From positions 1 through 41,312 of the forward strand of contig PHCF01000026.1 in the NCBI GenBank assembly GCA_002842145.1: DNA of 41,312 nt, in the 5' to 3' direction. The position numbers and the translations under genes were made by a program. This DNA comes from Betaproteobacteria bacterium HGW-Betaproteobacteria-6. GTDB lineage: Bacteria > Pseudomonadota > Gammaproteobacteria > Burkholderiales > Rhodocyclaceae. The notes under the pieces are model-generated. The model saw only the letters and a list, made by a program, of their open reading frames with translations, was not told the origin of the DNA and ran no database searches. The first letter of the stretch is position 1. The number at the start of each line of letters is the position of its first letter. Below are positions 1 through 41,312 of this stretch, in pieces.

Positions 1-51
<51 letters not shown>

Positions 52-69
52 GCCGCGAAAGAAGGCCGC

Positions 70-98
70 ATTATAGGGACCTCATTGGTCCTTGTAAA
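70..98 (-). promoter_or_regulatory. sigma-70 promoter for tRNA-Ala
   Basis: On the minus strand there is a -35 box TTTACA (93-98), a 17-bp spacer, and a perfect -10 box TATAAT (70-75). It is followed by a GC-rich discriminator (GCGGCC) typical of stringently controlled stable-RNA promoters. The predicted start is about 10 nt before the tRNA. The spacer contains an inverted repeat GGACC-aatga-GGTCC. Confidence 0.75.
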
Positions 99-115
99 GA
101 GCCTTTCGCGATTTT

Positions 116-1510
116 TCAGAGATGTTTCGACAGGGCTGCGACAACGCGGTCACGGCCGATCATTTCGACCAGGGCGTCAACCGAGGGCGCCTGCGCCTGG
201 CCCGTCAGGATTACCCGCAGCGGCATCGCCAGTTTGGGCATTTTCAGACCATGCTTGCCAATGACTTCCTTGATCAATGCGCTGATTGCCGGTGTTTCCC
301 AGGCTACCGTGGCAAGGCCGGAAACAAAATCGGCCAGGGCGGGAAGGGCTTCTGCCGACAGGTGCTGGGTGAGCAACTCCGGATTGGGCGTAACGTGGCT
401 GTAGAAGACCTCGACGGCATCGGCCAGCATGTTTAGCCTATTGCTACGGTCAACATACAAGGCGACCGCTTTTTGAAGATCAGGGCCGGCGCAGGTGTCG
501 ATGCCGCGCGCCACCAGAATGGCCTTGATCCGGGCGGCGAGATCGGCCGGTGGCGTCAGCTTCATGTAGTGCTGGTTCAGCCACAGCAACTTCTCGGTGT
601 TGAACTGGGCAGCCGAGGCAGTGATGTGATCAAGGTCGAACCATTCAACGAACTGCTGGCGCGAGAACACTTCTTCATCGCCGTGCGACCAGCCGAGGCG
701 GGCGAGGTAGTTGAGAACAGCCTCGGGCAGAAATCCGTCCTCGTCGTATTGCATGACCGAAACGGCACCATGGCGCTTCGATAGTTTGGCACCGTCGTCA
801 CCGAGGATCATCGACAGATGGGCGTAGGTCGGCGTTTCGGCACCGAGCGCCTGGAGAATGTTGATCTGGCGTGGGGTATTGTTAACGTGGTCGTCGCCGC
901 GGATGACGTGGGTGATGCCCATGTCCCAGTCGTCGACGCAGACGCAGAAATTGTAGGTTGGAGTACCGTCGGCGCGGGCGATGATCAAGTCGTCCAGTTC
1001 GTTGTTGGCAAATTCGATGCGGCCTTTGACCTGATCATCCCAGGCGACGACGCCCTCTTTCGGATTCTTGAAGCGAACGACTGGTGGAATGTCGGCCGGC
1101 GGCGTCGGCAGTGTCTTGCCCGCGTCGGGGCGCCAACGGCCGTCGTAGCGCGGCTTTTCCTTTTTTGCTTCCTGCTCGGCGCGCAGGGCGTCGAGCTCTT
1201 CCCGACTGGTGTAGCAATAATAGGCCGTTCCAGCCGCCAGCATTTGCTGGATCACTTCCTTGTAACGTTCCATGCGCTGCATCTGGTAGAACGGACCTTC
1301 ATCATGTTTCAGCCCAAGCCACTGCATGCCGTCGAGGATCGCCTGTACGGCTTCCGGTGTTGAACGGGCAACGTCTGTGTCCTCGATGCGCAGGATGAAG
1401 GCCCCGCCGTGACGTCGGGCATAGGCCCAGGAAAACAGTGCGGTGCGGGCGCCGCCAATATGGAGAAAACCAGTGGGACTTGGAGCAAAGCGGGTGCGGA
1501 CAGGCTTCAT
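116..1510 (-). CDS. gltX: glutamyl-tRNA synthetase
   Basis: This class I aminoacyl-tRNA synthetase charges tRNA-Glu with glutamate in the cytoplasm. The 464-residue length is normal for bacterial GltX. The N-terminus has the family signature [13 protein letters not shown], with the HIGH-like motif H17-I-G-G. The KMSKS-like motif is K242-L-S-K-R, followed by HGA. The C-terminal anticodon-binding part ends with a conserved-looking [15 protein letters not shown]. The ATG at 1510 places the catalytic domain at the usual distance from the N-terminus. A tRNA-Ala gene follows on the same strand, and a tRNA-Val gene is divergent upstream. GltX is discriminating or non-discriminating depending on the presence of GlnRS or GatCAB elsewhere, which cannot be judged here. 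Confidence 0.97.
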
Positions 1511-1561
1511 GGGATGCGTGTTCTATGCTGGACAAAGGGTGCTATTCTAGCTGACCCGCGT

Positions 1562-1590
1562 TTGACCGGCTTGGCGACTTATGGTTAAAT
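1562..1590 (+). promoter_or_regulatory. sigma-70 promoter for tRNA-Val
   Basis: A -35 box TTGACC (1562-1567), a 17-bp spacer and a -10 box TTAAAT (1585-1590) are followed by a GCGCGC discriminator. The tRNA begins 15 nt after the -10 box. The spacing and GC-rich discriminator fit a growth-rate-controlled tRNA promoter. Confidence 0.7.
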
Positions 1591-1605
1591 GCGCGCCTCT
1601 CAAGT

Positions 1606-1680
1606 GGGCGGTTAGCTCAGCGGTAGAGCACTGCCTTCACACGGCAGGGGTCACTGGTTCGATCCCAGTACCGCCCACCA
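1606..1680 (+). tRNA. tRNA-Val(CAC)
   Basis: This is a complete cloverleaf of 75 nt including an encoded CCA. The acceptor strand GGGCGGT pairs with ACCGCCC. The D-arm is GCTC-AGCGGTA-GAGC. The anticodon arm CTGCC-TTCACAC-GGCAG gives anticodon CAC, which reads GUG. The T-arm is CTGG-TTCGATC-CCAG with its closing pair. The gene has its own promoter and a terminator directly downstream, so it is probably monocistronic. Confidence 0.97.
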
Positions 1681-1695
1681 TATTTGAGAATCCGG

Positions 1696-1729
1696 AAACC
1701 CGCATAGCGCAAAGCTCTGCGGGTTTTTT
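1696..1729 (+). terminator. Rho-independent terminator of tRNA-Val
   Basis: AACCCGCA (1697-1704) pairs with TGCGGGTT (1718-1725). An inner AGC/GCT pairing extends the stem, and the T run continues to 1729. It starts 16 nt after the encoded CCA. Confidence 0.88.
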
Positions 1730-2396
1730 GTTTTGGTGTTTTGGCAATGGGAAAGCGGGAACTGCTACACACTGATACAAAACGCTGTATTACGAAGTGC
1801 TACGCTGAGTTTGAACCAGTCGCGCTTGCATAGCGCCATGTTCGGGTTCTGCCATCAATCGATGGTCCAAGGGAATTCCTGTATTCACGCCTGATGAAGC
1901 TTAAGTAGGATAAATCACGTAACTACCACACGGGAGATTTGGCCGAATGAAAGTGAAGTCTTCAATCGAACGCGGTGCCCAGTACTTGTGCACCAAACTG
2001 GGTGATGTCGTAACAGCCATTGAACAAGTGGCGGTGGTCAAGGGAATGGCCATGTGGGAAGTCGAGCGCAAGATCGGCTCTGGAATACGGAAGCGCCTGA
2101 TTGTTTCCGAGCGTTCTTTGGTTCCCCCCCAACTGTCTGCCGCGGGTGTTTTGGCGTAGAGGAGACCTGAAGTATGGCGAGTCTCGGCTATCAAAATAGA
2201 CTGGACTTTTCGAATCAAGGGCGTATTCTGGAATTGAGTTCTGATAGATAGTTGGTTTTGTCAGAATGGGTTTTTTGTGAAAAGACTGGAGGCTTTATGG
2301 TTGATAGTCCGCCGCAGCTTGACGAGAAGACCGAGTAGCAATCCAACGGCAAATTGCCGAATGCCAGGGTCATCAGTGCCTTGGTTAGAGATTCAA
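1730..2396. other. approximately 0.67-kb stretch with little coding signal
   Basis: Between the tRNA-Val terminator and the antiporter gene the sequence is less GC-rich than its neighbours. No open frame shows the third-position GC bias seen in the real genes. The only candidate is the 70-codon frame at 1947-2159, which contains a C7 run near its 3' end. No integrase, transposase fragment or direct repeat of the tRNA 3' end was seen. It could be decayed DNA or regulatory sequence. Confidence 0.4.
1947..2159 (+). CDS. small hypothetical protein (doubtful)
   Basis: This is a 70-codon frame starting MKVKSSIERGAQYL, with a plausible ribosome binding site (GGGAGA) about 9 nt before the ATG. The product is predicted soluble and slightly basic, with no motif I recognise. 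Codon use does not match the GC-rich third positions of neighbouring genes, and the frame crosses a C7 homopolymer near its end. It may be a small gene, a decayed remnant, or chance. No function is proposed. Confidence 0.25.
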   Translation: MKVKSSIERGAQYLCTKLGDVVTAIEQVAVVKGMAMWEVERKIGSGIRKRLIVSERSLVPPQLSAAGVLA

Positions 2397-2424
2397 GAAG
2401 CCCATGTTTAAATGCATGGGCTTC
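2397..2424 (-). terminator. hairpin downstream of the antiporter gene
   Basis: GAAGCCCATG (2397-2406) pairs perfectly over 10 bp with CATGGGCTTC (2415-2424) around an 8-nt AT-rich loop. It lies 44 nt past the stop of the minus-strand antiporter gene. The T tract after it on that strand is weak (TTGAATCTC), so it may be a modest terminator or an mRNA 3'-stabilising hairpin. Confidence 0.5.
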
Positions 2425-2467
2425 GTGCTTTCTGGCTACCGAACTATGTTGTTCAAGAGGCCTTATG

Positions 2468-4213
2468 TCAGGGGGCTTTTTGGTGATTATCCGGTGCGTT
2501 ATCCTTGCCATAGAACGCCTTGAGCGTCGAATAGCGTTGAGCTCGGACATCGCGAATTCTGGACATCGCCTTTTCGACGGGGACTCCGAATTGCACCAAG
2601 GCTTCAACAGCAATCATCAGGCTGCCCTCCAGGACTTCGGGAATGACTTCAGTTGCTCCGGCTGTTTTGAGTTTGGCAACGGCAGACTCGTCGGCGGCCC
2701 GAACAATGACCGGAATGTCCCCTCTTTCCTGCCGGACCAGATGCAGAACTCGTTCAGCTGAATAGATGTCGTGGTAGGAAATGACTACGCCGCGGCAGCG
2801 GGCAATGCCTGCCGCCTTGAGGACCTCAATCCGGTCGGCGTTGCCATAAACAATGGTACCGCCCGGCGGTGGAGCTTTCTTGATTGTGCCGGGGGCAATG
2901 TCGAGTGCGATGAACTCAATGTCTTCATCCGAGAGGAAGCGGCCGATTTGTTCGCCGGTGCGGCCATAACCACAAAGAATGACGTGATTTTCCTTGCCAA
3001 AAGATCCGACGGCGATGTCGTGAATTGTTTTGGCTTTGTGTGCCCAATCCCCGCGGGCCATTTCTCCAGATTTATTGGCCGCCCATTCAATCAGGAACGG
3101 GGCAATAAACATTGAAATCAGCATTGCCGACAGGGTGAGCTGGAACACATCCTGAGGGATCAGTTTCAGTGTGTAGCCCAACTGGATCAATACCAGGCCG
3201 AATTCGCCGGCCTGCGACAACTGGGCCGCGGTTCGCAGGCAGACATCGAGCGGACTTTTCGAAAGTCGGGTAATTAGCAACACGACAACGCTCTTTCCGC
3301 CGATCAGGAGTACGACGGCAAGAAGGAGGGCAGGCAAGTGCGTGACGACATACATAACGTCTAGCATCATGCCGACGGTTACAAAGAACAGGCCCAGCAA
3401 AATATCGCGGAATGGTCTTATGTCGGCCTCGACCTGGTGCCGGTACATGGTTTCAGAAATCAGCATGCCGCCGACAAATGCGCCCAGGGCAAGGGAAAGG
3501 CCGGCTGCATGTGTCGCAAACCCTAGCGTAAGAACGATCCACAGCGTGGTCAGGACGAAGAGCTCTTCCGAGCGTCGATGGGCGACCGTGTCCAGGAGGA
3601 TCTGCATGGGACGCCGCCCCAGGCCGATGAGCACGATCAGGATGGCGGTGGTTTGCAACATGGCCATGCCCATGGCTTCCGTCAGGTCCGCTTGTTGGCG
3701 AGCCAGGGCCGGAAAAAGGATCAGGCAGGGTACAACAGCAATATCCTGGAAAAGCAGCACGCCCATGGTCTGGCGCCCTGAGCGGGAGTGCAATTCGAAG
3801 CGTTCGGACAGCATTCTGGCGACGATCGCAGTGGATGACATGGCTACAGCCAGGCCAACGACCAGACCTACTTCCCAGTATTGGCCATAGCCGTAAATTG
3901 CCGCCAGTGTTGTGGCCAATGCCGTGAGGAGTACCTGGGTTCCACCAAAACCAAAGACAAGGCCTTGCATTGCCCGCAATCGGCTGACACTAAATTCCAG
4001 TCCGATTGAGAACATCAGAAAAACAACCCCAAACTCAGCCAGCGTGCCAACCTCCTCCGATTCGGCGAGGATGCCGAATCCATGTGGCCCTAGGGCGATT
4101 CCAACCAGCAAATAGGCCAGGAGTGAAGGAAGGCGAAGCCGACGGGCAATGAAGACGCCGGATGCCGCGCAGGTCAGCAAAAGAAGGATGGCAGGAAGAT
4201 TGCTGTGTTCCAT
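2468..4213 (-). CDS. CPA2-family monovalent cation:proton antiporter (KefB/YbaL-like)
   Basis: This is a 581-residue inner-membrane antiporter. Residues about 5-385 are almost continuous hydrophobic segments typical of the Na/H exchanger domain, with the conserved early stretch LPSLLAYLLVGIALGPHGFG. A TrkA-N (RCK) nucleotide-binding domain follows, with the Rossmann motif HVILCGYGRTGEQIG starting near residue 410. It ends with a short tail rather than a full TrkA-C domain. Family members exchange K+ or Na+ for H+, gated by nucleotide or redox ligands. The exact ion and ligand cannot be read from sequence. The gene is monocistronic: a hairpin follows it and a 222-bp gap separates it from a divergent small gene. 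The length fits YbaL (about 558 residues) better than KefB/KefC. Confidence 0.93.
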   Translation of the reverse strand: MEHSNLPAILLLLTCAASGVFIARRLRLPSLLAYLLVGIALGPHGFGILAESEEVGTLAEFGVVFLMFSIGLEFSVSRLRAMQGLVFGFGGTQVLLTALATTLAAIYGYGQYWEVGLVVGLAVAMSSTAIVARMLSERFELHSRSGRQTMGVLLFQDIAVVPCLILFPALARQQADLTEAMGMAMLQTTAILIVLIGLGRRPMQILLDTVAHRRSEELFVLTTLWIVLTLGFATHAAGLSLALGAFVGGMLISETMYRHQVEADIRPFRDILLGLFFVTVGMMLDVMYVVTHLPALLLAVVLLIGGKSVVVLLITRLSKSPLDVCLRTAAQLSQAGEFGLVLIQLGYTLKLIPQDVFQLTLSAMLISMFIAPFLIEWAANKSGEMARGDWAHKAKTIHDIAVGSFGKENHVILCGYGRTGEQIGRFLSDEDIEFIALDIAPGTIKKAPPPGGTIVYGNADRIEVLKAAGIARCRGVVISYHDIYSAERVLHLVRQERGDIPVIVRAADESAVAKLKTAGATEVIPEVLEGSLMIAVEALVQFGVPVEKAMSRIRDVRAQRYSTLKAFYGKDNAPDNHQKAP

Positions 4214-4435
4214 GGTGTCGTAGACAGAGGAGTTTTCCGCGCCGTCTTCATTACATGGCGCCGGAGTTTGGGTAATGAAGCCTGGATCCGCTTTTGCTGG
4301 GGCATACGGAAATCGACAGTATGACTCGCTTATAGATTTTAATATTTTTTGAGTATTGCTTGCTGGGGATACTTCTGGAATATTTTGCTGAATGGTGTAA
4401 AGTTAGTTCATGAATTCTCGTTTTGAGGTGAAGAA

Positions 4436-4645
4436 ATGGCTATTCAATCAGTAAGTTCGAGTATCAGTGCCTATACAAACTCTAATGCTCAGGCCACGCA
4501 AACCCAGCAGGCGCAACAAGCTCAACAGGTAGAGAAGCGTGAGCCGCGTCCCGAAGAACGTGTCGAGCGTACAGAGGAGCCGACGCGACCGGTCAAGAAT
4601 GCACAGGGGCAGGAGACTGGAACGCTGGTTAATGTGACGGCTTAG
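4436..4645 (+). CDS. small Gln-rich protein with C-terminal TGTLVNVTA motif
   Basis: This 69-residue protein starts MAIQSVSSSISAY, with a good ribosome binding site (GAGGTGAAG) before the ATG. The middle is low-complexity Gln/Ala (TQTQQAQQAQQ) followed by a charged Glu/Arg/Pro stretch. It ends GQETGTLVNVTA, which matches the end of the next gene's product at 10 of 11 positions (QETGTLVNVTA against QQTGTLVNVTA). No signal peptide or membrane segment is visible. The gene lies 39 bp upstream of its partner and they probably share a transcript. Function unknown; I recall no characterised family. The shared tail suggests a binding or sorting tag, which is inference. Confidence 0.7.
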   Translation: MAIQSVSSSISAYTNSNAQATQTQQAQQAQQVEKREPRPEERVERTEEPTRPVKNAQGQETGTLVNVTA

Positions 4646-4684
4646 TAGGAAGTCGTGGTTTGTTGACAGGCAATCGGTGACGAA

Positions 4685-5077
4685 ATGGCTGTAACGTCTG
4701 CATCCAGTGCTCAATCGGCCGGTAGCGGCCTGTGGGCGCAAATTCAGTTGCAGCAGGCGCGGCAGAATGCTGATCGGGCTGAGCAGCAGGCTGCAGCCTT
4801 GCAAGCCAAGGCGCAATCGGCGCAAACCGTTGCAGATCGTGCACAGGAAAATGCACGTTCCCTGCAGGTGCAGTCCAGGCAAGCCCATGGCGATGCAGCG
4901 CAGGCAAGGCTTGATCTGGCAACACAAAATTCAGTCGGTGAGGTGCAAAACCAGCTGGGTGGTTTGAGAACGCAGATTGCCAATATACTTGGCGCGGACA
5001 CTCTCGGCAGTTCCACTTCCCCTGTAGTTAATACATCTGGCCAACAGACGGGAACACTGGTTAACGTGACAGCTTGA
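4685..5077 (+). CDS. coiled-coil small protein with C-terminal TGTLVNVTA motif
   Basis: This is a 130-residue protein. Residues about 15-85 are Ala/Gln-rich with heptad-like spacing (RQNADRAEQQAAALQAKAQ), predicting a long coiled coil. A linker rich in Ser/Thr follows, then the C-terminus GQQTGTLVNVTA shared with the preceding 69-residue protein. Their N-termini differ apart from Ser-rich starts, so only the tail is conserved. No signal peptide or membrane segment is seen. The start ATG is chosen because it is the first in frame; the ribosome binding site (GTGACGAA) is weak. A Rho-independent terminator 24 nt after the stop closes the two-gene unit. Function unknown. Confidence 0.72.
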   Translation: MAVTSASSAQSAGSGLWAQIQLQQARQNADRAEQQAAALQAKAQSAQTVADRAQENARSLQVQSRQAHGDAAQARLDLATQNSVGEVQNQLGGLRTQIANILGADTLGSSTSPVVNTSGQQTGTLVNVTA

Positions 5078-5101
5078 GTTGATTATCCGGCTGGCTTTCT
5101 C

Positions 5102-5125
5102 AAGGCGCTGCGGCGCTTTTTTTTT
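5102..5125 (+). terminator. Rho-independent terminator
   Basis: GCGC (5105-5108) pairs with GCGC (5113-5116), extended by AA/TT across a G bulge. A run of nine T follows to 5125. It terminates the two TGTLVNVTA small-protein genes. Confidence 0.8.
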
Positions 5126-5199
5126 GCCTGCTGATTGGTGCAGGCTTTGGTATCGTTCTGCTTTGCCTCATATTGACTGACATAAAAGGAATTTGATTC

Positions 5200-5583
5200 G
5201 TGCATGAAAATCATTGGTGCGCCTCCGTGGATGCCACCATTCAATTGCGTACTGGTTGCAATCCGCTTGAAAAACATCGGGCGCAGGCGGTGATCGTCCA
5301 TGCCGACGCATGGGCGCCGATGGAGTCCGTGGCCGATCCGCACGATATTCGTCAGGTAGTCGATTACGAGGTGATCTTCCTGGCTATCCGCGAACTGGAA
5401 AACAATGCCCACTGCGAGTGCTTGGAGTCGAGCATTCTTGATGTGATGGATGCTATTTTCGGCATGACCATCGTTAGTTCTGCCCGAGTTTCGATGCACA
5501 AGCCGCATGTCTATAACGGGCTGGGGATGCCCGCCATTTCGCTTACGCTGACACGCGAGCAATGGGCAAAGAGCAAACGGTGA
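5200..5583 (+). CDS. dihydroneopterin aldolase/epimerase-fold protein (FolB/FolX family)
   Basis: This 127-residue protein has the tunnelling-fold pattern of FolB. An early Glu (E24, in NPLEKHRAQ) fits the pterin-anchoring or catalytic acid region. VDY ends at Y56, like the LSYADI tyrosine of E. coli FolB. LES contains E76, and HKP contains K101, matching the catalytic lysine region. FolB converts dihydroneopterin to hydroxymethyl-dihydropterin; FolX epimerises dihydroneopterin triphosphate. Sequence alone does not separate them. The start is GTG at 5200, supported by AAAAGGA about 9 nt upstream. It overlaps the reductase gene by 22 bp, implying coupled translation and a joint pterin/folate role. 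Divergence from housekeeping FolB is notable. Confidence 0.75.
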   Translation: MHENHWCASVDATIQLRTGCNPLEKHRAQAVIVHADAWAPMESVADPHDIRQVVDYEVIFLAIRELENNAHCECLESSILDVMDAIFGMTIVSSARVSMHKPHVYNGLGMPAISLTLTREQWAKSKR

Positions 5584-6098
5584 TCTCGGCGATTGGCGCC
5601 GTGTCGAGCAATGGCATGATCGGTCTCGACAACTGGCTTCCTTGGGACATCCCGGAAGAACTGGCCTATTTCGAACGTACCGTGGCTGGTGCCGCACTGG
5701 TCATCGGACGGCAGACCTACGAGTCCATGGAGATTGTGCCGGTCGATTCATTTATCCTGACCCGGCAGAGCGATTTTGCGCCGCGCTTCGGTTGTACCGC
5801 CGTTAACTCGATCAAGGCTGCGTTGCATGGCGCGCTGGCCACAGGCAAGCAGGTCTTCGTGATCGGTGGGGCAAGTGTCTACGCTGCAGCTTGGCCGTAT
5901 TGCCGATATTTTTACCTGACGCGGATCGATGGCGATTTCACCGGCGATGTGCGATTTCCCGACGCCGTAAATTTGGCGCCTTGTCATGTAGATGAATTGG
6001 CACACCAGACTTACGTTGAACGCCGCAGCGGCGAATTGGTTTCCTGTCGTTTCCTGCGTTATGAGCAGCAAAGCCCGGTTTCGGTGTCGGCGAACTGA
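5562..6098 (+). CDS. folA: dihydrofolate reductase (divergent)
   Basis: This 178-residue protein should reduce dihydrofolate to tetrahydrofolate with NADPH. The N-terminal signature is NGMIGLDNWLPWDIPEEL. E33 sits where E. coli DHFR has the catalytic D27, so the acid is glutamate here. GRQTYESM matches the GR(K/H)TWES cofactor motif, but the usual PLPGR segment after it is shortened. VFVIGGASVYAAAWP is the conserved VIGGxxxY motif. The length is typical (about 160-180). It overlaps the FolB-like gene upstream by 22 bp. The divergent PLPGR region leaves room for a related pteridine reductase activity. Confidence 0.87.
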   Translation: MGKEQTVISAIGAVSSNGMIGLDNWLPWDIPEELAYFERTVAGAALVIGRQTYESMEIVPVDSFILTRQSDFAPRFGCTAVNSIKAALHGALATGKQVFVIGGASVYAAAWPYCRYFYLTRIDGDFTGDVRFPDAVNLAPCHVDELAHQTYVERRSGELVSCRFLRYEQQSPVSVSAN

Positions 6099-6167
6099 TT
6101 GAAATTCCCGTTCTTCGTGCGCAGAATGTGAGGGAGGGGGCGTTAGTCAAAAAAGCAGGGGGTATGG

Positions 6168-9161
6168 GTGGATAGGTCTGGACGGCCTGGCTCACGTTTG
6201 TGGGCTTTGTTGTTTTCTCTCTTTTTCGCAGGGATCATCCTGTTCGGCTACAACCTGTGGTCGGCTCAGCGCGAATTGTGGGAAGGGGCGAAGGCGACCG
6301 CGCAGATGCAGGTTGAGTTGATCGAGACGCATCTCGATGCCACCCTGCGTCGCGTCGACGCCACACTGATAGATCTCGTCGACCGCCTGCCGATGGATGC
6401 CCTTGAACGAGACGCGGTTGCTGTTCGTCGTCAGGCTCTAGAGAGCGACATGCAGAGCTATCTGCACGTTTTTCCGGAAGTGGCCGGCTTCCGTGTCATC
6501 GATGCGCGGGGTGACGTGCTTTATATTTCCGGCGGGGGGGAATACGTCAACCTCCTTGATCGTGACTACGTCAAGGCGTTGCAGCGTACCAAAGACGATA
6601 CCATCGTCTTTTCCGACGTCGTCATGTCACGGATTACCGGCCGGCCGACTCTGGTTGCGGCACGCGCCATACGAGCCGCCGACGGCAGTTTCCGCGGAGC
6701 GGTCAGTGCCGCCATTGAGCTGACCCACTTCAGCCGATTGTTCCAGTCGGTGCGTTCCGGGGGCAAGGGGGTATTGGTTATCCGGCGCCGCAACAACCAT
6801 GTGGCGGTTGTCCGCGAACCGCCGATTCCGCCTGGCCGCGAGATTGGCTTCGCAGTGCCGCATCCGATGGTTGAACAGATCAGCCGTGGTGAGTCAGAAG
6901 GTACCTTCGACATGCTTGCGGAGGATGGCGTGCGGCGAATCTGCGCCTTCAGGGTACTGGCCGGTTATCCGTTCTACGTGGTCGCCGGGCTGGCCCGGGA
7001 CGATGTAATGGCGGAATGGCGTGGGCGTGCCCTATGGGTTGGCGTGATCGGTTTTTCGCTGTTTGCCGGGCTGGGCGTGACGCTGGTCTGGGCCTTCCGG
7101 AGTCGGCGTCGCCAGTTTGTCGCCATGGAGGCGTTATGCGGCAGCCAGAAGCAATTGGGCGAAGCGCAGAGGCTGGCCCGGCTCGGTAGCTGGGAACTCG
7201 ATTTGGTGAGTAATGAACTGATCTGGTCGGAGGAACTGTACCGGATTTTCGAACTGGACCCGGCGCAGGTGGTGAGTTCCTACAAGGTTTTTCTTAACCT
7301 TGTCCACCCCGATGATCGGGACCGGGTTGACCGGGTTTTTCGTGATTCGGTGGCGCAGCACCACGACTACGAAATCGAGCACCGGTTGCTCATGCCCGAC
7401 GGACGCATCAAGCTTATTCTGGAGCGGGGAAATACCCACTATGACGATCAGGGGCAGCCCTTGCGTACCATCGGAACGGCGCAGGATCTGACGGACATTC
7501 GCCAACTGGAGTCGCAGATGCAGTTGCTGGGCAGTGCTTTCGAGCACAGTGGCGAGGCGATCCTGATCACCGACCGGGAGAACCGGATCATTACGGTCAA
7601 TCCGGCTTTTACCGCGCTCACCGGATACGCCCTAGACGACGTCAAGGGTAAGAACCCACGGATACTATCAGCTGGGCGGACCAGCGATATCGAATACCAC
7701 CGGATGTGGAACGCCATTGTCGATCGTGGCTTCTGGCAGGGCGAGATCTGGGACCGGCGCAAGGATGGCGGGGTTTATCCCAAGTGGCTGAGCATTTCGG
7801 TGATTCGCGATGAACTGGGCGGGGTGCGTGACATTTCGTCGGAGCGGGCGGTCGAGGCCAAGCTCGAACACATGGCGCACCACGATGTGCTGACCGGGCT
7901 GCTCAACCGTTTCAGCCTCAAGGAACGCCTTGATCAGGCGTTGACTGTTGCTCGCCGCGAAGGGGAGCGGATTGCCGTGCTGTTCGTCGATCTTGATCGC
8001 TTCAAGGTGATCAATGACACCCTGGGCCACCACGTCGGAGATGAGCTCCTGATTGAAGTCGGTCGCCGTCTGCGCGGCTGTGTACGGGAAAGCGACGTGG
8101 TCGCTCGTTTGGGCGGTGACGAGTTCGTGATCATGCTTTCCCGTGTCGATCACACCAGTTCGGTGGCGCTGGTTGCCGAAAAGCTGGTGTTCAGCGTTGG
8201 CCAATCCTGTTTGGTCGGTGGTTTCGATTTATATACTTCACCGAGCATTGGTGTTGCCATTTTTCCGACCGACGGGACCGATGGCGAGACCCTGATGAAA
8301 AATGCCGACGCGGCCATGTATCACGCCAAGGCAGCGGGGCGGAACAACTTCCAGTTTTTCGACGCCAAGATGAACGACTTGGCGCTGGATCGACTGAAAA
8401 CCGAGCATGCGCTGCGTCAGGCCCTCGCTCGCGACGAGCTTTGCCTGCACTTCCAGCCGATCATCGATGTAGCGAGCGGGAAGGTGGCCAGCGTCGAAGC
8501 GCTGGTCCGTTGGCAACACCCGGAGCGAGGACTGCTGGCGCCGGGTGCCTTTATCGGTATTGCCGAGGAAACGGGGCTGATCCAGCCGCTCGGCGAATGG
8601 GTCCTGTGGACTGCCTGCCGTCAATTGGCGAAGTTTCGCGCAGCCGGCATTACTGGCCTCAAGGTAGGTATCAACATCTCTGCCATCCAGATGCGCAACG
8701 GCAACTTGCCGGTAGTGGCCAGCGGTGTGATTGAAGCTTATGACCTGAATCCGGGCGATCTCATTTTCGAGATCACCGAGTCGGTGGCTATGGAGCAACC
8801 GCAGGAGACCGTGCGCATCCTCGACGTCCTGCATGGCATGGGCATCATCATTGCCATCGACGATTTTGGTACGGGCTATTCGTCACTCGGCTATTTGCGT
8901 ATGTTCCCGCTCCGTCACCTCAAGCTCGATCGTTCCTTTGTCGAGGAAATCGGCAAGGATATGGACGGCTCGGTGATTTGCGATGCGACCATCGGACTGG
9001 CCCATAACCTCGGCCTGAAAGTGGTGGCGGAGGGCGTCGAAACCCTCGAACAGTTCGAATACCTGCGCAGCCGGGGCTGCGATCTGGTGCAGGGTTACCT
9101 CTATAGCCCGCCGGTGCCGGCCGATGAGGTCATGACCTTCATTCAGCAACGTAATTTGTAG
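6168..9161 (+). CDS. membrane sensor diguanylate cyclase/phosphodiesterase (Cache-like, PAS-PAS-GGDEF-EAL)
   Basis: This 997-residue protein controls cyclic di-GMP. It has a transmembrane segment at about 11-31 and a periplasmic region of about 250 residues resembling dCache/PDC sensors (DYVKALQRTKDDTIVFSDV). A second membrane segment lies at about 287-309. Two PAS domains follow (about 330-440 and 445-560; ARLGSWELDL and ITDRENRIITVNPAF). The GGDEF motif is intact at 649-653 inside RLGGDEFVI. The EAL domain has E777-A-L, FEITES, IDDFGTGYSSLGYLR and AEGVET, all hallmarks of an active phosphodiesterase. The start is GTG at 6168, chosen because GCAGGGGG lies just upstream and the first helix begins soon after. 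Both catalytic motifs are intact, so the net activity cannot be predicted. Confidence 0.95.
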   Translation: MDRSGRPGSRLWALLFSLFFAGIILFGYNLWSAQRELWEGAKATAQMQVELIETHLDATLRRVDATLIDLVDRLPMDALERDAVAVRRQALESDMQSYLHVFPEVAGFRVIDARGDVLYISGGGEYVNLLDRDYVKALQRTKDDTIVFSDVVMSRITGRPTLVAARAIRAADGSFRGAVSAAIELTHFSRLFQSVRSGGKGVLVIRRRNNHVAVVREPPIPPGREIGFAVPHPMVEQISRGESEGTFDMLAEDGVRRICAFRVLAGYPFYVVAGLARDDVMAEWRGRALWVGVIGFSLFAGLGVTLVWAFRSRRRQFVAMEALCGSQKQLGEAQRLARLGSWELDLVSNELIWSEELYRIFELDPAQVVSSYKVFLNLVHPDDRDRVDRVFRDSVAQHHDYEIEHRLLMPDGRIKLILERGNTHYDDQGQPLRTIGTAQDLTDIRQLESQMQLLGSAFEHSGEAILITDRENRIITVNPAFTALTGYALDDVKGKNPRILSAGRTSDIEYHRMWNAIVDRGFWQGEIWDRRKDGGVYPKWLSISVIRDELGGVRDISSERAVEAKLEHMAHHDVLTGLLNRFSLKERLDQALTVARREGERIAVLFVDLDRFKVINDTLGHHVGDELLIEVGRRLRGCVRESDVVARLGGDEFVIMLSRVDHTSSVALVAEKLVFSVGQSCLVGGFDLYTSPSIGVAIFPTDGTDGETLMKNADAAMYHAKAAGRNNFQFFDAKMNDLALDRLKTEHALRQALARDELCLHFQPIIDVASGKVASVEALVRWQHPERGLLAPGAFIGIAEETGLIQPLGEWVLWTACRQLAKFRAAGITGLKVGINISAIQMRNGNLPVVASGVIEAYDLNPGDLIFEITESVAMEQPQETVRILDVLHGMGIIIAIDDFGTGYSSLGYLRMFPLRHLKLDRSFVEEIGKDMDGSVICDATIGLAHNLGLKVVAEGVETLEQFEYLRSRGCDLVQGYLYSPPVPADEVMTFIQQRNL

Positions 9162-9194
9162 CTTTCAAATAAGGCTTGCGTTGGTGGATTGTTT

Positions 9195-9230
9195 TTCTTA
9201 TGATTAAAACGAACGTATGAATCATAAGAA
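9195..9230. promoter_or_regulatory. palindromic operator upstream of the TetR gene
   Basis: A perfect 11-bp inverted repeat, TTCTTATGATT (9195-9205) and AATCATAAGAA (9220-9230), encloses AAAACGAACGTATG. The 15-mer AAACGAACGTATGAA (9207-9221) differs by one base from the element at 18020-18034 and by two from that at 16507-16521. The site ends 15 bp before the TetR start codon, so autoregulation is the simplest reading (inference). Confidence 0.75.
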
Positions 9231-9245
9231 AACAGAGGCCACCCC

Positions 9246-9905
9246 ATGGAAGTCCGTACTGTCGATACTCGTCAACGCATCCTCGATGCCGGTGAGCGCC
9301 TGTTCATGGCGCACGGCTACGAGGGTACTTCGATGCGCCAGATTACCGGTGAAGCCGGGGTCAATCTGGCGGCGGTGAATTACCACTTCGGCTCGAAGGA
9401 GTCGTTGATGCAGGAGGTTTTTCGCCGTCGGCTCGACTGGCTCAACGAGGAGCGCATGCGGGTGCTCGATGAACTCGAAGCCGAGGCGGATGGCCAGCCG
9501 GTCAAGCCATCGGCCATCGTCGATGCTTTTTTTGGCACCTTGTTGCGCATGGCCGGCGACGAGAACCGTGGCGGCATGACCTTCCTGCGCCTGCTGGGCA
9601 GGACGCTGACCGAGCCTTCGGAATTTATCCGCGCCTTTCTGGCCCATGAATACCAGGTGGTAATGGACCGCTACAAGGAGGCGCTGTTCAGGGCGTTGCC
9701 CGAGGTGCCCAAGGCCGAGATCGTCTGGCGCTTTCATTTCATGCTCGGCGCCACCTCCTACGCCATTGCCGGCACCGATGCCCTGCGTCTGGTCACCGAC
9801 TGGCAGATCGAAGCCGAGGATTCGACCGATCGCCTGGACCGTCTGGTGCCACGTCTGATGTCCTTCCTGCTTGGCGGCCTGCGCGCCCCGTTACCCCAGT
9901 TTTGA
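9246..9905 (+). CDS. TetR-family regulator, PsrA/FadP-like
   Basis: This 219-residue DNA-binding repressor has its helix-turn-helix at residues about 9-55: RQRILDAGERLFMAHGYEG, then TSMRQITGEAGVNLAAVNYHFGSKESL. That recognition-helix segment closely resembles Pseudomonas PsrA, a repressor of beta-oxidation genes that responds to long-chain acyl ligands. The rest is the ligand-binding helical domain. Its own promoter region carries a large palindrome, and the same 15-bp core recurs before fadL and the HAD-ECH operon. It is followed 63 bp later by fadE and may be cotranscribed with it. Likely role: derepress the local fatty-acid genes when acyl-CoA is present. The PsrA/FadP assignment is by resemblance and context. 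Confidence 0.92.
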   Translation: MEVRTVDTRQRILDAGERLFMAHGYEGTSMRQITGEAGVNLAAVNYHFGSKESLMQEVFRRRLDWLNEERMRVLDELEAEADGQPVKPSAIVDAFFGTLLRMAGDENRGGMTFLRLLGRTLTEPSEFIRAFLAHEYQVVMDRYKEALFRALPEVPKAEIVWRFHFMLGATSYAIAGTDALRLVTDWQIEAEDSTDRLDRLVPRLMSFLLGGLRAPLPQF

Positions 9906-9911
9906 TGAATG

Positions 9912-9948
9912 CCACGGTCAACGGCAAAAAATGACCAAAATTAAAAAG
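9912..9948 (+). repeat. degenerate copy of CGGTCAACCGG element
   Basis: CCACGGTCAACGGCAAAAAA, followed by TGACCAAAATTAAAAAG, resembles the repeat copies at 21825-21860, 27816-27859, 17971-18002 and 32794-32830. It sits in the TetR-fadE gap. The match is weaker than between the other copies. Confidence 0.4.
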
Positions 9949-9968
9949 ACATAAAAGGAGATAACAGC

Positions 9969-12323
9969 ATGTTCGACAACTTGATCCCTCTGCTCGGGGC
10001 GTTAGCCCTGGTGGCTTTGGCCGGGTTGATCCTGATTCGGCCCTTGCGTCGAAGCATCATCACCCGGCCCATTTTTTCCACCTATCGCAAGGTGCTGCCG
10101 CAGATGTCGGATACGGAGCGCGATGCACTCGAAGCCGGCACCGTCTGGTGGGAGGGTGAATTGTTCCGCGGTCAGCCGGACTGGCAGAAACTGCACGCCT
10201 ACCCGCAGCCGAAACTGACGCCGGCCGAGCAGTCCTTTCTCGACAACGAATGCGAGGAAGCCTGCCGTCTGGTCGATGACTGGAAAGTGACGCACGAGCT
10301 CTATGACCTGCCGACCGAAGCCTGGCGCTATATCAAGGACAAGGGCTTCCTCGGCATGATCATCCCGAAGAAATACGGCGGCCTCGAGTTCTCGGCCTAC
10401 GCCCATTCGCAGGTGGTGACCAAGCTGTCGACGCGCTCCTCGGCGCTGTCGGTTTCCGTCATGGTGCCCAACTCGCTCGGCCCGGCTGAACTGCTGCTGC
10501 ACTACGGTACCGAAGAGCAGAAAAACCATTACCTGCCGCGTCTCGCCAAGGGCATTGAAGTGCCGGCCTTCGCGCTGACCAGCCCGTGGGCCGGTTCCGA
10601 CGCGGCGTCGATTCCCGATGCCGGCGTCGTCTGCAAGGGGATGTGGCAAGGCAAGGAAGTGCTTGGCATGCGCGTCAGCTGGGACAAGCGCTACATCACG
10701 CTGGCCCCGGTGTGCACGGTGTTCGGCCTGGCTTTCCACCTCTACGACCCGGATGGCCTGCTCGGCGACAAGAAGCATATCGGCATTACTTGCGCGCTGG
10801 TCCCTTACGACGTGCCCGGCGTCGATACCGGCCGCCGTCATTTCCCGCTCAACGCCATGTTCATGAACGGCCCGACGCGTGGCAAGGACGTTTTCATGCC
10901 GCTCGACTTCATCATCGGTGGGCCGAAGATGGCGGGGCAGGGCTGGCGCATGCTGATGGAATGCCTGGCCGCCGGCCGTTCGATTTCGCTGCCGTCGTCG
11001 AACACCGGCATGGCGCAGATGACGGCCCGCGCCGTCGGTGGCTATGCCCGTGTGCGCAGCCAGTTCAAGATGGCCGTTGGCAAGTTCGAGGGCGTCGAGG
11101 AAGCGCTGACCCGTATCGGCGCCTACACCTACATGATGGATGCCGTGCGCAAGATGACGGCCGGCGCTGTCGATCTCGGCGAGAAGCCCTCGGTCGTTTC
11201 GGCCATCGCCAAGTACCACGTCACCGAACGCGCCCGTCAGGTGGTCAATGACGGCATGGATGTCATCGGCGGCAAGGGCATCTGTCTTGGCCCATCGAAT
11301 TTCCTCGGCCGCGCCTACGAGCAGGTGCCGATCGGCATCACGGTCGAAGGCGCCAATATCCTGACCCGTTCGCTGATCATCTTCGGTCAGGGCGCCATCC
11401 GCTGCCACCCGTTCCTGCTGCCGGAAATGCAGGCGGCGCAGAACCCGGATCAGAAGCAGGGCCTGGTCGATTTCGACAAGGCGCTGTTCGGGCATATCGG
11501 CTTCACCATCAAGAACGGTTTCCGTGCCCTGTGGCTGGGCATGACCGGCTCGCATTTCGCTACGGTCAACGTCGATACGGCACCGGAAATGCGCCGTTAC
11601 TACCAGCAACTGACGCGCTTCTCGGCCGCCTTTGCCTTCATGGCCGACATCTCGCTGCTCGTCCTCGGCGGCAGCGTCAAGCGTCGGGAAAAGCTGTCGG
11701 CCCGGCTTGGCGACATCCTGGCCCAGATGTACCTGATTTCCTGCACGCTCAAGCGTTACGAAGAAGAAGGCCGTCAGGCTGAAGATGCGCCGCTCGCCCA
11801 CTGGGCGATCTGGGACGCCATGTACAAGGCGCAGCAGGCTTTCGATGGCGTCATCGCCAACTTCCCGGTGCGCTTCATCGCTGCCTTCCTGCACCGCTCG
11901 ATCTTCCCGTGGGGCCATCCCTACGTCGTGCCATCGGACGATGTCGGCCATCAGGTAGCCAAGGCCCTGATCGCCCCGTCCGCCACCCGCGACCGGCTGA
12001 CCGCAGAATGCTATCTGCCGCTGGTCGAGAACGAGCCGGTCGGCGCCATCGAGCTGGCCTTGCTGGCCACCCTGGAGGCCGAAGCCATCGAAGCGAAAAT
12101 CCGTGCTGCCGAGAAGGATGGGCGGTTCGACAACAATCCGCTGGCCAATGTGCGTGACATCGCCATCGTCGCCTTCGAGACCGGGGTGATTACTGCCGCC
12201 GAGTACGAGGTCATGAAGCGGCGCAACCACCTGCGCGACATCGTCGTCCATGTCGATGACTTCCCGTTTGACTACGGTGTCGCCACGGCCAACAAGCCGG
12301 CCGAATGCCGGATGGCTGCCTAA
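9969..12323 (+). CDS. fadE: FadE-type acyl-CoA dehydrogenase
   Basis: This 784-residue flavoenzyme catalyses the first beta-oxidation step, acyl-CoA to trans-2-enoyl-CoA. The length is close to E. coli FadE (814). Residues about 5-23 form a hydrophobic N-terminal segment (LIPLLGALALVALAGLILI), typical of membrane-associated FadE. The dehydrogenase core includes LTSPWAGSDAASIPDAG, the FAD/substrate stretch, and GMDVIGGKGICLGPSNFLGR before TVEGANILTRSLIIFGQGA. The C-terminal FadE-specific domain follows to the end. The ribosome binding site is AAAAGGAGA. It leads a tight unit with the thiolase (12-bp gap), DegV (1 bp) and FadJ-like protein (8 bp). No copy of the AAACGAACG operator lies directly before it, so transcription probably starts before the TetR gene. 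Confidence 0.95.
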   Translation: MFDNLIPLLGALALVALAGLILIRPLRRSIITRPIFSTYRKVLPQMSDTERDALEAGTVWWEGELFRGQPDWQKLHAYPQPKLTPAEQSFLDNECEEACRLVDDWKVTHELYDLPTEAWRYIKDKGFLGMIIPKKYGGLEFSAYAHSQVVTKLSTRSSALSVSVMVPNSLGPAELLLHYGTEEQKNHYLPRLAKGIEVPAFALTSPWAGSDAASIPDAGVVCKGMWQGKEVLGMRVSWDKRYITLAPVCTVFGLAFHLYDPDGLLGDKKHIGITCALVPYDVPGVDTGRRHFPLNAMFMNGPTRGKDVFMPLDFIIGGPKMAGQGWRMLMECLAAGRSISLPSSNTGMAQMTARAVGGYARVRSQFKMAVGKFEGVEEALTRIGAYTYMMDAVRKMTAGAVDLGEKPSVVSAIAKYHVTERARQVVNDGMDVIGGKGICLGPSNFLGRAYEQVPIGITVEGANILTRSLIIFGQGAIRCHPFLLPEMQAAQNPDQKQGLVDFDKALFGHIGFTIKNGFRALWLGMTGSHFATVNVDTAPEMRRYYQQLTRFSAAFAFMADISLLVLGGSVKRREKLSARLGDILAQMYLISCTLKRYEEEGRQAEDAPLAHWAIWDAMYKAQQAFDGVIANFPVRFIAAFLHRSIFPWGHPYVVPSDDVGHQVAKALIAPSATRDRLTAECYLPLVENEPVGAIELALLATLEAEAIEAKIRAAEKDGRFDNNPLANVRDIAIVAFETGVITAAEYEVMKRRNHLRDIVVHVDDFPFDYGVATANKPAECRMAA

Positions 12324-12335
12324 GGAATCTCCGGC

Positions 12336-13622
12336 ATGAGCAAAACGATTTATGTGGTCGACGGTGCGCGCACGCCCTTTTTAAAGGCCCAAAAGGGGCC
12401 GGGGTCGTTCGCAGCTTCCGACCTCGCTACCCAGGCCGGCCGGGCGCTGCTGTTGCGCCAGCCCTTCGCACCGAGCGACCTCGACGAAGTCATCCTCGGT
12501 TGTGCCGCGCCGTCGCCCGACGAAACCAACATCGGGCGCATGGTCGCGCTGCGTCTCGGTTGCGGGAAGAAGGTGCCGGGGTGGACGGTCATGCGCAACT
12601 GCGCCTCGGGCATGCAGGCCATCGACTCGGCGATTGCCAACATCCAGTGCGGGCGTTCCGAGCTGGTGCTGGCCGGTGGCGTCGATGCGCTGTCACGGGC
12701 GCCGTTGCTCTATACGGACGCCATGGTGCGCTGGTTTGCCGGCATGATGAGCATGCGTACGGTCAACCAGAAAATTGGCCATTTTTTGAAATTACCGGTG
12801 GCCGAATTGCTCAAGCCGGTGATCGGCCTCATGAAGGGCCTGACCGATCCGGTCGTCGGCCTGCTCATGGGCCAGACGGCTGAAAATCTGGCCTGGAAAT
12901 TCGGCATCAACCGCCAGCAGATGGATGAATTTGCCGTCAAAAGCCATCTGAAAGCAATGTCGGCGCGAGCCGCTGGCTACTACGGCGAGATCGTTCCGGT
13001 CGTCGATAGCCAGGGCAAGGTCTACGCCGAAGACGACGGCGTGCGAGCCGATGCCAGCATGGCCGGCATGGCCAAGCTCAAGCCGTTCTTTGACAAGAAA
13101 TACGGCAACATCACGGCGGCCAACAGCTCGCAAATCACCGACGGCGCTGCCTGGGTCATTCTCGCTTCGGAAGAAGCCGTGCAGAAATGGGGCCTCAAGC
13201 CGATCGGCAAGATCGTCGACAGCGAATGGGCCGGCCTCGACCCGGCGCAAATGGGCCTCGGCCCGGTGCATGCAGTGACACCGATCCTGCAACGCCATGG
13301 CATGGGTCTCAACGACGTCGATTACTGGGAACTCAACGAAGCCTTCGCGGCGCAGGTGCTCGGCTGTCAGGCCGCATGGAATTCGGACGAGTACTGCCGT
13401 GAACAGCTCGACCTGCCGGGCGCCTTGGGCAATCTCGACGATGACCGACTCAACGTGGACGGCGGCGCCATCGCCATCGGCCACCCGGTTGGCGCCTCGG
13501 GGGCGCGCATCGTGCTGCATCTGCTCAACGTGCTACGCAGGAACAACGCCAGGCGCGGGATCGCCACCATCTGCATCGGTGGCGGACTCGGCGGTGCGAT
13601 GTTGGTCGAGGCGGTGGACTGA
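12336..13622 (+). CDS. acetyl-CoA C-acyltransferase (thiolase, FadI-like)
   Basis: This 428-residue thiolase cleaves 3-ketoacyl-CoA with CoA to release acetyl-CoA. The nucleophilic cysteine is C89 in RNCASGMQAID. The second-half catalytic residues are H383 in GGAIAIGHPVGASG and C413 in CIGGGLGG. WELNEAFAAQVL is the conserved NEAFA motif. The length matches the FadI subgroup (about 436), longer than FadA-type thiolases (about 390-400). That fits a partnership with the FadJ-like gene two positions downstream. A DegV gene follows after one base, so translation is likely coupled. The function call is firm; chain-length preference is unknown. Confidence 0.94.
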   Translation: MSKTIYVVDGARTPFLKAQKGPGSFAASDLATQAGRALLLRQPFAPSDLDEVILGCAAPSPDETNIGRMVALRLGCGKKVPGWTVMRNCASGMQAIDSAIANIQCGRSELVLAGGVDALSRAPLLYTDAMVRWFAGMMSMRTVNQKIGHFLKLPVAELLKPVIGLMKGLTDPVVGLLMGQTAENLAWKFGINRQQMDEFAVKSHLKAMSARAAGYYGEIVPVVDSQGKVYAEDDGVRADASMAGMAKLKPFFDKKYGNITAANSSQITDGAAWVILASEEAVQKWGLKPIGKIVDSEWAGLDPAQMGLGPVHAVTPILQRHGMGLNDVDYWELNEAFAAQVLGCQAAWNSDEYCREQLDLPGALGNLDDDRLNVDGGAIAIGHPVGASGARIVLHLLNVLRRNNARRGIATICIGGGLGGAMLVEAVD

Positions 13623-13623
13623 G

Positions 13624-14568
13624 ATGCGGATCGGAATTGTCGTCGATTCGGCCTGCGACCTGCCGCGCGAGTTTCTCGACGCGCACGATGTGCTGGTCAT
13701 GCCGATCAGTCTGCGCGTTGGCGACCAACTGATCGAGGACCGGCGCGACCCGCAGGAAACGCAGGCCTTCTACGCCCGGCATCTCGACCGTAAAAGCGAA
13801 GATTTTGCCGAATCGATTCCCTATTCGGTGACCCAGATCGAGCAACTCTTTCTCGACCGTCTGGTGCTCGATTACGACTACGTCTTCTGCCTCACCATCA
13901 CCAGCACGCGCAGCCCGATTTTCGATCATGCCATGCAGGCCTCGCGCGCCATACTGACCAAGTACAAGGCCATCCGCCGGGCCGCCGGTTTGTCCGAACG
14001 TTTCGGCCTGGCCGTGCTCTCCACCCGCAACCTGTTTACCGGTCAGGCTGTCCCGGTTGCCGAAGCCGTTCGCCTGATTCGCGAGGGAGGCGCACCGAGC
14101 GCCATCGGCGAACGGCTGCGTCACCTCATCGAAAATACCCACACCTACCTGGTGCCGGCCGATCTTTTTCACATCTACAAGCGGGCTTCCAAGAAAGGTG
14201 ACACCAGCCTTGGCTGGAGCGCCTACACGCTGGGCTCGTGGCTCGACGTCAAGCCCGTCCTGCATTGCCATCGCGACGTGACGAGCACGGTCGACAAGGT
14301 GCGTGGCTTTGCCGCCGGCGTTGAGCAATTGTTCGATCGGGCCGTGCGCCGGGTGGGCGAAGGCCTCGACGCGCCGGTGATTTGCCTGAGTTACGGCGGC
14401 GAGCCGGCCGCCGTGCGTGCCCTGCCAGGCTATGCCCGGTTGGCCAGCACGGCTAAGGCGCACGGCGTCGACCTGCTGGTTTCGCCAATGAGCAAGACGG
14501 CGGCTGTCAATGTCGGGCCGGGTGCCCTGTCGCTGGCCTTTGCCGCCAGCGCTCACCGTCCGCAATAA
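13624..14568 (+). CDS. DegV family fatty-acid-binding protein
   Basis: This 314-residue protein starts MRIGIVVDSACDLP, the standard DegV N-terminus. It contains FCLTITSTRSPIFDHA, matching the conserved (L)TISSxLSGTY ligand-loop region in altered form. VLSTRNLFTGQAV corresponds to the DSxxxSxGxG region, where key serines are replaced. The C-terminal lobe has VCLSYGGEP and MSKTAAVNVGPGALSLAF, the usual IGPVIGTHxGPGA-type end. DegV/FakB proteins hold a fatty acid, and in Firmicutes FakB presents it to the kinase FakA. No FakA is present here. The gene lies between thiolase and FadJ-like genes with 1-bp and 8-bp gaps, so a carrier role in beta-oxidation is a reasonable inference. The start is ATG 13624, directly after the thiolase stop. 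Confidence 0.9.
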   Translation: MRIGIVVDSACDLPREFLDAHDVLVMPISLRVGDQLIEDRRDPQETQAFYARHLDRKSEDFAESIPYSVTQIEQLFLDRLVLDYDYVFCLTITSTRSPIFDHAMQASRAILTKYKAIRRAAGLSERFGLAVLSTRNLFTGQAVPVAEAVRLIREGGAPSAIGERLRHLIENTHTYLVPADLFHIYKRASKKGDTSLGWSAYTLGSWLDVKPVLHCHRDVTSTVDKVRGFAAGVEQLFDRAVRRVGEGLDAPVICLSYGGEPAAVRALPGYARLASTAKAHGVDLLVSPMSKTAAVNVGPGALSLAFAASAHRPQ

Positions 14569-14576
14569 GGAAGACT

Positions 14577-16490
14577 ATGGAACTGAATCTGCAACACTGG
14601 CGATTGACGCGGGATGATCAAGGCATCGCCGTCGCAACGCTGGACAGGGCCGGGGAGGCGACCAACGCATTGTCGGCGGCGCTGATGGCCGAATTGGCTC
14701 ACATTCTCGATAGCCTCGACAAGGCGCCGCCGACGGGCCTGATCTTGCGCTCTGGCAAGGAGGCCGGCTTCATCGCCGGCGCCGACATCGGAGAGTTCTC
14801 CCAGCTCGATACGCCGGAGAAGGGGCGGGAACTGGTGACCCGCGGCTGGAACCTGTTCAACCGCCTGGCTGCCGTGCCCTACCCGACGCTGGCCCTGGTC
14901 CGTGGTCATTGCCTAGGGGGCGGACTGGAACTGGCCTTGGCCTGCCGCTACCTGCTGGCAGTAGACGAAGCCGGCACCAAAATGGGCTTGCCTGAAGTCA
15001 TGCTCGGCATCTTCCCCGGTTGGGGCGGCATGCTGCGTTTGCCAAAACGCGTCGGCCCGGCGGCAGCGCTCGACATGATGCTGACCGGCAAGACCGTCGA
15101 CGCCAAGCGCGCCAAGAAAATGGGTCTGGCCGACGATTGCGTGCCGCCACGGGTCATGGAAATGGCTGCCCGCCAACTGCTGCTCTCCGGCCTGTCGCGC
15201 CGGCCGCTGCCCTTCATGCAGCGCCTGCTGGGCGGCCCGCTCAAATCGGTTGTCGCCAACGGCGCCCGCAAGCAGGTGGCGAAAAAGGCGCGGCCGGAAC
15301 ACTATCCCGCACCCTACGCCATCATCGACCTGTGGGAAAAGTACGACGGCAACGCGCTGGCCGCGCCGGAGATCATCGACCGCATCATCACCTCGCCGAC
15401 CGCGCGCAATCTGGTCCGCGTCTTTCACCTGCAGGAACGCCTCAAGGGCTTCGGCAAGGCATCCGACTTCACGGCCAAACGCGTTCACGTCATCGGCGCT
15501 GGCGTCATGGGCGGCGACATTGCCGCCTGGTGCGCCCTGCGCGGCATGACCGTGACGCTGCAGGACCAGACACTGGAACGCATCGCCCCGGCTCTCAAGC
15601 GCGCCCACGCCTTGTTCACCAAGCGTCTGCGCGAGCCGCTCAAAATCCGCGATGCTTTCGACCGCCTGCTTCCCGACCCGAACGGTGATGGCGTTGCGCA
15701 CGCCGATGTCGTCATCGAAGCCATCTTCGAGAACGTCGAGGCCAAGCACGCCTTGCTCAAGTCGCTCGAACCGCGCATGAAGGCGGGCGCCGTGCTGGCC
15801 ACCAACACCTCCAGCCTCAAGCTCGAGGACCTGCGTACGGTGCTGCAGCAACCACAGCGCCTGGTCGGCATCCACTTTTTCAACCCGGTGGCCATGATGC
15901 CGCTGGTCGAAGTCGTCGAAGCCGACCTGGCCGATCCGGCCGCCGTGCAAGCCGCCTGCGCCTTCGTAAAGCAGATCGACAAGCTGCCGCTGCCGGTCAA
16001 GAGCGAGCCGGGCTTCCTGGTCAACGCCGTGCTGGCGCCCTACATGCTGGCTGCCATGCGTGTGGTCGACGAGGGCATTTCGCCGGAAACGGTCGACGAA
16101 GCCATGCTTGCTTTCGGCATGCCGATGGGGCCGATTGAACTGGTCGATACCGTCGGTCTCGACATCGCCATGGCCGCCGGCAAGCAACTGGCAGGCGGGG
16201 CCGAGGCGCCGCGCTGCCTGATCGAGCGCGTCGAAAAAGGCCAACTGGGCAAGAAGAGCGGCCAGGGCTTCTACGACTGGTCGTCCGGCAAGGCTGCCAA
16301 GGCCGCTGCCGGCAGCGTACCGGCCGGTCTGGCCGAAAGACTGGTCGCGCCGCTTATCAGCCGGGTCGAAAAACTCGTCGCCGACGGCGTTGTCGGCGAT
16401 GCCGCCCTGGCTGATGCTGGCGTAATATTTGGCACCGGATTTGCCCCGTTTACCGGCGGGCCAATCCACTTTCGGCAAGGACAGACGTAG
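14577..16490 (+). CDS. enoyl-CoA hydratase/3-hydroxyacyl-CoA dehydrogenase fusion (FadJ/FadB-like alpha subunit)
   Basis: This 637-residue bifunctional enzyme performs the hydration and NAD-dependent oxidation steps. The N-terminal crotonase domain has the oxyanion stretch RGHCLGGGLELALACRY. Its E118 and E140 (LPEVMLGIFPGWGG) match the two catalytic glutamates of E. coli FadB (E119, E139). The dehydrogenase half has the NAD motif GAGVMGGDIA at 307-316, then GIHFFNPVAMMPLVEVV. The end is GTGFAPFTGGP, matching the GTGFPPFRGG close of FadB. At 637 residues it is about 75-90 shorter than FadJ/FadB (714-729), mostly in the C-terminal helical part. It closes the fadE-thiolase-degV unit. A 133-bp gap with operators separates it from fadL. 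Confidence 0.93.
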   Translation: MELNLQHWRLTRDDQGIAVATLDRAGEATNALSAALMAELAHILDSLDKAPPTGLILRSGKEAGFIAGADIGEFSQLDTPEKGRELVTRGWNLFNRLAAVPYPTLALVRGHCLGGGLELALACRYLLAVDEAGTKMGLPEVMLGIFPGWGGMLRLPKRVGPAAALDMMLTGKTVDAKRAKKMGLADDCVPPRVMEMAARQLLLSGLSRRPLPFMQRLLGGPLKSVVANGARKQVAKKARPEHYPAPYAIIDLWEKYDGNALAAPEIIDRIITSPTARNLVRVFHLQERLKGFGKASDFTAKRVHVIGAGVMGGDIAAWCALRGMTVTLQDQTLERIAPALKRAHALFTKRLREPLKIRDAFDRLLPDPNGDGVAHADVVIEAIFENVEAKHALLKSLEPRMKAGAVLATNTSSLKLEDLRTVLQQPQRLVGIHFFNPVAMMPLVEVVEADLADPAAVQAACAFVKQIDKLPLPVKSEPGFLVNAVLAPYMLAAMRVVDEGISPETVDEAMLAFGMPMGPIELVDTVGLDIAMAAGKQLAGGAEAPRCLIERVEKGQLGKKSGQGFYDWSSGKAAKAAAGSVPAGLAERLVAPLISRVEKLVADGVVGDAALADAGVIFGTGFAPFTGGPIHFRQGQT

Positions 16491-16506
16491 CAGTGTTGTT
16501 TATTTC

Positions 16507-16545
16507 CAACGAACGTTTGAAATAGTGCAATTCAAACAATGTTTC
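16507..16545. promoter_or_regulatory. candidate TetR operators upstream of fadL
   Basis: CAACGAACGTTTGAA (16507-16521) matches the reverse complement of the element at 18020-18034 at 14 of 15 bases. Ten bases on, CAAACAATGTTTC (16533-16545) has the CAAAC-N3-GTTTC layout of the published Pseudomonas PsrA box. Two sites 80-115 bp before the fadL start suggest repression by the TetR protein encoded at 9246. No convincing -35/-10 pair was identified here. Confidence 0.65.
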
Positions 16546-16623
16546 ACTCGCTTGTTTGGGATTTAATCGTAGTGGCAGTCAAGGGAGAATTCCTCCCAAT
16601 AAAACAAAACAGGAGACAAATCT

Positions 16624-17919
16624 ATGAACCAAACCAAGCTGCGCCTTATTCCGGCGCTTGTTGCCATCGCTTTTTCGGGCAGTGCTGCGGCCGCTGGCTT
16701 CCAGTTGCTGGAGCAAAATGCCAGCGGTCTCGGTAATTCCTATGCCGGCTCGGCTGCCGTGGCCGACAACGCCAGTACGATCTTCTTCAACCCGGCCGGT
16801 ATGACGCAGTTGCAGGACCGCGAAGTATCCGCCGGTTTGGCGATCATCGATACCCAGTACCAGTTCACCAACACGTCGTCGTCGACGGGTGTGCTTTCCG
16901 GCAATAGCGATGGCGGTGCCACCGGTTTTGTGCCGAACGCTTACCTGTCGTGGCGGCTGAGCAAGGATATCTATGTCGGCCTGGGTATCGGTGCACCGTT
17001 CGGCCTGATGAGCAAGTACGACAACCCGTGGTATGGCGCCGCCCAATCAGTCAAGTTCGACATCCAGACGATCAATATCAACCCGTCGATCGCATGGCGG
17101 GCAAATGAGTGGCTGTCGATCGGCGGCGGCGTGAATTACCAGCAGTTGAAGGCTGAGTATGAGAGGGCACTTACCGTAACCAGCACCGCCGCTGCAGCGA
17201 CGACGGCGACACTCAATCTGGATGGCAGTGCTTGGGGCTGGAATGTCGGTGCGCTGTTTACAATCACGCCGGCAACCAAGCTTGGTTTGTCCTACCGCTC
17301 GACGACCGAGTACGATCTGGATGGCGATTTTGAATTCTCCGGCCCGCTGGCGCAGATTTCCGGCGCGCCGCTGTTCGGTGCGACGGTCAACCGTTCAGCC
17401 AAGGCGTCAATCACGTTGCCCGATACCTGGATCCTGAGTGCGACGCACAAGCTTAATGACCGTGTCGAGCTGCTCGGTGATGTGTCGTGGACTGGTTGGA
17501 GCAGCATTCCCAAGGTCGACGTGATCAATGCGCAGACCACCGGCCTCGGTGCGGTGGACGGGAATATCGCGCAGACGCTCGATACCGATTTCCGTGATAC
17601 GTGGCGTGTTGCCTTTGGTGCAAATTATCAGTTGAACGATGCCTGGAAACTGAAGGCTGGTATCGCCTATGACCAGACGCCGGTTAAGGGGGTAACGACC
17701 CGCCTTGTTTCGCTGCCGGATAACGACCGCACCTGGTTCAGCATCGGTGCCCAGTGGAAGCCGTCGAAGACAACAACGCTTGATCTCGGCGCTGCCTATC
17801 TACTTGTCAAGGATACCGAGATCGATAACAACCAAACATCTGCTGGTCGTGGCCGTGTCACAGGTGAATACGACAACCAGGCATTCCTCATCGGCGCCCA
17901 GTTTTCGATGGCCTTCTGA
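16624..17919 (+). CDS. fadL: FadL/OMPP1-family long-chain fatty acid outer-membrane transporter
   Basis: This 431-residue outer-membrane beta-barrel carries hydrophobic substrates to the periplasm. The signal peptide is MNQTKLRLIPALVAIAFSGS, ending AAAA, with cleavage before GFQLLEQNASGLGNSYAG. That is the conserved start of FadL/TodX proteins, where the N-terminal strand plugs the barrel. SIFFNPAGM-type residues (TIFFNPAGMTQL) are the family signature. The protein ends with an aromatic residue (FSMAF), as expected for BAM recognition. The ribosome binding site is AGGAGACAA. It is monocistronic, with a strong terminator 27 nt after the stop and operators upstream. FadL relatives also move aromatic hydrocarbons; fad genes on both sides make fatty acids the likely cargo. 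Confidence 0.94.
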   Translation: MNQTKLRLIPALVAIAFSGSAAAAGFQLLEQNASGLGNSYAGSAAVADNASTIFFNPAGMTQLQDREVSAGLAIIDTQYQFTNTSSSTGVLSGNSDGGATGFVPNAYLSWRLSKDIYVGLGIGAPFGLMSKYDNPWYGAAQSVKFDIQTININPSIAWRANEWLSIGGGVNYQQLKAEYERALTVTSTAAAATTATLNLDGSAWGWNVGALFTITPATKLGLSYRSTTEYDLDGDFEFSGPLAQISGAPLFGATVNRSAKASITLPDTWILSATHKLNDRVELLGDVSWTGWSSIPKVDVINAQTTGLGAVDGNIAQTLDTDFRDTWRVAFGANYQLNDAWKLKAGIAYDQTPVKGVTTRLVSLPDNDRTWFSIGAQWKPSKTTTLDLGAAYLLVKDTEIDNNQTSAGRGRVTGEYDNQAFLIGAQFSMAF

Positions 17920-17945
17920 TTCTTCATCATTCCTTGCGTACTTTG

Positions 17946-17971
17946 TCCCCGGCCAGTCCGGGGATTTTTTT
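17946..17971 (+). terminator. Rho-independent terminator of fadL
   Basis: TCCCCGG (17946-17952) pairs with CCGGGGA (17958-17964) around a 5-nt loop, followed by seven T. The right edge touches the repeat copy at 17971-18002. Confidence 0.93.
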
Positions 17972-18002
17972 GATTTTGGGCCAAAAAACCGGTTGACCGT
18001 GG
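17971..18002 (-). repeat. copy of CGGTCAACCGG element overlapping a promoter
   Basis: On the minus strand CCACGGTCAACCGGTTTTTT, then GGCCCAAAATCA, matches the repeat copies at 21825-21860 and 27816-27859. The differences lie in the A/T stretch after CCGG. Its TTGACC, read on the plus strand at 17993-17998, is also the -35 box of the HAD-ECH operon. Confidence 0.6.
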
Positions 18003-18020
18003 AAGTCGCTGCTCTATAAT
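17993..18020 (+). promoter_or_regulatory. sigma-70 promoter of the HAD-ECH/thiolase operon
   Basis: A -35 box TTGACC (17993-17998), a 16-bp spacer and a perfect -10 box TATAAT (18015-18020) precede the coding start by 58 bp. A candidate operator begins on the last base of the -10 box. Confidence 0.8.
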
Positions 18021-18034
18021 TCAAACGTTCGTTT
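18020..18034. promoter_or_regulatory. TetR operator over the transcription start
   Basis: TTCAAACGTTCGTTT is the reverse complement of AAACGAACGTTTGAA. The same sequence with one mismatch occurs before the TetR gene (9207-9221) and before fadL (16507-16521). It covers the expected +1 region right after TATAAT, the classic position for steric repression. Confidence 0.75.
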
Positions 18035-18078
18035 TATATTAACGAAGCGCAAAATAAGAGACTTAAAAGGAGATGCAA

Positions 18079-20478
18079 TTGAACAAGTTGATCGTGAAGA
18101 AGGCAGCCGTACTGGGTGCCGGCGTGATGGGAGCGCAGATTGCCGCGCACCTTGCCAACGCCAATGTGCCGGTCGTGCTGTTCGACCTGCCGGCCAAGGA
18201 GGGCGACAAGAACGGTGTCGTTAAGAAGGCGCTCGATGGCCTGAAAAAGCTCGACCCGGCGCCGCTGGCCAGCAAGGGCAAGCTGAAGTTCATCGACGCT
18301 GCCAACTACGACGAACATCTGCCGCTGCTTGCCGAGTGCGATCTGGTCATTGAAGCCATTGCCGAGCGCATGGACTGGAAGAACGACCTCTACGCCAGGA
18401 TTGCGCCGCACCTGGCGCCGAATGCGATCATCGCTTCCAATACCTCCGGCCTGTCGATGAATGCGCTGGCCCAGGGCTTGCCAGAGTCGGTCCGGCCGCG
18501 CTTCTGCGGCATCCACTTTTTCAACCCGCCGCGCTACATGCATCTGGTCGAGATCATCGGCACGCAAAGCACCGATGCCGGCACCCTCGATGCTCTGGAA
18601 ACCTGGCTGACTTCGCGCCTTGGCAAGGGTGTCATTCGCGCCCTCGATACCCCGAACTTCGTGGCCAACCGCATCGGTGTCATGTCGATTCTTGCCGTCA
18701 TGCATCACACCGAAGTCTTCGGTCTCGGTTTCGATGAGGTCGATGCGCTGACCGGCCCGAAGATCGGCCGCCCGAAGAGCGCCACCTATCGCACGGCCGA
18801 CGTCGTCGGCCTCGATACACTCGCCCACGTCGTCAAGACCATGCAGGACACGCTGCCCGGCGACCCGTGGCACAAATACTTCACCAGCCCGGCCTGGTTG
18901 CAGGCCCTGATCGCGCAAGGCGCACTCGGCCAGAAGACGCGTTGCGGCATCTTCCGCAAGCAGGGCAGGGAAATCCAGGTGCTCGACCTCAAGGCGCAGG
19001 ATTACCGCAAGTCGGCCGGCGAAGTGGCCGAGGAAGTGGACACCATCCTGAAAATCAGGAATCCGGCCGAAAAATTTGCCGCGCTGCGCGCCTCGCAACA
19101 TCCGCAAGCCCAATTCCTGTGGGCCATCTTCCGAGACATCTTCCACTACGCTGCCGTGCAGCTTGAAAACGTCGCCGACAACGCCCGCGACCTCGATCTG
19201 GCCATGCGCTGGGGTTTCGGCTGGGCGCAAGGGCCGTTTGAAACCTGGCAGGCAGCTGGCTGGAGCGACATTGCGCAGGCGATTGCCGCCGATATCGCGG
19301 CCGGCAAGAGCATGAGCGCCGCGCCATTGCCGGCCTGGGTGCTGGAAGCCGATCGCACCGGTGTGCATATGGCCTTCGGTTCGTGGTCGGCCCGTGAGCA
19401 GCGCTATATCGATCGTTCGGCCCTGCCGGTCTATCAGCGCCAGCTGTTCCCGGAAACCGTGCTTGGCGAAGGCGCCTCGCGCCCGGAAAAATCCGGCGAA
19501 ACGCTCTATGAGAACGATGGCGTGCGTCTTTGGGTGCTTCCTGCGGTCGACGCCGGAATCGGCATCATTTCCATCAAGTCGAAGATGCATACCATCGGCG
19601 ACGAGGTGCTCGACGGCGTCATCGCCGCCGTCCGTCAGGCGGAAACGACATTGGACGGCGTGGTGCTCTGGCACGAAGCGCCATTCGCCGTTGGCGCAAA
19701 TCTGGCGCAGGTGACGGAAGCCATCGTTGCCGGACAGTTCGATCTGCTGGAGCAGACCGTCGAAAAATTCCAGCGCGCTTCGCAAACGCTCAAGTACGCG
19801 CAAGTCCCGACCGTCGCTGCGGTGCAGGGTATGGCGCTGGGCGGCGGCTGCGAGTTTGTCATGCATGCCGGCAAGCGTGTCATGGCCCTCGAAAGCTATG
19901 TCGGGCTGGTTGAGGCCGGGGTCGGGCTTATCCCGGCCGGCGGCGGCTGCAAGGAGTTTGCCGTGCGCGCTGCTGACTGGGCGGCCCAATCGAACGTGCC
20001 GGGCGAAGTCTTCAATTTCCTGCAACCGGCCTTCATGACCATTGCCATGGCCAAGGTCGCCAAGAGTGCCGTCGAGGCCGTCGATTTCGGTTTTGCCAAG
20101 CCTTCCGACACCATCCTGTTCAATGCCAACGAACTGCTTTTCGTGGCGATCCGCGAAGCGCGGGCCATGGCCGAAGCCGGCTACGCGCCGCCACCCAAGG
20201 CCCGGGCCATTCCGGTCGCCGGCAAGAACGGCATCGCGACTTTCGAGATGATGCTGGTCAACATGAAGGAGGGCGGCATGATTTCCGCCCACGACTACAA
20301 GGTCGCCAAATCGGCCGCCATCGCCCTGTGCGGCGGCGAGGTCGAGACCGGCAGCCTGGTCGATGAAGAATGGCTGATTACCGTCGAGCGTCGACTGTTC
20401 GTCGAACTGCTGAAAACCCCCGAAACCCAGGCCCGGATCAAGCACATGCTGGACACCGGCAAACCGCTTCGCAACTAA
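18079..20478 (+). CDS. 3-hydroxyacyl-CoA dehydrogenase/enoyl-CoA hydratase fusion (HAD first, FadN-like order)
   Basis: This is an 800-residue bifunctional beta-oxidation enzyme. The dehydrogenase is at the N-terminus, with NAD motif GAGVMG at about residues 13-18 and GIHFFNPPRYMHLVEI. The crotonase domain is C-terminal, with AVQGMALGGGCEFVMHAGK and GLVEAGVGLIPAGGGCKE. This order is opposite to the fusion at 14577 and matches Bacillus FadN/YusL. I place the start at TTG 18079: AAAAGGAG (18065-18072) is 6 nt before it, whereas the ATG at 18073 touches the Shine-Dalgarno sequence and would add only two residues. The operon has a TATAAT promoter and an operator over its start. The thiolase follows 18 bp later. 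Confidence 0.94.
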   Translation: MNKLIVKKAAVLGAGVMGAQIAAHLANANVPVVLFDLPAKEGDKNGVVKKALDGLKKLDPAPLASKGKLKFIDAANYDEHLPLLAECDLVIEAIAERMDWKNDLYARIAPHLAPNAIIASNTSGLSMNALAQGLPESVRPRFCGIHFFNPPRYMHLVEIIGTQSTDAGTLDALETWLTSRLGKGVIRALDTPNFVANRIGVMSILAVMHHTEVFGLGFDEVDALTGPKIGRPKSATYRTADVVGLDTLAHVVKTMQDTLPGDPWHKYFTSPAWLQALIAQGALGQKTRCGIFRKQGREIQVLDLKAQDYRKSAGEVAEEVDTILKIRNPAEKFAALRASQHPQAQFLWAIFRDIFHYAAVQLENVADNARDLDLAMRWGFGWAQGPFETWQAAGWSDIAQAIAADIAAGKSMSAAPLPAWVLEADRTGVHMAFGSWSAREQRYIDRSALPVYQRQLFPETVLGEGASRPEKSGETLYENDGVRLWVLPAVDAGIGIISIKSKMHTIGDEVLDGVIAAVRQAETTLDGVVLWHEAPFAVGANLAQVTEAIVAGQFDLLEQTVEKFQRASQTLKYAQVPTVAAVQGMALGGGCEFVMHAGKRVMALESYVGLVEAGVGLIPAGGGCKEFAVRAADWAAQSNVPGEVFNFLQPAFMTIAMAKVAKSAVEAVDFGFAKPSDTILFNANELLFVAIREARAMAEAGYAPPPKARAIPVAGKNGIATFEMMLVNMKEGGMISAHDYKVAKSAAIALCGGEVETGSLVDEEWLITVERRLFVELLKTPETQARIKHMLDTGKPLRN

Positions 20479-20496
20479 TCGGGCTGAGGAAAAATC

Positions 20497-21696
20497 ATGA
20501 GCAAACAAATTCAAGACGCCTACATCGTCGCCGCCACCCGTCTGCCGGTGGCCAAGAAAAACGGCATGTTCAAGAATGTGCGGCCGGATGACATGCTGGC
20601 CCATGCCATCAAATCGGTTGTCGCCCAGGTGCCCGGTATCGACCCGGCGCTGATCGGCGATGTCATCGTCGGCTGCGCCATGCCGGAAGCCGAGCAGGGC
20701 ATGAACGTGGCTCGCATCGGCCTGTTGCTGGCCGGGCTGCCGATCACCGTGCCGGGTATCACCATCAACCGCTTCTGCTCCTCCGGGGTACAGGCAGTGG
20801 CCGATGCCGCCAACCAGATCCGCCTCGGCCTGGCCGATGTGATGATCGCCGCCGGCACCGAGTCGATGAGCGTCATGCCGCAGATGATGGGCAACAAAAT
20901 GTCGATGAACCCGGCCATTTTCGCCAAGGAGGAAAACCTCGGCATTGCCTACGGTATGGGTCTCACCGCCGAAAAAGTGGCGAACCAGTGGAAGGTCGGC
21001 CGCGAAGCGCAGGATGCTTTCGCCGTCGAGTCGCATCGTCGGGCCTGTGCGGCGATCGCCGCCGGTCACTTCAAGGCGGAAATTTCGCCCTATACCATCC
21101 GCGAAAGCCTGCCCGACCTGGCCTCTGGCGAGATTCGCATCCGTGAGCGCATCGTCGATACCGACGAAGGCCCCCGTCCGGATTCGGCTCTCGACAAGCT
21201 GGCCAAACTGAAGCCGGTTTTCCATGCGCGTGGTTCGGTGACGGCAGGCAATTCGTCGCAAATGTCCGATGGGGCCGGCGCCGTGATGCTGGTTTCCGAG
21301 AAGATCCTGCGCGAACACAACCTGACGCCGCTCGCCCGCTTTGCCGGCTATGCCGTCGGTGGCGTGGCGCCGGAGATCATGGGTATCGGCCCGGTCGCGG
21401 CGATTCCGAAAGTGCTGGCGCAGGTCGGCATCACCCAGGATCAGCTGGACTGGATCGAACTCAATGAAGCCTTCGCCGCGCAGTCGATCGCCGTCATGCA
21501 GGAACTCGGTATCGATCCGGGCAAGGTGAACCCGCTCGGTGGCGCCATCGCCCTCGGCCACCCGCTCGGCGCCACCGGCGCCATCCGTATCGCCACCGTC
21601 GCGCATGGTCTCAAGCGCACCGGCGGCAAGTACGGCATGGTGACGATGTGCATCGGGACGGGCATGGGCGCCGCCGGCATCATTGAGCGGATTTAA
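20497..21696 (+). CDS. fadA: acetyl-CoA C-acyltransferase (thiolase, FadA-like)
   Basis: This 399-residue thiolase carries out the last beta-oxidation step and partners with the HAD-ECH enzyme 18 bp upstream. The catalytic residues are C94 in NRFCSSGVQAVADA, H355 in GGAIALGHPLGATG and C385 in MCIGTGMGAAG. IELNEAFAAQSIAV carries the NEAFA motif. The length fits the FadA group. The ribosome binding site is weak (GAGGAAAAATC). The gene ends 11 bp before a small frame and a repeat insertion that separate it from the DUF4442 gene. Confidence 0.95.
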   Translation: MSKQIQDAYIVAATRLPVAKKNGMFKNVRPDDMLAHAIKSVVAQVPGIDPALIGDVIVGCAMPEAEQGMNVARIGLLLAGLPITVPGITINRFCSSGVQAVADAANQIRLGLADVMIAAGTESMSVMPQMMGNKMSMNPAIFAKEENLGIAYGMGLTAEKVANQWKVGREAQDAFAVESHRRACAAIAAGHFKAEISPYTIRESLPDLASGEIRIRERIVDTDEGPRPDSALDKLAKLKPVFHARGSVTAGNSSQMSDGAGAVMLVSEKILREHNLTPLARFAGYAVGGVAPEIMGIGPVAAIPKVLAQVGITQDQLDWIELNEAFAAQSIAVMQELGIDPGKVNPLGGAIALGHPLGATGAIRIATVAHGLKRTGGKYGMVTMCIGTGMGAAGIIERI

Positions 21697-21707
21697 GGAA
21701 ATCAGCA

Positions 21708-21865
21708 TGAGCAAGCCATCTCCGTCGTTGCGCAGTGCTCGCAAGCTCGCCTACCTTAAGGTATGTCTCGCTTGTTGCGCGCTGGGCGCCTCGGATCTGG
21801 CTCACTCCCGCGAATTTCTGATTCCTGCGGTCAACCGGAAAAAAAGCCCAAAATTGAAATCATGA
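21708..21865 (+). CDS. 52-residue frame over repeat DNA, coupled to the DUF4442 gene (doubtful)
   Basis: The frame starts ATG 21708 with a good Shine-Dalgarno sequence (AAGGAAATC) and ends TGA 21863-21865, overlapping the DUF4442 ATG as ATGA. The product (MSKPSPSLRSARKLAYLKV...) is basic and resembles no family I know. Its DNA has a 12-bp palindrome TACCTTAAGGTA (21752-21763), flanking CAAGC/GCTTG arms, and ends in the CGGTCAACCGG repeat. It may be a translated leader keeping ribosomes moving across inserted repeat DNA, or chance. Confidence 0.3.
21825..21860 (+). repeat. CGGTCAACCGG element, copy just before the DUF4442 start
   Basis: CTGCGGTCAACCGGAAAAAA, then AGCCCAAAATTGAAAT, is nearly identical to the minus-strand copy at 27816-27859. 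The similarity extends a few bases beyond both ends. It ends one base before the DUF4442 start codon. The upstream 120 bp with the TACCTTAAGGTA palindrome may belong to the same larger mobile or repeated unit. Confidence 0.7.
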
Positions 21866-22374
21866 AACCCGCCTGGCTGGCCAAACTTTCTCCGACCTGG
21901 CGGGCGCGCATGGTGCGCCTGGGCTTCAATTTTCATCCGGCCTTTCGCGGTACCGGCGGGCGGGTGACGCATGTGGCGAAGGATTTACGCCACATCCGGA
22001 TCTCCCTGCCGCTGAACTGGAAGACGAAAAATATCGTCGGTTCGCTCTACGGTGGTTCGTTGTTCGCAATCACCGACGGAGCGCATCCGATGATGTTGAT
22101 GGCGGCGCTCGGCGACGGCTACATCGTCTGGGACAAGGCGGCAAGCATTCGTTACCGCAAGCCCGGGTTTTCAACGCTGCATGCCGATTTTGTGTTGACT
22201 GACGGGGAAGTGGCGGAAATCAGGGCCGAACTGGCCAGAAGTCCGGAGCTTGAGCGGACTTATCTGGTCGAACTCAAAGACAAGCAAGGCACCGTGCATA
22301 CCGTCGTCGAACGCACGGTTTACATCGCCGATAAACATTACTACCGACAGAAGAGCGGTGGAGGAGACAAATGA
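21862..22374 (+). CDS. DUF4442 hotdog-fold thioesterase-like protein
   Basis: This 170-residue protein has motifs of the DUF4442 branch of hotdog acyl-CoA thioesterase-like proteins: a GGSLFAITDGAHPMML region and YIVWDKAASIRYRKPG. The start at ATG 21862 gives MKPAWLAKL, the usual family N-terminus; an upstream in-frame extension would translate repeat DNA. It is soluble with no signal peptide. The next gene overlaps by 4 bp (ATGA). Its place between fadA and fadD suggests release or proofreading of acyl-CoA, or acyl binding. This is inference, since the family is not well characterised. Confidence 0.85.
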   Translation: MKPAWLAKLSPTWRARMVRLGFNFHPAFRGTGGRVTHVAKDLRHIRISLPLNWKTKNIVGSLYGGSLFAITDGAHPMMLMAALGDGYIVWDKAASIRYRKPGFSTLHADFVLTDGEVAEIRAELARSPELERTYLVELKDKQGTVHTVVERTVYIADKHYYRQKSGGGDK

Positions 22375-22949
22375 TGATTACATCGACAAGCGTCCGGAAG
22401 GCTGCGCTGATTGCCGCATTGCTGGCGGTTCCCGGACTGCATGCCGCGGAAGTGGCGGGGGTCAGGGTGGACGACACCGTTCGCGTCGGCAGCAGCGACC
22501 TGGTGCTCAACGGCGCCGGCCTGCGCAGCAAATTCTTTTTCAAGGTTTATGTCGGCGCGCTCTATGTTAGCCAGAAGGCAACATCGTCGACGGCGGTCTA
22601 CGACAGCCCGCAACCGCGCCGCATGGTCATGCGCATGATGCGCGACCTCGATTCCGATTCGCTGAACTCGGCGCTTGATGATGGCTTGAAGAACAATCAC
22701 AGCCCGGCCGAACTGGCTGAGCTGAAAACGCAGGCCGACCAGCTGGGGGCCATCATGAAGGGGATTGGAAAAGCCCGCGAAGGGGATACGATTGGCATTG
22801 ATTTCTCCGGCGACGGGATCGCTGTCAGCCTGAACGGGGAAATGCGCGGCAAGGTGGCCGGTGCGGGCTTCGCAAAAGCGCTGCTCAAGGTCTGGCTCGG
22901 TGAGAAGCCGGTGGACGCCTCGTTGAAGAAGGCGCTGCTCGGTTCCTAG
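22371..22949 (+). CDS. periplasmic chalcone-isomerase-fold protein
   Basis: This 192-residue protein has a signal peptide ([20 protein letters not shown]). The mature part begins [41 protein letters not shown], the hallmark of bacterial chalcone-isomerase-like proteins (Chalcone_3 type). It continues with the [13 protein letters not shown] and [17 protein letters not shown] segments. In plants this fold also occurs in plastid fatty-acid-binding proteins, and true chalcone isomerase evolved from that group. The gene overlaps DUF4442 by 4 bp and is 25 bp before fadD. A periplasmic fatty-acid carrier between FadL and FadD is therefore an attractive inference, not shown by sequence. Confidence 0.88.
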
Positions 22950-22974
22950 GTTGGCAACAGAGGAGGAGACAATC

Positions 22975-24633
22975 ATGGAAAAAATCTGGCTACAAAGCTA
23001 TCCGAATGGCGTGCCGGCGAACATCGACATCGACCACATCCCATCGCTCGTTGCCCTGTTCGAAACGGCCTGTACCCGCTATGCCGACCAGGTCGCCTAC
23101 ATCAGCATGGACAAGGCGATGACCTATCGCCAGCTCGACGAAGAGAGCAAGGCCTTTGCCGGCTGGCTGCAGGCCAAGGGGCTGCAGAAGGGCGACCGTG
23201 TCGCGCTGATGATGCCGAACCTGCTGCAATACCCCGTTGCGCTCTTCGGTACCCTGCGTGCCGGTTGCGTCGTGGTCAATTGCAACCCGCTCTACACGCC
23301 GCGCGAACTCGAGCACCAGCTCAAGGATTCCGGTGCGACGGCCATCGTCATCGTCGAAAACTTCGCGCATACGCTTGAGCAGGTTGTCGCCCATACGGCG
23401 ATCAAGCACGTCATCGTCACGCCGATGGGCGAAATGCTCGGCCTCAAGGGCATCATCGTCAATTTTGTCGTGCGGCACGTCAAGAAGCTGGTACCGGCCT
23501 GGAAACTGCCCGGTGCCATCGGCTTCAACAGCGCGCTGGCTACCGGGCGCAGCCACGGCTGGCAGCCGGTGGTGCTGACCCAGGACGACATTGCCTTCCT
23601 GCAATACACGGGCGGCACGACCGGGGTTTCCAAGGGGGCCATGCTGACCCATGCCAACATCGCCTCGAACGTCACGCAGGCCTACAACTGGATCAAGCCG
23701 GTGGTGCGCGAGGGCGAGGAATTCATTGTCACCGCGCTGCCCCTTTATCACATCTTCGCGCTGACGGCGAACTGCCTCACCTTCCTGATGATCGGCGCCC
23801 GCAACCTGCTGATTGCCAATCCGCGGGACATCCCGGGCTTCGTCAAGGAATGGCAGAAGTACCCGGTGACGGTGGTGACCGGCGTCAATACGCTGTTCAA
23901 CGCCCTGCTCAACAACGACGATTTCGCCAAGCTCGATTTCTCGACCATGCGCGTCACGCTGGGTGGCGGCATGGCGGTGCAGGGACCGGTCGCGGAAAAA
24001 TGGAAGCAGGTGGTCGGCACGCCATTGCTGCAAGCCTACGGCCTCACCGAGACCTCGCCGGCGGCGACGATCAACCCGCTCGACATGGGTGATTTCAACG
24101 GCTCCATCGGCCTGCCGATTTCGTCGACCGAGGTCTCCATCCGCGACGACTACGGCAAGGAAGTGACGCAAGGGCAGGTCGGTGAAATCTGCATTCGCGG
24201 CCCGCAGGTCATGAAAGGCTACTGGCAGCGGCAGGAGGAAACGGACTTTGTCTTCTATCCGGATCGCTTCCTGCGCACGGGCGACATGGGTTACGTCGAT
24301 AAAAAAGGCTTCGTTTTCCTGGTCGACCGCAAGAAAGACATGATCCTCGTCTCCGGCTTCAACGTTTACCCGAACGAAGTCGAGGAGGTCGTCGCCATGC
24401 ATCCCGGTGTGCGCGATGTCGCCGCGATTGGCGTGGCCGACGAAAACTCCGGCGAAGCGGTCAAGATCTTCGTCGTCCGCAAGGATCCGGCCGTCACCGA
24501 GCGCATGCTGATTGACCACTGCCGTGGCCTGCTCACCGGCTACAAGATTCCGAAACACGTTGAATTCCGTGACGACCTGCCGCGCACCAACGTCGGCAAG
24601 ATCCTTCGTCGCGCACTGAAAGAGGGGGCTTGA
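22975..24633 (+). CDS. fadD: long-chain fatty acid-CoA ligase
   Basis: This 552-residue AMP-forming enzyme activates fatty acids with ATP and CoA at the inner membrane. The phosphate-binding motif [14 protein letters not shown] starts at residue 211. [11 protein letters not shown] and the [15 protein letters not shown] and [20 protein letters not shown] motifs follow. The C-terminal domain has [15 protein letters not shown] and the catalytic lysine region [15 protein letters not shown]. The start is ATG 22975, after the Shine-Dalgarno sequence GAGGAGAC, giving the typical FadD opening ([14 protein letters not shown]). Its stop overlaps the next start by one base (TGATG), so it is coupled to the NMO-like gene. 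Confidence 0.96.
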
Positions 24634-25580
24634 TGCCGATTCCAGAATCACTGAACAGGAACCTCGCGCTGCCCGTCATCTGCGCGCCGATGTTCATCGT
24701 CTCCAACCCCGATCTGGTCATTGCCCAGTGCAAAAGCGGCCTGATCGGCTCCTTCCCGGCCCTCAATGCCCGGCCCAAGGAGTTGCTCGACGAGTGGCTG
24801 ACTCGCATCAAGGCCGAGTTGGCCGCCGATCCGAAGGCCGCGCCGTTCGCCGTCAACCAGATCATCCACCCCTCCAACGAGCGGCTGGAACACGACATGA
24901 TGCTGTGCGTGAAGCACGAGGTGCCGTTGATTATCACCAGCCTGTCGGCCCCGACGCAGATCGTCCCGCCGGTACATGCCTACGGCGGCAAGGTTTTCCA
25001 TGACGTGATCAGCGTCCGTCATGCCGAAAAGGCGCTCGAAGCCGGTGTCGATGGCCTGATCCTGGTGTGTGCCGGGGCCGGCGGTCATGCCGGCATGCTC
25101 AGCCCGTTCGCGTTGGTCGGCGAAATCCGCAAGTTCTACGATGGCCCGATTGCCCTCTCCGGGTCGATCACCAACGGCAGCGCCATTCTCTCGGCGCAGG
25201 CCATGGGCGCTGATTTTGCCTATGTTGGCACGCGTTTTATCGCCACCGCCGAGGCCAATGCAGTCGATGACTACAAGCAGGCCATCGTCGATTCCTCGGC
25301 CAAGGACGTGGTCTACACGCCGTACTTCACGGGTGTGCATGGCAACTATCTGACCGCGAGCATCGTTGCCGCCGGTCTCGATCCGGCCAATCTGCCGGAA
25401 AAGGACAAGACCGCGATGAATTTCGGCGCAGCAACCGGTGCCAAGGCCTGGAAAGACATCTGGGGCGCCGGCCAGGGCGTAGGCACGATTGACGACGTGG
25501 TGCCGACCGCCGACCTGGTTGCCCGTCTGAAGCAGGAATACCGCGCTGCCAAGGCGGCGTTGTGCAGCAATCCATTCTGA
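24633..25580 (+). CDS. nitronate monooxygenase / 2-nitropropane dioxygenase-like flavoprotein
   Basis: This 315-residue TIM-barrel FMN protein begins LPVICAPMFIVSNPDLVIAQCKSG, the classic NMO N-terminus. It has the phosphate-binding motifs CAGAGGHAG and GADFAYVGTRFIATAEA. NMO-family proteins oxidise nitronates. Near fatty-acid genes, relatives include FabK-type enoyl reductases and uncharacterised flavoproteins. Here it is translationally coupled to fadD (1-bp overlap) and precedes an acyl-CoA dehydrogenase by 22 bp. That argues for an acyl substrate or detoxification of a product, as inference. The start is ATG 24633; no membrane segment is seen. Confidence 0.9.
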   Translation: MPIPESLNRNLALPVICAPMFIVSNPDLVIAQCKSGLIGSFPALNARPKELLDEWLTRIKAELAADPKAAPFAVNQIIHPSNERLEHDMMLCVKHEVPLIITSLSAPTQIVPPVHAYGGKVFHDVISVRHAEKALEAGVDGLILVCAGAGGHAGMLSPFALVGEIRKFYDGPIALSGSITNGSAILSAQAMGADFAYVGTRFIATAEANAVDDYKQAIVDSSAKDVVYTPYFTGVHGNYLTASIVAAGLDPANLPEKDKTAMNFGAATGAKAWKDIWGAGQGVGTIDDVVPTADLVARLKQEYRAAKAALCSNPF

Positions 25581-25602
25581 AAATATAAAAGGAGATCAGC
25601 AA

Positions 25603-27396
25603 ATGAGCGACTACCGCGCGCCCGTAAAAGACATGCGTTTCGTCATGGACGAACTGGCCGGTTTCAAGGAACTGAGCCAGATCGCCGGTTATGAGGACGC
25701 CACGCCCGACCTCGCCGACGCGATTCTCGACGAAGCGGCCAAATTTACCGGCGAAGTCCTTGCTCCGCTCAATCGTGTCGGCGACAAGGAAGGCTGCAAG
25801 CTGACCCCGAACGGCGTCACCACGCCGCCCGGCTGGAAGGAAGCCTACAAGGCCTTCTGCGACGCTGGCTGGAACGGCGTTTCGTCGCCGGCCGATTTTG
25901 GCGGACAGGGGCTGCCCGACACGCTGGGCGTCGCCGTCAAGGAAATGGTCTGCTCGGCCAACCTGTCGTTTTCGCTCGGCCCCTTGCTGACCACCGGCGC
26001 CGTCGAAGCGCTGATCACCTGCGCCAGCGACGAACTCAAAGCCATCTACCTGGAAAAGATGATCACCGGCCAGTGGACCGGCACGATGAACCTGACCGAG
26101 CCGCAGGCCGGCTCCGACCTGGCGCTCATCCGCTCGCGCGCCGAGCCGCAGGCCGACGGCAGCTACCGTGTCTTCGGCCAGAAGATTTTCATCACCTACG
26201 GCGACCACGACATGACGGACAACATCGTCCACCTCGTGCTCGCCCGCCTGCCCGATGCGCCGGCCGGGGTGAAGGGCATCTCGATGTTCCTGGTCCCCAA
26301 GTTCCTGGTCAATGCCGACGGTTCGCTCGGCGCCCGCAACGACGCCCACTGCGTTTCCATCGAACACAAGCTCGGCATCCACGCCAGCCCGACCTGCGTC
26401 ATGGCCTACGGTGACAACGGCGGCGCCGTCGGTTACTTGCTCGGCGAACCGAATCGCGGCCTTGAGTACATGTTCATCATGATGAACGAAGCCCGCCTCG
26501 GCGTCGGTCTGCAAGGCATCGCCCTCGGTGAGCGCGCCTACCAGCAGGCCCTGGCCTTCGCCCGCGAGCGCAAGCAGGGGCGCGATGCCTTGACAGGAGA
26601 GGCGCTGGTTACCCTTGACAAGCATCCCGACATCCGCCGCATGCTGATGCTCATGAAATCCCGCGTCGAAGCCAACCGTGCGATGACCTACTACACGTCA
26701 GGCCTGCTCGACCGCGCCCACGCCGCGACCGATGCCGACGAGAAAAAACGCCAGCTCTACCTCGCCGAATTCATGATCCCCATCGTCAAGGGTGGCGGGA
26801 CGGAAATGGGCATCGAGGTCACTTCGCTCGGTATCCAGATTCACGGCGGCATGGGCTTCATCGAAGAAACAGGAGCCGCCCAGCACTGGCGCGATTCGCG
26901 CATCACGACGATTTACGAAGGCACCACCGGCATCCAGGCCAACGACCTGCTGTTCCGCAAACTCATGCGTGACCAGGGCGCCACGGCCAAAGTCGTCTTC
27001 GGCGAGGTCTACGCTACCGCCAAGGCCCTTGGCGCCTCCGGCAAGCCGGAACTGCAAGCCATCGGCCAGCGCCTTGGCGTGGCGCTCAAAGCGTGGACGG
27101 ACGCCACCGAATGGCTGGCTGCGAACGCCAAAACCGGCCTCTCCGGCGTGTTGACCGCAGCAGTCCCCTACCTGCATCTGGCCGTCACCGTCTGCGGCGG
27201 CTGGTTCATGGGCAAGGCGGCGTTGGCCGCTGCCGGCTATGTCGACCGGGATGAGGGCGATCAGGCTTTCTACCGGGCCAAGATTGCGACGGCCCGTTTT
27301 TATGCCGACCAGATGTTGCCGCAGGCGACGTCCTACGGTGAAACCGTCAGGGCCGGGGATGCGGCGCTGGTTGGTGTTGGGGACGAGGTCTTTTAG
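25603..27396 (+). CDS. acyl-CoA dehydrogenase (approximately 600-residue type)
   Basis: This 597-residue flavoenzyme oxidises acyl-CoA to enoyl-CoA. Landmarks are MNLTEPQAGSDLALIRSRAEP (FAD/substrate loop), GIQIHGGMGFIEETGAAQHW and ITTIYEGTTGIQANDLL, where the YEG glutamate is the predicted catalytic base. The extra C-terminal domain (about 470-590) is typical of the longer subfamily that includes mycobacterial FadE5 and DmdC-type enzymes. It differs from the FadE at 9969, so the block has two unrelated-length dehydrogenases. The ribosome binding site is AAAAGGAGA. It is the last gene of the operon; a repeat island follows rather than a simple terminator. Confidence 0.95.
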   Translation: MSDYRAPVKDMRFVMDELAGFKELSQIAGYEDATPDLADAILDEAAKFTGEVLAPLNRVGDKEGCKLTPNGVTTPPGWKEAYKAFCDAGWNGVSSPADFGGQGLPDTLGVAVKEMVCSANLSFSLGPLLTTGAVEALITCASDELKAIYLEKMITGQWTGTMNLTEPQAGSDLALIRSRAEPQADGSYRVFGQKIFITYGDHDMTDNIVHLVLARLPDAPAGVKGISMFLVPKFLVNADGSLGARNDAHCVSIEHKLGIHASPTCVMAYGDNGGAVGYLLGEPNRGLEYMFIMMNEARLGVGLQGIALGERAYQQALAFARERKQGRDALTGEALVTLDKHPDIRRMLMLMKSRVEANRAMTYYTSGLLDRAHAATDADEKKRQLYLAEFMIPIVKGGGTEMGIEVTSLGIQIHGGMGFIEETGAAQHWRDSRITTIYEGTTGIQANDLLFRKLMRDQGATAKVVFGEVYATAKALGASGKPELQAIGQRLGVALKAWTDATEWLAANAKTGLSGVLTAAVPYLHLAVTVCGGWFMGKAALAAAGYVDRDEGDQAFYRAKIATARFYADQMLPQATSYGETVRAGDAALVGVGDEVF

Positions 27397-27462
27397 AACG
27401 CTGGCCGGTTAGTTGGCACGGGGTTCCGCGCTTTCTGGCATAGGAGCCCCTTCGTGAGAGCT

Positions 27463-27543
27463 GATTTCCGCGCTTGCGGCGCGGGCGTACTTTCTTCTTG
27501 CTTCGCCAAGAAGAAAGTAGCCAAAGAAGAAGGCGACCCTGGG
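27463..27543 (+). repeat. intergenic hairpin repeat, copy 1
   Basis: A perfect 13-bp stem TACTTTCTTCTTG (27488-27500) / CAAGAAGAAAGTA (27507-27519) has the loop CTTCGC. It is followed by AAAGAAGAAGGCGACCCTGGG. It shares both flanks with copy 2 (27575-27654) and, inverted, with copy 3. No T run follows, so it is not an ordinary terminator. Confidence 0.8.
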
Positions 27544-27574
27544 ATGAGGCTGGAAGCTTGCGGCTTTGATTGGC

Positions 27575-27804
27575 ATGGGATTCCACCCTTGCGGGGCGTC
27601 TTACTTTCTTTTGCTTCGCCAAAAGAAAGTAAGCAAAGAAAAGGCGACCCTGGGTCGGTGCCGGCTGCGCCGGTTCCCTGTGCTACTCGAAAGGCCGGGC
27701 GGCTGTGGAACTCGGGGCTTCGCCCCTCAGACAGTCCTCGCCGAAGGCACCCGACCTTCCTGCGTTGCTCGGCACCTCTCAAGGGGCCCGATGAGGCGTC
27801 CACG
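27575..27804 (+). repeat. intergenic repeat, copy 2 = left arm of large inverted repeat
   Basis: It starts with the hairpin CTTACTTTCTTTTG (27600-27613) / CAAAAGAAAGTAAG (27620-27633), loop CTTCGC. It continues about 170 bp with recognisable blocks: GCTACTCG, GGCCGGGCGGCTG, CTCAGACA, CCTGCGTTGCTC and AGGCGTCCACG. All these blocks reappear in inverted order at 27883-28053. It has no open frame with normal codon bias. Confidence 0.82.
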
Positions 27805-27815
27805 CCCGACCGGTG

Positions 27816-27859
27816 GATTTCATTTTTGGGCTTTTTTTCCGGTTGACCGTAGTAATCGG
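27816..27859 (-). repeat. CGGTCAACCGG element at the centre of the inverted repeat
   Basis: On the minus strand CCGATTACTACGGTCAACCGG, followed by an A run, GCCCAAAAATGAAATC, matches 21825-21860 almost base for base. It lies in the 78-bp segment between the two arms. Confidence 0.75.
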
Positions 27860-27882
27860 TTTTGGGGAGCTAAATGCTTGCC

Positions 27883-28110
27883 CGTGGACGCCTTTCGGGT
27901 CCCCGTGGAAGGCGCTGAGCAACGCAGGCGGGCCGGGAGCAGTCGGCTGGCGTTGTCTGAGCCGCAGGCGAGTTTAGCCAGCCGCCCGGCCTGCCGAGTA
28001 GCGGAAGGAACCGGCAATGCCGGCGCCGCCCTTGGGGTCGCCTTCTTTTTGGCTACTTTTTCTTGGCGAAGCAAGAAAAAGTACGCCCGCCAGCAAGGCG
28101 GAACCCCAAG
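27883..28110 (-). repeat. intergenic repeat, copy 3 = right arm of large inverted repeat
   Basis: CGTGGACGCCT (27883-27893) mirrors AGGCGTCCACG (27794-27804). The arm runs through GAGCAACGCAGG, TGTCTGAG and CAGCCGCCCGGCC to the hairpin TACTTTTTCTTG (28054-28065) / CAAGAAAAAGTA (28072-28083). The outer flank GCCCGCCAGCAAGGCGGAACCCC mirrors the flanks of copies 1 and 2. Confidence 0.82.
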
Positions 28111-28136
28111 GTTCAACCACGGAACCCCAAGCCAAA

Positions 28137-28177
28137 AAAAGGGGAAATCGCCAATTTAATAGGCGATTTCCCCTTTT
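28137..28177 (-). terminator. strong bidirectional terminator after the yceI operon
   Basis: A 16-bp perfect stem, AAAAGGGGAAATCGCC (28137-28152) / GGCGATTTCCCCTTTT (28162-28177), has a 9-nt loop. On the minus strand it ends in seven T. It lies 36 nt after the yceI stop. Confidence 0.93.
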
Positions 28178-28212
28178 CCTGCGTGGCGCCCGTCAGGGCG
28201 CATATTCCACGA

Positions 28213-28782
28213 TTACTGCTTGATCGCTTCGATAGCAACATCGATGGTCACGTCATCACCAACGTAGGGCGCATGCTTGCCCATGTTGAAATCGGTGCGC
28301 TTGACGGTGACCGTGGCATTGCCGCCGATGGCATCCTTTTTCGCCATCGGGTGCGGCATGGCCTGGTAGCCGGTGACCTTCAGCGTCACCGGCTTGGTGA
28401 TGCCTTTGAGCGTCAGGTTGCCTTGGATGGACGTCGGCTTGTCGCCTTCGAATACGACCTTGGTGGACTTGAAGGTGGCGGTCGGGTACTTGGCGGTGTC
28501 GAGGAAGTCTTCACCCTGGATGTGCTCGTTGAAGGTCTCGGAGCCGGTGCTCACCGACTTGGTATCGATGACGAGGTCGATCTTGGCGGTCTTGGCAACC
28601 TTGTCGAGGACGATGGTGCCGGTGGTCTTGTCGAAGCGGCTGAGCTGGACCGAGTAGCCGAAGTGGCTGTACGAGAAGCGCGGGAAGCTGTGCGTGCCGT
28701 CGAGCGTAAAGGTTTCCGGGGCGGCCAGGGCCGGGGTGGCGGCAGCGACGGCGAGGGCGAGGGTGGCGAGTTGCTTTTTCAT
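28213..28782 (-). CDS. YceI family periplasmic protein (first of two)
   Basis: This 189-residue protein has a signal peptide (MKKQLATLALAVAAATPALA) and then a YceI lipocalin-like beta-barrel starting FTLDGTHSFPRFSYSHFG. Conserved stretches are the FNEHIQGEDFLDTAKYPTATF region and GNLTLKGITKPVTLKV, then FNMGKHAPYVGDDVTIDVAIEA. The family binds isoprenoid or fatty lipids (TT1927b, HP1286) and is often linked to cytochrome b561 and to alkaline or oxidative stress. It is the last gene of a four-gene minus-strand operon, 27 bp after the second YceI. Ligand unknown. Confidence 0.95.
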   Translation of the reverse strand: MKKQLATLALAVAAATPALAAPETFTLDGTHSFPRFSYSHFGYSVQLSRFDKTTGTIVLDKVAKTAKIDLVIDTKSVSTGSETFNEHIQGEDFLDTAKYPTATFKSTKVVFEGDKPTSIQGNLTLKGITKPVTLKVTGYQAMPHPMAKKDAIGGNATVTVKRTDFNMGKHAPYVGDDVTIDVAIEAIKQ

Positions 28783-28809
28783 GGTGATTCTCCTGTTGAG
28801 GTTGGGGTT

Positions 28810-29364
28810 TTATTTGCTGGAAGCGGTGATGCGGAACTTGATCAGGACGTCGTTGGCGACGATGTCGAACTTCGCCCAGGCGCCTTCGCCGATGGTGAAA
28901 TCAGCGCGGCGGATGGTGAAGGCGCCGTCGAAGACACCAACGTTGCCTTGCGCCGTGAAGGTGGCGGGGACGACGACATCCTGGACTTTGCCCTTGATGG
29001 TCAGCCGGCCGGCCACTTCGTACTTGTTGCCGCCGAGCGCCTTGACGTTGCCGGAAACGAATTGGGCGGTCGGGAAGGCCTTGGTGTTGAACCACGCCTT
29101 GCCGGCGACTTCCTCGTCGCCTTCGGTGGCGCCGGTGTCGACGCTGGCCAGTTCGACCGCGAAGCTGGCCTTGGCGGCAGCCGGTTTGGCCGGGTCGAAA
29201 TTCAATTGGCTGGAAAACTTCCTGAATTTCCCGTCGACCGCAACGCCCATCTGTTTGTAGACGAAATTGATGGCGCTTTTGTCGGACTGGACCTGGGTGT
29301 ATTCGACGGCATGGGCGGCCGGAATCAAGGTTGCGAAGGCAAGTGCAAAGGCGAGGCGTTTCAT
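28810..29364 (-). CDS. YceI family periplasmic protein (second of two)
   Basis: This 184-residue protein has a signal peptide (MKRLAFALAFATLIPAAHA) and the mature start VEYTQVQSDKSAINFVYKQMGV. The YceI core includes KAWFNTKAFPTAQFVSG and GRLTIKGKVQDVVVPATF, ending FDIVANDVLIKFRITA. It diverges from its neighbour YceI, so the pair is not a recent duplication. The start ATG at 29364 follows GGAGAAC and lies 2 bp after the cytochrome b561 stop; the frame stays open upstream but only inside the cytochrome gene. The pair may bind different lipids or form partners of the b561 electron carrier (inference). Confidence 0.93.
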   Translation of the reverse strand: MKRLAFALAFATLIPAAHAVEYTQVQSDKSAINFVYKQMGVAVDGKFRKFSSQLNFDPAKPAAAKASFAVELASVDTGATEGDEEVAGKAWFNTKAFPTAQFVSGNVKALGGNKYEVAGRLTIKGKVQDVVVPATFTAQGNVGVFDGAFTIRRADFTIGEGAWAKFDIVANDVLIKFRITASSK

Positions 29365-29366
29365 GT

Positions 29367-29912
29367 TCAGTTCTCCTTGGAGTGGCGGGGGGCCATGCGA
29401 ATCAGGATGTCGTCCTTGTCGATGAAGTGATGTTTCAGGGCGGCGCCGATGTGGCCGGCCAGCACGGCGACGAAAAGCAGGTTGAGGCTCATGTGGACGG
29501 TCTGCAGCAGATCGCCGACTTCCTTGTTCTTGTCGAGCAGGTCGGGGATGGGCAGGACGCCGAACCAGACGGTCTGGAATCCCTTGGCCGAACTCATCAG
29601 CCAGCCGGACAGCGGGATGGCGAGCATCAGCCCGTAGAGGGCCAGGTGACCGGCATGGGCGGCGAATTGCATGAGCTTCGGCATGCTCTCGGGCAGGGCC
29701 GGCGGGCGGTGCGTGAAGCGCCAGAGCAGGCGGAAGCCAACGAGCAGGAAGGCGCTGACGCCAGCCCATTTATGCCAGGAATAAAGCTTCAGCTTGTCCG
29801 GCGAAAGGGGCAGATCATGCATGTAGAAACCGAGCGCCAACAGGCCGAAGAGCAGGATCGCCATGAGCCAGTGCAGAAGCTTGGCGGTGCTGGTGTAGTG
29901 TTGGGTTGCCAC
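29367..29912 (-). CDS. cytochrome b561 family membrane protein
   Basis: This 181-residue, four-helix inner-membrane dihaem cytochrome has candidate haem ligands H14 (KLLHWLM), the histidine in SWHKWAG, and those in QTVHMSLN and AGHIGAALKHH. It transfers electrons, probably between quinol and a periplasmic acceptor such as superoxide. The start is GTG at 29912 with GGAGG 6 nt upstream; TTG at 29918 is too close to that site. The start lies 3 bp past the dioxygenase stop, and the yceI gene follows after 2 bp. The b561-YceI pairing is widespread in Proteobacteria. Confidence 0.94.
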   Translation of the reverse strand: MATQHYTSTAKLLHWLMAILLFGLLALGFYMHDLPLSPDKLKLYSWHKWAGVSAFLLVGFRLLWRFTHRPPALPESMPKLMQFAAHAGHLALYGLMLAIPLSGWLMSSAKGFQTVWFGVLPIPDLLDKNKEVGDLLQTVHMSLNLLFVAVLAGHIGAALKHHFIDKDDILIRMAPRHSKEN

Positions 29913-29914
29913 GG

Positions 29915-30718
29915 TCAACCTCCGTTTTGGGGCAAAAATGAATAGGCATCCATGGCGATGACGTAGTCGTCGATCCCGGCATGGAAGCGCGTGGCTTCGG
30001 CGTTTTCGCCGCCGGCACCGAGTGCGACATACAAGGGCAGCAAATGTTCGTCGCTCGGGTGGGCTTGCGCGCCGCCCGGCGCTTGTCGGCGGTAGTCGAG
30101 CAAGGTATCGATGTTCCGGGCGCGAAGATTGTCGGCCAGCCAGTTGGTGAACTGACGGACATAGCTGGGCGTCTGTCCGCCGCTGCGGGCGGCCAACTGG
30201 TAGTCGCGCAGGTTGTGGGTCAGGTTGCCGGAGGCGATGACGAGAAAACCCCTGGCCGTGAGCGGGGCCAGCGCCTGACCCAGTTTGTAGGCTTGCAGCG
30301 GGCCGCCGCGACTCTGGATGGAGAGCGGAATGACCGGCACTTCGGCATCGGGGAACATCAGGCGCAGCGGAACCCAGGCGCCATGGTCGAGGCCGCGTTC
30401 GGCATCGGTGGCGACCGGCAGCCCGGCGCTCTTCAAGGCCGCGACGACCTCTTCGGAGGCCTCGCGGCAGCCGGTGGCAGGGTAGCGGATTTCGTACAGT
30501 TCATCCGGGAAACCCCAGAAGTCATGGATGGTTTCCGGGCGTTCGGCAAAGCCGACGGTCGGCGCCGCGGTATCCCAGTGAGCGCTGACGATGACGATGG
30601 CGCGCGGCAGGGCCAGCGATCCGGCCATCGCCGACAACGCGGCGCCGGCAGCCCCCGGGCGCAGCGCAAAAGTCGGCGCGCCGTGCGGAACAAAAAGGGC
30701 GGGTTGAATCTGTGTCAT
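29915..30718 (-). CDS. class III extradiol dioxygenase, DODA/YgiD type
   Basis: This 267-residue cytoplasmic metal-dependent dioxygenase resembles E. coli YgiD (4,5-DOPA dioxygenase). The metal-binding residues lie in FVPHGAPT, SAHWDT and GLDHGAWVPLRLMFPDA, with a further conserved block ASGNLTHNLRDYQ. The start ATG at 30718 has GGAG upstream. It heads the dioxygenase-b561-YceI-YceI operon and is divergent from a LysR regulator. Family members cleave catechols. The physiological substrate here is unknown. Confidence 0.93.
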   Translation of the reverse strand: MTQIQPALFVPHGAPTFALRPGAAGAALSAMAGSLALPRAIVIVSAHWDTAAPTVGFAERPETIHDFWGFPDELYEIRYPATGCREASEEVVAALKSAGLPVATDAERGLDHGAWVPLRLMFPDAEVPVIPLSIQSRGGPLQAYKLGQALAPLTARGFLVIASGNLTHNLRDYQLAARSGGQTPSYVRQFTNWLADNLRARNIDTLLDYRRQAPGGAQAHPSDEHLLPLYVALGAGGENAEATRFHAGIDDYVIAMDAYSFLPQNGG

Positions 30719-30785
30719 TGCTGCAACTCCTGTGTCGATGGGTGCACTCTAGGCCGGTTATTTGGAACGAAATAGCCGACAATGT

Positions 30786-30811
30786 GCAAATTACTATTGC
30801 CAGAGTTGCAA
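30786..30811. promoter_or_regulatory. candidate LysR-regulator binding site
   Basis: Half-sites GCAA (30786-30789), TTGC (30797-30800) and GCAA (30808-30811) are spaced exactly 11 bp apart. The right pair forms TTGCCAGAGTTGCAA, which contains a T-N11-A LysR-type box. It ends two bases before the LysR start codon in the 95-bp divergent gap, a usual place for LysR autoregulation and control of the opposite operon. Confidence 0.55.
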
Positions 30812-30813
30812 CA

Positions 30814-31701
30814 ATGGACAGGCTGGATGCGATGAAGCTTTTCGTTCGGGTGGCCGAGTTGGGCAGCTTTTCGGCCGTGGCCCAGCAACTGGGCATTGCC
30901 CGCTCGGTGGTGACGCGGCAGATCGCCGCGCTCGAGGCGCATCTCGGCGTCAAACTCATGGTGCGCAGTACGCGCCGGCTGGCGCTGACCTCGGGCGGCA
31001 CGGCCTACCTGGAGAAATGCCGGGTCATTCTCAATCTGGTCGAAGCCGCCGAAACCGGCGTTGCCGAAGAGCGCCTGACGCCGCGCGGCAATATCCGCAT
31101 CAGCCTGCCGCTCAGCTACGGCATGAAACGGCTGGCGCCCATCCTGCTCGATTTTTCACAGCGCTATCCGGAAGTTTCGCTCGACATGGATTACAGCGAC
31201 CGCCGGGTGAATCTGATCGAGGAGGGCATCGACCTGTCGATCCGCATTACCCGGCGGCTGGAGCCCGGTGACGTCGCCCGCAAGATCGGTTCCAGCCGCC
31301 TGTTGGTCGTTGCCGCCCCGGAATATCTGAGCCGCCACGGTCAACCGGAAAAACCGGCCGATTTGGCAAACCACGTTTGCCTTGGCTACACCAACGCCGG
31401 CAGCAGCCTGCTCTGGCAATTCATGGTCGACGGGCAACTGGAAAGCTTCCATATCCGCAGCCGCCTCAATGCCAACAACGGCGACGTACTGACCGAAGCG
31501 ACGGCCCAGGGGCTGGGGATCAGCTGCCAGCCGGATTTCATTGCCGACACTTTTCTGGCCAGCGGCCGGGTCGTCGAAATCCTGGCCGACTATCCGATTC
31601 CCGAACTTGGCATCTATGCCATTCTGCCCAGCAACCGCCATGTCCCGCACCGCGTCAGGGTCTTGATGGAATCGCTGGGCGAGCGCCTGGCCGCGCCTTA
31701 G
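30814..31701 (+). CDS. LysR-family transcriptional regulator
   Basis: This 295-residue regulator has a winged helix at residues 1-60: MDRLDAMKLFVRVAELGSFSAVAQQLGIARSVVTRQI, then EAHLGVKLMVRSTRRLALT. A linker helix and a periplasmic-binding-protein-like effector domain follow (IRISLPLSYGMKRLAP to PHRVRVLMESLGERL). It resembles the large CrgA-like branch. The start ATG 30814 is chosen because the family begins MDRLDAM; no Shine-Dalgarno sequence is visible and the candidate operator sits directly before it. It is divergent from the dioxygenase-b561-YceI operon and probably controls it. Inducer unknown. Confidence 0.94.
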   Translation: MDRLDAMKLFVRVAELGSFSAVAQQLGIARSVVTRQIAALEAHLGVKLMVRSTRRLALTSGGTAYLEKCRVILNLVEAAETGVAEERLTPRGNIRISLPLSYGMKRLAPILLDFSQRYPEVSLDMDYSDRRVNLIEEGIDLSIRITRRLEPGDVARKIGSSRLLVVAAPEYLSRHGQPEKPADLANHVCLGYTNAGSSLLWQFMVDGQLESFHIRSRLNANNGDVLTEATAQGLGISCQPDFIADTFLASGRVVEILADYPIPELGIYAILPSNRHVPHRVRVLMESLGERLAAP

Positions 31702-31767
31702 GCCAACAGGGAACAATTCTTTACCGATTCATGTCAGCCTTCATATTCACTACGCGTTAAGATTCAT

Positions 31768-31789
31768 CAGCCGCCGATCCTTGCGGCTG
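31768..31789 (+). other. short hairpin in the 5' region of glsB-like gene
   Basis: CAGCCGC (31768-31774) pairs with GCGGCTG (31783-31789) around an 8-nt loop. It is not followed by a T run. It could end the LysR transcript weakly or structure the leader of the next gene. Confidence 0.35.
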
Positions 31790-31821
31790 GCATATCGCGT
31801 CATTTGAAAGGACAGTGAACA

Positions 31822-32076
31822 ATGGGAATCGTGTGGACCATCCTCGTCGGCCTCGTGGTCGGCGTTATTGCCAAGCTCCTGCATCCCGGCAAGGACAATA
31901 TGGGTTTTATCGCCACCGTGCTCCTCGGTATTGGCGGTTCATTCGTCGCCGGCGTGATCGGCCAGGCCATGGGCTGGTACCGGGCCGGCGAGGGCGCCGG
32001 ATTTGTCGCCTCCGTCGTCGTTGCCATCGTCCTGCTGGTGGTCTACGGTCGCTTGCGCGACGGGAGCCCGGAATGA
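31822..32076 (+). CDS. GlsB/YeaQ/YmgE family membrane protein
   Basis: This 84-residue inner-membrane protein has three hydrophobic helices: IVWTILVGLVVGVIAKLL, FIATVLLGIGGSFVAGVI and FVASVVVAIVLLVVYGRL. A LLHPGKDNMGF loop is characteristic of this stress-associated family. The exact role is unknown; relatives are induced by general or osmotic stress. The ribosome binding site is AAAGGACAG. It overlaps the SIMPL-domain gene by 4 bp (ATGA), so the two are translated together. Confidence 0.92.
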   Translation: MGIVWTILVGLVVGVIAKLLHPGKDNMGFIATVLLGIGGSFVAGVIGQAMGWYRAGEGAGFVASVVVAIVLLVVYGRLRDGSPE

Positions 32077-32747
32077 AGAAATGTCTGGTAACAGTGCTGG
32101 TCGGCGCCCTTTTCGCCGCAACGGCCCAGGCCGGCGCGCTGGTCGATCTGTCGGCCCAGGCTAGTCGTCCGGCGGCCAACGACATGGTGCGGGCCAGCGT
32201 GTACAGCGAGGCCAGCGGCAAGAATCCGGCTGAACTGGCCCAACGCGTGAATGCCGACATTGCCGAGGCCCTCAAGCTGATTCGCAGCAAGGATGGCATC
32301 TCGGTCAAGAGTGGCCAGCAGTCGACCTATCCCGTTTACAGCCAGGGCCAGAAGATCGACGGCTGGCGGATGCGCAGCGAGTTGGTGCTGGAGTCGAAGG
32401 ACCAGGAGGGCGTTTCGGCCCTGCTCGGCAAGTTGCAGCAAATGCGCTTGGCAGTCGGCGGCGTCAGCATGTTGCCGTCACCCGAAACCCGGCGCAAGGC
32501 CGAAGACGAAGCCACCCGCGAAGCGATTGTTGCCTTCCAGAGTCGCGCTGCGGTGATCGCCGACCAACTCGGCAAGGGCTGGAAGATAAAGCAGCTCAAT
32601 GTTCAGCAGGGCGGCGGCATGCCCATGCCGATGCTGCGCGCCGCCCGTGGCGTGATGATGGCGGCAGAAGCGGCGCCGGCGCCGCTGGAGGCCAGTGAAA
32701 GCCTGGTGACGACCAACGTTGGCGGGCAGATTGAGCTGGCCGACTGA
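32073..32747 (+). CDS. SIMPL (DUF541) domain periplasmic protein
   Basis: This 224-residue protein has a signal peptide (MKKCLVTVLVGALFAATAQA). The SIMPL domain includes LAQRVNADIAEALKLIRS, STYPVYSQGQKIDGWRMRSELVLESKD and EDEATREAIVAFQSRAAVIADQLG, ending with a segment like VTTNVGGQIELAD. DUF541/SIMPL proteins (YggE/BP26) are periplasmic and sometimes tied to oxidative stress. The start is ATG 32073, overlapping the GlsB-like stop. The pairing suggests envelope-stress function (inference). Confidence 0.93.
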   Translation: MKKCLVTVLVGALFAATAQAGALVDLSAQASRPAANDMVRASVYSEASGKNPAELAQRVNADIAEALKLIRSKDGISVKSGQQSTYPVYSQGQKIDGWRMRSELVLESKDQEGVSALLGKLQQMRLAVGGVSMLPSPETRRKAEDEATREAIVAFQSRAAVIADQLGKGWKIKQLNVQQGGGMPMPMLRAARGVMMAAEAAPAPLEASESLVTTNVGGQIELAD

Positions 32748-32793
32748 ATCCGGCCGCTGTTGACTTGACGTAGAGCACCCGGCCGGGCGAGTG

Positions 32794-32830
32794 CTACGGT
32801 CAACCGGAAATTTCGCCCGAATCTGAAATG
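32794..32830 (+). repeat. CGGTCAACCGG element, copy after the SIMPL gene
   Basis: CTACGGTCAACCGGAAATTT, followed by CGCCCGAATCTGAAATG, shares its first 17 bases exactly with the copy at 27816-27859 (minus). It then drifts while keeping the GCCC...GAAAT spacing. It is intergenic, 47 bp after the SIMPL stop. Confidence 0.6.
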
Positions 32831-32855
32831 TCGCGCCGGTTCGGCTTGATTCGGG

Positions 32856-32881
32856 AAAACCCCTTTTATAACAAGGGTTTT
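32856..32881 (+). terminator. hairpin, possible terminator of the SIMPL gene
   Basis: AAAACCCCTT pairs with AAGGGTTTT with one bulged C, across a short AT-rich loop. It ends in only four T. It is weak as a terminator and could instead belong to the leader of the small gene at 32991. Confidence 0.4.
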
Positions 32882-32990
32882 AGACGAGGGGAAAACAATT
32901 CTTCCGACTGGCAATGCACTGTGAATTTGTTCACAGACGCCTTGCAACGCACAGCGCAGAATGAACCCGTCGATTCAGGAAAACAGAAAA

Positions 32991-33191
32991 ATGTCCATCT
33001 CCAGCACCAAGGCAAGCCCGACACAGACTGGCAGCAGAATGGCCAGCAAGGGCAATGCGCACGCCGGCGACATCGATCTGTCGGTGTTCAATCTGCGCGA
33101 CACTTTGAGCAACATCACGGTTCGCGAGGCAAACTTCAGCGAATTTCTCTCGGCGCTCAAGCAGTTCGGCTCACCCGCCACGAAGCAGTAA
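32991..33191 (+). CDS. small hypothetical protein
   Basis: This 66-residue frame starts MSISSTKASPTQTGSR, chosen because CAGGAAAACAG lies just before ATG 32991; an in-frame ATG at 32961 would add ten residues without a ribosome binding site. The C-terminal half (DIDLSVFNLRDTLSNITVREANFSEFLSAL) looks like a folded amphipathic segment after a Ser/Thr-rich start. I recognise no family. It is isolated between the SIMPL gene and a tRNA-like sequence. Confidence 0.45.
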   Translation: MSISSTKASPTQTGSRMASKGNAHAGDIDLSVFNLRDTLSNITVREANFSEFLSALKQFGSPATKQ

Positions 33192-33220
33192 ATTCGCCGG
33201 GCGGCAACTGCAGGCGGGGA

Positions 33221-33278
33221 TGGTGCCCATGGGCAGGATCGAACTGCCGACCTCTCCCTTACCAAGGGAGTGATGGGC
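33221..33278 (-). pseudogene. tRNA-Thr(GGT) copy lacking the D-arm
   Basis: Read on the minus strand, GCCCAT is followed directly by the anticodon arm CTCCC-TTGGTAA-GGGAG (anticodon GGT). Then come variable loop AGGTC, T-arm GGCAG-TTCGATC-CTGCC, the acceptor strand CATGGGC, A and an encoded CCA. Everything but the D-arm is canonical. The 5' acceptor strand still pairs over 6 bp, so the copy is 58 nt rather than 76. It is probably a pseudogene made by an internal deletion of about 18 nt. A functional D-armless tRNA or an RNA with a tRNA-like end is less likely. Confidence 0.7.
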
Positions 33279-33443
33279 AACCTGATGCTCCTGACGGGGC
33301 CAAAGCAAGCGTTGGCTACCTTGTTTTTTCCTGATTCGATCCGTCGGATGTCATCAGAAATACCGTCGATTGCTATGCGCCTGGGCTTCCGATCCATGTC
33401 GAAAACCGGTAACGCGACTGGTGATCACGTTCAGGCGGGGCGC

Positions 33444-33473
33444 ATTGTAACAGCGTAAAGGCCGTCGTGTCCG
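33444..33473 (-). promoter_or_regulatory. possible promoter reading toward the tRNA-Thr-like sequence
   Basis: On the minus strand CGGACA (33468-33473), an 18-bp spacer and TACAAT (33444-33449) are followed by GCGCCCCGCC, a stable-RNA-like discriminator. A transcript would run about 160 nt before the tRNA-like part. The -35 match is modest. The other 360 bases between 33192 and 33553 show no believable gene. Confidence 0.4.
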
Positions 33474-33553
33474 GGAAATTGGCGCTATCCGGAAAAATCG
33501 TCGATCCACCGCTTGGTCCGGCCATTCGCGCACCCCGGCATGCCCGCGCCACG

Positions 33554-35014
33554 TCAATAGGCATACTGGTCCTTGAAGACGACGGTGACGGTCTTGAGGA
33601 TGATGTAGAGATCCAGTCCCAGTGACCAGTGGCGCAGATAATCCAGATCACAGTCCACGCGCGCCTTCATCTTGTCCAGCGTATCCGTTTCGCCGCGCAG
33701 GCCGTTGACCTGCGCCCAGCCGGTAATGCCCGGCTTGACCTTGTGGCGCACCATGTAGCCGTTGATCAGCTTGCGGTATTGCTCGTTGTGGGCGACGGCA
33801 TGCGGCCGGGGGCCGACGATGCTCATGCGCCCCTGCAGCACGTTGATGAACTGTGGCAACTCGTCGAGCGAGGTTTTGCGCAGGATGCCGCCGAGGCGGG
33901 TAATCCGCTGGTCGCCTTTGCGGGCCTGGGTGATCTGGGCGCCATCTTCGCAGACCGTCATCGAACGGAACTTGTAGACGACGATTTCCTTGCCGTCCAG
34001 TCCGTAGCGGCGCTGCTTGAAGATGACCGGGCCCGGCGAAGTCAGCTTCACCCCGCAGGCGATGCCGAGCAGCAGTGGCGATAGCATGAGCAGAATCAGC
34101 AGTGACAGGACAATGTCCGATAGCCGCTTGGTCAGCCCATTTTTTCCGGTAAACGGCGTTTCGCAGACAGAAACCACCGGCATGTCGCAGACTGTTTCCA
34201 TGCGGCTCTGGATTATGTCGGTGACGAACAGGTCGGGCACGAAATAGATCGATGCCGTTGTATCGCGCAATTCGTCGAGCAGCCGCATGATGCGCGGTTG
34301 GGTAGCCATCGGCAGCGAAATGTAGATGAGATGGATCTGCTCCCGATTAACGTATGCGGAAGCTTCACTGATCCGGCCAAGCAGCGGGCGGTTGTGGCCT
34401 ATGGCATGCAGGCGCTCCAGGTTGCGATCGTCGAAAAAGCCCTGCACTTGCAGATCGCTGTACGGGCTCTCGGCCAGGCGGCTGGCCAACTGCGAGCCTT
34501 GCTCGTTCATGCCGATGATGATCGCCCGCTTGGTGCCCTGGGCCCTGAGCAGGAGCGGCGCGGCGAGACGCAGTACGGCGTTGGCGACAATCTGGCTGAG
34601 CGGCGCCGCCCACAGCCAGGTCACGATGGCATGGGCCGGATACAGGCTGAGGCCCTTGGTGGCGTAGCCGAAAAAGAAAATCAGCGTGGCCAGGAACAGC
34701 CAGCCCGAGATGATGCCGATGACGCTGCGCCCGAACGATTCCTGAAGACGGGGCTGACCCGGAAAGGTCAGCGCAAAGGCCATCAGCGAGAGAATCATGT
34801 AGGGCAGGGTGAGTTCCCCTTCCTCCATGAATCCGATCACCCAAACCGAGAAGGTCAGGACGATCGGGTCGAGCATCACCTCGATCAGGTTGATCAGGTT
34901 GTCGCGCCCGACGTGCAGGCTGGCCACCCGGCCAAAGCGCGAAGTACTCCCGAGGTGGGGGGGGGCCACGACGGTCGTGGCAGGCGGACAAGCGTCGGAA
35001 ACGATGGTGGTCAT
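33554..35014 (-). CDS. undecaprenyl-phosphate sugar-1-phosphate transferase (WcaJ-like)
   Basis: This is a polyisoprenyl-phosphate hexose-1-phosphate transferase that starts exopolysaccharide repeat units on the inner membrane. The first part has four to five hydrophobic helices and a CoA-binding-like middle domain (KRAIIIGMNEQGSQLASRL). The C-terminal catalytic domain has the membrane anchor LSDIVLSLLILLMLSPLLLG and GPVIFKQRRYGLDGK. It also has VYKFRSM, SLDELPQFINVLQGRMSIVGPRPH and KPGITGWAQVNGLRG. The total is about 486 residues (WcaJ 464). The start is uncertain: ATG 35014 is used, but in-frame starts at 35029 and 35074 are possible and none has a clear Shine-Dalgarno sequence. No other polysaccharide genes are in view. 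Confidence 0.93.
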   Translation of the reverse strand: MTTIVSDACPPATTVVAPPHLGSTSRFGRVASLHVGRDNLINLIEVMLDPIVLTFSVWVIGFMEEGELTLPYMILSLMAFALTFPGQPRLQESFGRSVIGIISGWLFLATLIFFFGYATKGLSLYPAHAIVTWLWAAPLSQIVANAVLRLAAPLLLRAQGTKRAIIIGMNEQGSQLASRLAESPYSDLQVQGFFDDRNLERLHAIGHNRPLLGRISEASAYVNREQIHLIYISLPMATQPRIMRLLDELRDTTASIYFVPDLFVTDIIQSRMETVCDMPVVSVCETPFTGKNGLTKRLSDIVLSLLILLMLSPLLLGIACGVKLTSPGPVIFKQRRYGLDGKEIVVYKFRSMTVCEDGAQITQARKGDQRITRLGGILRKTSLDELPQFINVLQGRMSIVGPRPHAVAHNEQYRKLINGYMVRHKVKPGITGWAQVNGLRGETDTLDKMKARVDCDLDYLRHWSLGLDLYIILKTVTVVFKDQYAY

Positions 35015-35148
35015 GGTTCGATTCTGCATAAGCAATAGCGCAAGTACCGGCGCTCTGGCGGCCGGTTCATACACAAGTCGATCCAGCTTATTCCAGGTGC
35101 GTTAAATATTTGTGAAGCTCGCCATGTTGTTTGCTCCGGGGCGAAACG

Positions 35149-35177
35149 AGAAGGGCCGGAAATCGCCCGGCCCTTCT
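35149..35177 (-). terminator. Rho-independent hairpin after the nuclease gene
   Basis: AGAAGGGCCGG (35149-35159) pairs perfectly with CCGGCCCTTCT (35167-35177) around a 7-nt loop, 45 nt past the nuclease stop. The T tract is short in either direction. Confidence 0.75.
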
Positions 35178-35221
35178 GTTTTGACGCGTCACTTTCAATG
35201 ACGTCGTCTGTCGCTCTTCGA

Positions 35222-38200
35222 TCAGAAAACGAAGTTGCCGGGGATTACCGCCGCGCAGCTCTGGTTCTTCAGCAGCACGAGGTTGCGACTGACGGAGCTA
35301 CCGGTGGCATCGGGATCAATGCCGATCAACGCGCTGCCACCCACCATCTTGCAGGTAACGTAGCCGGCCGCGATGGGGGCCGTGCTGGCGATGCCGGTCG
35401 ACTGAAGCAGCTGGCTGAGGACGATGCGGTCGACGCCAGGCTGGAAGTCGGTGATGGTATCGACCCCGTCACGCAGGCTGGCGAACACGAACTGGTCGGC
35501 ACCACCGCCGCCAGTCAGCGTGTCGGCCCCGATGCCGCCGCTGATCACGTCGTCACCGGCCGTGCCGACCAGCGTGTCTCGGCCTGCCGTGCCGCCGATC
35601 TGGTTGAGCAGATTCAGGCCGATCAGCACCGGGTCGTGGTCGGACGAGCGATAGACCGTGTTCGAGTAGTAGTCCGGTCCGCATGTGGCGCAGGCGGGCT
35701 GCTTGTACTCGGTGTTGTAGTCGATGATTGCCGGCTCGTCGGCGTTGATGCGCCAGTGCCTGGCACCGGCGATCTGGGCACTCAGACTGGGAGTGGCCAG
35801 GGCGTGATCGAGATAGCCGGCTTCGCCATCGAAGACGTAGGAGTAGCCGAAGCTGTCGAAGCGGGTGACCTGGTCGACATAGCCGTTGGCAGTGAAGTCG
35901 AGGATGGGGTCTTCCTTCCCATAGGAATTCAGGTCGCCGATGACGATCACATCGCTGTCGCCGCTGCCCGCCTGAAGGTTCTGCACGGCGTTGCGCAAGG
36001 CTTGGGCCTGTTGAGTGCGCAGGTCGTTCCAGCAGCCCTGGCCGCCGCCCTGGTCGGCATCGGCGCCGGAGGCCGGGCAGCTGCCCTTCGACTTGAAATG
36101 ATTGACCACGACGCTGAACTTCTCGCCGTTGGCAGCGGCGAAGGTTTGCATGAGCGGCGGCCGGCTGTGGATCGGATCGGCATCCGAAATTGCCTCGCCA
36201 ATCGGGTTGACCGTAGCATTCTTGTAGATCAACGCGACGCGGATGGCATCGTCGCCTGTGCTGCCGTTGATGTTCGTCACGGCGCTATAGACCTTGCTGC
36301 CGTAAGCCGCATTCAGGGCGGAGACCAGATTTTGCACGGCAACGCTGGCGTTGTTCTGGATTTCCATCAGGCCGACCACGTCGGCATTGAGCGCCTTGAT
36401 GGCATTGACGATCTTGGCCTGCTGGCGGGTGAATTCTTCGGCGTTGTTGGCGCCTCGGCAATTGGCCGCTGCCGTGGACCCGCCCAGGGAACAACCCTGG
36501 CCGCTCTGTCCATCGGCAGTCTGGCCGTTGGTGAAGGTGGTGAAGTAGTTGAGGACATTGAAGCTGGCCACCTTGACGTTGCCGCCGACGGCATCCGGCA
36601 CGGTCGTGCGCGGGTTGCTGCGGGTAAAGACCGGCGCAGTCGTCGGGTGCAGGCGGTAATCGCCAAGTCCGGTGTTGCTGCTGGTGGCCAGGCCGTAGTC
36701 GATGACCCCGGTGAGGCCGTCTATGGTGTCGCCGGCCCGCACCGTGTTGTCGGCGCCGAGGTAAGGCGTCGGATTGGGATTCTGCATGCTGGTGCCGTCA
36801 TCGAGCAGGATCCGGCGGCGGGCGTTATCGTCCGCCATGGCCACGGCTTCCGGGCTGCCGGCCGGATAACGGTTGGTCGGCTTTTCGAGGCGCCCGCCAG
36901 CCGCCACGGTGAGCTGGCCGAAGCGGCCAAGGAAATAGTTCTGGCCGACGGTCAGCGGACCATCAATGCGTACCAGCATGCCCTCGAAGCGCTCGAGGTC
37001 GCCTTCAACAGCCTCGGGGAAGGGGATGCTTGTCGGCGCGATGGCGACGCCGGATGCCAGAACCGTAATGGCCGGGCTACCGGTCAATTCGGTCAGGGGA
37101 TGGGCAGCGGTACCGGCATTGCTGACGGCGCCGACGTTGTATTCGGTCACCGTTGCGGCAACGCGAACACGATTGCCGACGGCGACGGTCGGGGCCGCGC
37201 TGGTAAAGACGTAAATGCCGTCGGACGTACTGTCGTCACCATCGCCCGCTTCATCCTGCATGAAGAAGCCATTGTTGGTCACCTTGGTGACGACGCCTTC
37301 GGTGGTGACGTTCTGGCCGAGCAGCGGGCTGCTCGCGCCATTGCCCTGGATGGCGGGGATGGTCGTGATGCCGCTGATCGTTACATTGACCACGCAACCG
37401 GCAGTCTGCGCATCGTCGTTGGCGAAATCGACCGGTACGGTGTAATTGCCGACAGCAGTGCCGGCCGGGATGTTGAGGGCGACCGTTGCGGCTTCGCCAT
37501 CGATCATCGCTGCACTCAGGGTGCCCAGGGTGAAACCGGCCGGGGCTCCTGCTCCGAGGCTGGCTGCGTTGACCCGGCTGTCGGCGTCGGTGGCGGACAG
37601 CATGATGCTGCCGCCCTGGCCCTGGGCCAGACTGCCGGCCGGGCAATGGGTCGAAATCGGCTGGTTGACCGCACCGTCGCCAGTCGGCGAAGCACTGATC
37701 ACGATGTCGTCGATCCCCACCCATTCGTCGTTGCCGGCGGCGTTGGCGGTAATGATGCGGATCTGCAGTTGCGCCTGGTTGTCGGCGGCGGCTGGCAAGG
37801 TGACGCCGACCGGGGTGGCCAGCGTTGCCAGGCTCGGGCCGCTGGTGGCATCGGCGACGTAGGCGGCCGGAACGTTGGTGAAGTCGCCGCTGTCGCCGAG
37901 ACGGTATTGCAAGGCCACCGACTGGATGGCGTTGTCGGCGGAAGCATCGAGATCGCGCACCGTGTAGGCCACCTGGATGTTCTCGAAGCCCGTGGTGTTG
38001 AGGTGAATCTGGATGTAGGGCGCATCGGCCGTGCCGGAGCCGTTGAGGGCGATGCTCGGATCGGCCAGTTCGAATTCGGCGACGCCGCCGGCGCTCAAGG
38101 TATCGGGCGAGGTCTGGTTGGCAATCGCATCGACGACCAAGCTTGGCGCCAGGATCAGTTGCGGGTTGCTGCCGGTGCTGGCGGTCAGGCCGTCGCCGCG

Positions 38201-38389
38201 AAAACCGACGATACCCGGTACGCCGCTCCAGTCGTCATTGGCGCCGATCAGGCCGGTATTCGACCAGTTCTGGTTGAACGGCAGGGATTGGTAGGTGGCG
38301 TCGGCAAAGGCCGGTGCCATGGCGGCGAGCAGGCTGGCGGCAACGATGCTGCGGGTGAAGTGATGTGGAACGGAAGGGCGAATTTTCAT
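35222..38389 (-). CDS. secreted ExeM/NucH-like endonuclease with RTX-like repeats
   Basis: This 1055-residue extracellular DNase has an N-terminal signal-like segment (SIVAASLLAAMAPAFADA). The first 400 residues are beta-rich, including a lamin-tail-like or jelly-roll region and an OB-like segment (GVVTKVTNNGFFMQDEAGDGDD). The endonuclease/exonuclease/phosphatase domain spans about 605-930: VASFNVLNYF from residue 610, VGLMEIQNN, VVNHFKSKGSC, VIGDLNSYGKEDPI and SSDHDPVL (H918). RTX-like nonapeptides follow (GTAGDDVISGGIGADTLTGG, about 935-975), then a short C-terminal domain. ExeM-type enzymes degrade extracellular DNA in biofilms. Having both a signal peptide and RTX repeats makes the secretion route unclear. 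A 5'-nucleotidase gene lies nearby. Confidence 0.92.
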   Translation of the reverse strand: MKIRPSVPHHFTRSIVAASLLAAMAPAFADATYQSLPFNQNWSNTGLIGANDDWSGVPGIVGFRGDGLTASTGSNPQLILAPSLVVDAIANQTSPDTLSAGGVAEFELADPSIALNGSGTADAPYIQIHLNTTGFENIQVAYTVRDLDASADNAIQSVALQYRLGDSGDFTNVPAAYVADATSGPSLATLATPVGVTLPAAADNQAQLQIRIITANAAGNDEWVGIDDIVISASPTGDGAVNQPISTHCPAGSLAQGQGGSIMLSATDADSRVNAASLGAGAPAGFTLGTLSAAMIDGEAATVALNIPAGTAVGNYTVPVDFANDDAQTAGCVVNVTISGITTIPAIQGNGASSPLLGQNVTTEGVVTKVTNNGFFMQDEAGDGDDSTSDGIYVFTSAAPTVAVGNRVRVAATVTEYNVGAVSNAGTAAHPLTELTGSPAITVLASGVAIAPTSIPFPEAVEGDLERFEGMLVRIDGPLTVGQNYFLGRFGQLTVAAGGRLEKPTNRYPAGSPEAVAMADDNARRRILLDDGTSMQNPNPTPYLGADNTVRAGDTIDGLTGVIDYGLATSSNTGLGDYRLHPTTAPVFTRSNPRTTVPDAVGGNVKVASFNVLNYFTTFTNGQTADGQSGQGCSLGGSTAAANCRGANNAEEFTRQQAKIVNAIKALNADVVGLMEIQNNASVAVQNLVSALNAAYGSKVYSAVTNINGSTGDDAIRVALIYKNATVNPIGEAISDADPIHSRPPLMQTFAAANGEKFSVVVNHFKSKGSCPASGADADQGGGQGCWNDLRTQQAQALRNAVQNLQAGSGDSDVIVIGDLNSYGKEDPILDFTANGYVDQVTRFDSFGYSYVFDGEAGYLDHALATPSLSAQIAGARHWRINADEPAIIDYNTEYKQPACATCGPDYYSNTVYRSSDHDPVLIGLNLLNQIGGTAGRDTLVGTAGDDVISGGIGADTLTGGGGADQFVFASLRDGVDTITDFQPGVDRIVLSQLLQSTGIASTAPIAAGYVTCKMVGGSALIGIDPDATGSSVSRNLVLLKNQSCAAVIPGNFVF

Positions 38390-38442
38390 GGCGTGTCACT
38401 CATGGCAAATAGGGGTGGGCCGCCAGGGCGGCGGGGAAAGTC

Positions 38443-38466
38443 AAAAAAAAGGCCCCCGCAGGAGCC
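38443..38466 (-). terminator. Rho-independent terminator after the PEP-CTERM genes
   Basis: On the minus strand GGCTCC-TGCG-GGGGCC is followed by eight T. It starts 33 nt past the stop of the PEP-CTERM gene and separates that unit from the nuclease gene. Confidence 0.88.
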
Positions 38467-38499
38467 ATTCATGGATCGGGCGATTCCTTTGCCGGCCGG

Positions 38500-39000
38500 T
38501 CAGCGGCGCGGCGAACGGCGGCGGGCAAGGCCCCCGATGAGGCCGAGGCCGGCCAGCAACATGGCGTAGGACTCCGGTTCGGGAACGGCGGCGTAAATCA
38601 CGCTGCCGGCACCGTCCAGCCCGCCTTGGGTGTAGGCCAGATAGGCCTCGCCGATATCGCTGTAGCCGGCGACGAAACTGATTTGCGGATCGCTGGCGGA
38701 GGCGGAGTAGGAGAGGCCGAGAAAAACGCCGTCCAGATAGCTGACGTCGGGTGCGACATCGGCATCGGCCAGGCTGTAAGTCCGCCCGGCAAAGCTCAGG
38801 CTGAGGCCGCTCAGGCCGAGAATCTCGGAACCGATGCCGGTCAGCTCGAGGTCATCGAAGCTGAAATTGCCGGAAAAGCTTTCGCCGATCAGCGAGCCGG
38901 AATCCATCATCCCGGAAAAGCTGTAGGTGGCTGCCTGGGCAGCCGGGAGGGTGGCCAGCAGCAGGGCGGCCAGTGTGGCGGTGCGGAAGATGCGCAGCAC
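38500..39000 (-). CDS. PEP-CTERM sorting-domain protein (166 residues)
   Basis: This is a secreted protein with a signal peptide (RTATLAALLLATLPAAQA) and a Ser/Gly/Asp-rich beta-type body without recognisable catalytic residues. The C-terminus is a textbook PEP-CTERM: VPEPESYAMLLAGLGLIGGL then ARRRSPRR. The tail has the VPEP motif, a transmembrane segment and a basic cluster, and is the target of exosortase. No exosortase gene is in the window. It is 18 bp after a second PEP-CTERM gene and precedes a terminator. Likely an envelope or matrix protein; the body has no known function. Confidence 0.93.
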   Translation of the reverse strand: MLRIFRTATLAALLLATLPAAQAATYSFSGMMDSGSLIGESFSGNFSFDDLELTGIGSEILGLSGLSLSFAGRTYSLADADVAPDVSYLDGVFLGLSYSASASDPQISFVAGYSDIGEAYLAYTQGGLDGAGSVIYAAVPEPESYAMLLAGLGLIGGLARRRSPRR

Positions 39001-39018
39001 GGGGATTCTCCTGTTGCT

Positions 39019-39762
39019 TCAGCGGGCGCGGCGACGGGCGGCGACGCCCAGCAGGCCGAGGCCGGCAAGCAGCATGGCGTACTGCTCAGGCTCCGGAACA
39101 GCAGTAACCGTGAATTGGCCGTTGAGCATGCCGCTCAGACTGGCCTCGATCGGCCCGCTGGCGTTCATGTGCACGCCCTGGGATGCCGACAGGGTCAGGA
39201 TGTCGTTGGTCTGGGCCAGGAAGGCGAAGTTGAAGTTCTGGTCGCTCAGTTGCCTGGTGCTGAAGCTGCCAAGCACGCTGCTGCCATTCAGGATGCGGAT
39301 GCTGGTCTGGTACGAGCCGGTCGCGCCGGCAAGCCCGTCGAAGGCCGAAGAGAGGCCGGCGAAGCTGACGTTGACCTGCGAACCGGGATCGCCGGCGTCG
39401 GCGACCACTTTCAGCTGGATGGTTTTTTCGACGGCGGTCGCGGTGCCGAAATATTCGATTGCGGAGGCAGAGTTGAAAGCGACCGACGTGCTCAGCTCGA
39501 TCATGCTGCCGCCGAGAAAATCGCCGTAGGCAAAGCCGCCATGCTCGTACTCGGCGGTGATTTCGCCGCCGCTGGCCATCGTGCCGAAATCGCCGCCACC
39601 GGAGGTGTCGCTGCCCAGGTAGGCAAAATCATTGAAGTCGACCGTGCCGGTATAGCGGCTCGATGCGTCGTAGCTGAGTACCTCGAAATGGGCGGCCTGA
39701 GCGGCACAGCTACCGATCAGCAGGAGGGAGGCCAGAAGCGGCTTGAGGGCGTATTTTTTCAT
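39019..39762 (-). CDS. PEP-CTERM sorting-domain protein (247 residues)
   Basis: The signal peptide (LLASLLLIGSCAAQA) precedes a body beginning AHFEVLSYDASSRYTGTVDF with Ser/Gly-rich beta strands, typical of uncharacterised matrix proteins. It ends VPEPEQYAMLLAGLGLLGVA then ARRRAR, a canonical PEP-CTERM tail. The tail is nearly identical to that of its neighbour while the bodies differ, as usual for this family. It is 28 bp downstream of the 5'-nucleotidase gene and probably cotranscribed with it. Confidence 0.94.
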   Translation of the reverse strand: MKKYALKPLLASLLLIGSCAAQAAHFEVLSYDASSRYTGTVDFNDFAYLGSDTSGGGDFGTMASGGEITAEYEHGGFAYGDFLGGSMIELSTSVAFNSASAIEYFGTATAVEKTIQLKVVADAGDPGSQVNVSFAGLSSAFDGLAGATGSYQTSIRILNGSSVLGSFSTRQLSDQNFNFAFLAQTNDILTLSASQGVHMNASGPIEASLSGMLNGQFTVTAVPEPEQYAMLLAGLGLLGVAARRRAR

Positions 39763-39790
39763 GATGGTGTTCTCTGATCAGGGTGTGGGG

Positions 39791-41312
39791 TCAGTTCCGG
39801 GTGATGCGGTTCTGGGCGCCCGGGGCAAGGCCGGCCGGATTGGCCGCGAAATAGGCTTCCAGCGCGTCGGTATCGACGGCGCCGCCAAGGCGGTTGGTGC
39901 CGCCAAGCAAGGCGGTGAACGTGTCGCCGCCATCAGCCAGGAAGCTGTTGACCGTGACCCGGTAGCTGGCTGCAGCATCGACCGGCATACCGTTGAGCGT
40001 CACCGAGCCGGGAACGACGTAGCTGTTGCCGCGCACCGAGGTGGTGAATTGCGTGCCTTCGGTGGCCGTCAGATTGCGCTCGAGCGGCAACGGGAAGGTG
40101 TGGCTGTAGCTGAAGCCGTTGGAGACTTGAAGCATGCGCGGGAAGGGCTGGGCGGTACCCCACTGCTGTTCGAGCACGGCGTAGATCTGGGCACCGGTCA
40201 GCGTCATGGTCACCAGCGAGTTGCCGAAGGGCTGGGTAGTGAAGGTTTCGCCATAGGTGACGTCGCCATCGGTCTTGTTGGCGGCGGAGAAGGGCAGATC
40301 GGCGCGAATGCCGCCCGGGTTCATGAAGGCGACCACGGCGTTGCCGGTGTCGGCGTCGTTGGTGGCGTCGAGCTGGGCGTCGGCGATGACGTCGCCGAGT
40401 GCCGATTCTCCGGCCGTGTTCATGCTGCGGCTGATCGTGGCGGAGATCTTGCCAACGACGCGGGCGGCCGGAACGGCCGATTCGGCAGCGTAATGATCGA
40501 TCACTTCCTGCACCGAGGCGTCGAGCGGCACGGTGTTGTTGCTCACGGCCGGGACGGGGACGACGACGCTATTGGCGGCAATGCTGACAACGTCCTTGGT
40601 CCGCGTGTCGATGACCATGTCGATATCGCTCAGGCGACGGGCGTACTGGAAGGCGGAAGTGACGCGGATCGGCCGGCCGGCGCTGTTGTTGACCAGGCAG
40701 TTGTATTCCTGGTGGGTGTGGCCGGAGATGACGAGGTCGACCGCCGGGTCGAGGCGATTGACGATGTCGAGAATGGCCCCCGACATGCCGACGCACTGGC
40801 CGCCGGAAACGGTCGGGAAGCCGCCTTCGTGGACGAGCACGACGATGGACTTGATCCCTTGGGCCTTGAGCTGCGGGACCAGGGCATTGACGGTGTCGGC
40901 TTCATCCTGGAAGTTGAGGCCGGCGACGCCGGAGGGAGAGACGATGGTCGGCGTGCCTTCGAGCGTCATGCCAATGAAGGCGACCTTGTTGCCAAGGAAA
41001 TTCTTGATGCCGACGCCCGGGAAGAGGGTCTCGCCGGAGTTGGCATCGACGACGTTGGCGGCCAGGTACTTGAAGCTGGCGCCGGCGAACTCGCCGTCCT
41101 TGAGGTCGGCATCCAGGCCCTTGCCGGAGTAGATGTCGGTCGGATGGTTGCCGCCGTTCTGCATGCGCAGCAGTTCATCGCGCCCTTCGTCGAATTCGTG
41201 GTTGCCGACGGCATTGAAGTCGATGCCGATGCGGTTCATCACTTCGATGGTCGGCTCATCCTTGAACAGGGCCGAGGTCAGCGGGCTGGCGCCGATCATG
41301 TCGCCGGCCGAG
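39791..41312 (-). CDS. 5'-nucleotidase / metallophosphatase, N-terminus outside window
   Basis: The frame stays open to the window edge (SAGD precedes MIGASPLTSAL), so the true start and signal peptide lie beyond 41312. The metallophosphoesterase domain shows GNHEFDEG, VLVHEGG and SGHTHQEYNC, the metal-binding signatures of UshA/CpdB-type enzymes. The C-terminal substrate-binding domain includes VVAFMNPGGIRADLPF and TYGETFTTQPFGNSLVTMTLTG. At least 506 residues are visible. It removes phosphate from nucleotides outside the cytoplasm. With the downstream nuclease it could process extracellular DNA to nucleosides and phosphate. It has no PEP-CTERM tail itself. Confidence 0.94.
   Translation of the reverse strand, partial: SAGDMIGASPLTSALFKDEPTIEVMNRIGIDFNAVGNHEFDEGRDELLRMQNGGNHPTDIYSGKGLDADLKDGEFAGASFKYLAANVVDANSGETLFPGVGIKNFLGNKVAFIGMTLEGTPTIVSPSGVAGLNFQDEADTVNALVPQLKAQGIKSIVVLVHEGGFPTVSGGQCVGMSGAILDIVNRLDPAVDLVISGHTHQEYNCLVNNSAGRPIRVTSAFQYARRLSDIDMVIDTRTKDVVSIAANSVVVPVPAVSNNTVPLDASVQEVIDHYAAESAVPAARVVGKISATISRSMNTAGESALGDVIADAQLDATNDADTGNAVVAFMNPGGIRADLPFSAANKTDGDVTYGETFTTQPFGNSLVTMTLTGAQIYAVLEQQWGTAQPFPRMLQVSNGFSYSHTFPLPLERNLTATEGTQFTTSVRGNSYVVPGSVTLNGMPVDAAASYRVTVNSFLADGGDTFTALLGGTNRLGGAVDTDALEAYFAANPAGLAPGAQNRITRN

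Follow-up and report, generated by a model that had tools for sequence, protein, structure and literature searches.

Genes for fatty-acid uptake and β-oxidation in Betaproteobacteria bacterium HGW-Betaproteobacteria-6 most probably (at roughly 0.86) form a small, mostly local PsrA-type regulon, in which a linked TetR-family repressor would bind dyads at their promoters and hold the genes off until long-chain fatty acids are at hand. The window analysed is a stretch of 41,312 nucleotides, positions 1-41,312 of the forward strand of contig PHCF01000026.1 (assembly GCA_002842145.1), from a host in the Azonexus/Dechloromonas group; its features are collected in Table 1. Four boxes were found in three promoters of the window, and one further promoter lies beyond it.

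The first-pass annotation had proposed that a single 15-bp operator, AAACGAACGTWTGAA, occurs at three promoters, and a scan of the window recovers all three places: 9207-9221 (+, no mismatch), 16507-16521 (+, one mismatch) and 18020-18034 (-, no mismatch). The 15-mer is not itself the unit, however, but part of an 18-bp dyad, TTCAAAC-N4-GTTTGAA. Searched at up to three mismatches, the 15-mer has four matches in the window against 1.2 expected, including an overlapping pair on the two strands of the fadL site, and since 4 of 100 shuffles also reach four, this test is weak taken alone. The full dyad, TTCAAACNNNNGTTTGAA, occurs at three sites with at least 12/14 positions matched, against 0.077 expected, a count reached by none of 300 simulated windows (first-order Markov); no further N4 place at 11/14 was found in the 41-kb window. 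Published PsrA sites are given as C/GAAACN2-4GTTTG/C and TTCAAACN4GTTTGAA (PMC13104628), and judged by its letters the window dyad is the published PsrA operator.

Table 1. Features of the psrA-fadL-fadB region (window coordinates).
Feature	Position	Strand	Basis
Predicted psrA promoter, TTGCGT-17-TATGAT	9176..9204	+	sequence
Perfect inverted repeat, 13-bp arms 9193-9205 and 9220-9232	9193..9232		sequence
Operator 1 (psrA-fadE promoter), TTAAAACGAACGTATGAA	9204..9221		12/14
TetR-family regulator, PsrA-like, 219 aa	9246..9905	+	PF00440 and PF17939, PDB 2fbq match
fadE, acyl-CoA dehydrogenase	9969..12323	+	NF007000 1184 bits; PF09317
Acetyl-CoA acyltransferase (thiolase)	12336..13622	+	NF006030 757 bits
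DegV-family protein, start uncertain	13630..14568	+	PF02645 166 bits, from residue 112 of ORF 13297-14568
FadJ-like enoyl-CoA hydratase / 3-hydroxyacyl-CoA dehydrogenase	14577..16490	+	family profiles
Dyad TGTTG-N8-CAACG, inner TTG-N8-CAA	16494..16511		conservation
Operator 2a (fadL), TTCCAACGAACGTTTGAA	16504..16521		13/14
Operator 2b (fadL), TTCAAAC-N3-GTTTCAC	16531..16547		12/14
Decayed remnant of proximal fadL box, TTCACTCGCTTGTTTGGG	16543..16560		alignment with genus boxes
fadL, outer-membrane fatty-acid transporter family	16624..17919	+	PF03349 341 bits
Intrinsic-terminator-like hairpin 3' of fadL	17945..17965	+	terminator scan
Predicted fadB promoter, TTGACC-16-TATAAT	17993..18020	+	promoter scan, 11/12
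Operator 3 (fadB), TTCAAACGTTCGTTTTAT	18020..18037		12/14
3-Hydroxyacyl-CoA dehydrogenase / enoyl-CoA hydratase, HAD-ECH order	18073..20478	+	family profiles
Acetyl-CoA acyltransferase (FadA-like)	20497..21696	+	NF006553 718 bits

The linked regulator comprises the domains TetR_N and TetR_C_30, and matches PDB 2fbq, which we take to be P. aeruginosa PsrA, at E 8e-35 across residues 7-214 of 219, that is, over nearly its full length; the title of that entry reads 'probable transcriptional regulator'. The recognition-helix segment GVNLAAVNYHFGSK is identical in the two proteins, a resemblance to PsrA noted earlier for the recognition region. Against NF053516, the NCBIfam equivalog for the Vibrio-type PsrA, the regulator scores 158.5 bits, under the cut-off of 300, and it is therefore not filed as that equivalog. 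The GntR-type DNA-binding domain of FadR from Enterobacteria is absent from the protein, which has TetR_N instead. A tree with open forks at its base does not place the clade of the window as sister to Pseudomonas PsrA, and most gamma- and betaproteobacterial rows stand apart in it. The gene is itself preceded by an operator of the published type, an N4 box with one imperfect half (GTATG). Among its neighbours, the fadL product scores 203 bits against NF007988, under the cut-off of 585, and the hairpin 3' of fadL comes from a scan that found four such hairpins in the region against 2.4 expected.

At two of the promoters the box lies where a repressor would be expected. The predicted start points of psrA (~9211) and fadB (~18027) fall within operators 1 and 3, and both boxes overlap the -10 hexamer as well as the start, in a place that is fixed relative to the -10; the fadB box had been described as lying over the +1 of the HAD-ECH/thiolase operon. 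The psrA promoter was not among the matches of a sigma-70 scan of the region; its columns in 21 genomes show CTTGC invariant and TATGAT mostly kept. The fadB promoter was the one match of its scan in the region, against 1.1 expected, and its spacing of 16 recurs in 19 of the 20 same-genus promoters with upstream sequence (the spacer of G020 is 14). Concentric with operator 1, about a centre at 9212.5, is a perfect inverted repeat, noted earlier with 11-bp arms and found here with arms of 13 bp; the left arm contains the -10 hexamer, and the inner few bases alone are kept across the genus. The idea that this repeat forms an RNA hairpin or terminator was dropped, given that its left arm is upstream of the predicted start and that the scan returned no terminator there.

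The boxes are conserved within the genus. The core AAAC[GA]AACGTATGAA precedes the regulator in all 21 same-genus genomes having it, and in a 22nd (G009) the psrA promoter is present at a contig end that truncates the regulator gene; TTCA[AT]ACGTTCGTTT is found in 20/20 assessable fadB promoters (21 loci examined). Over the psrA (21), fadB (20) and box-bearing synthetase promoters (19; see below), mean column identity is 0.96-0.97 within the box, compared with 0.49-0.70 for the 30-bp flanks. Across 25 same-genus genomes exact TTCAWACGNNYGTTT occurs 62 times and the reversed pattern 5 times, and by coordinates 57 of the 62 lie at psrA, fadL, fadB or, in G011, fadE, with 5 elsewhere. In G011 fadE is located ~5.7 kb away from psrA and has its own TATGATTCAAACGAACGTATGAAT promoter. 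Outside the genus, no box at 10/14 was seen in four fadL or eight fadB loci of order-level relatives, and in named loci beyond the window's close kin neither fadL nor fadB showed a 13/14 box; two boxes of the window itself would miss this cut-off too. Before the regulator itself a similar box recurs in most of the PsrA-like cases examined in other Betaproteobacteria and Gammaproteobacteria: among 80 named loci, some of them the same genomes, it was found up to 200 bp upstream in 71 at 11/14 or better with N2-4 allowed, and in 62 at 12/14 or better with N4, while nine have no box at 11/14. These loci had been picked by the recognition segment, and its conservation among them is therefore not counted as evidence. 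In three loci of the Burkholderia group, TTCAAAT-N4-ATTTGAA takes the place of this box upstream of the regulator.

The fadL promoter is more intricate. The CAAAC-N3-GTTTC box claimed for this region is present as operator 2b, downstream of operator 2a; in G002, G003 and G012 operator 2a is in the identical place and operator 2b scores 12-13/14. A decayed remnant, TTCACTCGCTTGTTTGGG, aligns with TTCAAACGNNNGTTTGAG-like boxes that, across most of the genus, lie directly 5' of the -10. Overall, a fadL box of at least 12/14 is found in 17 of 20 same-genus promoters and one of 11/14 in two more; the G024 promoter has no box, and G007 has both an operator 2a-type and a proximal box. At paralogous fadL promoters, none of the 14 loci available (out of 21 places) has a box at 10/14. 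The fadL boxes of the window's own clade sit upstream of the -10, so that occlusion is harder to picture there. The inner TTG-N8-CAA of a neighbouring dyad is kept in 18/20 same-genus fadL promoters, 66-67 bp 5' of a TTTAAT-like hexamer in 17 of them, with its centre ~71 bp before the predicted fadL start (~16574), and is possibly an activator site. In the own clade the PsrA operator has shifted 39 bp upstream, away from the promoter itself and onto the strictly spaced TTG-N8-CAA. It is tempting, though doubtful, to suggest that PsrA would there repress uptake by displacing a putative activator instead of blocking RNA polymerase; were this so, G007 with its two boxes would be an intermediate state. 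TGTTG-N8-CAACA was also considered as a separate regulon and set aside (nine places in the genome against one for the reversed control, by eye mostly within frames).

Genome-wide, the outcome depends on the stringency of the search. The worry raised beforehand, that hits would be many and random with no enrichment at lipid genes, was put to the test with the strict dyad, which at up to two mismatches finds 14 places in the own genome against 4 for the reversed control: four upstream of fatty-acid genes, nine within open frames and one between frames. At a looser cut-off, TTCAAACGNNCGTTTGAA with up to three mismatches, the genome gave 24 rows and the control 32, no excess. The sole further convincing promoter in the genome, which likely belongs to the regulon, is that of an acyl-CoA synthetase-like gene outside the window (G000:C97), before which the core AAACGAACGT[TC]AGA is found in 19 of the 23 same-genus genomes having the gene. 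The box is lost or degenerate in the other four, G006, G017, G022 and G024; the regulator was not found in G006, but it is present in the remaining three, whereas G023, a genome only 74% complete, keeps the box though the regulator was not found, and co-loss is thus not a clean test. Three order-level homologues of the gene have no box. With one further convincing promoter genome-wide, the regulon is taken to be small and mostly local.

Other matches were rejected. These are the nine places within open frames (among them C121:8507, in a doubtful 134-codon frame, and C8:28384, near the end of its frame and ~130 bp before the first ATG of the next); C49:97, upstream of a frame without a tie to fatty acids; and a one-mismatch match at G000:C86:10183, which coincides with the likely ribosome-binding site and initial codons of a gene for a small secreted protein. 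In G008, and at the same place in G006, matches precede a gene for ETF-ubiquinone oxidoreductase (ETF-QO by Pfam) and a divergent thioesterase-like gene. This place was not counted as a target, for the match is present in G006, in which the regulator was not found, and the dyad overlaps a start codon; it stays a lead because the ETF-QO gene PA2953 is among the reported targets of PsrA in P. aeruginosa (PMC13104628).

The favoured scheme is that the regulator binds the 18-bp dyad at the psrA-fadE, fadB-fadA and fadL promoters and represses by blocking RNA polymerase, that the box at its own promoter would give negative autoregulation, and that a free long-chain fatty acid would release it. With the synthetase-like gene as a fourth target, the activation of fatty acids would come under one switch with their uptake and oxidation. 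The conservation of the boxes supports the local regulon first envisaged, in which the regulator would control its own gene and would govern uptake and oxidation jointly. The acyl-CoA ligand proposed with it gains nothing from the present data, and the literature on PsrA favours free long-chain fatty acids: oleic acid and others are named, and an acyl-CoA signal is described as still to be determined (PMC13104628).

Three other explanations were weighed. That the threefold repeat is chance or an effect of promoter composition, without regulatory meaning, is scarcely credible: the loose 15-mer scan is just mildly above chance, but the full dyad far exceeds expectation, and conservation of the boxes over 20 or more genomes contradicts it. 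The dyads could instead be true operators bound mainly by a different TetR-type regulator, FadP-like or unlinked, with the linked protein secondary. FadP is reported to control β-oxidation in Burkholderiales (PMC5343134, PMC12543098), and the box retained in G023 would suit another binder; we nevertheless consider this unlikely, given the incompleteness of that genome, the match to the published PsrA site, and the presence of the box before PsrA-like regulators generally and before the linked regulator in every same-genus genome having it.

It is likewise quite improbable that the regulator binds the boxes yet works as an activator at part of them, in the manner of PsrA at pseudomonad rpoS. 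Both activating and repressing roles are described for PsrA (PMC13104628), and the upstream position of the own-clade fadL boxes would suit activation, whereas the psrA and fadB boxes occupy the usual place of a repressor site.

Comparison with known systems makes this a well-supported new case, on sequence grounds, of a known type of control. Pseudomonas PsrA (P. aeruginosa fadBA5, PA0506; pseudomonad rpoS) is homologous over nearly its full length, shares the operator and, as here, has a box before its own gene and before β-oxidation targets; oleic acid is reported to release it (PMC13104628). It differs in that here psrA lies directly before fadE, near fadL and fadB-fadA, and only four promoters were found. 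In Shewanella and other Gammaproteobacteria PsrA is similarly a predicted repressor of fatty-acid degradation, but its regulons reach the TCA cycle and glyoxylate shunt (PMC3223726, PMC5343134), and none of the 14 places that the strict dyad finds in the own genome was recognised as belonging to these pathways. Ralstonia and Burkholderia are also Betaproteobacteria with PsrA orthologues, for which a shift to fatty-acid biosynthesis is reported, with FadP predicted for degradation (PMC5343134); here, in contrast, PsrA-type boxes lie on degradation genes. FadP is described for degradation in Comamonadaceae as well as in those two genera (PMC5343134, PMC12543098). Stenotrophomonas SMLT2053 and Xanthomonas TfmR are TetR proteins that repress fatty-acid degradation and that long-chain fatty acids release, with reported targets that differ from those here (smlt0264-0268, and mhpC/fadE and fadH, respectively; PMC13104628, PMC6637906). 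Among the open-access titles found, none described a PsrA regulon for Rhodocyclales, for which an entry in the regulon database RegPrecise may exist. PsrA and FadP have reportedly been compared by Kazakov et al. (2009). With the present case, the control of fatty-acid degradation by PsrA would extend to an environmental lineage of Betaproteobacteria, through a four-promoter regulon, compact and conserved, that is readily testable and in which turnover of the fadL operator can be traced over sequenced relatives.

The first-pass annotation had placed one 15-mer before the regulator gene, before fadL and over the start of the fadB-fadA unit; a pattern scan of the window bore out all three copies, which are portions of an 18-bp dyad, TTCAAAC-N4-GTTTGAA. 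At least 12 of its 14 specified positions are matched at these three places, against 0.077 expected, and three such sites were reached in 0 of 300 simulated windows; the window scan found no other N4 site at 11/14. The CAAAC-N3-GTTTC box reported near fadL is likewise present, as TTCAAACAATGTTTCAC, and there is indeed an inverted repeat at the psrA site, sharing its centre with the box, but its arms are 13 bp long and not 11 bp. Judged from sequence, the boxes are a real, conserved regulon of an ordinary kind.

Features of the psrA-fad locus and of related loci in the compared genomes
Feature	Location	Coordinates
PsrA-like regulator gene (+)	window	9246-9905
psrA box	window	9204-9221
Upstream fadL box	window	16504-16521
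fadB box	window	18020-18037
TTG-N8-CAA dyad	window	16494-16511
CAAAC-N3-GTTTC box	window	16531-16547
Terminator-like hairpin	window	17945-17965
DegV-family gene	window	13630-14568
DUF4442 and chalcone-isomerase-like genes	window	21763-22949
Synthetase gene	L149 (own genome, G000:C97)	587-1603
Separated psrA and fadE	L141 (G011:C25)	65186-71557
ETF-ubiquinone oxidoreductase box	L100 (G008:C10)	1501-1515
Second PsrA-like regulator, Zoogloea	L166	18332-18952
Second PsrA-like regulator, Zoogloea	L169	8390-9007

The regulator, a protein of 219 residues with TetR_N and TetR_C_30 domains by domain search, aligns over residues 7 to 214 with PDB 2fbq, which we take to be P. aeruginosa PsrA. The PsrA-like recognition region proposed earlier is upheld by the segment GVNLAAVNYHFGSK, identical in the two proteins and presumably containing the recognition helix. 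The match to the NCBIfam Vibrio PsrA model falls below its cut-off. In a tree the protein groups with Azonexus and Dechloromonas rows, among betaproteobacterial PsrA-like proteins; 2fbq lies among gammaproteobacterial ones, with open forks between it and the window's group.

A protein search found the regulator in 21 of the 25 genus genomes, the own genome included; these count G007, where the gene is ended by a contig edge, and G020, where it bears one in-frame TAG (L030, L160) and the boxes are nonetheless kept. AAAC[GA]AACGTATGAA lies upstream in all 21, and a 22nd genome, G009, retains the psrA promoter and box at a contig edge that cuts off the gene. Column identity averages 0.97 across the psrA box versus 0.70 and 0.49 in its two 30-bp flanks, and 0.96 in the fadB box versus 0.69 and 0.61. 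A search of the 25 genomes for exact copies of TTCAWACGNNYGTTT gives 62 matches versus 5 for the reversed pattern; 57 lie by coordinates at psrA, fadL, fadB or, in G011, fadE, and the remaining 5 are at the control level. In G011 psrA and fadE lie some 5.7 kb apart, with other sequence between them, and fadE is preceded by a promoter of its own that carries the same box. Paralogous fadL genes occupy 21 places, on other contigs or far from the locus, and none of the 14 loci obtained for them has a promoter box at 10/14.

At psrA a predicted TATGAT hexamer, with TTGCGT 17 bp upstream, ends on the first base of the box; at fadB the box begins at the final base of a predicted TATAAT, with TTGACC 16 bp upstream. 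A sigma-70 scan of the region listed the fadB promoter and not that of psrA. Each box would cover the predicted start point. Spacing and box register are identical in 19 of 20 same-genus fadB promoters with upstream sequence, the exception being G020 (box present, spacer of 14); a 21st locus, in G009, is ended by a contig edge, and a second contig of that genome carries fadL and then the same box. A terminator-like hairpin separates fadL from the fadB unit.

The fadL operators are more varied. The locus gene is present in 20 genus genomes, counting that of G017 from a short separate contig whose neighbourhood is not visible; in G008 none was found between fadJ and fadB. The box reaches at least 12/14 in 17 of the 20 promoters and 11/14 in two, with none in G024. 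In most genomes it is TTCAAACGNNNGTTTGAG or a near variant, immediately 5' of a TTTAAT-like hexamer. In the own genome, G002, G003 and G012 the left half of this proximal box is lost, and farther upstream there are two others, TTCCAACG(AA/TT)CGTTTGAA and one of the N3 form; in G007 the upstream and the proximal box occur together. Overlapping the upstream box is a second dyad, TTG-N8-CAA, found in 18 of the 20 promoters (the exact form is missing from G010 and G019), 66-67 bp upstream of the hexamer in 17; in G024 the distance is 74 bp. Assuming a start point about 7 bp past the hexamer, its centre falls near -71.5, a frequent binding place of dimeric activators. Our guess is that PsrA might repress fadL by displacing a putative activator.

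The genome-wide motif scan suggested in the first-pass annotation has promoters of fatty-acid genes among its strict matches; at a looser cut-off there is no excess over control. With at most 2 mismatches the full dyad occurs at 14 places in the own genome (28 rows, both strands) versus 4 for the reversed control; with the CG-NN-CG core fixed and at most 3 mismatches there are 24 rows versus 32. The 14 comprise the three window sites, nine places within open frames, one between frames, and one on contig C97, lying 52 bp upstream of a gene for an acyl-CoA synthetase-like protein of the AMP-binding family (PF00501). That gene is seemingly frameshifted in the assembly, and ABC-transporter-like coding was read by eye downstream of it. 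Its core box is found in 19 of 23 same-genus genomes having the gene (13 of 14, then 6 of 9 additional genomes), with mean column identity 0.96 versus 0.70 and 0.68 in the 30-bp flanks over only the 19 promoters that have the box. Four genomes with the gene, G006, G017, G022 and G024, have a degenerate box or none. Searches of G006, whose listed completeness is 100%, found no regulator, FadL or FadB; this does not prove coupling, because the regulator is present in G017, G022 and G024, and because the box persists in G023, where no regulator was found at 74% completeness. One half of the psrA operator is imperfect, GTATG, and invariant in 21/21 genomes; the synthetase operator has a different imperfect half, mostly GTTAGAC. 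From these sequences it is as if affinities were tuned. A PsrA-like box also lies between ETF-ubiquinone oxidoreductase and divergent thioesterase-like genes in G008, and matches at that place in G006 too.

Beyond the genus we compared the best 80 of 565 confirmed named loci, some of which belong to genus genomes. Among these 80, a box of at least 11/14, with N2-4 allowed, lies upstream of the regulator in 71, a score equalled in 0-16% of draws of random stretches from these loci; with N4 only and at least 12/14 the count is 62. Many loci of the Rhodocyclales type have fadE, thiolase and fadJ after the regulator, and often fadL and fadB as well. At order level outside the genus, no box at 10/14 was found in 4 fadL and 8 fadB loci, nor one at 13/14 at fadL or fadB in the more distant of the 80. 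In two Zoogloea loci another PsrA-like regulator, of 41% identity, is encoded between fadL and fadB. Burkholderia-group loci L179, L180 and L184 carry TTCAAAT-N4-ATTTGAA at the regulator, a shifted operator. Achromobacter loci L161, L165 and L167 share the gene order as far as they extend; their regulators, 65-67% identical, nest among Rhodocyclales-type rows in the tree, and transfer is possible. The window's beta-oxidation operon includes a DegV-family gene, of a fatty-acid-binding family, matched in 3 of the best 80 of 565 loci (68-84% identity); by domain search, DUF4442 and chalcone-isomerase-like proteins follow fadB-fadA.

TTCAAAC-N4-GTTTGAA is itself the published PsrA site in PMC13104628, which also has P. 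aeruginosa PsrA released by oleic acid and names acyl-CoA as a signal undetermined. In Ralstonia and Burkholderia, according to PMC5343134, PsrA is reported to have shifted to fatty-acid biosynthesis, with FadP predicted to be in charge of degradation; in the present lineage, by contrast, the PsrA-type boxes sit on degradation genes. Among the titles listed by a search of open-access literature there was no paper on PsrA-type control of degradation in this lineage. The main points of note are a betaproteobacterial lineage with PsrA-type boxes on degradation genes, and the turnover of operators at fadL.
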